Below, one piece after another: positions 1-64,000 of a stretch of DNA of 64,000 bases (positions are counted from its first letter, which is position 1; each line of letters starts with the position of its first letter). A program made the position numbers and the translations under genes. The notes under the pieces are model-generated. The model was given only the letters and a program-made list of their open reading frames with translations. It had not been told where the DNA came from and ran no database searches. The DNA is from Fictibacillus sp. FJAT-27399 (GTDB lineage: Bacteria > Bacillota > Bacilli > Bacillales > Fictibacillaceae). Location of the stretch: contig NZ_LMVC01000002.1 of assembly GCF_001510655.1 (NCBI RefSeq), positions 1,718,388 through 1,782,387 on the forward strand, in the 5' to 3' direction.

Positions 1-1078
1 CTTTCCCTTTTTCAATGTAGCTCATGACACGGTTATGCTGCTCTTCTGATACAAGCGGCCCCATCGTAGTGTCGGGATCAAGGCCAGGACCCTGCTTAAT
101 GTTCTTCGCATGGGAAACCATGTCCGCCATTACATTGTCAAAAGCTTTCTTTTGAATGAACAAACGGGAACCTGCACAGCAAACTTGTCCTTGGTTGAAC
201 ATGATTCCGCCCAATGCACCAGGAATAGCACGTGTCATGTCTGCATCCGGAAGAATGATATTCGGTGATTTACCGCCAAGCTCAAGCGTTACACGTTTTA
301 GTGAATCTGCTGCATTTCTCATGATCATCTTACCGACTTCAGTTGATCCGGTAAAGGCGATTTTGTTCACTTCCGGATGATCAACAAGAGCTGCTCCTGT
401 TTCACCCGCACCTGTTACTACATTCAGAACACCCTCTGGGAATCCTGCTTCTTGAGCAAGCTGTGCAAGATAAAGAGCAGACAGCGGAGTTTGCTCAGCT
501 GGCTTCAGCACAACTGTACAGCCTGTTGCAAGTGCTGCACCAAGCTTCCATGCAGCCATTAAGAGCGGGAAGTTCCAAGGGATGATTTGTCCTACAACCC
601 CAACCGGCTCGTGGCGGGTATAGTTAAAGAAACTCCCTGCAACCGGGATGGTTTGTCCGACGATTTTAGTTGCCCAGCCAGCATAGTAGCGGAAATGCTC
701 AATTGCTAGGGGAACATCTGCATTCATCGTTTCGCGGATCGGTTTCCCGTTATCCAGCGTATCAAGCTGTGCAAGCTCTTCTTTGTTCTGTTCCATCAAG
801 TCTGCAAGCTTATAGATTAAATAACTGCGCTTCGCTGCGCTCATTTTAGTCCAATATCCAGAATCAAAAGCTTTTCGCGCCGCATCAACCGCAAGATCGA
901 TATCTTCTTTTCCACCTTCTGCAACAAGCGCCAAAACCTCTCCTGTTGAAGGATTAAGTGTTTCAAACGTTTTTCCTGATTTAGATGTTACCCATTCACC
1001 ATTGATAAAAAGTTTCTTCGTGCCGTTTAGAAATTCTGCCACCTTTGGCTTCAAATTCAGGTTAACTGTTTTTTCCAT
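1..1078 (-). CDS. dhaS: Aldehyde dehydrogenase (DhaS-like), 3' end cut by window edge
   Basis: NAD(P)-dependent oxidation of aldehydes to acids in the cytoplasm. About 359 codons are present; the C-terminal part lies left of the window. Visible are the N-terminal segment LFINGEWV, the cofactor-binding run PWNFPLLMAAWKLG, the FTGSTEVG loop, the catalytic-base region LELGGKSPN and the catalytic-cysteine region GQVCCAGSR. The start ATG at 1078 follows AGGAGGATTG. The overall sequence resembles B. subtilis DhaS from memory; the physiological substrate is not shown. It appears monocistronic on this side, with a 160-base gap to the next gene. Confidence 0.9.
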   Translation of the reverse strand, partial: MEKTVNLNLKPKVAEFLNGTKKLFINGEWVTSKSGKTFETLNPSTGEVLALVAEGGKEDIDLAVDAARKAFDSGYWTKMSAAKRSYLIYKLADLMEQNKEELAQLDTLDNGKPIRETMNADVPLAIEHFRYYAGWATKIVGQTIPVAGSFFNYTRHEPVGVVGQIIPWNFPLLMAAWKLGAALATGCTVVLKPAEQTPLSALYLAQLAQEAGFPEGVLNVVTGAGETGAALVDHPEVNKIAFTGSTEVGKMIMRNAADSLKRVTLELGGKSPNIILPDADMTRAIPGALGGIMFNQGQVCCAGSRLFIQKKAFDNVMADMVSHAKNIKQGPGLDPDTTMGPLVSEEQHNRVMSYIEKGK

Positions 1079-1207
1079 TACAATCCTCCTCATATACTTG
1101 TTCCTTACATCAAAATGATTCGACAGCACTTTATGAAAACCCTTTCAAAATTTGTCGTTTTTTCAATCTGTAATAAAAATGAAATATATTTTACATTTAA
1201 ACCCAAA

Positions 1208-1236
1208 GAAAAAAAGCCCCGTTTCGGAGCTTTTTC
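1208..1236 (-). terminator. Intrinsic terminator of the HAD phosphatase gene
   Basis: On the minus strand a stem AAAGCTCCG / CGGGGCTTT with an AAA loop is followed by a T-run. It lies just past the stop codon of the gene ending at 1238. Confidence 0.85.
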
Positions 1237-1237
1237 G

Positions 1238-2083
1238 TTAATATAGTCCCACTCTCAGCTGCTTTCGGAAAACTTCTTTTATCATATATGGCACTCCGAG
1301 CTGATCGTTCGTCCTGGTGATCCAATTAGCAGCCTGTTTCACATCTTCAGGAGCATTGCCCATGGCCACTCCAAGCCCCGCCATCTCAATCATTTCCCTG
1401 TCATTATGAGAATCACCGACAGCCACCATCTCCTCAGGGGTCACATCAAGCTTCAAGCCGAGCAGTCTTAGTGCATTGGCTTTCGTGACATTGGGGGAAG
1501 TAATTTCGAAATTGCACTTCGTCGAGGAGGTATACTCAAAATTGGCAAAATGCGTCCTCAAATGCTGTTCCGCTGACCGCCGTTCTCTTTCCTCAAAGAA
1601 CTGAACATCAATCTTAGACGGGGTAATATCTTTTTCCAGTACATTACTGCTCAGGCTCTCCTGAAACGTTACCGGATAGAAAAGCGGATCCCCCGCACCC
1701 AATGTTACCTTCGCAACGAGCTGGTTTTTCTGCTGAACCTGGTTTCCGACTGAGAAACGTTCATGCACGAGCCGGATATGGCAATTGTAATTCTCTAAAA
1801 TATTGACGATCCGATACGTGTCTTCTTTTGAAATATGTGATTCAAAAAACGGTTCATCCACACTAGAAGCGATAAACCCGCCGTTTTGGCTGATTAAATA
1901 ACCATCAAGTTTCAATGCCTTAGCGATCTTTTTTGTAGATGGAAAATTCCTCCCTGAGGCCAGTGTGATATAAACACCCTTCTTCTTCACATAATCTATC
2001 GCTTCCCTCGTTTCCTTATCCATACGAAAATTGCTTCTCAACAGGGTCCCATCGATGTCAAGAATCAGCATCCGGTATACCAT
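1238..2083 (-). CDS. Cof-type HAD-IIB sugar-phosphate/nucleotide phosphatase
   Basis: A 281-residue cytoplasmic phosphatase of the Cof (HAD-IIB) family. Motif I is LILDIDGTLLRSN near the N-terminus (catalytic Asp pair), motif II is in TLASGRNF, and motif IV is AVGDSHNDREM near the C-terminus, with the large cap domain between. The open frame runs upstream to 2200, but the ATG at 2083 is chosen because the run AGAGGGGGGATTGCC sits directly before it and motif I then begins within about 10 residues, as is usual. Members act on sugar phosphates, pyridoxal phosphate or FMN-type substrates; the substrate here cannot be read from sequence. Confidence 0.88.
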   Translation of the reverse strand: MVYRMLILDIDGTLLRSNFRMDKETREAIDYVKKKGVYITLASGRNFPSTKKIAKALKLDGYLISQNGGFIASSVDEPFFESHISKEDTYRIVNILENYNCHIRLVHERFSVGNQVQQKNQLVAKVTLGAGDPLFYPVTFQESLSSNVLEKDITPSKIDVQFFEERERRSAEQHLRTHFANFEYTSSTKCNFEITSPNVTKANALRLLGLKLDVTPEEMVAVGDSHNDREMIEMAGLGVAMGNAPEDVKQAANWITRTNDQLGVPYMIKEVFRKQLRVGLY

Positions 2084-2298
2084 GGCAATCCCCCCTCTGT
2101 ATCGAATAAAGACTCTCTCTGTCAAAATGTATTCCCCTATCGAAGAAGGTAGAACAGATAAAGAAAACCAGCTTCCGTATTGTGCAGGCTGATGTTGCAC
2201 TTATGCCCATCGAAAATGCTGAAGAACCTGTAACGGGGACGCCCAAAAAAACGTTTTATGAGAATGCACCGAAGAAGTTATCCGAATTTTCTAAAAAG

Positions 2299-2391
2299 AT
2301 CAATTGTACTTCATTTTCGCTCAATTATTTTGAGTTCGGCGTAATTAATCTGAATTAGACGCAATTATGCAATGGTTTGGCTCAATCCGCC
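2299..2391. repeat. Degenerate 20-21-bp tandem repeat, family A (CTCAATT core)
   Basis: Five units starting near 2299, 2320, 2340, 2360 and 2381 share a core like CTCAATT or CGYAATT followed by an AT-rich stretch; spacing is 21, 20, 20 and 21 bases. No ORF with a ribosome site crosses it. A second array of the same family lies at 62118-62213. Confidence 0.65.
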
Positions 2392-2402
2392 CCCCGTGCA
2401 AC

Positions 2403-2450
2403 AAAAAAGCCGTCTCCCTGCACAAAATGCACACCGGGGACGGCTTTTTA
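2403..2450 (-). terminator. Strong terminator between yheA and the HAD gene
   Basis: Long inverted repeat AAAAAAGCCGTC / GACGGCTTTTTT with a second inner pairing (CTGCACAAAATGCAC region). It ends the yheA unit on the minus strand and is symmetric enough to work both ways. Confidence 0.85.
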
Positions 2451-2460
2451 CATGATATAT

Positions 2461-2820
2461 TTACTGTTCGTTATCTACCATTGGTCCGTAGATCTCTTCG
2501 AGCGGCTTAGTGATTATTTTATTGAGATCAGAAATGGTTAGGCTCATGCGCTGTTCAGTTGCCATGAGTTTGCTGATGATTTCATTTTGCTGAACGGCTT
2601 GGAACATGGCTTGAGCTTTTTCCACTTCCTCTTGTGTTACTTGTTCGCCGGTCATTTGTTTTTGCTGAAGGCCCATTTGCAGGTTGCGGAATTCTTCAAA
2701 CATTTTTTGTGCTTCTGCATCGGCATTAACTTCTGCATAGCATTGTTTTAATGTTTGGAAATCCTCGCTGTCGCGCAAAGCTTTTTCAAGGCTGTATGCC
2801 AAGTCATAAATATTGGACAT
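2461..2820 (-). CDS. yheA: YheA-like protein of the YlbF/YmcA family (UPF0342)
   Basis: A 119-residue, helical, charged protein with FEEFRNLQMGLQQKQMTGE, EVEKAQAMFQ and LNKIITKPLEEIYGP, closely resembling B. subtilis YheA as remembered. YlbF/YmcA relatives act in RNA processing control with RNase Y; YheA itself has no settled function. The start ATG at 2820 is chosen over an in-frame ATG 18 bases upstream because GAGGAGG precedes it at proper spacing. Upstream on the same strand is what looks like the tail of yheB, its usual partner, so the original yheB-yheA unit seems to have lost its first gene. Confidence 0.9.
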   Translation of the reverse strand: MSNIYDLAYSLEKALRDSEDFQTLKQCYAEVNADAEAQKMFEEFRNLQMGLQQKQMTGEQVTQEEVEKAQAMFQAVQQNEIISKLMATEQRMSLTISDLNKIITKPLEEIYGPMVDNEQ

Positions 2821-2856
2821 GATTGTATTCCTCCTCAAATCTCTGAATCTCTACCA

Positions 2857-2970
2857 CTATAACAGACCTTGCAAGAACATCACAATTAAAGCCTGGACGA
2901 ACCCGATGGCTCCTCCCAGCAATACGCCAAGCCAGGTAATCATTTTTTGTTCTTTTCTCGCATTTGTCTC
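2857..2970 (-). pseudogene. Relic of the yheB (DUF445) C-terminus
   Basis: An open frame of 37 codons on the minus strand, closed upstream by TAG at 2971-2973 and ending with TAG at 2857-2859, encodes TNARKEQKMITWLGVLLGG followed by a hydrophobic run ending VMFLQGLL. This looks like the C-terminal membrane anchor of DUF445 proteins such as YheB, which lies directly upstream of yheA in B. subtilis. The rest of that gene is absent; the divergent yheD-like gene begins about 110 bases further on. The reading as a relic rests on position and on the charged-then-hydrophobic pattern. An independent small membrane peptide starting at the ATG at 2943 cannot be excluded, but no good ribosome site precedes it. 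Confidence 0.55.
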
Positions 2971-3080
2971 CTAATTGTTAAACACGATTTTCTTACTGCT
3001 TTCATAGTATACGATATCGGCATAAGCCTAATCAATCGAGAATGCCATCGCAAAGTGCACTTCTCGTGGGGGGGAAAGAA

Positions 3081-4436
3081 ATGCAGCATGTACTTCCAAT
3101 CTGCAAAGGCAAGGATGATGGAAGCAGAGTCTATGTGCCGGAATATCTCTTACAACACGGCAGGCACCGCGTATCCTTGTCCTTTGGTTCAAGAACCGTT
3201 TTATGCGAAGCTGTTCCTCATGCCCAAAGGGAAATTCAATTATCGAAGTCCCTTTGGGATTTGCTGTCCATACCTTTTGAGGCAAAAATCCACGTACATA
3301 TTGAAGATTCACGCATCATGATCGGGCCGCTTGTGGGTATTTTTACATCAGGGGTGGGCCTTTTTCCTTCCCGTCCGGTAGGAGAGAGATCTTCTTTTTT
3401 CAGTAAGCTTCTCTCTGCAGACCGACAAGTCGGGGCTTATTATTTTGTATTTGGTCCTGAGCAAATACAGCAGAAAAATCGGATGATTCAGGGATTCTTT
3501 TACTCGGAGAAAGGATGGTCACAGCACCTCGTTCCCCTTCCCTCCATCATCTACAACCAGATTCCCAATCGGCGAACAGAAAGCGGCTTGAAATATCAGA
3601 AAGCTGTTCATCTGCTTGACCTTGAATGGGAGATTCCATTCTTTAACCCTTCTTTTTTCAGCAAATGGGAGATTTTTCAGTTTCTGCAAAAAGATAAGGA
3701 GATGAGGGACTACCTGCCCTATACGGTGATCAATCCAGGAGTTCAGCTAATTGAAAATATGTTAAACACGTATTCTGCTGTTTTCTTCAAGCCGATCGGG
3801 GGCAGCCATGGCCGAGGAATTCTTTCCGTGCACAAAGAGCCGGCTGGAGGTTACAGCTGCAGATTCCTTGAAGATCACCATCCTAAAATCGAGCATTTCC
3901 AAAGTTTGATCTCTCTTCTGAAAACACGCAAACTCTATGGCCGGCTTCAAGATACGCTAGTACAGCAAGGGATAGACTTGATCACTTGGAAACAGCGGCC
4001 GGTTGACTTTAGAGTGCATACGAATAAAAACCGGGACGGAAAGTGGGTGTCCAGTGCGATGGCCTCAAAGATTGCCGGTACACAGGCCCATACCACACAT
4101 CTGGCTTACGGAGGTGAAGTAAAGCGGGCCGAAGAGGTAATCCAGCATGCCGGCCTGCCTTCAAAATCAGCTTTGAAACTTACAAAAGCCGCGTTACAGC
4201 TCAGCCATAAAATTGATGAGAACATATCAGGCCTAATCGGAGAAATTGGATTTGATCTTGGCTTGGACCGGCACGGAAAGGTGTGGCTGATTGAAGCCAA
4301 TTCCCGTCCAGGAAGAGGGATTTTCTCCCATTCTTCCTTTAGATCAGAAGATTACTCGACGAGAATGCTTCCTTTGCAATATGCTGTTCATCTCGCCAAA
4401 CAAGCCTTTGTTTCCAAAGGGCTGAACGTAACCTAA
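3081..4436 (+). CDS. yheD: YheC/YheD-family endospore coat-associated ATP-grasp protein
   Basis: A 451-residue protein, near the length of B. subtilis YheD (about 453). The N-terminal part is family-specific (VLPICKGKDDGSRVYVPE). The C-terminal half is an ATP-grasp-like domain with FFKPIGGSHGRGI (nucleotide-binding loop), VDFRVHTNKN, and the metal/ATP-binding segment LIEANSRPGRGI. Family members are associated with the endospore coat; the ligated substrates are unknown. ATG at 3081 is chosen because GGGGGGGAAAGAA precedes it; an ATG at 3042 in the same frame lacks this. It is divergent from yheA. Confidence 0.85.
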   Translation: MQHVLPICKGKDDGSRVYVPEYLLQHGRHRVSLSFGSRTVLCEAVPHAQREIQLSKSLWDLLSIPFEAKIHVHIEDSRIMIGPLVGIFTSGVGLFPSRPVGERSSFFSKLLSADRQVGAYYFVFGPEQIQQKNRMIQGFFYSEKGWSQHLVPLPSIIYNQIPNRRTESGLKYQKAVHLLDLEWEIPFFNPSFFSKWEIFQFLQKDKEMRDYLPYTVINPGVQLIENMLNTYSAVFFKPIGGSHGRGILSVHKEPAGGYSCRFLEDHHPKIEHFQSLISLLKTRKLYGRLQDTLVQQGIDLITWKQRPVDFRVHTNKNRDGKWVSSAMASKIAGTQAHTTHLAYGGEVKRAEEVIQHAGLPSKSALKLTKAALQLSHKIDENISGLIGEIGFDLGLDRHGKVWLIEANSRPGRGIFSHSSFRSEDYSTRMLPLQYAVHLAKQAFVSKGLNVT

Positions 4437-4515
4437 GTGCAGGTCCCCTCTTTTTTTGTTACATCCTGATCTGCACTGGTATACTAACAGTAGATTAAAC
4501 AAAGGGGTTTTCGGC

Positions 4516-5400
4516 ATGCTATCCAAACTTAAAGATTATTATGGAGACCATTTCACTATATCTTCCAGCCGCCCGGAACACTATTATTGGTTTGCAGATC
4601 AAGAGGGAAAAAGATTCGGGATTGCCAAATCAGCGGTTACCTCAGATGAACTGTGCTTATTAAACTCGCTGTTCTCACAAGAAGCTGAAGTACCTCTCTC
4701 TCAGCAGCAAATCTTTTGGAAGAACGTGCTCGAAGGAAATCCATCCGAAAAAGAGGCCGGTACCAGCTTCAGGTTCATTCATTTCTTTTTAAAAAGCCCC
4801 CTTTCCGATCAGGAAGCAGAAGCATTTATGGAAGCCGTATCTGGTATTTTCCCTTCTGAAGTAACCGTTTTGTTTATAAACGCTCATTATGGCGTTCTGA
4901 TCGAACCGAAAACAGATGAAGCGAAAGAATTGCCCTACGATCAGGTAAAATCTGTCCTGACGGGTGATTTTTACACCGATCTGGACTTGTTCCTCGGGAT
5001 GTGGCTTCAGGATTATGAACCTGCAGCTGAACAATTCAAACTGGAAAGGGAACTGTTCTCTTCAGTGCGGCCGTTTCTTCCACCACAAGAGGTGTACAGC
5101 CGTGAAGACCTTGTCCCTTATCTGCTGCTCACCCAGATGGACAAGCCTGCCCATCACTATATTTCCCAACTGATCCCTGATGAGCTATTTGACGACAGAG
5201 ACCTCATCCAAAGCATCAAAGTGTTCCTTGAATGCAACATGAACCTGTCGATGGCGGCAAAGAAACTTTACATCCACCGAAACAGCCTTCAGTACCGGGT
5301 TGATAAATTTATCGAGAGAACTGGAATTGACGTTAAACAATTCAAACCAGCCGTTGCAGTGTATCATGCGTTAATCAGCCGTGAACGTGCAAACAGGTAA
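4516..5400 (+). CDS. yxkF: PucR-type transcriptional regulator (YxkF-like)
   Basis: A 294-residue protein with no signal peptide. The last 60 residues hold a PucR-type helix-turn-helix: VFLECNMNLSMAAKKLYIHR followed by NSLQYRVDKFIERTGID. The N-terminal 230 residues are an unassigned sensing region. The start at 4516 is set by AAAGGGG eight bases upstream. In B. subtilis the gene next to msmX, yxkF, encodes a regulator of this type, which fits the position here, 197 bases ahead of msmX on the same strand. Its effector and targets are unknown. Confidence 0.75.
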   Translation: MLSKLKDYYGDHFTISSSRPEHYYWFADQEGKRFGIAKSAVTSDELCLLNSLFSQEAEVPLSQQQIFWKNVLEGNPSEKEAGTSFRFIHFFLKSPLSDQEAEAFMEAVSGIFPSEVTVLFINAHYGVLIEPKTDEAKELPYDQVKSVLTGDFYTDLDLFLGMWLQDYEPAAEQFKLERELFSSVRPFLPPQEVYSREDLVPYLLLTQMDKPAHHYISQLIPDELFDDRDLIQSIKVFLECNMNLSMAAKKLYIHRNSLQYRVDKFIERTGIDVKQFKPAVAVYHALISRERANR

Positions 5401-5402
5401 AG

Positions 5403-5458
5403 TTTTAAGGTGGTTTTTTAGGCTTTACATATTTAAGGTTGTTTTTTATGCTTTGCAT
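5403..5458 (+). repeat. Tandem 28-bp direct repeat upstream of msmX
   Basis: Two adjacent 28-base units (5403-5430 and 5431-5458) match at 24 of 28 positions and share the segments TTTAAGG, GTTTTTTA and GCTTT. They lie between the stop of the PucR-type gene and msmX and are followed at once by a perfect palindrome. Confidence 0.75.
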
Positions 5459-5467
5459 AAAAAACCC

Positions 5468-5486
5468 TTTGTGCACTATGCACAAA
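5468..5486. promoter_or_regulatory. Perfect palindrome TTTGTGCA-CTA-TGCACAAA before msmX
   Basis: Eight-base arms with a three-base centre. There is no T-run on the plus strand, so it is not a plus-strand intrinsic terminator; it is more like an operator. It lies 112 bases ahead of the msmX start. Confidence 0.5.
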
Positions 5487-5597
5487 AATAGCGCTTTCAT
5501 TTCGGACAAGCCTCCAATATACGAAAGCCCTTACATTCGATACAATGAAGGCAACCAGCAAATGCTTTTCTTTTGCGAACTTAAGGAGGCAGTAACA

Positions 5598-6695
5598 ATG
5601 GCAGAAATTAAACTTCAAAATATTGTGAAACGCTATGACAATAAAGTCACTGCAGTACATGACTTTAACCTTGATATTAAAGATAAAGAATTTATTGTAT
5701 TCGTTGGGCCGTCCGGCTGTGGTAAGTCCACTACTCTTCGTATGATTGCAGGACTTGAAGATATTTCTGAAGGAGATCTTGTGATCGGCGACCGTGTTGT
5801 AAACGATGTCGCTCCTAAAGACCGTGATATCGCCATGGTTTTCCAGAACTATGCCCTTTATCCGCACATGAACGTATATGACAATATGGCATTCGGGCTG
5901 AAGCTTCGCAAATTCAGCAAAGAAGAAATCGATCGCCGTGTAAAAGATGCTGCGCGCATCCTTGGACTTGAACAATACCTTGAGCGTAAACCGAAAGCTC
6001 TTTCAGGCGGTCAGCGCCAGAGGGTTGCGCTCGGACGTGCCATCGTTCGTGATGCTCAAGTATTCTTGATGGATGAGCCGTTATCCAACCTTGATGCAAA
6101 ATTGCGTGTTCAGATGCGTGCTGAAATTTCCAAGCTGCATCAACGTCTTCAAACAACGACGATCTATGTAACGCATGACCAGACAGAAGCGATGACGATG
6201 GCAACTCGAATCGTTGTTATGAAAGACGGACACATCCAGCAAGTAGGATCACCGAAAGAAGTATACGATAATCCTGAAAATGTGTTTGTCGGCGGATTTA
6301 TCGGAAGCCCGGCGATGAACTTCCTCCAAGGAAAAGTAGAGGACGGATTCTTCGTCATCAACGATATCCGTGTTGCCATTCCTGGAGGCAAAATGAAAAC
6401 GCTGAAGGACAACGGTTACCTTAATAAAGAAGTAACCCTCGGAATTCGTCCAGAAGACATCCATGATGAGCCTGTGTTCCTTGAGTCTTCTACAAATACA
6501 AAGATAACTGCCCGCATTGATGTAGCAGAGCTGATGGGAGCCGAAACTTTCCTATACTCTACAATCGCTGGCCAAGATTTCATCGCGCGTGTTGATTCCC
6601 GTACAGATGTTCAGAACGGGCAAAACATTCATCTTGCCTTTGACATGAACAAAGTGCATTTCTTCGATAACGACACTGAAGAGCGCATTAGATAA
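5598..6695 (+). CDS. msmX: Multi-purpose sugar ABC transporter ATPase MsmX
   Basis: A 365-residue ATPase, the same length as B. subtilis MsmX, which energises several carbohydrate importers made elsewhere in the genome. Walker A is GPSGCGKST near residue 36, the Q-loop is [12 protein letters not shown], the signature is [15 protein letters not shown], Walker B is [13 protein letters not shown] and the switch His is in VTHDQTEAM. The C-terminal third is the TOBE/OB regulatory domain typical of MalK-type ATPases. The start at 5598 follows AAGGAGG at 5583. No permease or binding protein for sugars lies nearby, which fits a shared ATPase. Confidence 0.95.
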
Positions 6696-6705
6696 TTTCA
6701 AGTTC

Positions 6706-6742
6706 AAAACCTCTTTCTTCCTTAGAAAGGGGTTTTTTTTAT
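6706..6742 (+). terminator. msmX terminator
   Basis: Stem AAAACCTCTTTC / GAAAGGGGTTTT followed by a run of T. Confidence 0.85.
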
Positions 6743-6796
6743 TTTTTCTTCATTTCATGTGAAAATCGTTCTGAAATAGGGAATAATGTTTAATCA

Positions 6797-6826
6797 TTGA
6801 CAACATCTTAGTTTACTGATTAAAAT
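6797..6826 (+). promoter_or_regulatory. SigA-type promoter of the amino-acid ABC genes
   Basis: TTGACA at 6797-6802 and TAAAAT at 6821-6826, 18 bases apart, about 80 bases ahead of the binding-protein start. A short hairpin ATCC-AAATTC-GGAT lies in the leader. Confidence 0.6.
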
Positions 6827-6905
6827 GACTAAAGAATTCTGATGTGTTTTATCGGTTTAAACTAAAAAAATAATCCAAATTCGGATTTATAACGGAGGTT
6901 TTTAC

Positions 6906-7661
6906 ATGAAAAAGCTGTGGACATTACTCATGGTTTCTGTCATGCTTGCGGGTGTGTTAACCGCTTGCGGCAACAATGGGGAAAAGAAAGAAGAATTGAC
7001 GATCGGAACGGAAGCTACATATCCTCCATTCTCTTATCGTGACAAAAAGACGAATGAAGTCACTGGCTATGATGTTGAAGTTGCAAAAGAAGTGGCAAAA
7101 CGCCTTGATATGAAGCCAAAAGTTGTACCAACCGAATGGAAGAACATGTTTAGTTCACTAGGAAAGCGATTTGACATGGTAGCGAATCAGGTAACGATTA
7201 CTCCGGAACGCAAAAAACAATTTGCTTTCTCCAGTCCTTACACCGTGTCTGGCGGTAAAGTAATTGTTAATAAAAACAACAAAGACATTAAAAGCATTAA
7301 AGACCTTAAAGGAAAAGTGGTAGGAACCACACAAGGAAGCAACTATGCAGCTGAAGCTGAAAAAGCGGGAGCAAAAGTAAAATATTACAAAGGCATTGCT
7401 CAAGTACTGACTGATCTAGATGTTAACCGTGTGGATGCTGCCTTAAATGATGAGCTCTTTATTTTAACCGAGCTTAAAAATACAAAATACAATGTGAAAC
7501 CGGTTGGAGAGCCTTTCTCAGAAAATAAAATGGCATTTGCTTTTAAGAAAAATGATAAAGATTTAGCAAAAAAAGTGGATAAAGCACTCGCTGACATGAA
7601 GAAGGACGGCACTCTTTCCAAGCTTTCCAAAAAATACTTTGGAGCAGATGTAAGTGAGTAG
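6906..7661 (+). CDS. Polar amino-acid ABC transporter substrate-binding lipoprotein
   Basis: A 251-residue family 3 periplasmic-type binding protein tethered to the membrane outer face. A lipobox VLTAC ends at Cys21, followed by a short charged linker; the mature part begins LTIGTEATYPPFSYRDKKT and continues with GYDVEVAKEVAKRL and FDMVANQVTIT, all typical of amino-acid binders. The start follows AACGGAGG. The permease gene overlaps its stop by 8 bases. The ligand (polar amino acid, possibly cystine, Arg or Gln) cannot be read from sequence. Confidence 0.9.
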   Translation: MKKLWTLLMVSVMLAGVLTACGNNGEKKEELTIGTEATYPPFSYRDKKTNEVTGYDVEVAKEVAKRLDMKPKVVPTEWKNMFSSLGKRFDMVANQVTITPERKKQFAFSSPYTVSGGKVIVNKNNKDIKSIKDLKGKVVGTTQGSNYAAEAEKAGAKVKYYKGIAQVLTDLDVNRVDAALNDELFILTELKNTKYNVKPVGEPFSENKMAFAFKKNDKDLAKKVDKALADMKKDGTLSKLSKKYFGADVSE

Positions 7662-8307
7662 TTCTCTCCAATACATGGTGGACTCCCTCCCGTTTTTACT
7701 GGAGGGAGCCAAAATCACCGTTATCCTCAGCCTTGGTTCCATAATTGGCTCGCTGATTTTCGGCCTGATCATTGCACTTTGCCGGATGTCGAGCAACAGT
7801 GTGCTTGTCCGTTTTGCAAAGATTTATATCTCTTTTTTTCGAGGAACACCGCTCCTTATTCAATTATTGATCTTATATAATGGTTTTACATTTGCGATTA
7901 CCCCTGAAGGATGGCAAGCAGCTCTCGTAGGATTGATCCTGCATTTCAGCGCTTATATTGCAGAATCATACCGCGGAGCCATTCAATCCATTCCAAACGG
8001 ACAATGGGAAGCCGCTTATTCCCTCGGCATGAACTACTTCCAAACGTTCAGGGAAGTAATTTTTCCGCAAGCTTGGCGGATTGCTATCCCATCGATCTGG
8101 AATTCATTGATCGATGTTGCTAAATCCTCTTCTCTGGCTTCGGTGATTACCGTTCCAGAACTTACTTCCATTGCAGACCAGCGCAGTGCATCAAGTCTCA
8201 TCGTCCTGCCGGTACTCTTGGAAGCCGCACTTATCTATTGGGGTATATCCACCCTGCTTGAATGGGGCCGCGAACGCCTGGAACGGCGATTGCGCCTGGT
8301 AAAATAA
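7654..8307 (+). CDS. Amino-acid ABC transporter permease (HisM/GlnP type)
   Basis: A 217-residue inner-membrane permease with about five membrane segments. The conserved cytoplasmic EAA loop is EAAYSLGMNYFQTFREVIFPQA, where the ATPase docks, and FFRGTPLLIQLLIL is the usual family signature after the first helices. GTG at 7654 is the likely start; it overlaps the binding-protein stop and has GGAG 10 bases ahead. No ATP-binding gene follows: a terminator and a convergent gene come next, so the pair must borrow an ATPase from elsewhere. Confidence 0.9.
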   Translation: MSSSLQYMVDSLPFLLEGAKITVILSLGSIIGSLIFGLIIALCRMSSNSVLVRFAKIYISFFRGTPLLIQLLILYNGFTFAITPEGWQAALVGLILHFSAYIAESYRGAIQSIPNGQWEAAYSLGMNYFQTFREVIFPQAWRIAIPSIWNSLIDVAKSSSLASVITVPELTSIADQRSASSLIVLPVLLEAALIYWGISTLLEWGRERLERRLRLVK

Positions 8308-8343
8308 AAATCACCGCTCTTTTTAAAGAGAACGGTGATTTTT
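8305..8343. terminator. Bidirectional terminator
   Basis: Stem AAAATCACCG / CGGTGATTTT with inner CTCTTTTTAAAGAG, flanked by T on one side and A on the other; it serves the ABC pair and the convergent zinc-ribbon gene. Confidence 0.85.
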
Positions 8344-8348
8344 TTTGC

Positions 8349-8612
8349 CTATTTCAGTTCCTCTGAGTTCCATTCAGAAATGAACATAATTATTTCATTC
8401 CGGCAGATCCGGCAATAATACATATGCGGGCACTGTCCTTCTTTAAAATCAGCCGGATAACCATTTTCAAGCTTTAATCCATCGGAATCCACATAAGGGC
8501 TGTAATCATCAAAGTAATCGCTCAGCTTCCCTTGATCTTCACTCAAATTACCGCATTCCGGACAGCGGAAGGCAACATTATGTAATTGATTGCAAACCGG
8601 GCACATACTCAT
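8349..8612 (-). CDS. Small zinc-ribbon-type protein of unknown function
   Basis: An 87-residue cytoplasmic protein. The N-terminal CPVC and CPEC pairs form a likely zinc ribbon, and a second set CPHMYYCRIC lies near residues 62-71, so two metal sites are possible. The middle is acidic (DYFDDYSPYVDSD). GAGGAAGG precedes the start. I do not recognise the family. It is convergent with the ABC genes and precedes nothing obvious in an operon. Confidence 0.7.
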   Translation of the reverse strand: MSMCPVCNQLHNVAFRCPECGNLSEDQGKLSDYFDDYSPYVDSDGLKLENGYPADFKEGQCPHMYYCRICRNEIIMFISEWNSEELK

Positions 8613-8634
8613 TTTGCCTTCCTCTTTTCCTTAT

Positions 8635-8662
8635 CAAAAAGGGCGGATTGCTCCACCCTTTT
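8635..8662 (-). terminator. Terminator of the SASP gene
   Basis: Minus-strand stem AAAAGGGTGG / CCGCCCTTTTT with an AGCAAT loop and T-run. Confidence 0.8.
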
Positions 8663-8680
8663 ACAGCCATGATTATAGAG

Positions 8681-8884
8681 TTATCGAGCTGATCCGCTGA
8701 TTTGTTGTTGAGCCATTGCTACAAGACGTTTCGTGATTTCTCCACCTACAGATCCGTTAGCACGAGCAGTTGTGTCAGCTCCTAATTGAACACCAAACTC
8801 AGAAGCGATTTCGTACTTCATTTGATCAAGAGCTTGTTGAGCACCAGGTACTGCTAATTGGTTTGAGCTATTGTTGTTTGCCAT
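8681..8884 (-). CDS. Alpha/beta-type small acid-soluble spore protein
   Basis: A 67-residue DNA-binding spore protein that saturates and protects DNA in the forespore. It carries the GPR protease site in [13 protein letters not shown] and the conserved C-terminal block [18 protein letters not shown]. The start at 8884 follows AAGAGGAGGTGATATCA. A SigG-like promoter lies upstream. Which member of the ssp family this is cannot be told by sequence alone. Paralogues are expected elsewhere. Confidence 0.95.
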
Positions 8885-8907
8885 TGATATCACCTCCTCT
8901 TGAAACA

Positions 8908-8936
8908 TATTGTGCATCAATTAAAAAAGGTTATGC
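8908..8936 (-). promoter_or_regulatory. SigG-like promoter of the SASP gene
   Basis: On the minus strand GCATA (-35) and CACAATA (-10) are 17 bases apart, one mismatch from the forespore SigG pattern GHATR / CATNHTA. It lies just ahead of the SASP ribosome site. Confidence 0.55.
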
Positions 8937-9122
8937 GCCTGTTTTTTTCCAATTTATGTGGAATGGCCCCAAACGCTGAAAATACAGCATCCTCTTTCCA
9001 CGTGTGACATATCTTTGGGTTGAGGGTGAATATTTTAACGCGCTCTGTTAAAGTGGGGGTGAAGAAATACAACGTTTTATTCGAGCTGCATTTTTACAAA
9101 TTTAAAGAATCGGGGTGGAACA

Positions 9123-10361
9123 TTGAGTGACAAGTGGTTAATTAAAGAAGGGAAGACGTGGGTACAGGATGGAATTATTACGGAAGAACAATACAAACAG
9201 ATTCTTTCAAAATATCCAGACGGGCATTCAAAGCAAGGAATCGGACTCATTCCCGTCTTTGCAAGCATTCTCATCGGCCTTGGGATTTTATCCTTCATCG
9301 CTTCCAACTGGGATGGAATATCACCTCTCTTCCGTCTGGTGCTTCTGATTGCTGTTCTCAGTGTGTTCTACACAGCTGGCCATGTTCGGCTAAAAAAAGG
9401 AAATCCTGTTCTGGGAAGAGCTTTTATAGCCCTCGGAATCTCGGCTTTTGGAGCTGGACTTATCCTGCTTGGCCAAACGTTTCATTTCGTATCCTATGAT
9501 GCACGCTCTTTTATCATTTGGTCCGTTCCAGCTTTGCTTTATCTTTATTTATTTCGCGGGAAGCTTTTGTTCTTTATTTCCTTCGCGATCCTGACCGGAG
9601 GCCAGCTTTATGCATTATCCGAATTCTCCAACTACAGCTATGTGATACTTATTTTGTTCGCGATTGGTCTAGGCTGGTTCGTTTCCGCTTCAAAAGACAA
9701 GCTGCTTACTTGGTTTTTTTCTGCTGGTCTAGTTTTGCACCTTGTCCTTTATGCCTTAACACTTGAGGATAACTGGCTTTGGCTGATTGTAATCTTGATC
9801 GGCTTATATGCCGCAGCTGAAGGATTGAACCAAAATCTCGCTTCACCGTTGCGTTTTTTTACAACGGGTGCTGCCTTTATCACCAGTTTGCTGCTTTATT
9901 TCTTCTTAACCAATACTGCCAGTTCGTTGGATTATCCTGATCCGTCATGGTTTGGCATCATATATGTTCTGTTGTTTGCTGCAGTTGTATCCGTAAAAAT
10001 GAAAAAAGGCACTTTCCCCTCATTTTTGAAGACAGGATTATTATTTTTCCCCTGGTTTTATTCCACATTCCTCATTGGGGAATTCACAACAGGCATCATT
10101 TATTTGATCACGGCATTCCTATTCTCCGGACTTCTTTTGACGGAAGGATATCAGAAAGAAGAACGGTCCCAGATCAATTGGGGAATTATCCTGTTCTTGA
10201 TTGTAACGTTCATCGCATACATCAATCTGGCGTGGTCATTTATGCCAAAATCTCTCTTCTTCCTGATTGGCGGAATTCTCCTGTTTGCTCTTTATTTCTT
10301 TTTGCAGAAAAAGAAAAAGGATGTTTTGGAGGAAGGCGGTGATTCTCATGAAAAAAAATAA
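9123..10361 (+). CDS. DUF2157 membrane protein
   Basis: A 412-residue multispanning membrane protein. The first 50 residues are soluble (WVQDGIITEEQYKQIL, the DUF2157 helical start) and the rest holds about a dozen hydrophobic segments, ending in a short charged tail. TTG at 9123 is the start, with GGGGTGG just upstream. It overlaps the next gene by 14 bases; the DUF2157 plus GDYXXLXY pairing is known in Bacillus and other genera, and the two are probably subunits of one membrane complex of unknown role. Confidence 0.85.
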   Translation: MSDKWLIKEGKTWVQDGIITEEQYKQILSKYPDGHSKQGIGLIPVFASILIGLGILSFIASNWDGISPLFRLVLLIAVLSVFYTAGHVRLKKGNPVLGRAFIALGISAFGAGLILLGQTFHFVSYDARSFIIWSVPALLYLYLFRGKLLFFISFAILTGGQLYALSEFSNYSYVILILFAIGLGWFVSASKDKLLTWFFSAGLVLHLVLYALTLEDNWLWLIVILIGLYAAAEGLNQNLASPLRFFTTGAAFITSLLLYFFLTNTASSLDYPDPSWFGIIYVLLFAAVVSVKMKKGTFPSFLKTGLLFFPWFYSTFLIGEFTTGIIYLITAFLFSGLLLTEGYQKEERSQINWGIILFLIVTFIAYINLAWSFMPKSLFFLIGGILLFALYFFLQKKKKDVLEEGGDSHEKK

Positions 10362-10854
10362 ATGGTGGATAGGGCTGATCGTTCTTCAAGTACTTGTCCT
10401 TTTGGGAATTGCAGCCAGTTATTATGCAGCAGATTACTATGGCAAGGAAATTGTTTTAAAAACAAATCCTGTTGATCCTTCCGATGTTTTCTACGGAGAT
10501 TACGTAACGCTGAACTATGAGATCAACGAAGTCTCTTCCTCACTTTGGAATGGTAAATCCATCGTGGATCCAACCCCTGTTTATGCTGTTCTGTCTCCGG
10601 ATAACGACGGCTCATATAGGGTAACCAAGGTAGCTGGTGATCGTCCTGATGTTAAGGGGCAGCAAGTATATTTAAAAGGAAAAGCCACACCTTCTATGGA
10701 AGGATTCCTGCACCTTGAATATGGGCTTGAACGTTATTATGTAAAAGATAACACCGGAAAACAGCTTGAAAGGCCTCAGCGTGAATATAAAGTAACCGTT
10801 AAGGTCGCATCTTGGGGAAAAGGCGTCATTCAAAGGGTTCAGCCTTCAAATTAA
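10348..10854 (+). CDS. GDYXXLXY-family membrane-anchored protein
   Basis: A 168-residue protein with one N-terminal membrane helix and an extracytoplasmic domain. The family signature GDYVTLNY lies near residue 50, after the run NPVDPSDVFY. ATG at 10348 lies inside the end of the DUF2157 gene, with GGAGGAAGGCGG upstream, so translation is probably coupled. Function of the pair is unknown. Confidence 0.88.
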   Translation: MKKNKWWIGLIVLQVLVLLGIAASYYAADYYGKEIVLKTNPVDPSDVFYGDYVTLNYEINEVSSSLWNGKSIVDPTPVYAVLSPDNDGSYRVTKVAGDRPDVKGQQVYLKGKATPSMEGFLHLEYGLERYYVKDNTGKQLERPQREYKVTVKVASWGKGVIQRVQPSN

Positions 10855-10944
10855 CCCTCTCACATACGATTTATAACGTGTACTCTCCTGGTAACAGGGT
10901 TTATTCTGGTGGTTTCAGGGTACATTGTTAAAGAGGTGAGCATA

Positions 10945-11280
10945 ATGAGCGAATTAAAAATTATCGACGTAAAAGACCATATAAATAACTGGGCTGGACA
11001 TCAGATTTCCATCCGAAAAGAAGAAAATGGAGATTTGGATCAGATCAACATTCAGCTGGAAGAGGCGACTTTTGAACAGCGGGATTCCATTGATGACTAT
11101 CTATCCGATAATGTCATGTTCCTGCACGGTAGAGCTTACAGTACGGAAGATGGAGAGTCGACTGAACTTCCATCTGTTTTATATGAAGTTCCCCTTGATG
11201 GAATTAACGGAATCAATATTGATGGCAGCATCATTTCATTTATAACAAACAGAGGGCAATATGCCATCATAAAATCATAA
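10945..11280 (+). CDS. Conserved-looking hypothetical protein, 111 aa
   Basis: A soluble, acidic protein with alternating beta-like strands (HQISIRKEENGDLDQINIQL and SIISFITNRGQYAIIKS). AGAGGTGAG lies ahead of the ATG at 10945. No motif or family recognised. It has its own terminator and stands alone between the DUF2157 pair and hemAT. Confidence 0.7.
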   Translation: MSELKIIDVKDHINNWAGHQISIRKEENGDLDQINIQLEEATFEQRDSIDDYLSDNVMFLHGRAYSTEDGESTELPSVLYEVPLDGINGINIDGSIISFITNRGQYAIIKS

Positions 11281-11311
11281 AAAAGAGCCCAATAAGGGGC
11301 TCTTTTTTTAT
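11279..11311. terminator. Bidirectional terminator between the 111-aa gene and hemAT
   Basis: Stem AAAAAAGAGCCC / GGGGCTCTTTTTT with an AATAA loop; it serves both convergent genes. Confidence 0.85.
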
Positions 11312-12624
11312 AGATGATACGTACTGTCTGAAAGGCTTTCTGCAGATTGAGCAATTTGGGCAATGGCATGTTCCATCTCTTTAATAATTTTTGCTATATC
11401 CAGTATTTTTCCTCCAACGCTGTTGCTCTGTTTTCTGCTTTCTTCCATGTTTGTGAGAATTTCATTGAAAAAATCGTTCATTTCCTCAACTTCAGCTGTA
11501 TTCTCATTGATCCAGCTATTGATTTGTGCCGAAGAAGCCGTAATTAAATCCATCCGCCCATTCGTGTTGGAGATATATTCAGCGACTCCTCCTACTGAAT
11601 CTTTGGTTTGCTCTGCCAGTTTTCTGACTTCTCCCGCTACTACAGCAAAACCTTTACCCATTTCCCCTGCTCTTGCTGCTTCAATGGCTGCATTCAGGGC
11701 AAGTAAATTGGTCTGTTCGGCGATTCCTTTCACGAGATCAACAATTTCAATAATATGGCCAGAGTCTTCTTTTAATAAAAGAATCTCTTTTGATATTTGA
11801 TTCATTTTCTGCTTGATCTGCTGTACCGATGATAAGTGCAGCTCGATCTTTTCTTTGCCTTCTTTTGATTTTTCAGATACGAGAGAGGCATACTCTACAC
11901 TGCTCTGTGCATGTTCTACAACATCTCCAGATTGTGCGGCAAGCTGTTCGATCGCTGCACTCGCCTCCTGGGCAATGGCAGCCAGCTCGTCAGAAGAAGA
12001 GTTGACCGTTTGTTTTACCAATGCTTTCTGCTCCTCAATTTTCATCCTGGTTTTCTCTTCTTCAAGAGAAAACGCCTCAAGAACCAGCTGTTGTTCAAGG
12101 TTCAGCATTTTGGTAATGGCTGTAGCCGCAAGATAAAAATCCTCTTTCCCCTCCAGATGTTCGTCCATGATGGATAAAAGAGATAACTGAAGATCCTGAA
12201 AAGCGGAAATATACCATTTCGGCTGTAATCCAATTTTAAAATGAATGTGCGCGATCATTTTCCTTTGTTCAATAAAGGCATGGTTAATCTCACCGTTAAA
12301 CATTTCACGAATATGGCGCTCAAGTGTCAGTCTCAGCCGTTCAATAGAACTGTTTTTCTCTATAATCTCAGAAAGCTGAGGTACGTGGGCAATTGTGTTG
12401 TAGAACCCAGTGACAACTTGATCAATATGCTGGGAAACAAAAGGCTGTAGTGCTCGGAGAACCGCCAGATCTTCCGGGGTCATTGAAATCATGGCTAACT
12501 GCTTTTCCAGACTGGATCCAGGGCTTCGTTCCATCACAACATGGTTCAATTCATGCAGCACTTGTTCCTGAAGGCTCGATTTCATTTCTTCCTTTTTAAA
12601 ATACCGAATCATTTTAGTTTTCAT
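11308..12624 (-). CDS. hemAT: Haem-based aerotaxis transducer HemAT
   Basis: A 438-residue cytoplasmic oxygen sensor for chemotaxis (B. subtilis HemAT is about 432). Residues up to about 185 form the globin-coupled sensor domain; the segment [15 protein letters not shown] holds the likely proximal haem His. Residues from about 240 on form the chemoreceptor signalling domain with the hairpin tip [20 protein letters not shown] followed by [20 protein letters not shown], which couples to CheA/CheW. There are no membrane helices. The start at 12624 is chosen because TTGGGAGAAGACAA precedes it; an ATG 21 bases upstream is less well placed. Confidence 0.93.
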
Positions 12625-12795
12625 TTGTCTTCTCCCAATCTGCATTTTGGGTATACATTATCCCGTTTTTACATACATTGAATTACATTTATCTACCTAG
12701 TTATTATCGGTTAGTTATGGATAGGGTTTAATATGTTTTAATAAGGGTAATTATCCACAAACTGGATTTTCTTAACATTAAGTAGGAGGGTATTC

Positions 12796-12966
12796 ATGCA
12801 TCCTGATTGGAAAAAGAAAATCGTTATTACAGGAATGGCTGCTATATTAAATGTAACAGGGACCGCTGCCGCATCTGAGGGAAGCGATGGCTCTGGCCAT
12901 GAAAATTGTACAGACGGAAAGCTCGATACCGACTGTGCTGAAAGGGAACAAGAGGAAGTTCAATAG
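12796..12966 (+). CDS. Small exported peptide with two cysteines, unrecognised
   Basis: A 56-codon gene with a strong AGGAGGG ribosome site before ATG 12796. The N-terminus MHPDWKKKIVITGMAAILNV, then a TGTAAAS segment, looks like a signal peptide with cleavage after the alanines. The mature part would be about 29 residues, acidic, with two Cys in ENCTDGKLDTDCAE that could form one disulfide. It is transcribed divergently from hemAT and is followed closely by a terminator. No homologue is recognised. Confidence 0.65.
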   Translation: MHPDWKKKIVITGMAAILNVTGTAAASEGSDGSGHENCTDGKLDTDCAEREQEEVQ

Positions 12967-12977
12967 ATTTTCCAAAT

Positions 12978-13006
12978 AAAAAAGGGAGCCGGCTGGCTCC
13001 CTTTTT
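12978..13006. terminator. Bidirectional terminator between the small peptide gene and bmrD
   Basis: Stem AAAAAAGGGAGCC / GGCTCCCTTTTT with a GGCT loop region. Confidence 0.85.
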
Positions 13007-13010
13007 AATG

Positions 13011-15032
13011 TTATACTGCTTTACTCTCTTTCTGTCCTTGTTGAATTTGATACATTTGAAAATAGCGGCCTCGGGCTTCCATCAATGAAGTATGATCGCC
13101 CTTTTCAACAATTCTCCCGCGATCCAGGACAAGAATCTGGTCCGCATTTTTAATGGTGGACAGCCTGTGGGCAATGATAAAGGTCGTTCGTCCCCTCTTC
13201 AGCACATCAAGCGCCTCTTGAATGATGGCCTCTGTTTCAGTATCGATACTAGCCGTTGCCTCATCCAAAATTAAGATTGCTGGATTGAACGCCAGGGCTC
13301 TTGCAAAAGAAAGAAGCTGCCTTTGACCGGAAGAAAGAGTGCTTCCTTTTTCGATGACGGGTTCATCCAATCCTTTTGGAAGGTTTTGTACAAACGGCAT
13401 CGCTCCTACATCATTAATGGCCTTTTCTACCATCTCTCTTGAAATCGAGGGGTCATCCAGGCTGATGTTCGAAGCGATGGTTCCCGTAAATAGAAATGGA
13501 TCCTGCAGAACAATCCCCATATGCTCCCTGAGCACCTGCTTTGGCATTTTCATAATATCCTTGCCATCAATAAGGATTCTCCCCTGCTTAATATCATAAA
13601 ACCGGAAAAGAAGGTTCATAATAGAGCTTTTTCCTGACCCCGTATGGCCGACAAGAGCTACCGTTTCGCCCTGCCTTGCTTCAAAGGTAATATCATTCAA
13701 GACATTCTCACCTTCTTTATAAGCAAATGTAACTCCATTGAATGTTACATTTCCTTTATAACGCTCAACTTCCTGTACCTTCACATCCATACCCGGTTCA
13801 TCCAGCAGGACAAATACACGCTCTGCTGATACGAGCGCCTGCTCAAGCTGGGCGAGCTGGTTAACCATCCCGGTGATGGGCTGGAACAGCCGGTTCAAGT
13901 AATCAACAAAAGCATAGAGGACCCCAACGGAAATCAGGGTGTCCGTCTTAAGTGAGGCCCCTCCGAAGTACCAGATCAAGGCAACAAACGCTAAATTCCT
14001 AAGTACACTCACAAGGTTGTGAGAAGTAAGGCCATTTAAACTCAATAACCTATTTTGAAAAGAAAAATATTTCTCATTCATCTCTTCAAACTCTTCTGTC
14101 GTTTCCTTCTGCCGTTTAAACGCCCGTATAATTGGCATGCCTTGGATGGATTCGTTGACCATTCCATTGATGTCGCTCAGTGTTGAACGGATAATATGGT
14201 TATACTTAGAAGCCAGTTTTCGATAGAGTTTAATCCAAACAACCAGAATTGGCACGAGAATCATCGTGATCAATGCGAGACGCATATCCAGAATGAACAG
14301 CGCTGTGAAGATTCCCGCCATATAAATAATGCCTGTGAAGAAATTAGAAAGTACATTAACGTACAGCTCTTTAATTGCTTCTGTATCATTCGTCACCCGT
14401 GATACTATTTTTCCTGCCGGCTGATTATCAAAATACGTAATCGGCACTCTCTGGATCTGTGAAAATACATCCTGCCGCAGCTTCTTGATGACCAGATTGG
14501 AGGAGCTCTGCAGCATATACCTCTGTCCGTACTGAAACAATCCAGCAAACAACAAAAGAACAAAATAAATGCCCGTCAGCTTAAACAGCCCTCTGATCTC
14601 GGGCTTATAAAATTTAAAAAGCTCACTGTTCTTCAGCTGTACTGCCGGATATTTAGTGGTTACACCTTTAGAAGTGACCATGATTTCCTTGTTTTTGTAA
14701 CTCTTTTCCCCTTCTAATTTTGCGGGCTGATTAATGAAGTAATACTTTCTCCCAATCTGTGTAATCCTGGCCTGTTTTCCTTTTGGTTCACCGGACTGAA
14801 AACGATCTTCGCGCTGATATCGGCTCCCCTTATAAGAAACCGTGTCTTTATCTTGAGCAGTCGTTTCAAACCAAGGCTTTTCAATGCCTAGAATGTGAAC
14901 ATCAATCATGCGCTTGGCGATGAACGGACCGGTTAACTCTGCTGATACGGCTAAAGCCAGCAATAGCAGACCTATAATAAAACTTTTTTTATAAATCAGT
15001 GCGTAACGAAATAATCTCTTCCCTACGTTCAA
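13011..15032 (-). CDS. bmrD: Heterodimeric multidrug ABC exporter subunit BmrD (YheH)
   Basis: A 673-residue half-transporter, the same length as B. subtilis BmrD. Six membrane helices and an ATPase domain: Walker A VGHTGSGKSS, signature LSSGQRQLLSFARAL, Walker B ILILDEATASID with a normal catalytic Glu. A long insertion between helices 1 and 2 (about residues 50-145, rich in Lys and Tyr) matches the extracellular domain known for BmrD. It starts 3 bases after bmrC stops; the two form one drug exporter in the membrane. Confidence 0.93.
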   Translation of the reverse strand: MNVGKRLFRYALIYKKSFIIGLLLLALAVSAELTGPFIAKRMIDVHILGIEKPWFETTAQDKDTVSYKGSRYQREDRFQSGEPKGKQARITQIGRKYYFINQPAKLEGEKSYKNKEIMVTSKGVTTKYPAVQLKNSELFKFYKPEIRGLFKLTGIYFVLLLFAGLFQYGQRYMLQSSSNLVIKKLRQDVFSQIQRVPITYFDNQPAGKIVSRVTNDTEAIKELYVNVLSNFFTGIIYMAGIFTALFILDMRLALITMILVPILVVWIKLYRKLASKYNHIIRSTLSDINGMVNESIQGMPIIRAFKRQKETTEEFEEMNEKYFSFQNRLLSLNGLTSHNLVSVLRNLAFVALIWYFGGASLKTDTLISVGVLYAFVDYLNRLFQPITGMVNQLAQLEQALVSAERVFVLLDEPGMDVKVQEVERYKGNVTFNGVTFAYKEGENVLNDITFEARQGETVALVGHTGSGKSSIMNLLFRFYDIKQGRILIDGKDIMKMPKQVLREHMGIVLQDPFLFTGTIASNISLDDPSISREMVEKAINDVGAMPFVQNLPKGLDEPVIEKGSTLSSGQRQLLSFARALAFNPAILILDEATASIDTETEAIIQEALDVLKRGRTTFIIAHRLSTIKNADQILVLDRGRIVEKGDHTSLMEARGRYFQMYQIQQGQKESKAV

Positions 15033-15035
15033 ATC

Positions 15036-16790
15036 TTACACCGCCTTTTCATCGAAGGTTTCTTCGACTTTTTGCCGTTCGTACTGCTCACCATACCAGC
15101 CTCCGGAGGAGATGAGCTGTGCGTGTGTACCTTCTTCGATAATCCTTCCTTCATCCATTACGATGATCCAATCAGCATGTTCTACTGCTGATAACCTGTG
15201 GGTCGTAATAAAAGTGGTCTTTCCTGCCCGTTCTTTTCTGATGTTTGCGATGATTGCTGCTTCCGTCTTAGCATCAACAGCCGATAGCGCATCATCAAGC
15301 ATGAGGATTTCCGGATCAATAAATAACGCCCTGGCGATAGAAACACGCTGTTTCTGTCCGCCCGATAACGCTACTCCTTTTTCTCCGACAAGCGTATTCA
15401 ACCCTTCCGGCAAATATTTCACGTCACGGTCAAAGGAGGCCATCCGAAGGACGTGCTGAAGCTCTTCTTCTGTTCCGCTGCTTTTGCCAAATAAGATGTT
15501 CTCTCTTATTGTTTTAGAAAATAGAGTGGCATCCTGAGGTACATAGCCGATCCATCCCTGGATATCTTCAATGGCCAACTGATGAAGATCAATGCCGGAA
15601 ATTTGGATTTCTCCTTCACCTAAAGGATACTCTCTGAGCAGCTGTTTCAGGAACGTCGTTTTTCCGCTTCCTGTGCGGCCTACAATCCCAAGCGTCTGTC
15701 CTTTTTTCACCCCTGCATTCACGGACACAAGATTATCTACCTCAGAAGAAGGATAGCGGAAGGTCACATCATGAAATGCAATCTCTCCAGGTTCTTTGAG
15801 AGGGATGAGGTCATCTTCATTTTTAACGTCCGGTTCATAAGCGAGAGTCTCGTTCACCCTGTCAAGTGAAGCATTTCCCCGCTGCATGATGTTGATCAAT
15901 TCTCCAACAGCGAACATGGGCCAAATGAGCATACCAAGGTAAACGTTAAAAGAAACCAACTGCCCTAATGTGATACTGTTATGAAACACCAGATACGCCC
16001 CGTACCCAAGACCGATCAAGTAGCTGATGCCGACGAGTACTTTAATAGTCGGTTCAAACAGCGCATCGATTTTAGCAACGGCGATATTTTTACCGTACAC
16101 ATCGTCGGTAAGGTCATTGAACCGCTCGATGTCTTCCCGCTCTTTCACGTAGGCGCGAATAACCCTTACTCCTGAAATGCTTTCAAGCACCTGGTCATTC
16201 ATGTCCCCGAAGGCATCCTGTGCTTTCATGAACCGCTCATGAACTTTCTTTCCATACCTGTTCATGGCAATGGCCATTAAAGGAAGCGGCAATACAGCAG
16301 CCAGCGTCAAATTCCAGCTGATGAAAATCCCCATCGTAAAAAGGATAACCAGCATAAATACACTGGAATCAACAAGTGTTAATATCCCGAAACCGGCAGT
16401 AACGGAGATCGCCTTCAAGTCATTGGTAGCTCTTGCCATCAAATCTCCTGTCCGGTTCTTTTCGTAAAATGCCGGTGTCATTTTCAACAGGTGTCGCATG
16501 AATTTCGAACGAAGAATCCGCTCAACAACAAACGCCCCTCCAAACAACTGATACATCATGAAATACGTTAAAATATAGGTTACTGTTAACAAACCTAAAT
16601 AAAATAAGATCGTTTGTACAAGCGACTCTTTTGTCAGCTTGCCGAGATTGATCGCATCAATCGCATTGCCGACGATCTTCGGCGGAATGACTTCCAAGAT
16701 GCCGACAACAATTAATAACAGAACAGCAATCGTATATCGTTTCCAATGCTGTTTAAAAAACCAGCCTAATTTGCTCAGTACCGAAAACAT
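15036..16790 (-). CDS. bmrC: Heterodimeric multidrug ABC exporter subunit BmrC (YheI)
   Basis: A 584-residue half-transporter (B. subtilis BmrC is 585). Six membrane helices, Walker A VGRTGSGKTT, signature LSGGQKQRVSIARAL, and Walker B EILMLDDALSAVDAK, where Asp replaces the catalytic Glu, as expected for the degenerate site of this heterodimer. The ATG at 16790 is chosen because GGGGAAAGGGGAGAATTT precedes it. Upstream lies a 420-base leader with a peptide ORF, a hairpin and a factor-independent terminator, so transcription into the gene is probably attenuated. Confidence 0.93.
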   Translation of the reverse strand: MFSVLSKLGWFFKQHWKRYTIAVLLLIVVGILEVIPPKIVGNAIDAINLGKLTKESLVQTILFYLGLLTVTYILTYFMMYQLFGGAFVVERILRSKFMRHLLKMTPAFYEKNRTGDLMARATNDLKAISVTAGFGILTLVDSSVFMLVILFTMGIFISWNLTLAAVLPLPLMAIAMNRYGKKVHERFMKAQDAFGDMNDQVLESISGVRVIRAYVKEREDIERFNDLTDDVYGKNIAVAKIDALFEPTIKVLVGISYLIGLGYGAYLVFHNSITLGQLVSFNVYLGMLIWPMFAVGELINIMQRGNASLDRVNETLAYEPDVKNEDDLIPLKEPGEIAFHDVTFRYPSSEVDNLVSVNAGVKKGQTLGIVGRTGSGKTTFLKQLLREYPLGEGEIQISGIDLHQLAIEDIQGWIGYVPQDATLFSKTIRENILFGKSSGTEEELQHVLRMASFDRDVKYLPEGLNTLVGEKGVALSGGQKQRVSIARALFIDPEILMLDDALSAVDAKTEAAIIANIRKERAGKTTFITTHRLSAVEHADWIIVMDEGRIIEEGTHAQLISSGGWYGEQYERQKVEETFDEKAV

Positions 16791-16832
16791 AAATTCTCCC
16801 CTTTCCCCTTCATGTTCCTGCAAACAAACGTG

Positions 16833-16889
16833 CTACCCCGATTCGAGATGGGCTTCAGAATTCAACCTGACCATAGAAAATACATACAT
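16833..16889 (-). CDS. Candidate second leader ORF directly upstream of bmrC, 18 aa
   Basis: An 18-codon frame, MYVFSMVRLNSEAHLESG, with AAAGGAG nine bases ahead of its ATG at 16889. It lies after the attenuator and before bmrC, so it would be translated only on read-through transcripts. A second ATG at 16896 in another frame is too close to the same ribosome site. Its role, if any, might be to shape ribosome loading on bmrC. Confidence 0.35.
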   Translation of the reverse strand: MYVFSMVRLNSEAHLESG

Positions 16890-16932
16890 AGTGCATTGCT
16901 CCTTTATGTGAAAAAATTTGTGAAACCAACTT

Positions 16933-16967
16933 GAAAAGCGCAAGCGCCCTGGATGCTGGAGCTAGAC
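16933..16967. repeat. Dispersed Bacillus intergenic repeat (GCGCAAGCGCC ... GGAGCTAGAC)
   Basis: The segment GAAAAGCGCAAGCGCC followed by GCTGGAGCTAGAC is of a type often seen between genes in Bacillus-related genomes. A diverged copy is at 59584-59632. Here it lies between the bmr attenuator and bmrC. Confidence 0.55.
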
Positions 16968-16971
16968 AAAA

Positions 16972-17005
16972 GAAAAAAGCATACCGCCCCTGTGGCGATA
17001 TGCTT
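16972..17005 (-). terminator. Attenuator terminator in the bmrCD leader
   Basis: On the minus strand the stem AAGCATATCGCC / GGCGGTATGCTT with ACAGG loop is followed by TTTTTTCTTTTG. It lies 68 bases past the stop of the leader peptide and about 180 bases before bmrC, so it would stop transcription before the structural genes. Confidence 0.85.
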
Positions 17006-17017
17006 AGAAAAACAAAA

Positions 17018-17049
17018 GACACCTCACAAAGGAAAATGTGACCGGTGCC
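17018..17049 (-). promoter_or_regulatory. Upstream hairpin of the bmrCD attenuator
   Basis: Minus-strand arms GGCACC and GGTGTC, extended by TCACA / TGTGA after a two-base bulge, form a hairpin just before the terminator. It is a candidate regulatory partner of the attenuator. Confidence 0.5.
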
Positions 17050-17072
17050 TGTGAATAAACGAAAAAGAATGA

Positions 17073-17165
17073 CTAGTGTTCTTTCATCTCTGGGTGGCCG
17101 GCCGCACTATGAAATTGAGAAACAACGATATGACGAACATCATTGATTTTCACTGACTTTTTCAT
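17073..17165 (-). CDS. Leader peptide of the bmrCD attenuator (BmrB-like), 30 aa
   Basis: A 30-codon ORF begins MKKSVKINDVRHIVV and ends GHPEMKEH. AAGGGATGGTTGG lies before its ATG at 17165. A promoter lies about 50 bases upstream and a hairpin plus terminator follow. In B. subtilis the bmrB leader peptide controls bmrCD by ribosome-mediated attenuation when antibiotics slow translation; this ORF holds the same place but is shorter (B. subtilis BmrB is about 54 residues). The codons CAT ATC G in the ORF repeat the 5' arm of the terminator, so leader RNA could pair with the terminator's 3' arm. Confidence 0.7.
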   Translation of the reverse strand: MKKSVKINDVRHIVVSQFHSAAGHPEMKEH

Positions 17166-17211
17166 GACCAACCATCCCTTCAAAAATTTGGTATTGTTTT
17201 CGACTTCGCTA

Positions 17212-17241
17212 ATATTAACACTATTCTAACTATAATGTCAA
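17212..17241 (-). promoter_or_regulatory. SigA-type promoter of the bmr leader-bmrCD unit
   Basis: Minus strand TTGACA (17236-17241) and TAATAT (17212-17217) with an 18-base spacer. Confidence 0.75.
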
Positions 17242-17286
17242 TATGAAAAACACTGTATTTTCTTTACTCCCATCTTCCAAAAAAAG

Positions 17287-17316
17287 AAAAAAATCCGCGG
17301 TGTGCGGATTTTTTTC
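17287..17316 (-). terminator. Terminator of the rib operon
   Basis: Stem AAAAAATCCGC / GCGGATTTTTTT with a GGTGT-type loop, 11 bases past the ribH stop. Confidence 0.85.
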
Positions 17317-17326
17317 TGGTTAATCA

Positions 17327-17797
17327 TTAAAAATTAAATTGTCGGTTCAAATTAGCCATTTCGATGGCTGCAGCAGCTGCTTCCCATCCTTTGTTTCCGG
17401 CTTTTGTACCAGCACGCTCTATCGCCTGCTCAATGGAATCTGTTGTGAGGACACCAAAAATGACAGGTACACCAGACTGAAGAGAAGCAGCGGAAACGCC
17501 TTTTGCCGCTTCATTGCAGACATAGTCAAAATGAGGTGTAGAGCCACGGATGACTGTTCCAAGGGTGATAACGGCATCATATTTGCCCGCGTCTGCCATT
17601 TTCTTGGCGATCAATGGAATTTCAAAAGCTCCAGGCACCCATGCGATGTCGACGTTCTCTTCTTCTACACCGTGGCGTTTTAAAGCATCCTGCGCCCCGC
17701 TTAACAGTTTTCCAGTAATAAATTCATTAAACCGACCTACTACAATTCCAACCTTTAATCCTGATCCAACTAAATTCCCTTCATAAATCGTTGCCAT
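17327..17797 (-). CDS. ribH: 6,7-dimethyl-8-ribityllumazine synthase
   Basis: A 156-residue enzyme that joins the ribityl-aminouracil and the four-carbon unit from RibB to give lumazine; it forms 60-subunit shells in Bacillus. Typical blocks: [45 protein letters not shown] (with the catalytic His of the family) and [20 protein letters not shown]. It is the last gene of the ribE-ribBA-ribH operon, 20 bases after ribBA. Confidence 0.97.
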
Positions 17798-17817
17798 TAT
17801 TAGAATTCCTCCTCTGA

Positions 17818-19011
17818 TTAAAACTGCAGCAAGTGCCCTAGTTTTGTTTGTTTTGTTTTTAAATATTTTTCGTTATCCTTATTTGACGGCGTTTGAATCG
17901 CTATGCGCTCCACCACTTCAAGATCATAGCCTTTTAATCCTGTAATCTTTCGCGGATTATTCGTCAGCAGGCGCATCTTCTTTATACCGAGCTCTTTCAA
18001 GATTTGTGCTCCGATACCATAATTTCTGAGATCTGGTGCGAATCCAAGCTTTTCATTGGCTTCTACCGTATCGTAGCCCTCTTCCTGGAGCTTGTAGGCC
18101 TTCATTTTATTAAGAAGTCCAATCCCTCTGCCCTCCTGCCTCATGTACAAAAGCACACCAGAATCAGCTTCCTGGATCTGGCGGAGCGCTGCGTGAAGCT
18201 GAGGTCCGCAGTCACAGCGGCGGGAACCAAATACATCCCCTGTTAAACATTCCGAGTGAACCCTCACAAGCACTGGCTGATCTGGGTCAATGGTACCCTT
18301 AACGAGGGCCACATGTTCTTTATCATCGATTAGGTTGGTAAAAGCGATTGCCGTAAACTCTCCGTATTCCGTCGGAAGCTTAATCTCAACTTCTTTAGCC
18401 ACCAGCTTTTCCTTCTGGTTTCTATAATGGATTAAATCCTTGATGGTGATGAACTTCAAGTCATGTTCTCGGGCGATTTCCTGCAGTTCAGGCACCCTTG
18501 CCATGCTTCCATCCTCATTCATGATCTCGCAGATCATCCCCGCCGGTTTGCAACCAGCCAGAATCGCCAGGTCTACAGCAGCTTCCGTATGGCCCGCACG
18601 CTGAAGGACGCCGCCTTTTTTTGCGATTAGGGGAAAGATATGTCCCGGGCGTTTAAAATCAGCTCCCTTCGACTCTTCCTCCACCATCTTTTGAATGGTA
18701 ACTGCCCGCTCAAGTGCAGAAATGCCGGTTGTGGTACTTTTATGATCAATACTGATCGTAAAGGCTGTTCCATGAGGGTCTGTGCTATGACTGACCATTG
18801 GAGAGAGCTCAAGCTTAGCAGCAAGCTGCTCATCGATAGGCGCACAGATCAGCCCTCTTCCATGCTTGGCCATAAAGTTTACGGTTTCGGGTGTGACTTT
18901 TTCTGCAATGGCAACAAAGTCACCTTCATTCTCTCTATCCTCATCATCTACCACAATTACTGGTTTTCCCATAACTAAATCCTGTACGGCCTCTTCTATA
19001 CTGTGAAACAT
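17818..19011 (-). CDS. ribBA: Bifunctional DHBP synthase / GTP cyclohydrolase II (RibBA)
   Basis: A 397-residue bifunctional enzyme. The N-terminal RibB half has [12 protein letters not shown] and [13 protein letters not shown]; the C-terminal RibA half has the zinc cysteines [15 protein letters not shown] and the active-site segment [16 protein letters not shown]. It supplies both branches of riboflavin synthesis, the butanone phosphate and the opened pyrimidine. AAAGGAGGG precedes the start. It sits 20 bases after ribE. Confidence 0.97.
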
Positions 19012-19031
19012 GTAAAAACCCTCCTTTGCCT

Positions 19032-19682
19032 CTAGAATCCGTGCTCCGTTAAATAGTCCATCGTGATGGCTGTTTTCTTGTTCTCCGGCTGAGTCTTACC
19101 GGACATAAATTTTTCAACATATTTTCCAAGCATGTCGCACTCGATGTTTACCGAATCTCCCTTTGCTTTTGCACCCAGTACAGTATGTGAGACCGTATGG
19201 GGGATCAAGGAGATCGTAAACGTATCATCTGTCAGTCCAAAGATCGTCAGGCTCGTTCCATCTACAGCAACTGAACCTTTCAGCAAAAGGTATTTCGCAA
19301 GGTGCTGCGGTACTTTAATGTCATAATAGATGGCATTTTTTTCTGGCCGCTTCTGGACAATCTCTCCCGTTCCGTCGATATGTCCGCTGACAAAGTGTCC
19401 TCCAAACCTTCCGCCGGACGCCATGGCCCGCTCCAAGTTGACTTTGGAATGGAATGACAATCCTTTTAGCCCTGTACTTCTGTACGTTTCCGGCATCACA
19501 TCAACAGTGAAGCTTTTTTCAGAAAAGGTTGTGACCGTGAGACAAACTCCGTTTACAGAAATGCTGTCCCCGAGCTGTACATCAACGAGAACTTTTGCAG
19601 CTGAAATGGTGAGTACAATTGTTTCATTGCCTTTTTTTATACCTTCAATGGTTCCTAATTCTTCTATGATTCCTGTAAACAT
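19032..19682 (-). CDS. ribE: Riboflavin synthase alpha chain
   Basis: A 216-residue enzyme with the two related lumazine-binding halves: it begins [10 protein letters not shown] and has [10 protein letters not shown] in the first half and [13 protein letters not shown] in the second. It turns two lumazines into riboflavin and a pyrimidine. It is the first gene of this operon: ribD, which precedes it in B. subtilis, is missing here and lies at 36.6-37.7 kb. GGGGGTGA precedes the start. Confidence 0.96.
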
Positions 19683-19761
19683 TCATTCACCCCCTGTCGT
19701 TTATAATTGAAATATCTTAATTTAAGGAATGGGCTGAACTTGATGATTAAGCATCAGAAAC

Positions 19762-19798
19762 AAAAAACCCCCGGAAGACACAATTCTCCCAGGGGTTC
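19762..19798 (-). terminator. Expression-platform terminator of the FMN riboswitch
   Basis: Minus-strand stem AACCCCTGGGAG / CTTCCGGGGGTT followed by TTTTTTG lies between the aptamer and ribE, as in transcription-terminating FMN riboswitches. Confidence 0.8.
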
Positions 19799-19901
19799 CT
19801 ATTTATTGTTCTGAAAAAACTCGTAGCATCAATAAACAGTTATGACGAAATAAGCTTTCAAGGATTGTATTTTTAAACAATGCCAAATAAGCGTTCTTCA
19901 T

Positions 19902-20046
19902 TCCTTCTCCCATCCAGACTATACTGTCGGCTCTGGAGTTTCACCAGATCCACCGTCTATGCACACTGCACAGCCGGGTCACGGACTAAGAGGACAAATC
20001 CTCATCACCGCCGGTTGGGAATTTCACCCGACCCCGAAGGAAACAT
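19902..20046 (-). promoter_or_regulatory. FMN riboswitch (RFN element)
   Basis: The minus strand shows the conserved RFN blocks: CTTCGGGGTCGGGTGAAATT, CCGGCGGT, a variable arm, GTGAAACTCCAGAGCCGAC and AGTATAGTCTGGATGGGAGA. It senses FMN and shuts off the downstream ribE-ribBA-ribH genes through the terminator at 19762-19798. Confidence 0.95.
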
Positions 20047-20069
20047 ATTTAATTGTAAAGCATGATTCA

Positions 20070-20098
20070 AGTATAACGTTGTTTTATTTTCATTTCAA
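20070..20098 (-). promoter_or_regulatory. SigA-type promoter of the rib operon
   Basis: TTGAAA (20093-20098) and TATACT (20070-20075) on the minus strand, 17 bases apart, directly ahead of the riboswitch. Confidence 0.7.
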
Positions 20099-20124
20099 AC
20101 ATCATATCTCAGAACTTTTTCTTG

Positions 20125-20871
20125 CTATTGTTTATCAAGCCCTTTCGACTCAATAAATTCTTTCATATAGGTCCGCTTTGGCTGCGCCATTACTCTCGCC
20201 ATTTGAGTGGCCCACCCTTCATCCCGGGCTCCGCCTGTGCGCTCTTTATAGTACTCTGCCGTTTTCATCTCGAATTCCTTTAAGACCGGCAGCGCTTTTT
20301 CATCATCCTTGTACTGATTTTTATGGAAGACGGCTTCTTGAGGCAAGCGCGGTTTTAGACCAGGAGAGGCATCAGGAAAGCCGACAGCCATGCCGAACAG
20401 CGGCACTACATGGTCAGGGCAGCGAAGCAGCTCGGAGACTTCCGGAAGATTGTTTCTAATACCCCCGATATAGACGATGCCTAAGCCGAGCGATTCTGCA
20501 GCCATAGCAAGGTTCTGTGAAGCAAGAGCAACATCGATCATCCCTACCATGAATCCTTCCTTGGATTGTACGGTCGCATCAACATTTCCGCCTGTCATTT
20601 CAGCCATAAGCTTATGGCGGTGATAATCAAGGCAAAAGACGAAGAAGTAGCCATTCTGGGCCACATAGCTTTGATTGCCTGCCAATTCAGCAAGCTTATC
20701 CTTTAAACTCTGCTCCTCCACTCCTATGATGGAATATACTTGCTGATAGCTGGAAGTGGAAGCAGACTGAGCACATTGGACAAGCGTTTCAATGGTTTCT
20801 TGCGGAATCGGTTCATCTTTAAACCGGCGGATCGACCGGTGAGAAAGAATATTTTTTATCGTTTCGTTCAT
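20125..20871 (-). CDS. nfrA: NADPH-dependent flavin oxidoreductase/nitroreductase, NfrA family
   Basis: A 248-residue FMN-dependent oxidoreductase close to B. subtilis NfrA1. The start has the FMN phosphate-binding segment LSHRSIRRFKDEPIP; SASTSSYQQVYSIIGV, AAESLGLGIVYIGGIRNN and PLFGMAVGFPDA are all typical. It reduces nitro compounds, flavins or quinones with NADPH. The start ATG at 20871 is preferred; a TTG 9 bases upstream is an alternative. It lies just upstream of the rib operon on the same strand but the operon has its own promoter and riboswitch. Confidence 0.9.
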   Translation of the reverse strand: MNETIKNILSHRSIRRFKDEPIPQETIETLVQCAQSASTSSYQQVYSIIGVEEQSLKDKLAELAGNQSYVAQNGYFFVFCLDYHRHKLMAEMTGGNVDATVQSKEGFMVGMIDVALASQNLAMAAESLGLGIVYIGGIRNNLPEVSELLRCPDHVVPLFGMAVGFPDASPGLKPRLPQEAVFHKNQYKDDEKALPVLKEFEMKTAEYYKERTGGARDEGWATQMARVMAQPKRTYMKEFIESKGLDKQ

Positions 20872-20991
20872 TCTCCACAATCCCTTCGTGTTAAAGTACT
20901 TAGTTATGTTTCCTAATCTATCACAAGATTAATCATGACAGGAAGCCTGGCGGCTTAGGCGTGTTTCATCCTCTCATGCCTATTCGTAATA

Positions 20992-21870
20992 TTAATGGTA
21001 CCGTAAAAGATGTCTTATAAATTCTTTGATGGCAAAGGTCTTATATTTATGTTTTTTCATCACAATCCCCAAGTGCCATGGGATTTCATTGCCTTTGATC
21101 TCCACCTTTTTCACTTTTTGATCATTTACTTTCTCATAGATGGACTGCGGTAGAAAAGAAACGCCAAGGTTCTCTCCTACAAGACCTGTGATAAAATCCC
21201 ACTGTGAACTTTTATAAGCAATCTGCGGTTCAAAACCGGCCTGGCGGCATTTTGCAAGCATGTAATCATACAACGCAAATTCTTCTGTGAAAAAGATAAA
21301 ATCCTCATTGCTTAATTCTTTCAGCTCCACCTGTTCCTTTTCGGCAAGCGGATGCTGGCTGCTGACGATCAGCGTCATTACGTCTTTCATGAATGGAACC
21401 ACATCAAACAGCTCGTCATCTACAGGCAGCACCGATATCCCGAGTTCAAGATTGCCATGAAGCACTTCATCCTCCATTTTTTTCGCACCGTACTCCACCA
21501 GCTTGATGGCAATTTCAGGATAAGATTTTTGAAAATCACCAATGATCTTTGGAAAATACAATATTCCAATAACCGGGGGCAGACCGATCGATACGGATCC
21601 TTTCTTCAAATGCATCACATCATATAAAGAGGAAGATAGATCTTCCATAGAATGGAGGATCTCTTGCGCATGGCTGTAAACCGCATGTCCCGCATCCGTT
21701 AGCTCAATATTCCTTCCCGATCGGTCAATGAGCTGAACTTCAAGCTCTTCTTCCAGAGATTTGACCATCTTGCTTAAGCTCGGCTGTGAAAGGAACAAGG
21801 TGTTTGCTGCTTTCGTAAAGCTTCTCTGTTTTCCGACTTCTGCAAAATATTTTAATTGCCTTAAATCCAT
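20992..21870 (-). CDS. LysR-family transcriptional regulator (CidR/YwbI-like)
   Basis: A 292-residue regulator. Residues 1-60 form the LysR winged helix: LRQLKYFAEVGKQRSFTKAA then SQPSLSKMVKSLEEELEVQL. The rest is the co-inducer-binding domain. By overall wording it resembles YwbI/CidR of B. subtilis, which controls cidAB-type genes, but no such genes lie here and the assignment is from memory. It stands alone; the upstream region toward 22000 is AT-rich and may hold its promoter. Confidence 0.85.
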   Translation of the reverse strand: MDLRQLKYFAEVGKQRSFTKAANTLFLSQPSLSKMVKSLEEELEVQLIDRSGRNIELTDAGHAVYSHAQEILHSMEDLSSSLYDVMHLKKGSVSIGLPPVIGILYFPKIIGDFQKSYPEIAIKLVEYGAKKMEDEVLHGNLELGISVLPVDDELFDVVPFMKDVMTLIVSSQHPLAEKEQVELKELSNEDFIFFTEEFALYDYMLAKCRQAGFEPQIAYKSSQWDFITGLVGENLGVSFLPQSIYEKVNDQKVKKVEIKGNEIPWHLGIVMKKHKYKTFAIKEFIRHLLRYH

Positions 21871-22027
21871 AATCGCATCCTCTCATAACTAAAAGTTATA
21901 AATTATATTATTAACATTCGTTTTACCCATGATACATACAGGTGTAAAATATAGCTATATCAAAAAAACAACAGGACGCTTTTTGATGTAATTGGTATGC
22001 AATGTGATGTCATGGATGTACAGAGAA

Positions 22028-22062
22028 AAGCCGCCTCACAATTTATGAGGCGGCTTTTATTA
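22028..22062. terminator. Terminator of the thioredoxin-like gene
   Basis: Stem AAAGCCGCCTCA / TGAGGCGGCTTT around CAATTTA, with T-runs on both strands. Confidence 0.85.
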
Positions 22063-22067
22063 TTCCT

Positions 22068-22388
22068 TTATACTGGAAGGCTCTCCAGATAAGCACGAAC
22101 GTTTTCTGGTGTTTTTGCATTAGCACTGTGAAGATGGGCGAGTTTCTCTCCATTTTTAAACAAAAGCAAGCTTGGGATTCCCATGACTTCGTACTTTTCA
22201 GCAAGTTCCGGAAACTTATCCCGGTCGATCTCATACCAGGCTTTGTCGTTGTGTTCTTCGATAATATCTCCAATGAATACTTCCAGTCTGCGGCAGTCCG
22301 GACACCAGCCCGCTGTAAAAATCATAATGGTTTCTTTATCCGCTGAAATGACTTCATTAAATTCTTCTAAAGTTTGAATCTCTTTCAT
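22068..22388 (-). CDS. Thioredoxin-family protein (YdbP-like)
   Basis: A 106-residue cytoplasmic thioredoxin fold with active site WCPDC in IFTAGWCPDCRRLE, the cis-Pro loop VMGIPSLLLFKNGE and a HLHSANAKTPE tail. Length and wording fit YdbP-type proteins of Bacillus. Probable role is thiol-disulfide exchange or thiol redox balance. It is divergent from dapF. Confidence 0.88.
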   Translation of the reverse strand: MKEIQTLEEFNEVISADKETIMIFTAGWCPDCRRLEVFIGDIIEEHNDKAWYEIDRDKFPELAEKYEVMGIPSLLLFKNGEKLAHLHSANAKTPENVRAYLESLPV

Positions 22389-22551
22389 TTTATTCCCTCC
22401 CTTATTTAGCTTACACTATTATATATACCACGCCTAATCTTGATCATGAAGCTTAATGCTCTGTAATTTCTATTATTTGATGTTAACATTTTTTTATGTT
22501 TCTTGTTATGATACAAATAAGAAATTCGGCGGAACGAAAGGACGAAGACCA

Positions 22552-23523
22552 TTGAAAATTGACGTTTTAAAAACACATGGCTCCTGCAATGACTTTATTT
22601 TAATTGATGAATACAGCAATGATTACGGACTCGATGATGAAAAGCGTACCGTTTTGACGAAGGTCCTCTGTGACCGCAAAGGCTCTATTGGGGCGGACGG
22701 CATTTTGTTTATCCAAAAAAGCGAGAAAGCGGATGCTAAATACCGGATTTTCAATTCAGATGGCACCGAGCCGGAAATGTGCGGCAACGGGCTCCGCTGT
22801 GCAGGAAGATACATTACTGAGTTATTAGGAAGAGATCATGCCATCGTCGAAACGCTAAAAGCAAACCTCGATGTACAAAGAACTGAAAATATTTACGGCG
22901 ATATTCAAACCTTTGAAGTTCTGATCGGACCTGTCTCGTTTGATGTTCACACCTTGCCCTTAATCCATGACCAAGAAACACTTGAAAATACGGTGATTCC
23001 TGAATTATCTCCAGAAATAGCCTTCACTGCAATAAGTATGCCGAATCCGCATATCATTACACTTGTCGATGATATTGATCAAGATCAAGTGGCTGAGATC
23101 GGGAAAAAAGCGAATAAATTAAAAAGTGTGTTTCCCAAGGGCGTGAATGTCAGTTTCGTCAAAGATTTGGGTGATTCAAAAATCTTTGTCCAAACGTATG
23201 AACGCGGTGTGGGAATCACTAACTCATGCGGAACAGCGATGTCCGCAGCAAGCCTGATTACGTGCCGGCTAGGCATCAATCATCCCGAAAAAGATATTAC
23301 AGTGTTAAACAACGGCGGTATGGTGCGCTGCAAAGTGAATGAACTGAAAGAAAGCAGCGGCTATTCTGTACTGCTTAAAGGAAACGCAACCTATGTCTTT
23401 TCTGGAACGGTTGAATTTGACTTCAACTCTCCAGAAGAATTTGTCTTTGAACAAGAAGAAGAATTTACACAAGAAGAAGCAAGCTATCGCAAGCTTGAAA
23501 CGTATGCTAAAAGCGCCGTATAA
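22552..23523 (+). CDS. dapF: Diaminopimelate epimerase (long form)
   Basis: A 323-residue enzyme that turns LL- into meso-diaminopimelate for lysine and peptidoglycan. The two catalytic Cys are in EMCGNGLRCAGRY and TNSCGTAMSA, and the fold marker FNSDGTE is present. It is about 40 residues longer than B. subtilis DapF, owing to an acidic tail (FEQEEEFTQEEASY); its wording is rather divergent and may be nearer to the long Listeria-type form. TTG at 22552 is the likely start, with GAAAGGA upstream; longer frames lack a ribosome site. Confidence 0.85.
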   Translation: MKIDVLKTHGSCNDFILIDEYSNDYGLDDEKRTVLTKVLCDRKGSIGADGILFIQKSEKADAKYRIFNSDGTEPEMCGNGLRCAGRYITELLGRDHAIVETLKANLDVQRTENIYGDIQTFEVLIGPVSFDVHTLPLIHDQETLENTVIPELSPEIAFTAISMPNPHIITLVDDIDQDQVAEIGKKANKLKSVFPKGVNVSFVKDLGDSKIFVQTYERGVGITNSCGTAMSAASLITCRLGINHPEKDITVLNNGGMVRCKVNELKESSGYSVLLKGNATYVFSGTVEFDFNSPEEFVFEQEEEFTQEEASYRKLETYAKSAV

Positions 23524-23566
23524 AACAAAAGACAGTGGCCGTAGATGGCCGCTGTCTTTTGTTTAT
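23524..23566 (+). terminator. dapF terminator
   Basis: Stem AAACAAAAGACAGTGGCC / GGCCGCTGTCTTTTGTTT with a GTAGAT loop. Confidence 0.85.
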
Positions 23567-24183
23567 TTATTTTCGTAAAATCAATGACTGAAAGCTAAAA
23601 GAACCGCCAATCACATCAGGGGGAACCACATGGAACCTTTCAATGTGAAAAACAGAAGACACCGTCTCTTGAATGTCTTCATCCGTAAAGAAGGAAAAAA
23701 TCGCTTCGGATCATAGGAATCGCCTTCCCATACCCCTTCAGAATCAACGCCGCCATACACTCCCATAAAGAAGAGTCCGCCTGCCCTTAACACTCGCTTT
23801 ATTCCTTCGAGTACATTTATAATCTCGCTTTTTGGTACGTGCAAAAGAGAATTCAATGCCCATGCAGCATCAAACGACTAATCTGCAAATACTAAACTGT
23901 CAAAACTCATTACTTCTGCAGCCAGTCCTTTTTCCCGGCATAATCCAACCATCTCAGGTGATAAATCAAGAGACAGGGTGGACAATCCTTCTTGATGAAA
24001 AAATAGACTGTCACGCCCCGGCCCGGCACCAAGGTCCAAAAGGCTTTTTTTGTTATCACGCAAGAGCAGGTCAGCAAATATTTGTCTCTCTTCAACCTTC
24101 CATGTTTGCGTCTCCTGTCCGTTTCCGCTCATCGATTCTTTATCATAGGATTCTCGTAATTGCTGTTTTAGTCCTGTATTCAT
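23567..24183 (-). pseudogene. Class I SAM-dependent methyltransferase, broken by a stop and a frameshift
   Basis: The first 101 codons read normally (ATG 24183 after AAGGAG) and include the SAM-binding motif LLDLGAGPGRDSLFF. At 23878-23880 there is an in-frame TAG, where SFDSLVFAD-stop-SFDAAWALNSLLHVP shows a Glu-to-stop type change. Downstream, at the T-run near 23700, the frame slips by one base: KRFF is followed in the next frame by FFTDEDIQETVSSVFHIERF and continues to TAA at 23567. Restoring one base would give a protein of about 205 residues. Two lesions argue for a real pseudogene. Confidence 0.85.
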
Positions 24184-24293
24184 CTCTATACTCCTTATGT
24201 ACTCTTTACGGTCACTTTTCTTTCTTTATCAGCCGGCCGACTTCCCCTTTGCCTCCCTATTCATTTCGGCACGCCGCTCCCTTTTTCCTCGTG

Positions 24294-24327
24294 AAAAAAA
24301 GGATATGTCAGCTGACATACCTTTTTT
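24294..24327 (-). terminator. Terminator of the DUF4383-like gene
   Basis: The palindrome TATGTCAGCTGACATA is flanked by A- and T-runs; the T-run is on the minus strand after the gene ending at 24337. Confidence 0.8.
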
Positions 24328-24336
24328 CCATGAGCC

Positions 24337-24681
24337 TTAGTTTGAAACTGTCTTGTTTGCTGATTTCGATGCCGGGGATGCGAATCCCGTAAAGATTGAG
24401 ACAAAAGCAATGATGAAATGCAGCACGTTGTCTGCCGCAAGAAAATGGATTCCCGCAAATTCATGTGTGAATAAACCTAAGATTGCAACAAGCAGATACA
24501 CAAATCCGAACACTTTCGCATACAATTTCGCCTTCGCTTCTGTACCGCTCATAATGATCGCCACAATTCCTGAAGCTAAATGAACAATATGGTGGACCGG
24601 CGTCAGATGATAGAGTCCCTCCATCGGTATAATGAAACCAACAATTCCTATTACGATAAAAATAATACCCAAAGTTAACAA
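24337..24681 (-). CDS. DUF4383-like small membrane protein; start doubtful
   Basis: A 114-residue protein with four hydrophobic segments (IIFIVIGIVGFII, HHIVHLASGIVAIIM, VFGFVYLLVAILGLF, NVLHFIIAFVSIFTGF) and a His-rich loop LTPVHHIVHL, like DUF4383 proteins. Only a TTG at 24681 opens this frame, with a weak ribosome site. A better start (ATG 24703 after TTTAGGATGAAAGG) reads MKTKARIFVN and is one base out of frame, so the gene may carry a one-base insertion near 24682 or a sequencing slip. Confidence 0.6.
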   Translation of the reverse strand: MLTLGIIFIVIGIVGFIIPMEGLYHLTPVHHIVHLASGIVAIIMSGTEAKAKLYAKVFGFVYLLVAILGLFTHEFAGIHFLAADNVLHFIIAFVSIFTGFASPASKSANKTVSN

Positions 24682-24794
24682 ATATTCGTGCCTTCGTTTT
24701 CATCCTTTCATCCTAAATACTTTGTTTTCATCTAGCTAACGTTTCCGTTCTTGATTTGGATCACTAAATAGTTAAAATTTACACTCGTATTTGA

Positions 24795-24823
24795 TTGACG
24801 AAAAATTCCATTAAAAATACAAT
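24795..24823 (+). promoter_or_regulatory. SigA-type promoter of the M24 peptidase gene
   Basis: TTGACG at 24795-24800 and TACAAT at 24818-24823 with a 17-base spacer. Confidence 0.65.
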
Positions 24824-24874
24824 GAAAATAAACCACATAGTCAGTTTGATTTTAAAACTACTGAGGAGGGTCCC

Positions 24875-26125
24875 ATGGAAGCATCATTTTTTATTGAAAA
24901 CAGAAAAAAACTAACAGATCAGCTCCCTGCTGAATCAACAGCTATTCTTTTTGCCGGCCAGGCCCCTTATAAATCTGCCGATGAACGATATCCCTTTACT
25001 CCGAACCGCAATTTTTATTATTTAACGGGGATTACCCGTCAAAACATCATCCTCGTTATGAAAAAGACGGAGACTTCCGTGGAAGAGACGCTTTTCATCG
25101 AGAAAGCAGATCCTGTGATGGAAAAATGGATTGGCGCGTCACTGACAAAAGAAGAAGCTCAGAATCTTTCCGGGATAAAAAGCATTTCATATCTGGAAAG
25201 CTTTGAAACGTTCATGGCAAGAACATTTTTTGCAGAATCCGTAAAGAATGTATACTTAGATTTGGAGCGCAGAGAATGGTCTGAAGCACAAACCAAGGCT
25301 TTCTCCTTCGCAAAGCATTTACAGGAGCATTATCCTCATCTTGCGATTCAAAATGCGTATCCTCTCATTACAGAATTAAGAGTGTTCAAAACCGAAGAGG
25401 AAGTTCAAAAGATTAAGGAAGCTATCAACATTACGAAAGAAGGCATCTATAACATACTAAAACATGCAAAAGCCGGTATGATGGAAAACCAGCTCGAAGC
25501 GCACTTTGACTTTATCCTCAAATCATCAGGCGTTAAGGATTTTGCCTTCCATACCATCTTGGCAAGCGGAAAAAACGCTACTGTTCTGCATTATGAAGAC
25601 AATGATTCTAAGATCAATGATGGTGATCTCATATTACTGGATCTTGGTGCTCAAAAAGACTATTACAATGCTGATATCAGCTTTACGTTCCCTGTTGATG
25701 GAAAATTCACTTCCCGTCAGAAGGAAATCTATAACATTGTTCTTAAAGCATTGAAAGAAACAACAGCCCTTATTAAACCAGGCCTAAAGTTCGCAGAATT
25801 AAATGAACACACGAAGGCCGTTCTCGCAGAAGAATGCATAAGAATCGGCTTATTTAAAGAAAAAGCCGAGCTGTCTAATTATTATTACCACGGCGTCAGC
25901 CATTTCCTCGGACTCGACACTCATGATGTCGGTTCATACAAAGACCGTGTTCTTGAGCCAGGAATGGTCCTTACGATTGAACCTGGTTTGTATATTGAAG
26001 ATGAAAGAATCGGCATCCGGATTGAGGACGACATTCTCGTAACCGAAGACGGATATGAGAATCTTTCAAAGGACATTATTCGTACAGTAGAAGACATTGA
26101 AGCGTTCATGTCTGAAAATAAATAA
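24875..26125 (+). CDS. M24-family Xaa-Pro aminopeptidase (aminopeptidase P type)
   Basis: A 416-residue cytoplasmic metallopeptidase that removes N-terminal residues ahead of proline. Residues 1-150 are the AMP_N domain (RYPFTPNRNFYYLTGI). The pita-bread domain shows the metal ligands in LLDLGAQKDYYNADIS, GVSHFLGLDTHDVG, TIEPGLYIE and GIRIEDDIL. CTGAGGAGGG precedes the start. It is monocistronic with its own promoter and terminator. Which of the several Bacillus M24 paralogues it matches is not clear. Confidence 0.92.
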   Translation: MEASFFIENRKKLTDQLPAESTAILFAGQAPYKSADERYPFTPNRNFYYLTGITRQNIILVMKKTETSVEETLFIEKADPVMEKWIGASLTKEEAQNLSGIKSISYLESFETFMARTFFAESVKNVYLDLERREWSEAQTKAFSFAKHLQEHYPHLAIQNAYPLITELRVFKTEEEVQKIKEAINITKEGIYNILKHAKAGMMENQLEAHFDFILKSSGVKDFAFHTILASGKNATVLHYEDNDSKINDGDLILLDLGAQKDYYNADISFTFPVDGKFTSRQKEIYNIVLKALKETTALIKPGLKFAELNEHTKAVLAEECIRIGLFKEKAELSNYYYHGVSHFLGLDTHDVGSYKDRVLEPGMVLTIEPGLYIEDERIGIRIEDDILVTEDGYENLSKDIIRTVEDIEAFMSENK

Positions 26126-26126
26126 C

Positions 26127-26167
26127 AAAAAAAGAACCACAGACATGCTGTCTGTGGTTCTTTTTTA
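26127..26167. terminator. Bidirectional terminator
   Basis: Stem AAAAGAACCACAGACA / TGTCTGTGGTTCTTTT with a TGC loop, between the M24 gene and the convergent Gly/Phe-rich gene. Confidence 0.88.
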
Positions 26168-26193
26168 TACTTACGAACAAACTGACACTTTAA

Positions 26194-26562
26194 TTACCAC
26201 CAGAAACGTCTAAAACCCCTGAAACCGAAGAAAGGAAAACCGAACAAACCGAAGCCCGGGAAAAAAGGTCCTACGAAAAACGGGTTGAAACCAAAACCTC
26301 CGAAACCAAAACCAGGGAAGAAGCGTTCAGATGCTTCGTCTCTGTGCTGCATAGGCATGATGAGATAAATGTTGTCATTATCATGGCTATGAATCTTTCC
26401 ATGATAAATCTTACCGTCTGCCATCTCAATCTCACAGTTGGCTCCTGCATACTGCTTGCAGAGATGCATCCAGTGCTCTTTGTGGCTTGGGCTTACCTGG
26501 TACGCTTTATTGTCTTTCGGCATGTGATAGCCTGGCTTAATATTACTCATGTGTTCGTACAA
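26194..26562 (-). CDS. Small protein with an Sm-like-looking middle and an aromatic/Gly-rich tail
   Basis: A 122-residue protein. The middle (CEIEMADGKIYHGKIHSHDN then NIYLIMPM) resembles the strand pattern of small Sm/SH3-like barrels. The last 40 residues are almost only Phe, Gly and Pro with a few Trp and Arg (for example FFPGFGFGGFGFNPFF). TTG at 26562 is the start, with AAGGAGG eight bases ahead. Such tails are common in Bacillus coat or spore-surface proteins, but no family is recognised. It lies next to the YjcZ-type spore peptide on the opposite strand. Confidence 0.65.
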   Translation of the reverse strand: MYEHMSNIKPGYHMPKDNKAYQVSPSHKEHWMHLCKQYAGANCEIEMADGKIYHGKIHSHDNDNIYLIMPMQHRDEASERFFPGFGFGGFGFNPFFVGPFFPGFGLFGFPFFGFRGFRRFWW

Positions 26563-26691
26563 GTATAGATCCTCCTTGTGTGGTATATAGCCAGTTTATT
26601 CTCTGAGACAAGGTTGGTTACCAAAATGGTTGTTTCACCTATACGTTAACTATCATTCCAAAGACACCGGCACATTTCACAGCTTGCCTAA

Positions 26692-26719
26692 ACCAATTAA
26701 GTCAAGCCATCATATTCTA
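26692..26719 (+). promoter_or_regulatory. Candidate mother-cell (SigK/SigE-type) promoter
   Basis: ACC at 26692-26694 and CATATTCTA at 26711-26719, 16 bases apart, fit the SigK pattern AC / CATANNNTA, ahead of the YjcZ-type peptide. Confidence 0.45.
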
Positions 26720-26738
26720 AGTTGAGGAGGTGTAAACT

Positions 26739-26912
26739 ATGAGTTTTTTTGGCGGCGGCGGAGCTACTTTTGCTTTAATTGTCGTATTGTTCATTCTTTT
26801 GATTATCGTTGGATGCGCGTGTATCGGCTTCGGAGGCTTTGGGGGCTTCGGAGGCGGATTTGGCGGAGGCGGTTTTGGTGCAGGAGGAATTGGCTACGGC
26901 GGAGTCTATTAA
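26739..26912 (+). CDS. YjcZ-family sporulation-associated small membrane protein
   Basis: A 57-codon gene after GAGGAGGTG. It encodes MSFFGGGGATF, then the conserved hydrophobic core ALIVVLFILLIIVGCAC, and an unusually long Gly/Phe-rich tail ending IGYGGVY. The family core FALIVVLFILLIIVG is a hallmark of YjcZ-type peptides, abundant in spores of Bacillus. The usual members stop soon after the core; here about 30 Gly-rich residues follow. Confidence 0.85.
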   Translation: MSFFGGGGATFALIVVLFILLIIVGCACIGFGGFGGFGGGFGGGGFGAGGIGYGGVY

Positions 26913-26948
26913 TTCATGTTTTACCGTTAAGTATAGTAGAAATCAAAG

Positions 26949-26981
26949 AAGATGTTTCTCATCAAGAGAAACATCTTTTTT
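26949..26981 (+). terminator. Terminator after the YjcZ-type gene
   Basis: Stem AAGATGTTTCTC / GAGAAACATCTT with ATCAA loop and T-run; its mirror also serves the convergent yugP. Confidence 0.85.
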
Positions 26982-26993
26982 ACAATATTGATG

Positions 26994-27680
26994 TTATTCC
27001 TCCCGTTCACCTTGGAAAAAAATGATGATGAATTTCAAAAGTTCCAGGAGAGAGATCAATGCAGCGGCCACATACGTAAGAGCCGCAGCGTTCAGTACCT
27101 TGTTCACTCCCCGCTCTTCCTCATTGCGGATAAATCCTTCAGTCACAAGATAACGTTTTGCCCGTGAGCTGGCATTAAACTCCACGGGAAGCGTAACGAG
27201 CTGAAAGAAGACAGCGAATGAGAAAAGCACAATTCCGATACCGATTAATGAGAACTGGTTAAGCAGAAATCCTCCAAGCAATAAAAAGGGCGCCACTCCC
27301 GAGGTCAGGTTCACTAATGGAAACATACGATGACGCAGCGCTAATGCACCATAGGATTGCTTATGCTGAACGGCGTGGCCGACTTCATGGGCAGCAACAG
27401 AAACAGATGCGATGGAATCCCCGTAATATACCGGTTCTGAGAGGCGCACCACTTTCGAAACAGGGTCATAATGGTCGGTTAGCGTCCCGCGGACCGGTTC
27501 AACCGGGATATTGTGCAACCCGTTGTCATCCAGGATCGACCTTGCGATTTTAGCCCCAGTTTTCCCGGAATGAGCCTCTACTTGTGACCATTTCTTAAAA
27601 TTCCCTTTAACTTTAAACTGCGCCCACAACGAGACAGCAAATGCAATGATGATCAAAAAATCCATCGGGTGAAAAAACAT
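26994..27680 (-). CDS. yugP: YugP-like membrane zinc metallopeptidase
   Basis: A 228-residue membrane protein (B. subtilis YugP is about 225). It has one N-terminal helix, the zinc motif HEVGH in VSVAAHEVGHAVQHKQSY, and three hydrophobic segments towards the C-terminus. The segment ARSILDDNGLHNIPVEPVRG is typical of the family (DUF/Peptidase_M48-like neutral zinc protease). Substrate unknown. GGAGGA precedes the start. Confidence 0.92.
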   Translation of the reverse strand: MFFHPMDFLIIIAFAVSLWAQFKVKGNFKKWSQVEAHSGKTGAKIARSILDDNGLHNIPVEPVRGTLTDHYDPVSKVVRLSEPVYYGDSIASVSVAAHEVGHAVQHKQSYGALALRHRMFPLVNLTSGVAPFLLLGGFLLNQFSLIGIGIVLFSFAVFFQLVTLPVEFNASSRAKRYLVTEGFIRNEEERGVNKVLNAAALTYVAAALISLLELLKFIIIFFQGEREE

Positions 27681-27715
27681 ATCTTTATAAATCCTCCTTT
27701 TTTGTGCTCCGTATA

Positions 27716-28429
27716 TTAAGAGATGTTTCGAGCCTTAGCCATATAAGCCAGTTTAGCTTTAAGCTCGTCTTCAACGTCTTGTCGGTTTCTTAGTTTTTCA
27801 TTCGAAAAAAAGTGTTCTTTCCTATTTATCACGCCTTCACGGCAATAGGTTTCCAGTAAAATTCGGATTCCGCTATTTTCACTCCCCGCCTGGATATGCA
27901 CTTCTTTTATTTCCTCTTTCATCAGTACAGCAGGGAAAAAAACAAACGTCTGAAGTGACCCGTTGAACTCTCCCGATTCTGCGCTTTCACGGAATCCGAG
28001 AGCGCCAAGTCCATAGAAAATCTGCAGGAAAGCATCCGTGCCCTTAAGCGTAACAGTTTCCGTATCCCATACATCCGTCCCATCCTCCAACTCGAGACGC
28101 GTACAGAGTGAATAAGAAACAGACTGGCAAGAGATCGGCAAATCTTCTGGCAATGGGTAAATAAATGGAAGAGTAATAACTTCATCTGCATCAATGACAA
28201 ACTGTTCAGCTGCCGAAACAGAGCCCATCACTTTGGTAGAGGGGAGGCCCTTTATTTCATACTCAACGAGCAGATTCACTGACAGCGAGTGGATCATCTG
28301 AGGAACTCCTCCTCCCCTTACCACAATCTGGCCTTCTAATGTCCATCCAAGCACATAAGTTGAGCCTGTAAGCTGCAGATCCACAGCGGCCCCGCCTTTA
28401 CCAATCTTTGAAAAAATCGATTTAATCAC
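27716..28429 (-). CDS. spo0M: Spo0M-like sporulation control protein
   Basis: A 237-residue arrestin-fold-like protein of the Spo0M family (B. subtilis Spo0M about 258). Typical blocks: IFSKIGKGGAAVDLQL, GQIVVRGGGVPQMIHSL and LPFIYPLPEDLPIS. Spo0M affects an early step of sporulation. GTG at 28429 is taken as start because AGGAAGG lies six bases upstream; TTG at 28435 is also possible. Some Bacilli have more than one copy, so it may be a paralogue. Confidence 0.85.
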   Translation of the reverse strand: MIKSIFSKIGKGGAAVDLQLTGSTYVLGWTLEGQIVVRGGGVPQMIHSLSVNLLVEYEIKGLPSTKVMGSVSAAEQFVIDADEVITLPFIYPLPEDLPISCQSVSYSLCTRLELEDGTDVWDTETVTLKGTDAFLQIFYGLGALGFRESAESGEFNGSLQTFVFFPAVLMKEEIKEVHIQAGSENSGIRILLETYCREGVINRKEHFFSNEKLRNRQDVEDELKAKLAYMAKARNIS

Positions 28430-28502
28430 AATCAACCTTCCTGTTGAAATGAGTGTTTACCGTTATATACGGACAATACTCTCTAAGGTTTCATTTTTGC
28501 AC

Positions 28503-28541
28503 AAAAAAGCAGGCAACGGCTGGGCCATTACCTGCTGCTTA
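28503..28541 (-). terminator. modB terminator
   Basis: Minus-strand stem AGCAGGTAATGGC / GCCGTTGCCTGCT with a short loop followed by TTTTTTG; it overlaps the modB stop. Confidence 0.8.
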
Positions 28542-29195
28542 ACGTTTTATCCGATAGGCTGCTGTCAGCATTACAAAAGAAATACTGATGCTTGCGAGGA
28601 CGAGAAGCCAAGCCTCCCTCATGTTCCCTGAATCAATGGCAAGATAGATAGCGGTCGGAATCGTTTGAGTCTTACCCGGGATATTTCCAGCAAACATTAA
28701 AGTTGCTCCGAACTCGCCAAGCGCCCTTGCAAAGCTTAAGATCGCTCCAGAAATAATGGATGTCATTGAGAGAGGAACAGAAATAAGAAGAAAAACCTTC
28801 CATCTCCCGCCTCCATCTACCCTGGCTGCATCCTCGATCTCATGATTGACACCTTCAAAACCTGTTTTTGCCGATTGATACATAAGAGGAAAAGCCACCA
28901 CACTTGAAGCAAGAACAGCCGCCCACCATGTAAAAATGATCGGCTGATGAAACACCGCTTCGATCAGCTGTCCGGCCGGACTCCTCTTCCCAAACACAAC
29001 AATAAGTAAAAATCCAATAACCGTTGGAGGAAGTACGAGCGGCAGCATCAGCATCGTTTCAATGATCAACTTTCCTTTAAAACGCCTGCCTGCCATAGTC
29101 TTACCCAGTATAACCCCGATGATTATCACGATGAGCCAGGCTGTTGCCGCAATACTGATGGACAAAGAGATCGGCGGCCAAATATCTGCTAACAT
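28539..29195 (-). CDS. modB: Molybdate ABC transporter permease ModB
   Basis: A 218-residue inner-membrane permease with five or six helices. LPLVLPPTVIGFLLIVVFG and the cytoplasmic loop EDAARVDGGGRWKVFLLIS, then GAILSFARALGEFGATLMFA, are typical of ModB. It would import molybdate for molybdoenzymes. Neither the binding protein ModA nor an ATPase lies beside it, and no molybdopterin genes are in the window. CCTGAGGAGG precedes the start. Confidence 0.9.
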   Translation of the reverse strand: MLADIWPPISLSISIAATAWLIVIIIGVILGKTMAGRRFKGKLIIETMLMLPLVLPPTVIGFLLIVVFGKRSPAGQLIEAVFHQPIIFTWWAAVLASSVVAFPLMYQSAKTGFEGVNHEIEDAARVDGGGRWKVFLLISVPLSMTSIISGAILSFARALGEFGATLMFAGNIPGKTQTIPTAIYLAIDSGNMREAWLLVLASISISFVMLTAAYRIKR

Positions 29196-29293
29196 AGTTC
29201 CTCCTCAGGATGAAAATTTTGTATGTAACATGATACGTCGATATTTATTATAGCGAATGAGGAAGTGATTTTACAAAAACTTGCCGCATCTCT

Positions 29294-29336
29294 AAAAAAG
29301 CCGAGCTCACAACCATGAGGTTAACTGAGCTCAGCT
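29294..29336 (-). terminator. Terminator of the CDF transporter gene
   Basis: Minus-strand stem GCTGAGCTCA / TGTGAGCTCGGC with a long loop, followed by TTTTTTAG. Confidence 0.8.
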
Positions 29337-29344
29337 CTTTCGGA

Positions 29345-30256
29345 TTAGTTACAGTGATCCCCCTTTTTACAAGGATGGCCGCCTGCATCAATCTGTATCG
29401 TCGTGTGTTCAATATGGTATTCATCATGCAGCAGGCTGTTTGCTTGTATTAACAACGCTTGTTGATCAATCCCGGTATCCGTAACCAGGTGGCAGCTGAA
29501 GGCCGGAAAATCTGAAGTGATTGACCAGACATGCAGATCATTCACCTCTTTTACTTCCTGAATGGATAATAGTGTTTGTTTAACCTTATCTATATTGATG
29601 TTGGCTGGAGTCCCTTCCATTAAGATGTGGATGGATTCTTTCGTTACCCGCCAGCCACTTATCAATACAAGGACAGCTACTATAACACTTGCTGCCGGAT
29701 CCGCCCATCCCCAACCGAAGAACATAATAAGGAGGGCTGCGATAATCGCACCTACAGATCCAAGCAAATCTCCAAGCACATGCAGAAAAGCACTTCTTAC
29801 ATTTATGTTTTCGTCTTTATCGCCTCTCATCAGAATAAATGCAGCTATGATATTCACAATAAAACCGATTACTGACACAATCAGCATGCCAGAGCTGACA
29901 ATACTGACAGGCTGTAAAATACGATGATACGCTTCCCAAAAGATATAGATAGCAATCGCAATCAGAGCAATTCCATTAATAAAAGCTGCTAAAATCTCAA
30001 AACGTTTGTAACCAAATGTTTTAGAATGAGAAGAGGCCCTCTTACCATACGTCATGGCTAAAAAACTTAATCCAAGTGCCGCTGAATCGCTCAGCATATG
30101 CCCTGCATCTGATAACAGCGCCAGGCTGTTGGTCATTATTCCACCGATGACTTCAACCACCATAAACAGAGTAATGATAATGAAAGCCCACTTTAATGCA
30201 TCCTTATTTCCGCTGCCGTGATGATGGTGGTGCTGGTGATCATGAGAATGTCCCAT
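29345..30256 (-). CDS. czcD: Cation diffusion facilitator exporter (CzcD type)
   Basis: A 303-residue proton-coupled exporter of zinc and similar divalent metals. A His-rich N-terminus (MGHSHDHQHHHHHGSGN), six membrane helices, the metal sites SDAGHMLSDSAAL and HVLGDLLGS, and the C-terminal cytoplasmic domain (EVNDLHVWSITSDFPAFSCH). The start at 30256 follows GAAAGGAATTATTGCT; a longer frame lacks a site. A palindrome of the ArsR/CzrA kind lies 17 bases upstream. Confidence 0.93.
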   Translation of the reverse strand: MGHSHDHQHHHHHGSGNKDALKWAFIIITLFMVVEVIGGIMTNSLALLSDAGHMLSDSAALGLSFLAMTYGKRASSHSKTFGYKRFEILAAFINGIALIAIAIYIFWEAYHRILQPVSIVSSGMLIVSVIGFIVNIIAAFILMRGDKDENINVRSAFLHVLGDLLGSVGAIIAALLIMFFGWGWADPAASVIVAVLVLISGWRVTKESIHILMEGTPANINIDKVKQTLLSIQEVKEVNDLHVWSITSDFPAFSCHLVTDTGIDQQALLIQANSLLHDEYHIEHTTIQIDAGGHPCKKGDHCN

Positions 30257-30272
30257 AGCAATAATTCCTTTC

Positions 30273-30296
30273 ATATATGAATATATGCTCATATAT
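30273..30296 (-). promoter_or_regulatory. ArsR/CzrA-like operator upstream of the CDF exporter
   Basis: Perfect arms ATATATGA (30273-30280) and TCATATAT (30289-30296) around ATATATGC. This resembles the operators of ArsR/SmtB repressors such as CzrA, which release zinc exporters when metal binds. Confidence 0.6.
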
Positions 30297-30346
30297 ATAT
30301 TATGGCAATGCATCCTGTTATGTGCAACCTTTTTAGGATGGATATA

Positions 30347-30372
30347 GAAAAAGCAGCCTTAAACGGCTGCTG
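30347..30372 (-). terminator. Terminator of the DUF2971 gene
   Basis: Stem AGCAGCC / GGCTGCT with a six-base loop and TTTTTC on the minus strand. Confidence 0.7.
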
Positions 30373-30380
30373 CTGAAATT

Positions 30381-31187
30381 TCAATAAAATGGTCCTTCAT
30401 ATAACGACGATTTAATCACAGGTTTAAACGGAAGCCTGTATTTTTCCAGAACGGACTGTACCACCTCCCTCAGCCATTCAGGGCTTGTTGGCGATACATA
30501 CACTTCATCAATTAATGTGTTCAAATTACTCTGTACATATGCCCCGTCTTTATGGTCAAAAATGCGGTTATTCGGATTATCAAATGCGAGCAGTCGGATC
30601 TCGTTCTCGTGACTGAAGGAACGGCGTTTGTAAAAGAGTGTTTCATAGGGATTCAGGCTCGCCATTTCAGAATTAAAGTTAATGTACTGAACCTGTCCGA
30701 TATACGTATGAAACCTCTTATCCGATATGCTGCTGTATAATTTCTCCACAGTAGAGCAGATGGCGATGCCTTCATCGGACTTCAAGTACAGATTCCACAT
30801 GGCCGCAGATTCCTCTTCGTTCAAGTGCCAGCAGTTCACTCCGACATAATCATGCATCTGCTTGATGTATTCGTGAAGCTGTCTTCGCTTCTCTTCTTTC
30901 GATAGTCTTTCATCCACAGGTATGGTCAAATAAGATAGAGGATCATTCAAAATATTATTAACATCCAGCGCCGAATAACTGCCTTCATGATTATCCACGA
31001 ACAGCGAAGGTTTTGGAAAGAACAAGGATTTTTGATATAGCATACTGACAAACTTAGCAAAGTCCATATACTTCCATACCTTTGATTTTTCTGATAGCCG
31101 TCTGTTGTTTTTTATGTTGTATGTGTTGTTTTGATCAAACTGAGATTCGAATTTGACCAATGCCTTCTCAGCCCAGTATTCACTCAT
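30381..31187 (-). CDS. DUF2971-family protein
   Basis: A 268-residue soluble protein. The N-terminal block VWKYMDFAKFVSMLYQKSLF and DNHEGSYSALD, then NCWHLNEEESAAMWNLYLKS and RRSFSHENEIRLLAF, fit the DUF2971 family. Its biochemical role is not known; members occur in scattered form and often near mobile or accessory DNA. It stands alone, about 3 kb from an IS element. Confidence 0.75.
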   Translation of the reverse strand: MSEYWAEKALVKFESQFDQNNTYNIKNNRRLSEKSKVWKYMDFAKFVSMLYQKSLFFPKPSLFVDNHEGSYSALDVNNILNDPLSYLTIPVDERLSKEEKRRQLHEYIKQMHDYVGVNCWHLNEEESAAMWNLYLKSDEGIAICSTVEKLYSSISDKRFHTYIGQVQYINFNSEMASLNPYETLFYKRRSFSHENEIRLLAFDNPNNRIFDHKDGAYVQSNLNTLIDEVYVSPTSPEWLREVVQSVLEKYRLPFKPVIKSSLYEGPFY

Positions 31188-31270
31188 AAAACAATCCTTT
31201 CTACGATATCCCTGTTCATCGTTTATATTTTAATTCACCGTTTTCCATATCATCCAATCACGCTATATAG

Positions 31271-31300
31271 AAAAAAGCTTCTGATTATACAGAAGCTTTT
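31271..31300 (-). terminator. Terminator of the split feo operon
   Basis: Stem AAAAGCTTCTG / CAGAAGCTTTT with ATTATA-type loop and T-run on the minus strand, about 60 bases past the last stop. Confidence 0.75.
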
Positions 31301-31359
31301 CATGGTTTATACTTATGCCTGTCTTTAGCCTTTTATGAGGGGTTCAAAGACCTCTATTG

Positions 31360-32754
31360 CTATCCTATCCATCTAGCCGTTTGAGCAATTGCAAACGTAA
31401 CGAGAATAGCGATAGCTGTAGGAATAATAAATGACAGGAAGGTCCATTTGGCACTCTTTGTTTCTTTATAAATGTTAACCAGTGTCGTACCGCACGGGAA
31501 ATGAAGCAGGGAAAACAGCATCATATTCAACGCTGTCAGCCACGTCCACCCATGGCTAACAAAAATCTGTTTTAAATCACCGAGATTATCAACTTCTGTC
31601 ATGGCTCCTGTAGAGAGATAGCCCATAATCAAAATCGGCAAGACAATCTCATTTGCAGGTAGCCCTACAAGAAACGCCATTAGGATGTAGCCATCAAGTC
31701 CGAGCATTTGCCCGAACGGATCTAAAAAATTGACAACATGCATTAAAATACTCTGATCCCCTGCATTCACGTTGGCCAGGACCCACGTCAAAATTCCAGC
31801 CGGTGCCGCCACTTTCACCGCTCTCATCAATACGGATAAAGAGCGCTGAAGTGAAGAACGGATCACTGTTTCCCAGAACTTAGGCCTACGGTAAGGCGGA
31901 AGCTCCAATGTATAGTGAGTTGGAACCCCTTTTAGAGCGGTTTTGGAAAGAACCCAGGAAACCAGAAAGGTCACTAGAATTCCAAAAAGAACGATTCCAA
32001 CAATGACCGCTGTCGTCACAAGCGACTTTGCGCCGCCTGTATAGCCGGCCGCCATAAACAGCGAGGCCAGGACAATCAGCGTTCCCCATCTTCCATTACA
32101 CGGAACAAAGTTGTTGGTTAAGATCGCGAGCATCCGCTCTCTTGGCGACTCGATAATCCTTGAAGACAGCATGGCGGCCGCATTACAGCCGAATCCCATC
32201 GCCATCGTTAAGGACTGCTTTCCGTGCGCCCCGACTTTTTTAAATACTCGGTCCATGTTAAACGCTACTCTTGGGAGATATCCGTAGTTCTCCAAGAGTG
32301 CAAACGTCGGGAAGAAGATCGCCATCGGAGGAAGCATCACGCTGATCACCCAGGTCGTTCCCCGGTACAGTCCTAAAACCAGCAGTCCGTGCAGCCAGTC
32401 TGGAGCATTCATTAACTGAAAAAGTGAGGTGATGTAATTCTCCAGCCATCCAAAAAAACTGGCAATCATCTCAGATGGAATATTGGCTCCGGCAATCGTC
32501 AGATAGAACACGATACCCAGCATAACGATCATGATGGGAAAACCCCAGATCGGTGACGTGAAGATAGCATCAAGCTTCTCCGTATGCTTATCACGTTTTG
32601 TCTTTCCATAAGAAACACTATCTTCACATAACTGCTTGCTCTCCTGATACAGATTTTGTACGATCTTGTCGCGAAGGTTAGGTGACGACATCTCTTTTGC
32701 TCTTTGGTACAACTGGTTTAAATCACCTGAATGGCCAGCTAGCTCTGATTGCAT
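31360..32754 (-). CDS. feoB: Membrane (transport) half of a split FeoB
   Basis: A 464-residue protein with about nine membrane helices that matches the C-terminal transport part of FeoB. The two Gate motifs are AMGFGCNAAAMLSSRIIES and NNFVPCNGRWGTLI; the latter keeps the Pro-Cys but reads NGRWGT where ordinary FeoB has SxRLP-like wording (compare SCSARLSVY in the other FeoB of this window). Its ATG at 32754 overlaps the end of the GTPase gene by 16 bases, so the two are co-translated. Imports a divalent metal, Fe(II) or possibly Mn(II). Confidence 0.85.
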   Translation of the reverse strand: MQSELAGHSGDLNQLYQRAKEMSSPNLRDKIVQNLYQESKQLCEDSVSYGKTKRDKHTEKLDAIFTSPIWGFPIMIVMLGIVFYLTIAGANIPSEMIASFFGWLENYITSLFQLMNAPDWLHGLLVLGLYRGTTWVISVMLPPMAIFFPTFALLENYGYLPRVAFNMDRVFKKVGAHGKQSLTMAMGFGCNAAAMLSSRIIESPRERMLAILTNNFVPCNGRWGTLIVLASLFMAAGYTGGAKSLVTTAVIVGIVLFGILVTFLVSWVLSKTALKGVPTHYTLELPPYRRPKFWETVIRSSLQRSLSVLMRAVKVAAPAGILTWVLANVNAGDQSILMHVVNFLDPFGQMLGLDGYILMAFLVGLPANEIVLPILIMGYLSTGAMTEVDNLGDLKQIFVSHGWTWLTALNMMLFSLLHFPCGTTLVNIYKETKSAKWTFLSFIIPTAIAILVTFAIAQTARWIG

Positions 32755-33446
32755 ACTGTTTCCTCCTTCGCTTTTAATCTTTCATTCAGCTCGTTCAGCA
32801 GGGATTCATCTCCGTCCAGCAAACGCAATGCTACCCATCGGGATGAAATACGGTCATCCACAACTTCTTTTACGAAAGGCTCCAAAGAAGCAATCCCGGC
32901 TTCAATTTCACCATCATATTTGACTTGTGCAGGTTCACACGTGATCTTTCCGGATACAATCCGATCAATCGTATCAAGCAATAAAGGAAATCCAGCCCTG
33001 TTTCTTGCGGATAGTTTAATAACAGGAACCCCGAGGCGCCTCGCCATTAAACGTTCATTGATCGTGATGCCTCTCTTATCTGCCTCATCAATCAGATTAA
33101 TGCAGATGACCACATTCTTTGTCATCTCCAGGATTTGAAGAGCGAGGTTCAGGTTCCGTTCAAGAGAAGTAGCATCAACGACAACAAGTGTAATGTGAGG
33201 TTTTTCAAAAATGATATAATTTCTGGCCACTTCTTCATCAGCTGAATTTGAAAAAATGGAATAAGTGCCCGGCAGATCGATAAACCTGTACTGCTTATCT
33301 TTATGCCTGAAGGTACCTTCAGCAAGCGAAACCGTCTTGCCTGCCCAATTGCCGGTATGCTGCTTAAGTCCTGTTAAAGCGTTAAATAAGGTGCTTTTAC
33401 CAGTGTTTGGATTGCCGGCTAAGGCTACACGAAATGTATCAGTCAT
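32739..33446 (-). CDS. feoB: GTPase half of a split FeoB
   Basis: A 235-residue cytoplasmic G protein matching the N-terminal part of FeoB. G1 is GNPNTGKSTLFN, the switch region QHTGNWAGKTV, G3 DLPGTYS, G4 INLIDEADKRG and G5 SARNRAG. After a helical domain it ends LNERLKAKEETVCNQS, where ordinary FeoB would continue into the first membrane helix. The clean overlap with the next frame and the full set of motifs suggest a natural two-protein FeoB, not a recent break; a similar split is seen in other Firmicutes. Confidence 0.88.
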   Translation of the reverse strand: MTDTFRVALAGNPNTGKSTLFNALTGLKQHTGNWAGKTVSLAEGTFRHKDKQYRFIDLPGTYSIFSNSADEEVARNYIIFEKPHITLVVVDATSLERNLNLALQILEMTKNVVICINLIDEADKRGITINERLMARRLGVPVIKLSARNRAGFPLLLDTIDRIVSGKITCEPAQVKYDGEIEAGIASLEPFVKEVVDDRISSRWVALRLLDGDESLLNELNERLKAKEETVCNQS

Positions 33447-33690
33447 GCTGTATCAGCTCCCCCTGTATTCTTGTGCTCTCTTCTTTCCTTAAAGCAATCG
33501 TCGTCTGGCTCACCCGAAAAGCAATGGGATCTCCCAGGGGGCTTTTTCTTATAACCTCCACAACAGCACCCGGCACAAAACCAAGATCCAGCAGCCTTCT
33601 TCTCATCACACCTTCGATCTCCATGGAGGTGATTCGAATGAAGTCGCCTTTTTTGCCATCAAACAAGTTTCCATATTTAGTCCCATCCAT
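33439..33690 (-). CDS. feoA: FeoA SH3-like accessory protein
   Basis: An 83-residue cytoplasmic protein of the FeoA family: ITSMEIEGVMRRRLLDLGFV, VEVIRKSPLGDPIAFRV and TIALRKEES. It binds and tunes FeoB. First gene of the operon; it overlaps the GTPase gene by 8 bases. GGAGGAAAAATAA precedes the start. Confidence 0.92.
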   Translation of the reverse strand: MDGTKYGNLFDGKKGDFIRITSMEIEGVMRRRLLDLGFVPGAVVEVIRKSPLGDPIAFRVSQTTIALRKEESTRIQGELIQHD

Positions 33691-33713
33691 TTATTTTTCC
33701 TCCACTCTTATTT

Positions 33714-33730
33714 GTTTCCCTAGCGCAACA
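33714..33730 (-). promoter_or_regulatory. MntR-like operator over the feoA transcription start
   Basis: Minus strand TGTTGCGCTAGGGAAAC follows the MntR pattern TTTGCNNNAGGGAAA seen upstream of mntH and mntA in B. subtilis, with one or two differences. It lies 9-26 bases past the -10 box, a good place for repression. Confidence 0.5.
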
Positions 33731-33739
33731 TTTGCTTAT

Positions 33740-33768
33740 ATCATATGTATATACACTGTCTTTGTCAA
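33740..33768 (-). promoter_or_regulatory. SigA-type promoter of feoA-feoB(split)
   Basis: TTGACA (33763-33768) and TATGAT (33740-33745) on the minus strand with a 17-base spacer. Confidence 0.78.
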
Positions 33769-33791
33769 TGTTTCTAAAAAAAATAAAAAAA

Positions 33792-33836
33792 GGGTGTCCA
33801 AAAGACGTATAAAACGACGACTTTTTTAGGACAGCC
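33792..33836. repeat. Short inverted-repeat remnant with MITE-like ends
   Basis: GGGTGTCCAAAAGACG and its near-inverse CGACTTTTTTAGGACAGCC face each other over about 10 bases. The ends resemble the GGGGCTGTCC termini of the 245-bp repeats at 35.5 and 41.2 kb. It may be a deleted element; with the T-run it could also end minus-strand transcription coming from the IS. Confidence 0.5.
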
Positions 33837-34085
33837 AAGTAAAAATTCGCAAATAAGTTATTCTTTTTCCTTTTTGGGCCTGAATGTGTGGGTTCCAGGG
33901 AGTTTAATGCGCTTCGGAGTGTGTTTGGTTGGAGTTTATAGGGCAATTGGGCGCCTGGTGGACTTCTGTCAATAAAATAGACATTAACTCGCCTATTTTC
34001 GGCGTATTATTTCCTCCTTTTTGATTTCCCTTACTCCTCGTTTCTGGCTGTACTCATAGGGATTACAAGATTTAAGGGGTATCTT

Positions 34086-34997
34086 CTATGCAGACTTTGA
34101 GCGTCTGTTTTTGGCGTCTTGATTTTGCGCCTCTTTATACGCCAGTTCATACTCATTTGGAATGGCGTATCCAAGAGAGGAGTGCATTCGTTTATCATTG
34201 TAAAATTCTACGTATACCTTCACAGCTGCGATGGCCTCCGCCTTCGTTGTAAAAACAAATTTGTGGAGGTATTCTTTTTTCATGGATGGGAAGAAGGATT
34301 CAGCACAAGCATTGTCATAAGGGGTGGCCTTTTTGCTCATACTGATTTTCGCTTTGGACTCCTTTAGCTCTTTAATATAGTTTTCAGAACAGTATTGAGA
34401 GCCTCTGTCCGAGTGATGGATCCAACCTTTATCTGGTTTGCGTATCCTTATTGCTTCTCTTAATGCCTTTAGGGGCAAAGTGTGCTCCATGTGATCGTCA
34501 AGGGCGAAGCTTATGATTTTCCGACCAAACAAGTCCAGAATGGGGTTAAAGTACAGGGGACCCTCCAGGGTCCGTAAGTACGTAATATCCGTTACCCATA
34601 CTTTGTTGGGTGCCTCTGGATTAAACTTTCTGTTGAGATGGTTTCTATATGTGCGCTTAGAGTGATTGGAATCCGTTGTCGCGATAAACTTCTTCGGAGA
34701 AGTTGCGTATAAATTTAAGGCTCTCATGCGGTTAGCCACCGTTTTGGAAGAAACATTTATCTGATCCGCCTCCATTAACTTAAGGTGGATTCGAGGGCTG
34801 CCGTACGCACTTAAGTTATCATGAAAATGAAAGCGGATTCGTTCATCCACTTTCTTTTTCCACAGTTCTCGCTCCGTTTCCTCGCGCCTTAAACGATTAA
34901 CGTATAGATAGTATCCAGAAGAAGACACACCAAGGATTCTACACATCAACACTATGGTGTGTTCACTGCGATGAGAATGAATAAATTCAAACTTCAT
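34086..34997 (-). CDS. IS3-family transposase OrfB (integrase core, DDE)
   Basis: A 303-residue catalytic protein. The N-terminus MKFEFIHSHRSEHTIVLMCR leads to the HTH_21 region (DERIRFHFHDNLSAYGSPRI); the integrase core has the DDE residues in VWVTDITYL, HHSDRGSQYCSENY (the second Asp) and ACAESFFPSMKKEYL (Glu). The ATG at 34997 overlaps the orfA stop as ATGA; in this family the two frames are usually also joined by programmed -1 frameshifting. No damage is seen, so the element could be active. Confidence 0.92.
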   Translation of the reverse strand: MKFEFIHSHRSEHTIVLMCRILGVSSSGYYLYVNRLRREETERELWKKKVDERIRFHFHDNLSAYGSPRIHLKLMEADQINVSSKTVANRMRALNLYATSPKKFIATTDSNHSKRTYRNHLNRKFNPEAPNKVWVTDITYLRTLEGPLYFNPILDLFGRKIISFALDDHMEHTLPLKALREAIRIRKPDKGWIHHSDRGSQYCSENYIKELKESKAKISMSKKATPYDNACAESFFPSMKKEYLHKFVFTTKAEAIAAVKVYVEFYNDKRMHSSLGYAIPNEYELAYKEAQNQDAKNRRSKSA

Positions 34998-35308
34998 TTC
35001 TTTTCCTGCGTGAAGATGTGCATGGCCTTTTTTAAGATCTCTACCTCTTCCTGTAATTCAAGATGATTCTTTCTTTCAGCCTCATACATTTCCTTATATT
35101 CTGTAGCCGTAAGCAGTTGGCTTCGGGCAGACTTTTCCGCTTCTTTTTGTTTCTTCCGATACGCGGAGACCCACTTTTGGAGGGTATCATAAGGGATATC
35201 TAACCTTTGGCAGACATCCGTCATTTTATGTCCATCAAGTACAATCTGTTTGGTCACAAACTCTTTAAACTCCGCTGAATACTTACCATATTTCCTCAAG
35301 TAAAACAC
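34994..35308 (-). CDS. IS3-family transposase OrfA (HTH)
   Basis: A 104-residue DNA-binding protein. It starts MFYLRKYGKYSAEFKEFVTK, has the HTH_Tnp helix-turn-helix (MTDVCQRLDIPYDTLQKWVS) and a C-terminal leucine-zipper-like coiled coil (LELQEEVEILKKAM). Partner of OrfB. Confidence 0.9.
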   Translation of the reverse strand: MFYLRKYGKYSAEFKEFVTKQIVLDGHKMTDVCQRLDIPYDTLQKWVSAYRKKQKEAEKSARSQLLTATEYKEMYEAERKNHLELQEEVEILKKAMHIFTQEKK

Positions 35309-35478
35309 GTCCTTTTACTGGTTGATCACGATTAAAACATACGCCAATGTCCGTGTCCACTTTTTATACTAACTTTACTTGAGGGAATAATTTGGCGCCT
35401 GAACAGAATAATCGGGCGGCATCCATTTTTACCCTCTCATACATGATCAAATATGATCTATCGACTCCCAAAAATAAA

Positions 35479-35723
35479 GGGGCTGTCCAAGAAGTCTGTA
35501 AGCTGTTGATTTCCGTTCCAGGCTGCTCGCTTTCCGCGGGCGTGCGGTGAGCCTTACCGGCGTGAACGCCTACTTTTTGGTGCAAGCACCGGCGGGAGTC
35601 TCACCTGTCACGCCAGTCCCGCAGGAGTCTCGCATCTTCCACTTCAATTAACTTTTCATTGAAGATTTTTCAAGCCAAAAAGGGGCTGCCTGAAGGTCAA
35701 TTTTCGACTTTCTGGACAGCCCC
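35479..35723. repeat. MITE-like element, copy 1 (245 bp)
   Basis: Bounded by GGGGCTGTCC at the left and GGACAGCCCC at the right with a further AAGTC / GACTT inner match. The interior is GC-rich with the Bacillus-type segments CGCTTTCCGCGGGCGTGCGG and GGGAGTCTCACCTGTCACGC. No coding potential. Nearly identical to copy 2 at 41185-41428. Confidence 0.85.
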
Positions 35724-35813
35724 TCCCTTTTCTCTGCTTCTTATAAAGCTGAATCTGTTGTTTCCACCCTGGCTTTGCGGGCTACACTGCATATCAAACT
35801 CTCCTTCAATCCC

Positions 35814-35917
35814 GTTCCTGGCCAGAACATGGAATTTACTGGCCGAACTTACTGATTTACTGGCCAAACTCTAAAAATACTGTCCAAAACTCAACTTTTA
35901 CTAGCCAATGCTTGATT
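35814..35917. repeat. Degenerate 20-21-bp tandem repeat, family B (TTTACTGGCC core)
   Basis: Units starting at 35814, 35835, 35856, 35877 and 35897 share a core like TTTACTGGCCNAAC (variants CCTGGCC, TACTGTCC, TACTAGCC); spacing is 21, 21, 21 and 20. It lies between the MITE-like copy and the YqfW-like gene, with no ORF. Confidence 0.7.
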
Positions 35918-35954
35918 ACGGTAAACTAGCCACCCTGCAACATGCCCTTAAATC

Positions 35955-35987
35955 AAAAAAGAACAGCAGATTTATCTGCTGTTCTTC
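35955..35987 (-). terminator. Terminator overlapping the stop of the YqfW-like gene
   Basis: Minus-strand stem AGAACAGCAGAT / ATCTGCTGTTCT followed by TTTTTTG; the stop codon TAA (35972-35974) lies in the loop. Confidence 0.85.
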
Positions 35988-36547
35988 TCCATTAGAATCT
36001 CTTTCAATTCTCCCCAGTCTGTGACGCGTTCGGCTTTGTAATGCCTGTTATACGACTGGTCCTTCACAAAGATCTTCAGTGTATCGCTGGACAGTGTCTC
36101 CAGGACTCTTGGTTTATCATCGAAATAATAATCCAAACCTAACTCTTCGATGATTTTTACCTTTTCATGGTCCTTCATCCCGCAGAAAAACTTTTCTTCC
36201 TCTACTGGAAAGCCTTGCTGAATCATCCATTCCATTGTACGCTCGGCATGTTCTCCGGGACGGGCAGTAATGTAATAGATTTCATGGCCCTGCTGATGAA
36301 GCTCCTGCAGCGTTTCTACTGCCTTTGGATATGGAGGACAGGATGTAAAATATATTTCTTCGAGCGACCTGTTCCACATCTCTTTGCCCTCCTGATCACT
36401 GAGGCCGAACGGATGATGAATCTCCACCGTTTTCAATTCCTCAAAAACATCCAGTGCAATCTTTTGATTTAATTTCTTATTGTAAATGGAAAACGCGTAG
36501 CCTCTTAAATTAATCAATGTATCATCTATATCAAAACCGAATTTCAT
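35972..36547 (-). CDS. yqfW: HAD-superfamily nucleotidase (YqfW-like, NT5C type)
   Basis: A 191-residue phosphatase. Motif I is GFDIDDTLINLRG at the N-terminus (catalytic Asp pair), motif II is YYITARPGEH and motif IV LDYYFDDKPRVLETL. These match the 5'(3')-deoxyribonucleotidase type and, from memory, B. subtilis YqfW closely. It probably dephosphorylates nucleotides or a related metabolite. It starts at 36547 and lies 10 bases after the end of ribD on the same strand, so it may be the last gene of that unit. Confidence 0.85.
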   Translation of the reverse strand: MKFGFDIDDTLINLRGYAFSIYNKKLNQKIALDVFEELKTVEIHHPFGLSDQEGKEMWNRSLEEIYFTSCPPYPKAVETLQELHQQGHEIYYITARPGEHAERTMEWMIQQGFPVEEEKFFCGMKDHEKVKIIEELGLDYYFDDKPRVLETLSSDTLKIFVKDQSYNRHYKAERVTDWGELKEILMEKNSR

Positions 36548-36557
36548 GTGACTCTCC

Positions 36558-37658
36558 TTACTTCCCCTGATACAACGGGTAACCGGTGAATTTAAAATCT
36601 TTGCCTGTTTTTTCGACGCTCAAATCCTGCAGTTCAACCGCATCACTCATCTTTTCGATGCCCGTTCCTTCAAGAAAAGTAGGCGCAAGGCTTCCGCCCA
36701 CCAGTTTGGGTGCCATATAAACCACCATTTTATCAACGAGCTGATGTTGAAGGAAAGACGCGATAACGGCTCCTCCCCCTTCGATCATAAGTGATGAAAC
36801 GAGCTTTTCTCCGAGCAGGTCAACGACTTCTACAGGGTTCACCTGATCGCCGGGGCTTTTTGTTACAAAAACAGAGACCCCAGCATTTTCAAGCTCTTTT
36901 CTTTTCTCTGCACTGGCGCGCTCGGTCGTAAAGATCCACGATTCTGCTTTGCCGTCCTGAACAACCTTTGATTCAAGCGGGATTCTTAACGTTGAATCAA
37001 GGATTACCCTGATCGGATTGCGGCCGTTTGGAATCCTTGTTGATAACTCAGGATCATCCTTGATCACCGTATTGACACCGACAAGAATGGCCATGTTTTC
37101 GTTACGGATGTGATGAACGTCTGTCCGTGCTTCTTCCGACGTAATCCACTTGCTGTCTGAAGTGTAGGTAGATATTTTGCCATCAAGTGTAACCGCTGAT
37201 TTAGTCGTTACGAACGGCCTCTTCTGGACGATAAATTTGTTGAATACTTCATTCATGGTTTGCGATTCACGCTCAAGAACACCAGTTATGACCTCTATAC
37301 CCGCTTCTTTTAAAATGGCGACGCCTCTGCCTGAAACGAGCGGATTGGGGTCGAGACTTGCGATCACTACCGTTTTAAGACCGGCTTTCACAATGGCTTT
37401 GGCACATGGCCCTGTCCTTCCGTGATGAGAGCAAGGTTCAAGGGTAACATAAATCGTTCCTCCTATTGTCCTCTCACCCGCCATACGGATCGCATGAATT
37501 TCAGCGTGTGGTTCACCCGGCTTTAAGTGTGACCCAATTCCAACGATTCGGTTATCATTAACGATGACCGCTCCGACCATGGGATTGGGATCCGTTTGGC
37601 CCTTCATCGCTCGTGCGTTATCAAGTGCCAGTCTCATATAAAATTCATGATTAGCCAT
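36558..37658 (-). CDS. ribD: Bifunctional riboflavin deaminase/reductase RibD
   Basis: A 366-residue enzyme with both domains: the zinc deaminase (PHAEIHAIRMAG, LEPCSHHGRTGPCAKA) and the C-terminal NADPH reductase (TTKSAVTLDGKIST, SSLMIEGGGAVIASFL). It performs steps two and three of riboflavin synthesis. It is absent from the FMN-riboswitch operon at 17-20 kb, so this copy is needed for the pathway unless another lies outside the window. It overlaps the upstream GTP cyclohydrolase gene by 8 bases. Confidence 0.95.
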   Translation of the reverse strand: MANHEFYMRLALDNARAMKGQTDPNPMVGAVIVNDNRIVGIGSHLKPGEPHAEIHAIRMAGERTIGGTIYVTLEPCSHHGRTGPCAKAIVKAGLKTVVIASLDPNPLVSGRGVAILKEAGIEVITGVLERESQTMNEVFNKFIVQKRPFVTTKSAVTLDGKISTYTSDSKWITSEEARTDVHHIRNENMAILVGVNTVIKDDPELSTRIPNGRNPIRVILDSTLRIPLESKVVQDGKAESWIFTTERASAEKRKELENAGVSVFVTKSPGDQVNPVEVVDLLGEKLVSSLMIEGGGAVIASFLQHQLVDKMVVYMAPKLVGGSLAPTFLEGTGIEKMSDAVELQDLSVEKTGKDFKFTGYPLYQGK

Positions 37659-38409
37659 TTGGGCAGCCTTCTTCCTCTTTTAAGTGTCCGGAGCGGGCTA
37701 TCTTTGTATTCAGGTAAGTCTCATTAAACTCTGAAACATCTCCCCATAATGGTGTCCGACCTGACAGATGCATGCCTGAGTTTTTTAAGGCCTCCAGCTT
37801 TTTAGGGTTATTTGTAATTAACGTGACGGGTTTTTTACGCAGCGCTTTTAATACATCTATAGCGTCCTCATAGTTCCTTGAATCATCGACGAATCCTAAG
37901 TTCAGGTTGGCTTCTACTGTATCGTACCCGTTTTCCTGAAGAACGTAAGCCATCGCTTTTGAGAATAAACCGATGCCCCTTCCTTCGTGATTGGCAAGGT
38001 AAAAGAGTGCGCCAGTTCCATGTTCCTTAATCATCTGCATGGATTGCTTTAATTGAAATCCGCAGTCGCAGCGTTTGCTTCCGAAAATATCTCCTGTATG
38101 GCAGATGGAATGCATGCGAATTAAGGCATCTTCATTGTATTCAAAGTCTCCGTACACCAATACGCTTGACTGCTGGTATTCGGCCAGGTTGTCAGAAGAC
38201 AATTTTTCAATAATTTTTTCGTAATCATCCGTAATTTCATCTCTTTGAAGCCAGCAATACCATTGAAAGACAACTGTTTCCCCGTAGAGGTTCACAGGCA
38301 GTCGAATCGGTCCGACCAAATAGATGCCGCCCCCTTCAGGTGTTTTGATCAGCTGAATTTTATCTTCAAGTATGGAAAGAACTTTAGATTCAAGTTTAGA
38401 TTGTTCCAT
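37651..38409 (-). CDS. Second GTP cyclohydrolase II (RibA-like, single domain)
   Basis: A 252-residue enzyme without a RibB domain. Zinc cysteines are in SICHTGDIFGSKRCDCG; the GTP site reads NHEGRGIGLFSKAMAYVL where RibBA has RQEGRGIGL, so a conserved Arg-Gln is Asn-His. An extra 90-residue N-terminal part and a tail (HLKEEEGCPNG) differ from RibBA. It opens GTP to the diaminopyrimidine that RibD uses next, and it is translationally coupled to ribD. No RFN element is seen upstream; AAAAGGGGATTAAACATA precedes the start, with a weak TTGCAA-18-TAAAAT promoter. Confidence 0.88.
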   Translation of the reverse strand: MEQSKLESKVLSILEDKIQLIKTPEGGGIYLVGPIRLPVNLYGETVVFQWYCWLQRDEITDDYEKIIEKLSSDNLAEYQQSSVLVYGDFEYNEDALIRMHSICHTGDIFGSKRCDCGFQLKQSMQMIKEHGTGALFYLANHEGRGIGLFSKAMAYVLQENGYDTVEANLNLGFVDDSRNYEDAIDVLKALRKKPVTLITNNPKKLEALKNSGMHLSGRTPLWGDVSEFNETYLNTKIARSGHLKEEEGCPNG

Positions 38410-38578
38410 TATGTTTAATCCCCTTTTATATGAAACAGATGTTTGCTTTAAATTTTATCATTCTGTTTTCTTATTTTGCAAAGCTGACTGACTGACTATC
38501 CCAATTAAAGGAATGTTCTTATGTATTATATACTACCAACAAATAAAAAGTAAGTAGGTATTAAAAAGTATTGAACAA

Positions 38579-38611
38579 AAAAACCGCCCTTTTAATAAAA
38601 GACGGTTTTCT
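38579..38611 (-). terminator. Terminator left by the deleted TauE gene
   Basis: Stem AAAACCGTCTTTT / AAAAGGGCGGTTTT around a short loop, directly after the relic's stop codon. Confidence 0.65.
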
Positions 38612-38612
38612 A

Positions 38613-38835
38613 TCATGTCATTAAAATATCAATCCATATTTTTAATGCTGTTGCGATGATCAGCACTGCAAGGATATACTGCAGGAAACACTTGTACAGC
38701 GACAATGCCTGAAACATGATGTGCCGTAAATCCGGCAAATCCCAACAAGGAAGGAATGTACAATAGGATGGGATAATTTATAATCGCTCCGCCTATGCCC
38801 AGCATACCTGAAATAAAAGAGCCGATGAATCTCTA
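38613..38835 (-). pseudogene. Internally deleted sulfite exporter TauE/SafE-family gene
   Basis: On the minus strand the first part reads [20 protein letters not shown] then [20 protein letters not shown], the N-terminal signature of TauE/SafE exporters. After GIVAVQV the frame changes to [20 protein letters not shown] with a stop at 38613, which is the usual C-terminus. About 150 middle codons and the original start are gone (TAG lies just upstream of FIGSF). Its terminator remains. Clear gene decay by deletion. Confidence 0.8.
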
Positions 38836-38873
38836 TTTTTTAATTACATAACTTAAAAAACTTATACCATCCA

Positions 38874-38915
38874 AAAATGGACTGCCATCTCCCTGGCAGC
38901 CCATTTTTTTATAGA
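38874..38915 (-). terminator. spoVR terminator
   Basis: Minus-strand stem AATGGGCTGCCA / TGGCAGTCCATT with a GGGAGA loop; T-run follows. Confidence 0.8.
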
Positions 38916-40327
38916 TATTTCCGATGCACACTCTTCCCGTCATAAGTAAACAAAACAGGCTTCTCTTCAATTTTCGTCTCGATATGCACGGGTCTGCCCC
39001 ACAGCTGGTTCACATAAGGCAGTACTTTCTCCAAATATTTCACATCCAGCTCGATTCCTTCGAACCAGTGCTTCAAGTACAGCTCGCCATTTTTCAGGTA
39101 ATCCCCATCGTTTACCGTAATATAAGGAAAGCCGCCGTTGACGCGCATGCCGACTAGCTGGTCGCGCACGCCTTCCCAATCTTTATCCACGACCTTGTAG
39201 TCCCTCCCCTGCTTTTGGAAAAGGTACATGTCTTCACGCTGACAAAGATCCTTCGTCAAGTAGTTGCGGATGAAGGACATATCTGATTCCAGTTCACGGA
39301 CTTCAAACATCTTCTCACGGCCTGATCCTGGTTTTACTCCCTGCTTGAGCAATTCTTCATCCGGATCATTATACCGTTCTTCGATGTCCTTAAAAATCTG
39401 CAGCCCCATATAGTATGGGTTGATGGAGGTTCTTGACGGCTGAACAACCCCCGCGTTCAATTTGGCAAACTCAATGGTCTCATGAGTGGTCAGATCCATC
39501 TCCTGGAGAATTTTAGCGTGCCAGTAGCTGGCCCAGCCTTCGTTCATGATTTTCGTTTCGAGCTGCGGCCAGAAGTAGAGCATTTCTTCTCTCATCATGG
39601 AGAGAATATCGCGCTGCCAGTCTTCAAGCTCTCTGCTGTATTCTTCAATAAACAGCAGGATATCTTTTTCTGGCTGAGGAGGAAAAAGCTTCTTTTTTAC
39701 ATTGGATGTCTTTTCATGACTGCTTTTCGGTTTATCAATGTTCCAGAGATCATCGTAAGGCGTTTCTCTTTTTACAATTTCCTCTTCTTCTACATCTTCA
39801 AGGTTATAATTCAGCCGATTTCGCATAATGGACGGATCAATGTGTTCTTGTATGGCGAGTACAGCATCCAGGAATTCCTCGACCTCCCGTTTTCCATGAA
39901 CCATTTCATAGTGAGAGACTCTTTCTGCTGTGGCCGTCATGCTTTCTACCATATCCCTTCTCGTGTTGGAGAAGCGGACATTGTTTTTAAAGAAATCACA
40001 ATGAGCAAGAACATGGGCGATAATCAGCTTGTTCTGGATCAAAGAGTTCGTATCCAGTAAGAACGCATAGCATGGGTCAGAGTTGATCACTAGCTCATAG
40101 ATTTTGCTTAATCCCAAATCATATTGCAGCTTCATTTTGTGGAATTGTTTCCCGAAACTCCAATGAGAGAACCTTGTCGGCATACCATACGCGCCGAATG
40201 TATAAATAATATCCGCAGGGCAGATTTCATAGCGCATTGGATAGAAATCAAGGCCAAAACCAGAAGCAATTTCAGTAATTTCCGAAATTGCCATTCCAAG
40301 TTCTTTATTTTGCTGATCCCAGGTCAA
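38909..40327 (-). CDS. spoVR: Stage V sporulation protein R
   Basis: A 472-residue cytoplasmic protein (B. subtilis SpoVR 468) needed for spore cortex formation and expressed under SigE in the mother cell. Typical blocks: [52 protein letters not shown] and [20 protein letters not shown] at 40327 is chosen because GAGGAGGG lies seven bases ahead; a TTG 33 bases upstream has none. CATAAATT about 20 bases upstream of that could be a SigE -10. Confidence 0.94.
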
Positions 40328-40472
40328 GATTGTTCCCTCCTCTATTATCTCTTTCTTCAATTTATGATGGAAAAATTGATTTCATGAGGAAAGGACAAAA
40401 ACTTATGTGGCCAAGTATGAATATTTGTCTTTTCTGTCCATAATATTTGTACGCTTAAAAGAGGAGACACTT

Positions 40473-41180
40473 ATGGAATTTTTTTATCGAGCATTCATGA
40501 TATTTCTGTTTGGCTATTTGTTTTTAAGATTTACGGGAAAAAAGGCTGTATCTCAAATGCACAGTTTTGACATGCTTTTTATCTTGATTATTGGCAATGT
40601 GATCAGTCAGCCGCTTCAAAAGGACAGTGTTTGGAAAGCTCTTTTGTATACGTTTATGATTGTGGTGTTTTATAAAATTTTCATGTGGATTTCTATGAAT
40701 AATAAATTACGGTGGATTCTTTATGAGAGCCCGACTGTCCTAATCCGCAACGGGGATATTGACCGGAAAGGCCTGAGAAAAGTACGTCTCCCGGTTGATG
40801 AACTTCTTGCACAATTAAGAGTACTGGGCTACACGGATACCCGGAATATTGCACTGGCCGCGATGGAAGACAACGGCCAGATCAGCGTCATCCCAAAAGC
40901 CAATTACAGGCCTGTACAGCCCGGGGATTTAAAAGTAAAAGTGAAAAAGGAATTTATCCCTATTCCTGTCATCATGGATGGCCAGATCATCGACCATAAT
41001 CTAAAATACCTTAAACTGGAGAGAGACTGGCTGTTAAAGAGAGTAAAGCAAAAAGGAGCGGAAATACAAGATATTATTTTAGCGACCATTACAGATTCAG
41101 GAACGCTTCATATCGATACAAACAATCCGCACAACGAGGATAAAGGTCCCTATTCCTACAAACCCGGAGAGGATAATTAA
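40473..41180 (+). CDS. DUF421 (YetF-type) membrane protein
   Basis: A 235-residue protein with three N-terminal membrane helices (FYRAFMIFLFGYLFLRF and so on) and two small alpha/beta cytoplasmic domains. The signature RLPVDELLAQLRVLGYTDTR and ALAAMEDNGQISVIPK are typical of YetF/YkjA-type proteins, which occur in several copies in Bacilli; at least some are sporulation-linked. AGAGGAGACACTT precedes the ATG at 40473; the longer frame from 40407 lacks a site. It is divergent from spoVR. The MITE-like copy 2 begins 5 bases past its stop. Confidence 0.85.
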   Translation: MEFFYRAFMIFLFGYLFLRFTGKKAVSQMHSFDMLFILIIGNVISQPLQKDSVWKALLYTFMIVVFYKIFMWISMNNKLRWILYESPTVLIRNGDIDRKGLRKVRLPVDELLAQLRVLGYTDTRNIALAAMEDNGQISVIPKANYRPVQPGDLKVKVKKEFIPIPVIMDGQIIDHNLKYLKLERDWLLKRVKQKGAEIQDIILATITDSGTLHIDTNNPHNEDKGPYSYKPGEDN

Positions 41181-41184
41181 AAAA

Positions 41185-41428
41185 GGGGCTGTCCAAGAAG
41201 TCTGTAAGCTGTTGATTTCCGTTCCAGGCTGCTCGCTTTCCGCGGGGCGTGCGGTGAGCCTTACCGGCGTGAACGCCTACTTTTTGGCGCTAGCGCCTGC
41301 GGGAGTCTCACCTGTCACGCTAGTCCCGCAGGAGTCTCGCACCTTCCACTTCAATCAACTTTTCATTGAAGATTTTCAAGCCAAAAAGGAGCTGCTGAAG
41401 GTCAATTTTCGACTTTCAGGACAGCCCC
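41185..41428. repeat. MITE-like element, copy 2 (244 bp)
   Basis: The same GGGGCTGTCC / GGACAGCCCC ends and interior as copy 1, with scattered single-base differences and one length change. It starts 5 bases after the DUF421 stop, and its right end with the T-run GGACAGCCCCTTTTTT may now act as a terminator. Confidence 0.88.
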
Positions 41429-41446
41429 TTTTTTATGTAAACGAAA

Positions 41447-41770
41447 TTAACTTCTTGGTGCCCAAAGAATAATCGAGACTCCAGCGATGCAAACCAGTGC
41501 TCCGATCCAATCGTAGATGTCTGGCACTTTCCTATCCACAAGCCATCCCCAGAGAACAGATAAAACGATAAACACACCGCCATAGGCAGCATACACTCTT
41601 CCAAAACTCGGGAAATTCTGAAGCGTAGGAATAATGCCATATAGTACAAGAATTAGACTCCCGGCAATCGCATATCCAATCGGCCTGTTCTCTTTGATTG
41701 TAAGCCAGACCAGGTATCCGCCTCCGATTTCAGCCAGTCCCGCGAGTATAAACAAAATTGCAGCCTTCAT
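41447..41770 (-). CDS. YnfA/UPF0060-family small membrane protein
   Basis: A 107-residue, four-helix membrane protein: AAILFILAGLAEIGGGYLVW, AYGGVFIVLSVLWGW and DWIGALVCIAGVSIILW match UPF0060 (YnfA), distant relatives of small multidrug transporters. Function is not established. The start at 41770 follows GGAAGGAGACAAGC; a longer frame is not supported. Confidence 0.88.
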   Translation of the reverse strand: MKAAILFILAGLAEIGGGYLVWLTIKENRPIGYAIAGSLILVLYGIIPTLQNFPSFGRVYAAYGGVFIVLSVLWGWLVDRKVPDIYDWIGALVCIAGVSIILWAPRS

Positions 41771-41946
41771 GCTTGTCTCCTTCCATATCACTCGTTTCTC
41801 AATTATCCATGAATCAACCGTTCAGCACCAGCATGACATAAAGTCTGCCCTCATTTCGAATATAGTAATGGATTTTAATAGAATGAATGTTTAAAAAGCA
41901 AATTAGCGTGGGATATTACATTATGACTAAAGGAGGTTTCACTCAA

Positions 41947-42078
41947 ATGTCCTTTTTATGCAGTGTACTTGGAGTTTTGGGAATCGCCTTATGCAATGAG
42001 ATTAAGCATTCCTATATAAAAAAAGCAAAAGCGAAACCGGCAAAACGCCGGCTTCAGACAAAAAAATCAATCGTATAA
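41947..42078 (+). CDS. Small membrane-anchored basic peptide, 43 aa
   Basis: AAAGGAGG precedes ATG 41947. The peptide starts MSFLCSVLGVLGIALCNEI, one short hydrophobic helix, then a strongly basic tail (KKAKAKPAKRRLQTKKS). A terminator follows at once. Unrecognised; possibly a small membrane protein. An ATG at 41923 in frame would give eight extra residues but has no clear ribosome site. Confidence 0.55.
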   Translation: MSFLCSVLGVLGIALCNEIKHSYIKKAKAKPAKRRLQTKKSIV

Positions 42079-42081
42079 AAC

Positions 42082-42114
42082 AAGCAGCCCACCCTGTCAT
42101 TCAGGGTGGGCTTT
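42082..42114. terminator. Terminator between the 43-aa gene and the 141-aa gene
   Basis: Stem AGCCCACCCTG / CAGGGTGGGCT with TCATT loop; short T-runs on both sides. Confidence 0.7.
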
Positions 42115-42117
42115 CAC

Positions 42118-42543
42118 CTATCTACTTTCATGTTGATTCTCTACTAGTCCTCTCAGGACTTCAAAGAAAATCTGGCCGTCATCCACACTCAGATGGACAG
42201 TATCCACTTGTTTTGTGAACCCGAATACCATTCTAACGGTCTCAGGCTTGATCAGCTTAATCTCAAAAGCCGGCTTTTCCTTGGAGAACTCCTGTAATAC
42301 AGCATCAAATGTCCGCTTATCCTCAACTTTGGTTAATGGTTCAGGTCCAGTGTACCGCTCTATACTTCGAATGTTAGAAACAGCTATTGTTAATGATTTT
42401 GCAAGGCCAGGCTGTAAGACCAATTCCTTTTCGTTAAGAACAAAAGGACAGGACCTGATCGCCTGGATATCTCCAAGAAAAAGCAGGATCGTATACACAT
42501 TGAGAAGCAAAAAGGCCCAGGCTGCCAGTCCACTCCATTGCAT
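42118..42543 (-). CDS. Hypothetical protein with one membrane helix, possibly 5'-truncated
   Basis: A 141-residue frame: one or two N-terminal hydrophobic segments (LAAWAFLLLNVYTILLFLGD) then a cytoplasmic part with beta-like strands (FEIKLIKPETVRMVFGF). No ribosome site lies before the ATG at 42543. It begins 17 bases after the corA stop. The abrupt start in a hydrophobic stretch suggests the C-terminal part of a longer membrane protein. No family recognised. Confidence 0.45.
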   Translation of the reverse strand: MQWSGLAAWAFLLLNVYTILLFLGDIQAIRSCPFVLNEKELVLQPGLAKSLTIAVSNIRSIERYTGPEPLTKVEDKRTFDAVLQEFSKEKPAFEIKLIKPETVRMVFGFTKQVDTVHLSVDDGQIFFEVLRGLVENQHESR

Positions 42544-42559
42544 AAGCAAATCGATTTAT

Positions 42560-43516
42560 CTATTCTTGATCAAACCATCCCTTTTTTCTAAACCAAAAAT
42601 ACATGCTTAAGCCTAAAGCAGTCATGCATCCAAGGATGATAAAGTACCCATTATGCCAGTTAAGCTCGGGCATATACCGAAAGTTCATGCCGTAAATTCC
42701 TGCAATAAACGTCAACGGCATGAAAATGGTTGTGATGACTGTCAGTGTTTTCATAATGTTATTCATTTTATAGGAATTAAGTGATATATAATTATCACGG
42801 ATATCCGAGGTCATTTCCCGATTGGAATCAATCATCTCGCTTAATTTTATGAGGTGGTCATAAATATCATGAAAGTAGGCCTTTTTATGCTCAGAGATCA
42901 TAAACCGTTTAGATTCCAAGATGCGGTACATGAGATCGCGCATAGGAAAAATAGATCTCCGCACTTTCAGCAAATCACCTCGTACATCAAATGTCTGCTG
43001 GATTAAAGAGTGTTTGTTCCCTCTCTCATAGTTGTTCTCAATATCAAGCAGATGATCCTCGATATTTTGAACGATTGGAAAGTACGTATCAACGATCTTA
43101 TCCATAATTTTATGCCCAACTTCAATCGGGCCGATGGCAGAATAATCACGAACCGACTGAAAATAGTTCCAGGTGGAATCCAGCTCTTTCAATTCATCGA
43201 AATGAAAAGAAACGATAAAATTTTCTCCAATAAAAAGGTCCACTTCTTTTGCTGAAAGAGAATGGGAATCCAAAGCATGCATAACAAAAAAACTATAGCC
43301 TTGATAATACTCCAGTTTAGGGCGCTGAAGGAACTGGAGACAGTCCTCGATCGCCAGGGGATGGAAGTGAAAAAGAGTACTGAGAAGCTTGATTTCCTCT
43401 TCACCAGGATGAGTGAAATCTACCCAGTACCATGCGATTTGATCGTCTGATAATGATTCAATGGATGGTTGCAGCAAAACTTCGTGATCTTTTGTGACAG
43501 CCATTATTCTAAGCAT
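42560..43516 (-). CDS. corA: CorA-family magnesium/divalent cation channel
   Basis: A 318-residue pentameric channel. A long cytoplasmic N-terminal part with a helical funnel (HLLDIENNYERGNKHSLIQQ) and two C-terminal membrane helices; the selectivity motif is GMNF in FIAGIYGMNFRYMPEL, and the C-terminus is basic (FRKKGWFDQE), as expected. It imports Mg2+. Start at 43516; the first residues MLRIMAVTKD leave two possible ATG. Confidence 0.95.
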   Translation of the reverse strand: MLRIMAVTKDHEVLLQPSIESLSDDQIAWYWVDFTHPGEEEIKLLSTLFHFHPLAIEDCLQFLQRPKLEYYQGYSFFVMHALDSHSLSAKEVDLFIGENFIVSFHFDELKELDSTWNYFQSVRDYSAIGPIEVGHKIMDKIVDTYFPIVQNIEDHLLDIENNYERGNKHSLIQQTFDVRGDLLKVRRSIFPMRDLMYRILESKRFMISEHKKAYFHDIYDHLIKLSEMIDSNREMTSDIRDNYISLNSYKMNNIMKTLTVITTIFMPLTFIAGIYGMNFRYMPELNWHNGYFIILGCMTALGLSMYFWFRKKGWFDQE

Positions 43517-43546
43517 TTCGGTTTTTCCCCCGGTTACTTCAGTCTA

Positions 43547-44674
43547 TTAAACGGGCTGCATCTGCAGCATCGTGTTCTCATTAAGCAAATTTAAAACCAC
43601 TTCATATGCGCTTTTTTCTTTATGGTTCTCAAAATAGCTCATTTTGCGCAGGATGCCCTTTACTTCAGGCTCATTTTCTAATACAGAAGCGATCTGTTCT
43701 TCGAATGGTTTTTCCTCGTTGAGCTGAATGATTAAGTTTTCACTGATCAGCTTTTTCAGGTTGATCTGTTCCTGGCCCGGCAATGCGGAATGAACAAAAA
43801 TAGGCAGTCGTTTCTTCAAAGCCTCACTGATGGTAATACCGCCCGGCTTTGTCACAATGGCATCAACCTGTTCGTACAGATGGTTCATCTCTGTACGGGT
43901 GGAAATATACCCCTTCGGCCTGATGTTAGGATGATTCCACGAAGACAGTTCTTTATATAGTCTCTGATTTTTTCCGCAGAGAACCGTATACCGGTAATTG
44001 GAGTCCTCCTTGATCTGTTTAAGAAATCCTTTGATCTTGCCAAGCCCGATGCTACCGCCTGAAATCAGGATGTGCTTCTTCAGTACCGGACGCCAAGAGA
44101 AATAAGCTCTAATATCTTCATTAACAGGTATTCCTGTAATAATGATCTGATCCCTTTCAATCTGGTGTCTGGCGACAAGTTCTTTTTTCATTGAAGAATC
44201 GCTGACCAAATGATAATCGATCCCTTTTTTTCCCCAGATGTCATTAATAAAGAAATCAGTATACACGTTAACGACCGGAACCTGGATCAGTCCCCTTTTC
44301 TTCAGGCGGTTAATAATTGCTGAAGGGAAACAGTGTGTGCATACGATCACGTTCGGTTTCTCTTCCCGAAGCATGCGCAGCATCTTGTGTTCAAAAAGGA
44401 GCAATTGATGGGGCAAAGCACCCCTTTTCTTAGCCGGAGTGTACATCACGTGATGATAGATCCAATCATACGTTTTAGGCATGGTATGAATCCATTTTAA
44501 ATAGGTCGTTGAAATCACTTTCTCTAGCGGTTTATTCCAGTAGCTCAAAAAGTCAATTTTCTTGCAGATAATATGCTCATCGCTGCTCTGCTGTATCGAT
44601 GACATTAAAGCATCAGCAACTTGATGGTGACCAGAAGGCATTTGGAACAAAGGCAAAAATAATATTTTTTTCAT
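43547..44674 (-). CDS. MGDG-synthase-like glycosyltransferase (UgtP/YkoN type)
   Basis: A 375-residue GT28-type enzyme. N-terminal MGDG_synth region (FQMPSGHHQVADALM), and the sugar-nucleotide part with GGSIGLGKIKGFLKQI and VDAIVTKPGGITISEALKKR, as in UgtP. It may move glucose to diacylglycerol at the membrane, giving glycolipids, though the acceptor is not shown. It lies last in a unit of ChrB-domain protein, deacetylase and DedA. GGGGAGGG precedes the start. B. subtilis YkoN seems closest from memory. Confidence 0.85.
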   Translation of the reverse strand: MKKILFLPLFQMPSGHHQVADALMSSIQQSSDEHIICKKIDFLSYWNKPLEKVISTTYLKWIHTMPKTYDWIYHHVMYTPAKKRGALPHQLLLFEHKMLRMLREEKPNVIVCTHCFPSAIINRLKKRGLIQVPVVNVYTDFFINDIWGKKGIDYHLVSDSSMKKELVARHQIERDQIIITGIPVNEDIRAYFSWRPVLKKHILISGGSIGLGKIKGFLKQIKEDSNYRYTVLCGKNQRLYKELSSWNHPNIRPKGYISTRTEMNHLYEQVDAIVTKPGGITISEALKKRLPIFVHSALPGQEQINLKKLISENLIIQLNEEKPFEEQIASVLENEPEVKGILRKMSYFENHKEKSAYEVVLNLLNENTMLQMQPV

Positions 44675-44698
44675 AAAAAACCCTCCCCTACAAACCTT

Positions 44699-45277
44699 CT
44701 AAATCCTGTTTGCAAATTTCTTTCTAAATACTGTTATCAAAAATAAGAGCAAAGCCGCTGCAGCAATCCATGGCAGGTACTTCAATTTAATCTGATCACC
44801 AAAAAAATAGCCAATGCTGACAAAGGTAGTTGTCCATAATGCACTCCCAATGAGCGAAAGCAGGACGTAACGATAAAAGGAGTATCGGCTGATTCCCGCA
44901 ATATAAGGAGCAAGCTGGCGTAGTCCAGGCAGATAGAAACCAAATAAAACAGTCGTCTGCGCATGCCGATGAAACCGTCCCTCGACCACTTTCCATCGAT
45001 CCGGTGTTATTTTTATATATTTTCCGTATCGTTCAATAAAAGGCAGACCGAGCTTTCTGCCGATCCAGTAGGAAACGAGCATCCCTGCAAACGTACCGAA
45101 AAAAGCATAAAGAAGACTGGTCCCAAATGCAAAATGGCCTTTTGCGACGAGCACTCCAATCAGAAACATAAACGATTCTTCAGGGGCAGGAATACCTACG
45201 ATTCCACAAAACAAAACGATAAGAATAATCCAATGCCCATAACTTTGCAAATAAGATATGACGCTGTCTAGACTCAT
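44699..45277 (-). CDS. DedA-family membrane protein
   Basis: A 192-residue membrane protein with the DedA pattern: GIPAPEESFMFLIGVLVAKG, FFGTFAGMLVSYWIGRKLG, RHAQTTVLFGFYLPGLRQLAPYI-type block with the conserved Arg, and GSALWTTTFVSIGYFFGD. DedA proteins take part in flipping or balancing phospholipid carriers (undecaprenyl phosphate or PE) in the membrane. ATG at 45277 follows GAGGTTAAT and starts one base after the deacetylase stop, so translation is coupled. Confidence 0.88.
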   Translation of the reverse strand: MSLDSVISYLQSYGHWIILIVLFCGIVGIPAPEESFMFLIGVLVAKGHFAFGTSLLYAFFGTFAGMLVSYWIGRKLGLPFIERYGKYIKITPDRWKVVEGRFHRHAQTTVLFGFYLPGLRQLAPYIAGISRYSFYRYVLLSLIGSALWTTTFVSIGYFFGDQIKLKYLPWIAAAALLLFLITVFRKKFANRI

Positions 45278-45278
45278 A

Positions 45279-45998
45279 TTAACCTCGTTCATTGTTTTTC
45301 TTAAGTTCTTCAAGTGACACAAACCTGTACCCCTTTTGCTGCGCAAACTCTAGAAATTCACGCAGAGCTTCAAGCATAACCGCCGGTGCCTCATCATCCG
45401 CTCCCGGATTGTCTCCGCTATCATGAAGCAGATAGATCCTTCCCCCACCAAGATCTTTTTTCAGCCGTTCTGCCAATTTTTCTTTTCCCAGTGATGCCTT
45501 CCAGTCTTCATTAATCGATGACCACATAATGGTCTTGTACGCCCTTGAAGCAGAGAGTGAAAAAAGATTAAAACGGCCCCAGGGCGGGCGATAATACATC
45601 GGGGCATTCCCTGTAATTTTTTTTATCGATTGAGCACAGCCTGATATTTCTTCACGCAGGCGATGCGGAAGTAAAAACCAGCTGTTTGAATGAGTCTGGT
45701 GGTGAATTCCAACAGCATGTCCTTCTTTACTCATCCGCTCTACCAGATGAGGATACCTTTGTGCCCGTTCTCCTACGACAAAAAAAGCAGCTGATGCATG
45801 GTATGACCGCAGAAGATCAAGCAGCTTCTCAGTGTAGACGGGGTGCGGGCCATCATCAAAAGTCAGTGCAATCCTGAAATCCTTATCTCCGGACTTCATA
45901 ATACGTAACGAGAACGTCCTGATCAAAACAGTTGGCAAAATGCCATAACACAGGAAAAGCAGCAAAAAGAGAGAAACAATTAATACGATCATCATCAT
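45279..45998 (-). CDS. Polysaccharide deacetylase (NodB-type)
   Basis: A 239-residue membrane-anchored, extracytoplasmic deacetylase. One N-terminal helix (MMMIVLIVSLFLLLFLCYG) precedes the NodB domain with ALTFDDGPHPVYTEKLLDLL (catalytic and metal Asp), GHAVGIHHQTHSN (metal His), PMYYRPPWGRFN and LLHDSGDN. It removes acetyl groups from a cell-wall or carrier-linked sugar. The start overlaps the ChrB-domain stop as ATGA. Confidence 0.9.
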   Translation of the reverse strand: MMMIVLIVSLFLLLFLCYGILPTVLIRTFSLRIMKSGDKDFRIALTFDDGPHPVYTEKLLDLLRSYHASAAFFVVGERAQRYPHLVERMSKEGHAVGIHHQTHSNSWFLLPHRLREEISGCAQSIKKITGNAPMYYRPPWGRFNLFSLSASRAYKTIMWSSINEDWKASLGKEKLAERLKKDLGGGRIYLLHDSGDNPGADDEAPAVMLEALREFLEFAQQKGYRFVSLEELKKNNERG

Positions 45999-46555
45999 TC
46001 CCCGTGATAAGCTCCCTCAAGCTCATAGACTGCTTCTGAAAAAGAATACAGCTTTTCTTCACATCTCTTCAGGCATTCTTTAGAATGGAAGGAAAGCTCA
46101 TGTTTGAAATAATCTCTCTTCATGATCTTTCTGTGCCACCTTTTCAAGCGCATGAGTTCCATTTCATTTTCTTCGATGTCGCCAAATTGATCCTGGCCTG
46201 TTTTGATTTCGTCTTTGATACTTTGCAAGAAGCGGCTGCAGCTTTCAAGCAGTTCCTCATACTCCATAGCTCTCTGCGCATTAAACAATTGTATGAGTTC
46301 TTGCTGTGAGTAATGAGAGAACTTTACGATCTCAACCATAAAAGACTCTCCGCGGTGCTCACCAATCAACGTTCTTAATTTAGCCAGCTTATTTTCAATA
46401 TCGGGTGTTTTGGGCACCAGACATACTGATTGCTGGATATACAGCACACCAAGTGCTTTTAAATTCCTCCAGATCCTTACTCTCAGAGTAGAAGGCTCTG
46501 CAGGAACTTTATATGAAAACAAATACCATGTCCTGTTTTCTTCCATAGGGTTCAC
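45995..46555 (-). CDS. ChrB N-terminal-domain protein, probable regulator
   Basis: A 186-residue soluble protein. It starts WYLFSYKVPAEPSTLRVRIW then LGVLYIQQSVCLVP, as in the ChrB_N domain of chromate-resistance regulators; the rest is helical and charged. No chromate transporter (ChrA) is near; instead it is the first gene of an envelope operon. The inverted repeat at 46599-46632 just upstream makes a role as operon repressor plausible. Confidence 0.75.
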   Translation of the reverse strand: MNPMEENRTWYLFSYKVPAEPSTLRVRIWRNLKALGVLYIQQSVCLVPKTPDIENKLAKLRTLIGEHRGESFMVEIVKFSHYSQQELIQLFNAQRAMEYEELLESCSRFLQSIKDEIKTGQDQFGDIEENEMELMRLKRWHRKIMKRDYFKHELSFHSKECLKRCEEKLYSFSEAVYELEGAYHGE

Positions 46556-46598
46556 ACCTTATATTATTTAGATATCATGTTGCCATAATAACATAAAT

Positions 46599-46632
46599 AA
46601 CAATTGTTGCAACAAAAATCGCAACAGTTGTT
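46599..46632. promoter_or_regulatory. Inverted-repeat operator in the divergent chrB-like/DUF1232 region
   Basis: Arms AACAATTGTTGC (46599-46610) and GCAACAGTTGTT (46621-46632) are inverse with one mismatch, 10 bases apart. It lies 44 bases ahead of the ChrB-like gene and 54 ahead of the DUF1232 start. Confidence 0.6.
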
Positions 46633-46685
46633 TCATTTATGGAGAGCTTTTGATATTCCCATCTTTCAAAAAGAAGGTGAAAGAA

Positions 46686-47069
46686 TTGAAATCATTCATT
46701 ATTAAATGGAAACAAATAGCCAAATCATTCAAACAGAATATCGCTGTATTGTATTTTGCCTATCGGAATCCAAAGACTCCTTTGCCGGCACGCATAGTGC
46801 TGCTTATTGTCATTGCCTATGCTTTCAGTCCCATAGATCTAATCCCTGACTTTATTCCTGTAGTCGGTTACCTGGATGATTTAATTCTTCTTCCAATTGG
46901 AATATGGTTTGCAATCCGGCTGCTTCCAGCTGAGGTCCTTAAGGATAGCCGAGAAAAAGCAGCCAACCATAATAATACCGGCAAACCTTCCTATTGGATT
47001 TCCGGAGTGTTAGTCATCATAATTTGGATTGCTCTGGCATGTTGGCTCTTCTACAAAGTTATTCATTAA
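46686..47069 (+). CDS. DUF1232 (YkvA-type) membrane protein
   Basis: A 127-residue protein with the DUF1232 core ARIVLLIVIAYAFSPIDLIP then DFIPVVGYLDDLILLPIGIW, and a C-terminal helix. Function unknown. TTG at 46686 is the start, after GAAGGTGAAAGAA; a TTG at 46650 in frame has no site. It is divergent from the ChrB-like operon and may share its operator. Confidence 0.85.
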   Translation: MKSFIIKWKQIAKSFKQNIAVLYFAYRNPKTPLPARIVLLIVIAYAFSPIDLIPDFIPVVGYLDDLILLPIGIWFAIRLLPAEVLKDSREKAANHNNTGKPSYWISGVLVIIIWIALACWLFYKVIH

Positions 47070-47079
47070 CTAAAAAAAA

Positions 47080-47116
47080 TAAAAAGAGGAGAACTATTAT
47101 TAGTCTTCCTCTTTTC
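47080..47116. terminator. Bidirectional terminator
   Basis: Stem AAAAAGAGGA / TCCTCTTTT with inner AGAACT..AGTCT pairing, between DUF1232 and the convergent Ktr gene. Confidence 0.75.
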
Positions 47117-47126
47117 AATATGATTT

Positions 47127-48503
47127 TTACTGACCGATGATTATTTTTTCTTTTGGGTAATGAAAATGCTCCACAACCGTCTTTCCGCGGATAATGAATA
47201 GGAAGGAAAGAACGCCGATCCTTCCGATAAACATGAGCACCATAAGGATTATCTTTCCTCCCGTACTCAAGTCAGGTGTAATTCCTAAACTTAGACCTGT
47301 CGTCCCAAATGCCGAACATACTTCAAACACAATTTTTTCGATAGGCAGCGGGTCGGTTACTGCCAAAAACAGTGAGGCCGCACTGCAAATCAGAAATGCC
47401 ACAATCAAAACGATAAAAGACTTCTGAACGTCTTCAGTCATCACTTCTCGGCCAAAAACTTTTATTGAATTCCGGCCTTTTGCATAGAACCATATAGCAA
47501 GAAAAGCTACGGCAACGGTAGTTGTCCTGACCCCGCCCCCTACACTGCTTGGCGAAGCGCCGATAAACATCATTGCGCTCAGAAATAGATTCGTGGGTGT
47601 TGAAAAATGATTCATATCCATTGTCGAGAGCCCGCCGCTCCTCGTTGTCACCGACTGGAACAGAGAATAGAATAACGTTTCATGCCATGTCTTATCGGCA
47701 AGAAAATGTCCTGCTTCAAACACATAGATTCCCACCGTTCCCATTACGACAAGGATAAAAAAAGTGACCGTCGTAATTTTAGTAAACAGCGTAAAGTTAT
47801 ATCGTTCCTTGTATTTCCTTTCGGCTATAAAATTCTTTACTTCGATCAGCACTGGAAAGCCTATAGCGCCAGCTGTAATTAAAATCATGGTCAACAGCTG
47901 AATGAAATAATCATCCTTAAATGGAATTAAGGACTGGCCCGTAAGATCAAAGCCCGCATTGGTCGTTGCAGTTACTGATGAAAAGAAACCATGGTATAAC
48001 GCTTCTTTCCAGGACGGGTAGTACTTTAAAAACAGAAAAGTAAAAAGAACCATACCAATGAACTCAATAATCATAATTAAGCCAAGGATTTGTCTCATGA
48101 GGTTTACAAGTCCGGACAGTGTGGACTGGTTTTGATCGGTCATGATTAATTGCCGCTCTCTCATCCCGATTTTCTTTCCAAGCAATATCCACACCGCTGT
48201 TCCCATCGTCATCACACCGACACCGCCGATTTGGACGATCATCGCCAAGGCAATGACACCGCCAGAGTTGAAGGTCTCATGTATGGTTACAACCGAAAGG
48301 CCGGTGACACTCACCGCACTAACTGCCGTAAACAGAGCATCAACAAACGTCACCGAGACGCCAGGATTGTGAAATGCCGGCAAACTTAATACACCTGTCG
48401 CAATGATGACAGAAATAAGATAAAAAAGAACGATGATCTGAACTGAGGTTAAAAAGAATCCTCTTTTGGTTTTATCCTGTTTTACTCCAAGCACAATTTT
48501 CAC
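47127..48503 (-). CDS. Ktr-type potassium uptake membrane subunit (KtrB/KtrD)
   Basis: A 458-residue TrkH/KtrB-family channel with four repeated M1-P-M2 units. The pore Gly lies in VSVTGLSVVT, TATTNAGFDLTG, VTTRSGGLSTMD and AFGTTGLSLGI. It works with a cytoplasmic KtrA/KtrC subunit that is not adjacent; in B. subtilis the standalone form is KtrD, which this arrangement recalls. GTG at 48503 is the open start but its ribosome site is weak, so the true start may be a few codons further in. Confidence 0.92.
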   Translation of the reverse strand: MKIVLGVKQDKTKRGFFLTSVQIIVLFYLISVIIATGVLSLPAFHNPGVSVTFVDALFTAVSAVSVTGLSVVTIHETFNSGGVIALAMIVQIGGVGVMTMGTAVWILLGKKIGMRERQLIMTDQNQSTLSGLVNLMRQILGLIMIIEFIGMVLFTFLFLKYYPSWKEALYHGFFSSVTATTNAGFDLTGQSLIPFKDDYFIQLLTMILITAGAIGFPVLIEVKNFIAERKYKERYNFTLFTKITTVTFFILVVMGTVGIYVFEAGHFLADKTWHETLFYSLFQSVTTRSGGLSTMDMNHFSTPTNLFLSAMMFIGASPSSVGGGVRTTTVAVAFLAIWFYAKGRNSIKVFGREVMTEDVQKSFIVLIVAFLICSAASLFLAVTDPLPIEKIVFEVCSAFGTTGLSLGITPDLSTGGKIILMVLMFIGRIGVLSFLFIIRGKTVVEHFHYPKEKIIIGQ

Positions 48504-48565
48504 AACCCTGTCTAATCATATATCTTGTTTAAATGATACCCTATTCCAAACCTTGGACAACAGTA

Positions 48566-49450
48566 TCAGTGAATATTTTTCTTTTTAAATCTGCCGCCCT
48601 TTACATCATGAATATTTCCCACCGCTAAGAAGGCCGTCGGATCAATATCATTGACGATATTTTTCAGTTTCGCTTCTTCCAGCCTGGTGATTACGGTAAA
48701 AATAACTTTTTTATCGTCTCTGGAGTATGCACCTTCCCCATTCAGATAAGTTACACCACGGCCAAGTCTGGCAAGAAGGGCTTCGCCTATCCTCATATGT
48801 TCATCACTGATGATCCATACAGATTTAGACTGATCAAATCCATCAATGGTAACATCTATGACCTTAAAAGCGATATAGTAGGCGATCAAGGAATACATAG
48901 CGCGGTCCCATCCAAATACAAACCCTGCGCTTGCAAGAATGAAGATGTTAAAGAACATCACCACTTCACCAACAGAAAAAGGTGTTTTAGTATTGAATAA
49001 AATGGCTAAAATTTCTGTTCCATCAAGAGATCCTCCATAACGGATGACCATACCGACGCCCACCCCTAAAATAACACCTCCGAATACTGCGGCCAATAAA
49101 GGATCATCGGTTAAAACGGGTACAGGATGAAGAAAGGATGTTCCAATAGACATGATAATGACACCGAATAATGTAGAAATGGCGAAGGTTTTTCCGATTT
49201 GCTTGTAACCGAGGAAAAAGAATGGAATGTTTAACACGACAAGAAACAAGCCAAGATTCAGCTTTGTTAAATGAGACAAAATAATGGAGATACCGACGAT
49301 TCCCCCATCAATGATCTGATTGGGAACGAGGAAAATTTCAAGGCCTGTAGCTACGAGCAATGCCCCCAGGGCTATAAAAATTACCCTTTTAAAAAGATTG
49401 GTCTTTGTAATTTTCTTATGAGCCGTTTGTTGTTGTTGTAGTGATTCCAA
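48566..49450 (-). CDS. YitT-family membrane protein with DUF2179 domain
   Basis: A 294-residue protein. Five or six membrane helices with IFLVPNQIIDGGIVGISIIL and VIRYGGSLDGTEILAIL, then a C-terminal soluble DUF2179 domain (VSIISDEHMR-type block, GEGAYSRDDKKVIFTVITRL). Bacilli have several such proteins (YitT, YpjC, YqfU, YvjA); role unknown. TTG at 49450 is likely the start, with AGAGGGGGA six bases ahead; a GTG at 49456 is too close to it. Confidence 0.88.
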   Translation of the reverse strand: MESLQQQQTAHKKITKTNLFKRVIFIALGALLVATGLEIFLVPNQIIDGGIVGISIILSHLTKLNLGLFLVVLNIPFFFLGYKQIGKTFAISTLFGVIIMSIGTSFLHPVPVLTDDPLLAAVFGGVILGVGVGMVIRYGGSLDGTEILAILFNTKTPFSVGEVVMFFNIFILASAGFVFGWDRAMYSLIAYYIAFKVIDVTIDGFDQSKSVWIISDEHMRIGEALLARLGRGVTYLNGEGAYSRDDKKVIFTVITRLEEAKLKNIVNDIDPTAFLAVGNIHDVKGGRFKKKNIH

Positions 49451-49543
49451 CAGCACTCCCCCTCTAGTAATAAGTTTCTCTTATGGTATTTTTTAATTAT
49501 AGCAGTTTTTTATTGATACTTTAAGCAATAAGCCTTATTAAAT

Positions 49544-49581
49544 GAAAAAAGAAGCTCCTGCTTTTGCAGGAGCTTCTTTTT
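49544..49581 (-). terminator. gltT terminator
   Basis: Stem AAAAGAAGCTCCTG / CAGGAGCTTCTTTT with CTTTT loop, touching the gltT stop. Confidence 0.85.
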
Positions 49582-50845
49582 ATGATGCTTGTTTAACTTC
49601 ATTGATATACGCTTCAGCTTTTTGATTATCAAATTGGCCTTCCCACTTGGACATGATGATCGCAGCGAGAGAGTTACCAACTACGTTAACAGCGGTTCTT
49701 GCCATATCAAGGATACGGTCGATACCAGCAATAAACGCTAAACCTTCTACCGGGATGCCAACTGTTCCCAATGTAGCAAGGAGGACGACGAACGATACTC
49801 CAGGAACACCTGCGATTCCTTTAGATGTTACCATCAGCACGAGAAGCAGTGTGATCTGAGAGGAGATCGGCATGTCAATCCCGTACATTTGAGCGATAAA
49901 CAATGCCGCGATAGCCTGATAAAGAGTTGAACCATCTAAGTTAAAGGAATACCCTGTTGGGATAACAAAGCTCGCGATGGCTTTCGGGCAGCCCATCTTC
50001 TCCATCTTCTCCATTAATTTCGGAAGAACCGTTTCTGAGCTGGATGTTGAATACGCAAGGATCAGTTCATCTTTTAATATTCTGAAAATATTAAATATAT
50101 TAACACCCGCAATTTTTGCAACGAGCCCGAGTACCACTATAACAAAGAACGCCATAGTCAAGTACACAAGAATAACAAGCTTGCTTAATGGGATCAAGGA
50201 TGTAACACCAAACTTGGATACCGTAACACCAATCAGTGCAAAAACCCCGAATGGAGCAAACTTCATGATCTGGTTGGTCACGTAAAACATCGCTTCTGCT
50301 GTACCTTGGAAAAACCTCAGAACCGGCTCACCTTTTTCACCAATTGCTGCCACACCAAGTCCGAACATTACCGAGAAGAAAATAATAGCAAGCATATCAC
50401 CGTGCACGAGAGATTCAAACAAGTTTTGAGGAACGATATTAACGAATGTCTCCGCAAATCCATGTTCACCAGCGGTTTTAGCTGTTTCTACATAACTCCC
50501 GATATCTGTTTTGCTCAAATGTTTCATATCTACGCCTGCACCAGGCTTAAAGATATTTGCTACCAACAACCCAACAGCGATGGCAATCGTTGTAATGATC
50601 TCAAAATAAAGAATAGTTTTCCCGCCGAGTTTACCCAGCTTTTTCATATCACCTACACCGGCAACTCCGACAATTAGGCTGGAAACTACAATCGGAATGA
50701 CAATCATCTTAATGAGCCTGATGAAGATATCTCCAATTGGCTGCAAATACTTTTCAATTCCAGGATTGCCGTAAAAAATAGCTCCGACCGCGATACCCAG
50801 AATCAAACCGATAAGAATCTGCCATGCTAGTCCAATTCTTTTCAT
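49580..50845 (-). CDS. gltT: Proton/sodium-glutamate symporter GltT
   Basis: A 421-residue member of the dicarboxylate/amino acid:cation symporter family. Helical hairpin HP1 has the Ser-rich AYSTSSSETVLPKLMEKM; TM7 has FNLDGSTLYQ; HP2 is TSKGIAGVPGVSFVVL; TM8 has FIAGIDRILDMARTAVNVVG. Overall wording is very near B. subtilis GltT. It takes up glutamate or aspartate. The start at 50845 follows AGAGGTGATATACATT; a GTG 12 bases upstream lies inside the ribosome site. Confidence 0.92.
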   Translation of the reverse strand: MKRIGLAWQILIGLILGIAVGAIFYGNPGIEKYLQPIGDIFIRLIKMIVIPIVVSSLIVGVAGVGDMKKLGKLGGKTILYFEIITTIAIAVGLLVANIFKPGAGVDMKHLSKTDIGSYVETAKTAGEHGFAETFVNIVPQNLFESLVHGDMLAIIFFSVMFGLGVAAIGEKGEPVLRFFQGTAEAMFYVTNQIMKFAPFGVFALIGVTVSKFGVTSLIPLSKLVILVYLTMAFFVIVVLGLVAKIAGVNIFNIFRILKDELILAYSTSSSETVLPKLMEKMEKMGCPKAIASFVIPTGYSFNLDGSTLYQAIAALFIAQMYGIDMPISSQITLLLVLMVTSKGIAGVPGVSFVVLLATLGTVGIPVEGLAFIAGIDRILDMARTAVNVVGNSLAAIIMSKWEGQFDNQKAEAYINEVKQAS

Positions 50846-50892
50846 AATGTATATCACCTCTTGTTGTTTGTAATCGTTAACACAATAATCTA

Positions 50893-50922
50893 ATTGTATA
50901 TTCTTTATAAAATGTTTGTCAA
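50893..50922 (-). promoter_or_regulatory. SigA-type promoter of gltT
   Basis: TTGACA (50917-50922) and TACAAT (50893-50898) on the minus strand, 18 bases apart. Confidence 0.65.
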
Positions 50923-50997
50923 AGTTAATAATTGCTAACTAGATATATTTCTTTGATAAACTAAGCAACAACGCGGTTTTAAACGTCAGAAAAAATT

Positions 50998-51028
50998 AAA
51001 AAACATCCCTGAAAAAGGGATGTTTTTT
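50998..51028 (-). terminator. Terminator of the 78-aa gene
   Basis: Stem AAAACATCCC / GGGATGTTTT around TGAAAAA with A/T-runs both sides. Confidence 0.85.
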
Positions 51029-51044
51029 AACTGTCGAAACCCAG

Positions 51045-51281
51045 TTAGATCGGGAAAATCGCTACAATCTCGCATATACGGATAACAACGCGGAATGTAC
51101 AATTGTTTCTTCTTACACGCAGTACGATGACATCCCGGCCAACTGCAACCAATCTTCCGCGGAATGTCTGGTTTACGGTATCTACTTGTACACGTTCGTT
51201 AATTAGCGCAATTGCTTCTCTTCTAAACGTATCTCCCCGGCGGCGGCCAAAGCCGTCTCCGCCATCAAAACCAAAACCCAT
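51045..51281 (-). CDS. Small Sm-like-looking protein with a Gly/Arg-rich start, 78 aa
   Basis: The first 20 residues are MGFGFDGGDGFGRRRGDTFR; the rest (ALINERVQVDTVNQTFRGRL then VAVGRDVIVLRVRRN) has the strand spacing of small Sm/SH3-like barrels. GAAAGGAGAG precedes the start. It resembles in design the 122-aa protein at 26.2-26.6 kb, with the Gly/Phe-rich part at the other end. Possibly spore-related; no family recognised. Confidence 0.65.
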   Translation of the reverse strand: MGFGFDGGDGFGRRRGDTFRREAIALINERVQVDTVNQTFRGRLVAVGRDVIVLRVRRNNCTFRVVIRICEIVAIFPI

Positions 51282-51467
51282 GACTTACTCTCCTTTCATC
51301 ACCGATTTTATTACCAACCGATGGTACTAATAGTAGATGCAGGAGAAGGTACTTTGGTGTGGACAAACATCACGGGCAACCGCTGATATTTATCGATTAA
51401 ACAGTTGTTTAAATTTTTCTTTCTGCGGGAAAAATGAATAGATAAACCTGTAGAAGGGATGAGTTCA

Positions 51468-51791
51468 ATGAGACAAGCTGAGTCATTCGATGACATACTT
51501 GAATTCTCCAAAACGCATACGTCACAAGGTACAATGTATCTCAGCCAAAAGGAAACATCACCAGGAGGAATTTTGTTCAGTGATGAAGATTCAGGGAAAC
51601 AGCCATTGGAACTTGAGATCAAACTTCTTTTAATTACGAAAGATGACTCCATTTATTTTTTTAAACGATATATGGAAGAAGAAGAAGAGGAATTTGAACA
51701 AACGATGAATCAATTGGAAGAACTAAAAAATCAATTTAGTATAAATATGGTAAACTCCAGTGAGTTTGATTCCATTTTATCCAAAAAATAA
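51468..51791 (+). CDS. Hypothetical acidic protein, 107 aa
   Basis: A soluble protein MRQAESFDDILEFSKTHTSQ with a strand-rich middle and an acidic helical end (KRYMEEEEEEFEQTMNQLEE). AGAAGGG lies nine bases ahead of the ATG at 51468; an ATG at 51459 is too close. No family recognised. Confidence 0.6.
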   Translation: MRQAESFDDILEFSKTHTSQGTMYLSQKETSPGGILFSDEDSGKQPLELEIKLLLITKDDSIYFFKRYMEEEEEEFEQTMNQLEELKNQFSINMVNSSEFDSILSKK

Positions 51792-51869
51792 TACTTAGGC
51801 AGTTTTTGTGCAGTAATTGATCCCTGTCCCGCTTCATAAAGTAGTAAAAAGAGGGACAGGAGGCAAATG

Positions 51870-52463
51870 ATGCTTGCAAAGATGACAGCCGTTTTCATCG
51901 GCAGTTTTTTAATGGGAATCGGTATTAATGTGTTTATCCTGCCCTTTCATTTATTAGATGGCGGCATGATTGGTATCGGCCTGCTGTTGAAGTATGTGTG
52001 GGGGTTTAAGGTAGGAATGACCATTATTCTTCTGAGCATACCGATTTATTTTCTGGTCTGGAAATTTGACCGCAGCTCTTTCATCAACAGTATTCACGGA
52101 ATGCTCATTTCTTCTTTTGTTATTGATTTGCTCCTGCCTCTCAAGGGATTTATACATCTTCCAGTTATGGAAAGCGCCATCACCGGCGGCTTACTGATTG
52201 GCACGGGTATCGGCATTATGCTCAGATACGAAACAAGTACAGGCGGGACGGATCTTCTCGCACTTTTTATTTCTAAACGTTCTTCTCTCAACGTAGGAGT
52301 CATCATCTTCATTATTGATGCAGCCGTTATTTTGTCAGGGTTGTATTTTATGGGCAAGGGCATGTTTTTCTACTCTCTCATCACCATCTTATCTGTGGCA
52401 TTTGCTACAAGTACACTTACACTTATCCATTCCATTTCCATATTTTTAAATCCTAAACCATAA
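51870..52463 (+). CDS. YitT-type membrane protein without the C-terminal domain
   Basis: A 197-residue protein with five or six hydrophobic helices: FLMGIGINVFILPFHLLDGG, IGTGIGIMLRYETSTGGTDL and LNVGVIIFIIDAAVILSG, the YitT pattern. It lacks the DUF2179 domain carried by the relative at 48.6-49.5 kb. AGGAGG lies six bases before the ATG at 51870; the ATG at 51867 is the other choice. Confidence 0.82.
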   Translation: MLAKMTAVFIGSFLMGIGINVFILPFHLLDGGMIGIGLLLKYVWGFKVGMTIILLSIPIYFLVWKFDRSSFINSIHGMLISSFVIDLLLPLKGFIHLPVMESAITGGLLIGTGIGIMLRYETSTGGTDLLALFISKRSSLNVGVIIFIIDAAVILSGLYFMGKGMFFYSLITILSVAFATSTLTLIHSISIFLNPKP

Positions 52464-52501
52464 AAAAGTGCCCGCCATCTTATTTAGACAGCGGGCACTT
52501 C
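52464..52501. terminator. Terminator between YitT-type and CorB-type genes
   Basis: Stem AAGTGCCCGC / GCGGGCACTT around a 17-base loop; the T-run is on the minus strand. Confidence 0.8.
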
Positions 52502-52512
52502 ATATGAATTAG

Positions 52513-53856
52513 TTACTCTAAATCGGTAACTAATTCAGGGGCTTTTACTGATCCCTCTATATCCTTCGAGATTTCTATTTTACTAACCTCAATGCGTTTG
52601 ATCTGGTGGCCGTCAATTTCCACTACTTTAAAGATCAAGCCTTCATACTCAATCTCATCCCCTTCAACTATATCGGAGTTTTGAGAAAGCATCCAGCCTC
52701 CGATCGTATCGAGATCGGAATCATCAATATCAAGGCCATACAGATCATTCACTTCAGAAATCAGAACTTTCCCATCAAGCACGGTAACTCTAGGGGTCAC
52801 TTTTAAAATCATCGGGGTTTCATCTGTATCGAATTCGTCCCTGATTTCCCCGACGATCTCTTCAAGTATATCTTCAACTGTAAGCAGACCGGCAGTTCCC
52901 CCATATTCATCCATGAGGACGGCCATGTGGACCTGCTGTTTCTGAAGCTTCACTAAGGTTTCCTGAATAGGTATGGTTTCAATCACGGTTAAAATAGGAC
53001 GCAAGTAGCTCTCCAATGATTTTTCCACACCCGACATCAGGTCATAGAATATTTCTTTTACGTTTACCATGCCAACCACATGGTCTTTATCCTCATCAAC
53101 GACTGGATAACGTGTATATTTTTCACTCGTAATGATGGAAAGATTTTCTTCAATTGACTTATTAATAGATAAACAAACGATTTCCGTACGCGGTACCATA
53201 ATCTCTTTAGCGATACGGTCATCAAATTCAAAGACTTTATTCACATAGCTATACTCTGACTGATTAATTTCTCCGCTCTTGTAACTCTCTGAAAGAATCA
53301 GCCGAAGCTCTTCTTCAGAGTGGGCCATTTCATGCTCCGAAACGGCAGACAGCCCAAACATTTTTGTTAAAAGCCGCGCACTTCCGTTTAGCACCCAGAT
53401 GACTGGATACAGGACTCTGTAGAACAAGATCAGCGGCCCTGACAGCATCAGGCTGATCTCCTCTGCTTTTTGAATGGCAAAGGTTTTAGGTGCAAGCTCA
53501 CCAAGTACAACATGGAGAAAAGTAATAATGGCAAAAGCAAGAATCAAAGTGACCGTTTTAGTAAGCGCAGGACTCAAGCTCAGCTGTTCAAAAACCGGCT
53601 GAAGCAAGTGATGGAGAGTACCCTCCCCAAGCCAACCAAGCCCTAAAGCGGTGATTGTAATTCCCAGTTGGCAGGCTGATAGATAACCGTCCAGGTTTAA
53701 CAGCACTTTACGCACTGCAATGGCTTTTTTGTTCCCCTCTTCTACAAGCTGGTCGATTCTTGTGCGGCGGATCTTTACGATCGCAAATTCAGCGGCCACA
53801 AAAAAAGCGGTTAGTACAATCAGTAATGCTACTACGAATAACTTAAATATGTCCAA
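52513..53856 (-). CDS. CorB/HlyC-type (CNNM) CBS-domain transporter
   Basis: A 447-residue membrane protein. DUF21/CNNM region with three or four helices (ALLIVLTAFFVAAEFAIVKI, then LGWLGEGTLH), a CBS pair (EIMVPRTEIVCLSINKSIEE and YPVVDEDKDHVVGMVNVKEI) and a C-terminal CorC_HlyC domain (ERRVTVLDGKVLIS-like block, IGGWMLSQNSDIVEGDEIEY). Relatives in B. subtilis (YhdP/MpfA, YugS, YqhB, YrkA) take part in magnesium efflux. TTG at 53856; a good AGGAGGTGA lies about 45 bases upstream with a CTCTC/GAGAG hairpin between, which may bring it near. Confidence 0.88.
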   Translation of the reverse strand: MDIFKLFVVALLIVLTAFFVAAEFAIVKIRRTRIDQLVEEGNKKAIAVRKVLLNLDGYLSACQLGITITALGLGWLGEGTLHHLLQPVFEQLSLSPALTKTVTLILAFAIITFLHVVLGELAPKTFAIQKAEEISLMLSGPLILFYRVLYPVIWVLNGSARLLTKMFGLSAVSEHEMAHSEEELRLILSESYKSGEINQSEYSYVNKVFEFDDRIAKEIMVPRTEIVCLSINKSIEENLSIITSEKYTRYPVVDEDKDHVVGMVNVKEIFYDLMSGVEKSLESYLRPILTVIETIPIQETLVKLQKQQVHMAVLMDEYGGTAGLLTVEDILEEIVGEIRDEFDTDETPMILKVTPRVTVLDGKVLISEVNDLYGLDIDDSDLDTIGGWMLSQNSDIVEGDEIEYEGLIFKVVEIDGHQIKRIEVSKIEISKDIEGSVKAPELVTDLE

Positions 53857-53939
53857 ATAGACTCTTTATTCTCTCGTATAATTGGAGAGATAAAGATGTC
53901 ACCTCCTGATTTATTTTACTGGATACTTTCGGCGTTCCC

Positions 53940-54361
53940 TTAAATAAGCGGCGTTTCTCCAATAATCAATAAAAGGCTGTGAAGTAAAGTTGCACGTTCG
54001 GCAGGCATATGTTTAACAGCAAGTTTTAATTGCTCCTTGTTTAGCTGTTGAAGAAGGGGCTTTAAATCCTGAACATCTTTTTCAAGTGTGTTGAGCTGCA
54101 TATCGACTTTTTGCATCGTTTCTGCATACTGTCCCGCATTTTCATTGAATGATGCCATTTTTTCTTTAATCTTCTCTAAAGGCAGGTGCTGTTTCTTATA
54201 ATAATTGATCCACGTAAGCTGCTGTAGGGCTTCTTCACTGTAAAACCGATAATTGGATTGGGAACGTTCAGCCTTTAACAGGCCTAGTTTTGTATAATAA
54301 TCAATGGTTCTTTTTGAAACGCCTGCTAATTCTGCTAGTTCGCTGATACGAAACTTCCCAA
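53940..54361 (-). pseudogene. MerR-family regulator with a one-base deletion at its start
   Basis: A frame of about 138 codons encodes KFRISELAELAGVSKRTIDY then YTKLGLLKAERSQSNYRFYS, a standard MerR winged helix, followed by a helical effector/dimer part (LEKDVQDLKPLLQQLNKEQL). It has no usable start: TGA comes right before TTT GGG AAG. A TTG at 54361, well placed after GGGGTGA, would open the gene if the GGG at the next codon were GGGG. So it carries a one-base loss in a G-run, or the base was missed in sequencing. Confidence 0.65.
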
Positions 54362-54392
54362 ATCAATCACCCCAATGCATAGATAATAAGTA

Positions 54393-54421
54393 ATTTTACA
54401 GAATTAGAACCATACAGTCAA
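54393..54421 (-). promoter_or_regulatory. Promoter of the MerR-type gene
   Basis: TTGACT (54416-54421) and TAAAAT (54393-54398) on the minus strand with a 17-base spacer, between the DUF202 gene and the MerR gene. Confidence 0.55.
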
Positions 54422-54434
54422 ACGTTTCAGTTAC

Positions 54435-54818
54435 TTATAGAATATTCCGCATGAGAAAATAACTTACCATCAGAATACTCATGACAATAACGAGGGAAAT
54501 TGAAACCACAAAAACCATTCGAATCGGTGACTGGAACGTTTGATCATTGATTCGTTTTCGTTTATTGAAATAATCGACAGTCGCAAAGATAATGGTAGCC
54601 ATTCCTAGCAAAAAAGCGATAAACCCAACAGCTGCCACCACCTGATCCTCAATCCGAAAAACTTTGATCTGCATTGTAAAGTGAAGATTTAAGAATACAA
54701 ACCCTATGCCAGCCATAGCAATGGCCGTCCGAATCCAAGCGAGATATGTCCGCTCATTGGCCAGATGCTGCTGGATGTACCTAGAATCAATCGTTGCTTT
54801 CCTGTCTTGTTTATCCAT
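54435..54818 (-). CDS. DUF202 (YidH-type) membrane protein
   Basis: A 127-residue protein with three membrane helices. QQHLANERTYLAWIRTAIAM near the N-terminus is the DUF202 signature; other segments are AAVGFIAFLLGMATIIFAT and VFVVSISLVIVMSILMVSYF. Function unknown. CAGGGAGATTTTAT precedes the start. It lies upstream of the MerR-type gene on the same strand. Confidence 0.88.
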   Translation of the reverse strand: MDKQDRKATIDSRYIQQHLANERTYLAWIRTAIAMAGIGFVFLNLHFTMQIKVFRIEDQVVAAVGFIAFLLGMATIIFATVDYFNKRKRINDQTFQSPIRMVFVVSISLVIVMSILMVSYFLMRNIL

Positions 54819-54849
54819 ATAAAATCTCCCTGTTATTGTTCCTGATCTG

Positions 54850-54883
54850 AAAAAAGCAGTTCCGGATCCCGGGACTGCTTTTT
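54850..54883 (-). terminator. pgcA terminator
   Basis: Stem AAAAAGCAGTCCCGGGA-type arms with GATCC centre: AAAAAGCAGTTCC / GGGACTGCTTTTT. Confidence 0.85.
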
Positions 54884-54890
54884 ACTATTT

Positions 54891-56636
54891 TTATTGGGCT
54901 GCTGCAATAAGCTGATGGACGTGATTCATAACGTCAGTCTTCAGCTCACGCAGCAAGGTTTCACTGCTGCTGAAGGAGTCTGATTTGACGGCAAAGTAAA
55001 ACTTGATCTTCGGTTCTGTCCCTGAAGGCCGCAAACAGAACCATGAACCGTCACGCAATACATATTTTAAGACGTTGGATGCTGGCAGGTGAATGCTGCT
55101 TTCCTCTTTAGATGCCAGCTTGGTTCTCGTCCCTGTGCTGTAATCCTCAACAAACAATATCTCTTTACCCGCCATTTCCACTGGGGGACTGGCTCTGAAC
55201 GAGTCTAATATATGGTGGATCTGTTCGGCTCCTGCTTTGCCTTTTAGCGTTAATGATTCAAGTCCTTCTAAGTGATATCCATAAGTATCAAATACATCCA
55301 AGAGGCCCTCATACATGGTTTTCCCTTGTTTCTTATAGAAAGCTGCAACTTCAGCAGCAAGGAGGCAGGCCTGTACGGCGTCCTTGTCGCGCACAAAATC
55401 CCCTATTAAATATCCGTAGCTTTCTTCATATCCAAACAGAAAAGTATGCTCTCCTGTCTTCTCATATTCCTTAATCTTCTCACCGATGAATTTAAATCCG
55501 GTGAGTGTATCGATGGTTTTCAGGCCAAACGAGCTCGTGATTTCTCTTCCCAGCTCTGACGTTACGATGGTTTTAAGCACAACCCCTTTAGGGCAGAGCG
55601 AGCCTTGAGCCTGTTTTTGTGAAAGAAGGTAATGAAGCATGAGTGCACCTGTCTGATTGCCTGTAAGAACAACATACTCACCTTCCAGGTTTTTCACCGC
55701 TACACCAACACGATCTGCGTCAGGGTCGGTAGCAAGCAGGATGTCTGCATCTTTTTCTATTCCATATTCAATAGCAAGTTCAAATGCTGCATGCTCCTCA
55801 GGGTTAGGTGATTTTACAGTAGAAAAATCCGGATCTGGCTGTTCCTGCTCTTTTACAACAGTAACATTTTTAAAGCCGATGGCATCAAGTCCGTTCCTTA
55901 CGGGGTGATTGGCAGTCCCATGAAGAGGTGTAAATACAATGCTCAAATCCTGCATCTCATGGACGAGATCCGGATTTACGGTAATTCTTTTTAATTGCTC
56001 AAGATAAGCCTCATCAATTTCTTCTCCGACCATTTGGATGAGCCCTTCCGCTTTTAACTGCTCTTCAGGCACAACAGAGATAGCCAGTTCATTTTCGATT
56101 TCTTCAACTTTTTCTGTTAAGAGATCCGCTTCATTCGGTGGAAGCTGCCCTCCATCTGCTCCATATACTTTGTATCCGTTATACTCAGGAGGATTGTGGC
56201 TGGCTGTAATGACGATTCCGCTGAACGCCTTTAAATAGCGGACCGCAAAAGAAAGCACAGGTGTTGGTCTCAAGCTTTCAAATACATAGGTTAGAATTCC
56301 TTTTGATGCTAATGTACTTGCAGCCTCCATCGCAAATTCAGGTGATTTATGCCTTGAGTCATAGGCGATGACCACACCCCTCGCCTTTGCTTTCTCCCCT
56401 TGTGATTCAATAAAACTTGCAAGGCCTGCTGACGCCTTGCGGATTGTATATGTATTCATACGGTTCGTACCAGGGCCGATTTCGCCTCTCATACCTCCGG
56501 TGCCAAATTCGAGGTTCTTATAAAAGGAATCCTCAAGGCCGGTTTCCGTTTCTTTTAATTTCTCGAGCTGAAGCTGAAGCTCTTCGTCAAGATTCGGTTC
56601 ATTCAGCCATTTTTCATATGCAGTCTTCCAGTTCAT
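54891..56636 (-). CDS. pgcA: Alpha-phosphoglucomutase PgcA (phospho-sugar mutase)
   Basis: A 581-residue cytoplasmic enzyme, the length of B. subtilis PgcA. The phosphoserine loop is [17 protein letters not shown], the metal-binding loop [13 protein letters not shown], the sugar loop [13 protein letters not shown] and the phosphate site [13 protein letters not shown]. It converts glucose-6-phosphate to glucose-1-phosphate for UDP-glucose, and so for glycolipids and wall polymers; the MGDG-type glycosyltransferase at 43.5 kb would draw on this pool. GGAGGAGATTCCGTA precedes the start. Confidence 0.95.
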
Positions 56637-56844
56637 TACGGAATCTCCTCCTTTTAGGTGCGGGTCTACTCCCTCTATAATTCTTTACCGAGCATGTTTT
56701 CCCTTCTCATTCGGGAAATTCTCAATAGCATTTTTATTATAACGCAGTGCTAGAGCCACGAAAACTGTTTTCGACACGCCGTTATCTTTTGCCTTATGAT
56801 CTGATGTCCTGCGACAATATTTCCCGGTAAATAAAAATTTATAA

Positions 56845-56872
56845 GCAAAAACGACAGGAAATTTCCTGCCGC
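56845..56872 (-). terminator. yhcX terminator
   Basis: Stem CGGCAGGAAA / TTTCCTGTCG followed by TTTTTGC on the minus strand, just past the stop. Confidence 0.8.
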
Positions 56873-56879
56873 TTTATTT

Positions 56880-58442
56880 TCAACCTTTACTTTTACTCTT
56901 TTGAACCACTTCATAAAGATCCAGTCTGCGGTTACGAAGCTGAGTGACGTTTCCTGTCTTGCGCTGTCTGCGCAAGATCTCAAGGTCAACGTCCCCGACC
57001 ACCACTGTTTCGATGTTCGGATGGCACTCACCAACAATTCCGTCCCGAGGGAAAGCAAAATCAGAAGGCGTAAAGATTCCAGACTGCGCATACTGGATAT
57101 CCATATTCTCAACTTGGGAAAGGTTGCCGACCGTTCCTGCTATGACAGTGTAGATCTCATTTTCGACTGCTCTTGCCTGTGAGCAGTATCTTACCCGGAC
57201 ATACCCCTGTCTGTCTTCTGTACAGAACGGCGTGAAGATAATGTTAGCTCCCATGTCTGTAACAATTCGGGACAATTCAGGGAACTCGATATCATAACAG
57301 ATCAGAATGGAGATCTTACCGCAATCTGTATCAAATACTTGTACCTTGTCCCCAGGTGTAATCCCCCACCATTTTCTTTCATTCGGCGTAATGTGGATCT
57401 TATACTGCTTCTCGATTGTCCCGTCTCTGCGGAATAAGTACGCCACATTATAGATGTTTCCATCCTCTTCAACGAAGTGGGAGCCGCCGATAATATTAAC
57501 GTTATAACGGACAGCGAGATTAGTAAAGAGCTCAATGTAATCCTCTGTAAACTCTGTTAAACGCCTGATGGCTTGGCTAGGGCTTTTTTCTTCACAAAAT
57601 GATAAAAGCTGAGTTGTCAGGAGTTCAGGAAAGACCGCAAAGTCAGAGCCCTGATCGGCTGCAACATCTGTATAATATTCTACTTGTGTAGCAAAGTCTT
57701 CAAACGATCCGATGGTTTTCATCATGTATTGAATAGCCGTGATACGGATCGGTTCACTCGTTTTAAAATGCCTTCTCGTATTATGCGGATGGTAATCAAC
57801 GTTATTCCATTCCATTAAAGTCGCATACTCTTTAGACTGTTTATCATCCGGAAGATAATGGCGGTTGATCCTCATGACAGTAAAACCATTCATCAGCTGG
57901 AACGTCAGTACCGGATCGTAGATATTGTGGTGAATCACTTCTTTTACATAATCTCTCGGCGTCATTTCACTCGAATGTTTGTAATAGTTAGGAATGCGTC
58001 CACCAAGGATAATACTTTTCAGGTTCCACTCTTCAGCCAGTTCTTTTCTCGCTTCATAAAGACGCTTTCCGATCTTCATCCTTCGGTATTCCGGATGAAC
58101 CATAACTTCTATGCCGTATAGGTTATAGCCATTGGGGTTATGGTTGGTAATGTACCCCTCATCAGTGATCTCGTCCCAAGTATGCTGGTCATCATATTCA
58201 TCAAAGTTAACGATCAGACTTGAACAGCTGCCAATGATTTTTCCCTCGTATGTAACTACAAACTGACCTTCAGGAAAAATGTCCAGATGGCTTTCAAGCT
58301 GCTCGCGCTTCCACGGCTCCATGTGATCTGGGAAACAGGTTTTCTGCAATTCAAGTATTTCATCTATATCATTGTATTGTATATTCCTAAGCTCAATCTT
58401 CTTTTCAAATTTGGAAACATCAACTTCGCTCAATGGATTCAC
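56880..58442 (-). CDS. yhcX: GNAT-nitrilase fusion protein YhcX
   Basis: A 520-residue two-domain protein (B. subtilis YhcX about 513). Residues 1-200 are a GNAT acyltransferase (VEVMVHPEYRRMKIGKRLYE-type acetyl-CoA loop); residues 220-510 are a carbon-nitrogen hydrolase with the Glu in FAVFPELLT, the Lys in KYHITPNER-like KIHITPNERKWW and the nucleophile in ISILICYDIEFPELSR. Substrate unknown; one relative was linked to indole-3-acetate formation. GTG at 58442 or TTG at 58433 may be the start; AAGGATAGGA lies ahead. Downstream of yhcW and the VOC gene on the same strand. Confidence 0.9.
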   Translation of the reverse strand: MNPLSEVDVSKFEKKIELRNIQYNDIDEILELQKTCFPDHMEPWKREQLESHLDIFPEGQFVVTYEGKIIGSCSSLIVNFDEYDDQHTWDEITDEGYITNHNPNGYNLYGIEVMVHPEYRRMKIGKRLYEARKELAEEWNLKSIILGGRIPNYYKHSSEMTPRDYVKEVIHHNIYDPVLTFQLMNGFTVMRINRHYLPDDKQSKEYATLMEWNNVDYHPHNTRRHFKTSEPIRITAIQYMMKTIGSFEDFATQVEYYTDVAADQGSDFAVFPELLTTQLLSFCEEKSPSQAIRRLTEFTEDYIELFTNLAVRYNVNIIGGSHFVEEDGNIYNVAYLFRRDGTIEKQYKIHITPNERKWWGITPGDKVQVFDTDCGKISILICYDIEFPELSRIVTDMGANIIFTPFCTEDRQGYVRVRYCSQARAVENEIYTVIAGTVGNLSQVENMDIQYAQSGIFTPSDFAFPRDGIVGECHPNIETVVVGDVDLEILRRQRKTGNVTQLRNRRLDLYEVVQKSKSKG

Positions 58443-58461
58443 TCCTATCCTTTTTCATGCA

Positions 58462-58857
58462 TCAGATCCAATTGCTCATTCTCTCAGCCAAAGAGCCTGT
58501 GTTAAGCTCCAGCTGTATGCCATCAGGATCCAAAAAATTAACGCAGCGTCCTCCGCCTCGTTCTAAAGGGCCTCTGATAATTTTTACTTCGTTAGCTATA
58601 AGGATTTCAACTGCTTGATCAAAATCTGCTTCAAGTACAGTGAAAGCCGCATGGTCTATACCTGCTGATACCCTATCCGCTTTCTTAGCTTCTCCCCGTT
58701 CCATTAAACAAATCCACACTGGCCCCCACTCGAGATATGCGTCAGTCCGCCCTCTGTGAACAAGCTCAGCTTTTAATATATTTTGATAAAAAATCAGCGA
58801 TCGGCTTAAATTTCCAACAGCAAAAGTTAGGTGATTGACCCCCTGGATTTTGATCAT
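58462..58857 (-). CDS. VOC-fold metalloprotein, FosB-like
   Basis: A 131-residue glyoxalase-fold protein. GVNHLTFAVGNLSRSLIFYQ, GIDHAAFTV and IQLELNTGSLAERM place two His and one Glu as the metal triad and match the layout of FosB, the bacillithiol-S-transferase that inactivates fosfomycin. The middle part (WICLMERGEAKKADR) differs from known FosB in my memory, so the substrate is open. Its start touches the yhcW stop. It is not part of the yhcX-yhcW pair in B. subtilis. Confidence 0.75.
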   Translation of the reverse strand: MIKIQGVNHLTFAVGNLSRSLIFYQNILKAELVHRGRTDAYLEWGPVWICLMERGEAKKADRVSAGIDHAAFTVLEADFDQAVEILIANEVKIIRGPLERGGGRCVNFLDPDGIQLELNTGSLAERMSNWI

Positions 58858-59507
58858 CAGAATCTGTTCATCAGTTCCTTCAACTGTACTTCTGCCAATG
58901 ATTCCATCTGGTGATCTACATCTCCAAATGCAAGTCCCTTTGTTACTTCATTTGGAATGACCACGCAATAAAGCCCTGCTGCCTTTGCTGCTCTCGCTCC
59001 ATTTGCCGAATCCTCAAACGCGATCGCTTCATTGGGTTTAACCCCAAGGCATTTTACGGCTTCCAAATACAGTGCCGGATCTGGTTTTACATGTTCCACA
59101 TCATCCGCTGTTTTAAGGCAGTCAAAATAGGAAAGCAAATTTAATTTTTCCAGGTGCCCCGTTACCCACTGACGTGAGGAACTGGTTGCCAATGCTATTT
59201 TCAGACCGAGTTCTTTAGCAGCTTCAAGATAGTCTTCCACTCCCGGCAAGGGTTTTTCACCCTCGAGCATGGATAGTACCCGCTCATGATGCTTGGCACG
59301 CAAGCCCTTTCTATCGACCTTCTTGTTGATTTGTTCTTCAAGGTATTCAAAGGGATCCAGAAAATCTTTTGTTCCGATGCATTGCTGCCATAACTCTAAG
59401 GGCATATTGCAAGAATGCTCAGTAAAAATTTCTTGAATGGCATTATATACACTCGTCTCCGAATCTAAGATAAGCCCATCAAAGTCAAAGACTACAGCTT
59501 TTATCAT
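58857..59507 (-). CDS. yhcW: HAD-superfamily phosphatase YhcW-like
   Basis: A 216-residue beta-phosphoglucomutase-type HAD hydrolase (B. subtilis YhcW 220). Motif I VVFDFDGLILDSE, motif II ALATSSSRQW, motif III KPDPALYLEAV, motif IV AFEDSANGARAAKAAG. Probable small-molecule phosphatase. ATG at 59507 is taken because AAAAGGGAGGATGGG precedes it; an ATG 24 bases upstream lies ahead of the ribosome site. First gene of yhcW-VOC-yhcX. Confidence 0.88.
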   Translation of the reverse strand: MIKAVVFDFDGLILDSETSVYNAIQEIFTEHSCNMPLELWQQCIGTKDFLDPFEYLEEQINKKVDRKGLRAKHHERVLSMLEGEKPLPGVEDYLEAAKELGLKIALATSSSRQWVTGHLEKLNLLSYFDCLKTADDVEHVKPDPALYLEAVKCLGVKPNEAIAFEDSANGARAAKAAGLYCVVIPNEVTKGLAFGDVDHQMESLAEVQLKELMNRF

Positions 59508-59583
59508 TTGCTTCCCATCCTCCCTTTTCATATCTTTATTTTCTTATCCCTGCCCCAAAAGTGCAAGGGAGAAGCCTTTTTTA

Positions 59584-59632
59584 GAAAAACGCAAGTGCCC
59601 AGCTAAAATCCGACAAGCACTGGAGCTAGACA
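59584..59632. repeat. Diverged copy of the GCGCAAG ... GGAGCTAGAC intergenic repeat
   Basis: GAAAAACGCAAGTGCCC and CACTGGAGCTAGACA correspond to the two ends of the repeat at 16933-16967, with about 18 other bases between. Confidence 0.5.
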
Positions 59633-59681
59633 TTACTCCTATGCAAACTATATTTTATCCTACCTTAACCTACAAAATCAC

Positions 59682-59714
59682 AAAAAAACAAGACAGCCCA
59701 AAGCAGGCTGCCTT
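59682..59714 (-). terminator. Terminator of the secreted MBL-fold gene
   Basis: Minus-strand stem AAGGCAGCC / GGGCTGTCTT followed by GTTTTTTTG; it overlaps the stop codon. Confidence 0.75.
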
Positions 59715-60579
59715 ATTTAAATCCGTTCGTTCGAAACGTAATTTTATTTCCGTTGCTGATAGCCGTTATGACTCCGAGCTGATCGGTTCTGTAGATGGTC
59801 ATATTCAGTCTTTCCAGACGGAACAGCACTTCTTTTGATGGATAATGATAGGGATTATTGTTTCCTACCGAGATCATAGCTGTCTTCGCATGGACTGCTT
59901 TTAAAAACGCCATCGTTGTTCCCGTATTTGCTCCATGATGACCTATTTTAATGACATTTGCTTTTAAATCCTTTTTGGATGACAGCAGTTCCTTTTCCGA
60001 TTCCATTCCAGCGTCAGCCATCAGCAAAAAGCGGTTTTTCCCGTGTGTAATTCTTAAGACCGCAGAGTAATCATTAATGTATTTATAATAAGCAGAACCA
60101 GGTGCAAGCATATCAACCTTCACCGAAAAACCAAAACGGAATTTGGTTCCTGCCTTGGCACGTTCTACCGGGATGTTCTTTTCGTTAATAATTTTGAAAA
60201 GATCGTGATAATAAGCGGTATCATACGGAAGATTGGGCATATAAATCTTTTTCACATTAAAATTGCGGATCACATCGTCCATCGATCCGATATGGTCATG
60301 GTGAGGATGCGTGGCCACCAAAACGTCTATGTCTACAACTCCCTGGCTTTGCAAGTACCGGATGATCTCAGGTCCATCATTTTCATCGCCGGCATCAACA
60401 AGCATATTTCTCCCATTCGGCATCTGAATCAGGATGCAATCCGCCTGACCGACATCTAAGAAATGCACCTTAAGCGGTTCAAACCACGCAGCACTTGCGA
60501 TCTTAGGGGAGATGCACAACACAGCAGCAGATAGAATAACCGCTAACACTATCTGCTTCATGATTCGAATAACATTCAA
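59713..60579 (-). CDS. Secreted metallo-beta-lactamase-fold hydrolase (ComEC/Rec2-like domain)
   Basis: A 288-residue exported protein. Signal peptide QIVLAVILSAAVLCI with likely cleavage after ASA near residue 30. Then VHFLDVGQADCILIQMPNG, the metal site THPHHDHIGSMD (HxHxDH) and IKIGHHGANTGTTM, as in the C-terminal domain of ComEC and related extracellular nucleases. It may be a phosphodiesterase or nuclease outside the cell. TTG at 60579 with GAGGGG upstream is the likely start. Confidence 0.85.
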   Translation of the reverse strand: MNVIRIMKQIVLAVILSAAVLCISPKIASAAWFEPLKVHFLDVGQADCILIQMPNGRNMLVDAGDENDGPEIIRYLQSQGVVDIDVLVATHPHHDHIGSMDDVIRNFNVKKIYMPNLPYDTAYYHDLFKIINEKNIPVERAKAGTKFRFGFSVKVDMLAPGSAYYKYINDYSAVLRITHGKNRFLLMADAGMESEKELLSSKKDLKANVIKIGHHGANTGTTMAFLKAVHAKTAMISVGNNNPYHYPSKEVLFRLERLNMTIYRTDQLGVITAISNGNKITFRTNGFK

Positions 60580-60641
60580 CGACTCCGTCCCCTCCCATTT
60601 GGTTATGAATTAGTTATATGTAACTTTCCTGCATAATAAAA

Positions 60642-60676
60642 GAAAACCCATTATCCAATACATGGATAATGGGTTA
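60642..60676 (-). terminator. yhbH terminator
   Basis: Minus-strand stem AACCCATTATCC / GGATAATGGGTT with ATGTATT loop and TTTC-rich tail. Confidence 0.8.
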
Positions 60677-60681
60677 GCAGC

Positions 60682-61848
60682 TTATTTTGCTGCTTCTCTT
60701 TTTCTGAAAAAGCTTTTCATGGAATGATATACATCTGCTTTTTCTTTAAGAATATAATAATTGAATTTAGGATCTGTGATGTTTTTATACACACTCATCA
60801 AAGTGGAATGGCGGTTATAGGCATTGACCTCGCCATATCCAAACATATTACTGTGCTCCATAATTTCCTGCACAAGCTTAACGCAACGAGCATTGTCGCT
60901 TGTCAGATTATCACCGTCTGAAAAATGAAAAGGATAAATATTAAACCGTGATGGTGAATACTTTGTTTCAATTAATTCCAGGGCTTTACGATAAGCTGAC
61001 GAACAAATCGTTCCTCCGCTCTCCCCTTTTGAAAAGAAATCTTCTTCTGTTACAACTTTCGCTTCTGTATGATGAGCAATAAATTCAATTTCCACTGTTT
61101 CGTATTTGGAACGCAAAAAACGGGTCATCCAAAAGAAAAAACTTCTTGCCATGTATTTTTCCCAAATCCCCATTGATCCTGATGTATCCATCATAGCAAG
61201 GACGACAGCTTTTGATTCCGGTTTTACGACTTCATTCCAGGTTTTAAAACGCAGGTCGTCGTTATAAATGGGTGCTATTGCCGGTTTTCCTTTTAAGGCA
61301 TTGCGCTTAAAAGCAGTTAGAATGGTGCGTTTCTTATCTACGTTCCCCATTAATCCAGTCTTGCGAATATCGTTGAACTCAACCTTTTCCAGAACGATAT
61401 TGTCCTGTTCTTTTTGTTTTAAATCCGGCAATTCCAGCTCTTTAAACAAAAATTCCTGAAGCTCTGCAAGTGATACTTCCGCTTCCGAATAATCGGCTCC
61501 CGGCTTGTCGCCTGCCTGGCCTTTGCCCTTTCCAGCTCCAGCCTGGTTTCCGTTCCCATCTCTCGCCACCACGTCTCCTACCTGGCTGTCACCGTCCCCC
61601 TGCCCTACATGCTTATTCTTCTCATAATTGTATCGGATTTTGTATTCATCCAGGGAACGGATTGGTATTTTAATAACATCACGCCCATTGGATAGAATAA
61701 TGTTTTCTTCACTGATTAGATCTGGCAGGTTGTTTTTAATGGCCTCCTGGACCTTTTCCATGTGTCTCTGATGATCCTGATAGCCTTTGCGGTGGAGGGA
61801 CCAGTTCTCTTGAGAAACGGCAAAATTGTTTTTAGCTTCCTCGCTCAT
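60682..61848 (-). CDS. yhbH: Sporulation protein YhbH (DUF444)
   Basis: A 388-residue cytoplasmic protein (B. subtilis YhbH about 392). The N-terminal part is helical; residues 85-115 are Gly/Asp-rich ([20 protein letters not shown]); the C-terminal half has a von Willebrand A-type fold with [18 protein letters not shown] (MIDAS-like) and [13 protein letters not shown]. In B. subtilis it is expressed with the kinase PrkA and spoVR in the mother cell; here prkA is not in view. GGAGGGGAAATA precedes the start. Confidence 0.94.
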
Positions 61849-62117
61849 TATTTCCCCTCCTTCTTTTTTAATTGGCTCATTATTTTATTTGAATGAAATC
61901 GGGTCAATTGATAAAAGAACCACCCGCTTTTGAATTGAAAAAGGGTTGGTTACTTTATCCTATGCAGTACAAGATGAGAATTGCTAAGTAATTGACACAT
62001 TTTTCAATCTATTGAGATAAGCGTAGGTTTGCTCAACAAGAAGCAGGACCCTTAAGTCTTTTTCTTTGGGTACGGGGGGCTGTATCGCAAGTGAAAAAGT
62101 CTGAATTTCCAGTTAGT

Positions 62118-62213
62118 TACAATTAAACGCTAGTTTGGCTCAATTATTTCGAATTAGAATCAATTAATCATCCGATTGGCTCAATTTAGATTTTCGCTCA
62201 ATTCCATCGTCAA
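62118..62213. repeat. Degenerate 17-21-bp tandem repeat, family A, second array
   Basis: Units starting at 62118, 62139, 62159, 62180 and 62197 share the core CTCAATT or WTCAATT with an AT-rich tail, for example CTCAATTATTTCGAATTAGA. The unit at 62139 matches the one at 2320 closely. The surrounding 400 bases (61850-62220) hold no gene. Confidence 0.65.
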
Positions 62214-62222
62214 ACGGCACAA

Positions 62223-62255
62223 AAAAAGCACCCCATGAAGAACATGGAATGCTTT
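62223..62255 (-). terminator. Terminator of the feoB unit at the right edge
   Basis: Minus-strand stem AGCATTCCATG / CATGGGGTGCT with TTCTT loop and TTTTTTTG. Confidence 0.8.
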
Positions 62256-62260
62256 GAAAG

Positions 62261-62440
62261 TTATTTATTGTAGTTTGAAAAGGCAACTTTATCATCCATC
62301 ATATCACTGCATGCGGACTGGCAGCCTTTCTTCAATGCACAGGTTGCGCATTTTCCTTGTTTGCTCTTTTTTACAAATCGGAAAATGGTGAAGCCTGCAT
62401 ATCCAAAAATAAGTAAGCCGAGCAAAATATTAAGCAGCAT
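62261..62440 (-). CDS. FeoB-associated Cys-rich membrane protein
   Basis: A 59-residue protein: one helix (LLNILLGLLIFGYAGFTIF), a basic hinge (RFVKKSKQGK) and a Cys cluster KCATCALKKGCQSACSD with four Cys, as in the FeoB_associated family found next to feoB. GTAGGG precedes the ATG at 62440. It follows feoB by 27 bases and may hand iron on or act as its partner; no such partner is seen at the split feo locus. Confidence 0.85.
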   Translation of the reverse strand: MLLNILLGLLIFGYAGFTIFRFVKKSKQGKCATCALKKGCQSACSDMMDDKVAFSNYNK

Positions 62441-62466
62441 TCATTATCCCTACTTTCCGTTAAAAC

Positions 62467-64000
62467 TTAAAAACCGAGCAGCTTTCCGCCCTGGTAGATC
62501 ACCAATGAAACCAGGTAAGCGATGATAAGGGCGTAGATAATCGAAAACCATGTCCATTTAGTTGATCCGGTTTCCTTTTTGATTACGGCAACCGTTGCAA
62601 GACAAGGGACGTACAGCAGTAAAAATGCCATGAAGCTATAAGCCGCTAATGGAGTGAAGTGGTGCGCCATCACGCCCTGCAGTGTGTGAAGATCAGGTGC
62701 CACATAAATAATATTCATCGTGGATACGACAACTTCTTTGGCGAGGAATCCTGTCAGTAAAGCAGCTCCCGCCTGCCAGCTGCCAAATCCAATCGGTTCA
62801 AACAATGGAGCGAGCACTCCGCCGATCATGGCCAGGAAGCTCTTATTCATTTCAACGTCAAAACCGGACGGACCTGCATAACTCAGGAACCAGATCACGA
62901 CCGATCCTCCAAAGATAAAGGTTCCGGCTTTCCTAACAAACCCCTTCCCTTTTTCCCATGTATTCCTCATGAGCGTACGCCATTGTGGAATGCGGTAAGG
63001 AGGAAGCTCGATCACGAACATCGAACTCTCTTCCTTAAGTATGGTTGAAGAGAAAAGCTTGGCCAGAGTCAGTGCAATCAGAATTCCCAATAGGTAAAGA
63101 GAGAGCACTATAAGCGCCTGATTTTGTGTAAAGAACGCTCCCACAAACAGGCTGTAAACAGACAGCCGTGCGGAACAGGACATCAACGGCGTTAATATAA
63201 TGGTTAAGAGGCGTTCCTTTGGCTGCTCAATCGTTCTCGCTGCCATAATTCCAGGAACGTTGCATCCAAAACCGATAATCATGGGGATAAACGCTTTCCC
63301 ATTCAAACCGATGCTCTCTAACGTCTTATCCATAACCATGGCAATCCTCGCCATGTATCCTGAATCTTCAATGAAAGAGATCAGGAAGAAAAGGATCATG
63401 ATCTGGGGTACAAATACAAGAACTCCTCCCACTCCAGCCACGATGCCATCCAGAATCACTGCCTGGATAAATGAAGAAGCACCGGCTGCTTGCAGGATGG
63501 ATTTCAATGTATCTGTTAAAGGACCCGTCAGGAATCCATCGAGCATATCAGAAATTGGACTCCCAAGCCAATCAAATGTGAGTTTGAAAATGAAGTACAT
63601 GAAAAAAATAAAAATAGGAATACCTAAAAATTTGTTCGTTACGATGTTATCAATGCGATCGGATAATGTATATTTTACGTCTTTCCCTTTTATTAAGGAG
63701 ACGTCCACAATATCCTGGATGTAGGCGGCTCGGACAGCTCGTATAAAATACGGCAATGATTTAGCCTTTTCTTCGCTTTGAATACGTTGTTCTGTCACTG
63801 CGAGCAGCGTCTGGAGCTCTTCCTCTGCAATATACGATTGAAGCAATGTGCGCACGACATCATTTCCTTCAAAGAACTGAAGAGCAAGCCATCGCTTAGG
63901 CGGCAAGCCGTCAATGTCAGGAATTTTAGCCGCTAATTGATCCATTGCTTTTTCAAGTATACTGCCATAGGAAATATATAAAGGCTGATTCACTTGCTGC
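62467..64000 (-). CDS. feoB: Ferrous iron transporter FeoB, ordinary fused type, 5' part beyond window
   Basis: The last 510 codons of a minus-strand gene that is still open at base 64000. It starts in the cytoplasmic linker (VNQPLYISYGSILEKAMDQL) and covers all membrane helices. Gate motifs are IIGFGCNVPGIMAARTIEQP and LMSCSARLSVYSLFVGAF, the usual FeoB wording. The GTPase domain must lie to the right. With the Cys-rich protein after it, this is the standard Fe(II) importer, distinct from the split one at 31-34 kb. Confidence 0.93.
   Translation of the reverse strand, partial: QQVNQPLYISYGSILEKAMDQLAAKIPDIDGLPPKRWLALQFFEGNDVVRTLLQSYIAEEELQTLLAVTEQRIQSEEKAKSLPYFIRAVRAAYIQDIVDVSLIKGKDVKYTLSDRIDNIVTNKFLGIPIFIFFMYFIFKLTFDWLGSPISDMLDGFLTGPLTDTLKSILQAAGASSFIQAVILDGIVAGVGGVLVFVPQIMILFFLISFIEDSGYMARIAMVMDKTLESIGLNGKAFIPMIIGFGCNVPGIMAARTIEQPKERLLTIILTPLMSCSARLSVYSLFVGAFFTQNQALIVLSLYLLGILIALTLAKLFSSTILKEESSMFVIELPPYRIPQWRTLMRNTWEKGKGFVRKAGTFIFGGSVVIWFLSYAGPSGFDVEMNKSFLAMIGGVLAPLFEPIGFGSWQAGAALLTGFLAKEVVVSTMNIIYVAPDLHTLQGVMAHHFTPLAAYSFMAFLLLYVPCLATVAVIKKETGSTKWTWFSIIYALIIAYLVSLVIYQGGKLLGF

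Follow-up and report, generated by a model that had tools for sequence, protein, structure and literature searches.

The Leader and the Genes behind It

The window is a 64,000-nucleotide stretch of the genome of Fictibacillus sp. FJAT-27399. The leader studied here occupies its minus strand from 17241 to 16790 and contains, in that order, a promoter, a small open reading frame (ORF1), two terminator-like hairpins (T1 and T2) and a second small frame (ORF2), with bmrC and bmrD following (Table 1). It lies directly 5' of the two pump genes, whose products match Bacillus subtilis YheI (BmrC) with an E value of 4.6e-258 and YheH (BmrD) with 1e-273. This bears out the assignment to bmrCD made in an earlier note on this DNA. 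The closest named BmrC is that of F. terranigra, at 94%.

Table 1. Elements of the leader and the pump genes, in window coordinates.
Feature	Position	Strand	Basis or remark
Promoter TTGACA-18-TAATAT	17212..17241	minus	spacing 18 nt, kept in L006-L008
ORF1, 30-codon leader peptide, ATG to TAG, with ribosome site	17073..17165	minus	
Segment 1, ORF1 ribosome site and start region; partner segment 2	17166..17178	minus	minimum-energy fold, covariation (75 clusters)
Segment 2, 3' part of ORF1 (GGCCGGCCACCC); partner segment 1 or T1	17092..17103	minus	window fold, covariation
T1, first terminator-like hairpin, segments 3 and 4	17017..17050	minus	hairpin finding, covariation, folding
T2, intrinsic terminator, segments 5 and 6, then T run	16977..17005	minus	
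ORF2, second small ORF MYVFSMVRLNSEAHLESG-TAG, 18 codons, ribosome site AAAGGAG	16833..16889	minus	
bmrC (yheI ortholog), ATG start	15036..16790	minus	match to B. subtilis YheI
bmrD (yheH ortholog)	13011..15032	minus	match to B. subtilis YheH

All of the elements named in the earlier note (promoter, 30-codon frame, hairpin, terminator, 18-codon frame) are present on the minus strand. Beyond what was described there, T1 is itself terminator-like, and T1 and T2 form a recurring tandem. The promoter is not significant alone because two promoter-like sites were found against 1.5 in shuffles; TTGACA and the 18-nt spacing are retained in all three same-genus leaders whose alignment covers the whole promoter. 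Two terminator-like sites fall in 16700-17350, where 0.5 were expected: T2, and one at 17317-17285 that is the end of the rib genes. At Rfam gathering thresholds, the leader has no match.

Leader Collection

The BmrC search covered three samples: 7 genomes from the genus, 34 from the family and 199 from the order. Of the order genomes, 140 matched at the set threshold. Leaders were also taken from 80 named loci and from the genus to which the B. subtilis-type genomes belong (30 of 31 genomes; G232 was left out). For other orders, a separate set came from 30 of the 54 matching genomes. Once identical leaders had been merged, 254 distinct ones were compared; they mix the order sample, the genus and family samples and the named records, and they remain related to one another. 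Five leaders have no usable bmrC start (L092, L137, L176, L195 and L283), and the paralogs L010-L013 were excluded. L093 and L106 are recorded as Paenibacillus, but judging by their leaders they are counted with the other Bacillales.

ORF1 and ORF2 were chosen by a ribosome-site rule; therefore, their ribosome-site energies are not independent evidence. For the pairing tests over 75 and 65 clusters, ORF1 was picked without reference to the pairing arm. The covariation test compares how well a segment pairs within one leader (own) with how well it pairs with the same segment of other leaders (cross).

Alternative Pairings between ORF1 and T1

Upstream of ORF2 or bmrC, 248 of the 254 leaders have one or more terminator-like hairpins and 194 have at least two, counted by a rule of our own without a shuffled control. 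T1 can be named in only 161 of the 254, and in 159 of those an ATG-type leader frame with a ribosome site precedes it. A leader frame with a ribosome site upstream of an intrinsic terminator is the arrangement of the bmrCD attenuator, and the window has it.

The pairing of segment 1 with segment 2, that is, of the ORF1 ribosome site with the ORF1 3' end, scores 19.9 own versus 15.4 cross (p 1e-11), and that of segment 2 with segment 3, the 5' arm of T1, scores 18.8 versus 14.2 (p 6e-13), both over 75 clusters. The control pair 1:3 shows no such excess in the same clusters (10.7 versus 10.5, p 0.34), nor does the T1 3' arm used as a control (13.75 versus 14.31). The covarying stems in relatives, which the earlier note had proposed to look for, are found: of the 15 possible pairs among the six segments (65 clusters), only 1:2, 2:3, 3:4 and 5:6 stand out. 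The parts of the ORF1 3' end used by 1:2 and by 2:3 overlap by at least 3 nt in 48 of 75 clusters, and the pairings 1:2, 2:3 and 3:4 are mutually exclusive in the manner of a trp-type four-segment leader. T1, like the terminator of a bmrCD attenuator, is thereby opposed by a covarying alternative pairing, 2:3 against 3:4. In the window, 2:3 joins GGCCGG (17103-17098) to CCGGTC (17045-17040), a short helix of six pairs, one of them G-U. Further examples of 2:3 pair GTGACCTGT with ACAGGTCAC, GTAACCCGC with GCGGGTTAC, TGGCCTGC with GCAGGTCA, and ACATAACC with GGTTATGT.

Folding gives a less decided picture. With the window folded to the end of T1, the free RNA forms T1 with a probability of 0.69. 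Placing a ribosome close to the ORF1 start lowers this to 0.31 and brings 2:3 to 0.38, and placing one at the ORF1 stop leaves T1 at 0.69. Averaged over 73 leaders, the equilibrium switch is weak, with T1 at 0.60 for a ribosome near the start versus 0.70 for one at the stop; T1 drops by at least 0.15 with the ribosome near the start in 16 of the 73. Against the switch, when a longer stretch of the window including T2 is folded with a ribosome near the start, the minimum-energy fold retains T1. The claim for this first stage rests more on covariation than on energies.

The comparison of leaders resolves this one into a classical attenuator with covarying 1:2, 2:3 and 3:4. With no ribosome on ORF1, segment 1 would hold segment 2, so that 3:4 (T1) would form and transcription would stop. 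A ribosome finishing ORF1 would cover segment 2, and T1 would form again. If instead a ribosome slowed down or stalled soon after starting ORF1, it would cover segment 1 and leave segment 2 free; 2:3 would then form, T1 would be prevented, and transcription would continue. The RNA switch appears to read how well ribosomes work. A macrolide-type +X+ motif occurs in 18 of 75 ORF1 peptides versus 16.4 in shuffled peptides, which is no enrichment. In B. subtilis, as described in PMC4191407, removal of leader translation lowered expression and abolished induction by lincomycin, and these published data fit the proposed first stage.

T2 and the CATATCG Repeat

The motif CATATCG is present in ORF1 (17132-17126) and again in the 5' arm of T2, and the earlier note had built its switch on this repeat. 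The ORF1 copy is found only in L003 and L004, which are the same species, and is absent from L005-L008. We rejected the pairing of CATATCG with T2: it is not conserved among these six same-genus leaders, and T2 has no covarying alternative partner. The stem of T2 itself (5:6) does covary. A search for a T2 partner in the upstream stretch gave a best helix of 14.85 own versus 15.04 cross over 68 clusters, and the T1 3' arm with the T2 5' arm gave 11.25 versus 11.76 (p 0.91). Of the bmrCD-like control proposed in the note, the CATATCG switch falls away, and what the sequence comparison supports is a putative transcription attenuator ahead of bmrCD that senses ribosomes and whose alternative stems covary in relatives. 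T2, with no alternative partner found, would be a second barrier after T1. For B. subtilis, PMC4191407 describes point mutations of the equivalent terminator: expression rose about 5-fold, and lincomycin no longer controlled it.

The Published BmrB Frame and the ATG Leader

In B. subtilis, bmrB was published as a frame of 162 bp with a GTG start, ending 119 bp before bmrC, and the terminator changes were at C136 and C140 (PMC4191407). L262, which we identified by its fit to these numbers, has exactly this frame: 162 nt coding for 53 aa, ending 119 nt before bmrC, with a C at 136 and at 140. The window does not match it: ORF1 ends at 17073, before T1 at 17050. Because a 53-aa frame with an internal terminator is a feature of the published description that is unmatched here, we do not call ORF1 BmrB. 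B. subtilis-type leaders have an ATG leader of about 23 codons, which is like ORF1 of the window, and the 53-aa BmrB is a frame overlapping it.

We consider it quite probable that the ATG frame is the principal leader in B. subtilis as well. In L262 the published GTG sits 16 nt inside an ATG frame of 23 codons, and its ribosome site is weak, at -5.2 kcal/mol versus -15.6 for the ATG frame. Among the 14 Bacillus leaders compared (of 29), the ATG ORF1 is found in all 14, and a frame of the 53-aa type continues through the terminator in only seven. The opposite view takes the 53-aa frame as the genuine leader of B. subtilis and ORF1 as incidental in that species. That is unlikely, and it has points in its favor. 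A BmrB-GFP fusion fluoresced when overexpressed from a plasmid, as reported in PMC4191407; the same source has the single-copy fusion dark, and its bmrB start-codon mutant also lost alternative starts and upstream ribosome sites. Codon changes favor it too: in nine B. subtilis-type leaders (8 distinct), the 42 nt shared by the two frames give a pN/pS of 0.53 for BmrB, 1.31 for ORF1 and 0.72 for the third frame, on small codon counts in a stretch of structured RNA. Since the BmrB GTG lies within the conserved ATG leader, the different peptide length remarked on in the earlier note probably reflects annotation and is probably misleading as a contrast with B. subtilis, with evidence on both sides.

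A Second Leader Frame with a Conserved Ending

A candidate frame of 12-40 codons with a ribosome site lies just before bmrC in 113 of the 137 usable order-level leaders. It ends in glycine in 103 of the 113, versus 5 of 160 control frames in the same leaders; a Gly-ending ORF2 is missing from 34 of the 137. The stop is TAG in 88 of the 103 Gly-ending frames versus 31 of the 160 controls. Of the 103, 92 have Gly or Ser just before the final glycine and 93 have Glu or Asp one position earlier, so a typical ORF2 ends [ED]-[SG]-Gly, and the consensus is [ED][SG]G-UAG-Y.

The pattern is sustained over all the leaders, which hold 133 distinct ORF2 3' ends. Their length is 16-20 codons in 126 cases and 18 codons in 73. 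The stop is TAG in 101, TAA in 22 and TGA in 10, and the base after it is C in 64, T in 54, A in 14 and G in one. That is a pyrimidine in 118 of 133, versus 101 of 285 after other nearby TAG triplets (A 118, G 66, T 53, C 48). An RNA motif in place of a peptide was considered and rejected: all four glycine codons are used (GGC 54, GGT 31, GGA 26, GGG 22), and the serine is AGY in most and TCN in five. Joining of ORF2 to bmrC by readthrough was rejected as well, since the distance between them is spread evenly over the three frames, and ORF2 is in frame with an open path to bmrC in 20 of 133. In keeping with the codon conservation that the note had proposed to check in relatives, pN/pS of ORF2 is 0.66 in frame versus 1.13 and 1.18 in the other frames; within groups, sorting by shared ending lowers pN. 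The codon changes point to selection on the peptide. Most of the information sits in its final five or six residues, and the N-terminal half varies between families. Positions -3, -5 and -6 are acidic and follow a more basic stretch. Conserved residues adjoining the stop codon are what a termination-arrest leader peptide has.

The second frame had no counterpart known to the earlier note; counterparts occur in 31 of the 37 sampled families of the order. With a looser rule that omits the ribosome-site test, the ORF2 ending appears in all 29 Bacillus leaders, in 146 of 202 from other Bacillales and in 1 of 23 of the Paenibacillus type, and a control stretch further upstream gives 1 of 254. A strict rule finds ORF2 in 30 of 76 named leader windows, Paenibacillus-type ones included, and has no match in a further 568,634 nt of these loci. 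Outside the order, ORF2 occurs in family f49, in 4 of 8 leaders plus two variants ending EGD; in eight other families, it was found in 0 of 22 leaders, and the pump exists without it in other orders. There are exceptions within the order. In Fictibacillus itself, -3 is not always acidic (LFG in g2, LGSG or LGTG in L006-L008), families f24 and f5 end NST and DGT with TAG, and in f21 and f41 no ORF2 was found in the sample.

A pattern search of seven genomes for ORF2-like genes gave 31 matches versus 9 for a reversed control. ORF2 itself accounts for five of these. Another two are small ORFs in frame: that of L296 runs antisense within a sugar-nucleotide gene, and that of L294 lies in a different context. 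The remaining matches were judged by eye only in part. We found no description of ORF2 or of a re-assignment of BmrB in the part of the literature that was covered.

How ORF2 Might Act

ORF2 cannot decide termination at T1 or T2 because it lies after both. Transcripts passing the terminators would carry it and would read it from its own ribosome site. Given its acidic-[Ser/Gly]-Gly ending before a stop that is usually UAG plus a pyrimidine, peptide release is expected to be slow. Release is reported to be inefficient or slow on a C-terminal glycine (Pierson 2016, as cited in PMC7246954), and a C-terminal glycine is overrepresented among the stop-codon arrests that apidaecin induces (PMC7544508). 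The acidic residues after a more basic stretch would suit a slow nascent chain. A ribosome held at the ORF2 stop, typically about 30 nt before the bmrC start, could tune bmrC in cis, upward or downward, by ribosome handover, by initiation timing or by shielding of the mRNA. Provisionally, the best reading of ORF2 is therefore as a second leader peptide whose termination is slow and whose effect on bmrC is exerted in cis. We favor this because its 3' end is conserved at the peptide level, its stop is mostly UAG, release at glycine is reported to be slow, and no hidden bmrC site was found. Against it stand an ORF2-bmrC distance that ranges from 8 to 78 nt, the order-level leaders without a Gly-ending ORF2, the pumps of other orders that lack it, and the Fictibacillus endings in which -3 is not acidic.

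One competitor would have ORF2 as a coupling frame only, which passes terminating ribosomes to the bmrC start and whose peptide matters only in being short. The spacing suits it, with a median of 31 nt from ORF2 to bmrC (IQR 22-38), and so does the strong ORF2 ribosome site, with a mean of -11.1 versus -8.9 kcal/mol for bmrC, a comparison that depends on the rule by which ORF2 was picked. However, plain coupling has no need of the glycine, the acidic residue at -3, UAG or the pyrimidine after the stop, nor of an in-frame codon pattern, and we consider it rather unlikely. A peptide with a target other than its own mRNA, such as the pump, would account for the selection seen in the codon changes. 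It would not be expected to conserve the identity of the stop codon, and the information in ORF2 is tied to the stop and the next base, so this account looks improbable. Least probable of all is a translation attenuator like that of ermC, in which a hairpin hides the bmrC ribosome site until a drug-stalled ribosome opens it. Single leaders do show high pairing of the bmrC site, and it exceeds 0.6 in 20 of 88 clusters, but the mean over the 88 clusters, 0.461, is no higher than the 0.480 of shuffled context (p 0.25), and the pairing is divided among ORF2 (0.12), the intergenic stretch (0.05) and bmrC itself (0.24). We rejected such hiding on these numbers.

Slow termination in cis could be carried one step further, with ORF2 as the founding case of a new class of termination-sensing leader peptide in which [ED]-[SG]-Gly at UAG-pyrimidine holds release. 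We offer this as a tentative idea that may well be wrong. If it is true, the occupancy of ORF2 would report slow or trapped release, as under release-factor stress or with termination inhibitors or their mimics, and the operon would read elongation stress through ORF1 at the level of transcription and termination stress through ORF2 at the level of translation or mRNA stability.

The leader as a whole is probably a two-stage ribosome-sensing leader, a reading to which we give a probability of about 0.6; the stage-1 pairings come from covariation and stage 2 from conservation, and it is from these that we infer both actions. It would provide the model leader bmrB with a testable four-segment switch, it suggests that the principal leader is a peptide other than the BmrB of the literature, and it exposes a second conserved leader peptide that B. 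subtilis-type genomes carry too. The C-terminal signature of ORF2 is a lead on slow translation termination in gene control. In some bacteria, transcription is thought to run ahead of translation, and the present leader bears on ribosome-coupled attenuation under such conditions.

Comparison with Known Systems

Attenuators of the trp type have mutually exclusive 1:2, 2:3 and 3:4 pairings and a leader frame that spans segments 1 and 2, and the present leader has both. It differs in that segment 1 is the frame's own ribosome site, and because of this an untranslated leader would end in termination. The presumed signal is drug-slowed ribosomes and not a scarce amino acid, and a second terminator follows. 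TnaC, SpeFL and MsrDL are short termination-arrest leaders whose conserved part lies at the stop codon. ORF2, whose arrest is presumptive, is alike in this placement and is not known to resemble these peptides in sequence.

The vmlR leader of B. subtilis, as described in PMC9226507, is antibiotic-responsive and has a very short upstream frame; terminator, antiterminator and anti-antiterminator hairpins; and read-through followed by translation control, all of which recall the leader studied here. As described there, it differs in its three-codon upstream frame, in a hairpin that hides the vmlR ribosome site and in having no counterpart of ORF2. The nearest system is bmrB-bmrCD of B. subtilis itself (PMC4191407), which shares the orthologous pump genes, the promoter, a translated leader, a terminator and an alternative structure, and whose published drug response depends on leader translation. 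There, the leader is a 53-aa frame with an internal terminator; here, and in most leaders compared, it is a shorter ATG frame, and unlike bmrB as published, this leader has a covarying four-segment switch on T1 and a second conserved frame.

Repeated element in the leader spacer

The spacer between the leader terminator (T2) and ORF2, the second small frame before bmrC, holds a fragment of a repeated element, TGTCTAGCTCCAGC..., which at up to 2 mismatches occurs 4 times in the window against 0.22 expected. Element motifs appear in 16 of the 254 distinct leaders compared, and four (L059, L115, L180 and L181) carry both ends of an element of this type. From these sequences, the presence of both ends indicates that such an element has invaded the spacer more than once. 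Immediately upstream of the bmrCD leader lie the rib genes, preceded by an FMN riboswitch and closed by a terminator.

Features located in the window and in compared genomes
Feature	Position or locus	Strand	Remark
TGTCTAGCTCCAGC... copy	16955-16968		fragment, T2-ORF2 spacer
TGTCTAGCTCCAGC... copy	58500-58513
TGTCTAGCTCCAGC... copy	59619-59632
TGTCTAGCTCCAGC... copy	61529-61542
Terminator	17317-17285		end of rib genes
FMN riboswitch	19898-20045	minus	precedes rib genes
ORF2 variant NST-TAG	L173, L175, L198		family f24
ORF2 variant DGT-TAG	L183		family f5
ORF2 variant EGD-TAG	L300, L321		family f49
Small ORF, EFSDSG-TAG	L294:1877-2044	minus	Bacillus genome

Small-frame peptides

The ORF2 endings without a terminal glycine all retain the TAG stop; these are natural variants that could reveal which residue is of importance. 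The small frame with the EFSDSG ending in a Bacillus genome is probably unrelated. That frame is flanked by a 54-aa frame, which looks like a DNA-binding protein, and on the other side by a 320-aa frame, and it possibly lies within a mobile element.

In ORF1, the leader peptide, one Fictibacillus group (g2; L016, L019, L022 and others) has the stretch QIAVTVV; at roughly the corresponding place the peptide of L004 reads HIAV, and that of the window HIVV. By sequence, QIAVTVV shows a possible likeness to IAVV, a stretch found in a macrolide-arrest peptide.
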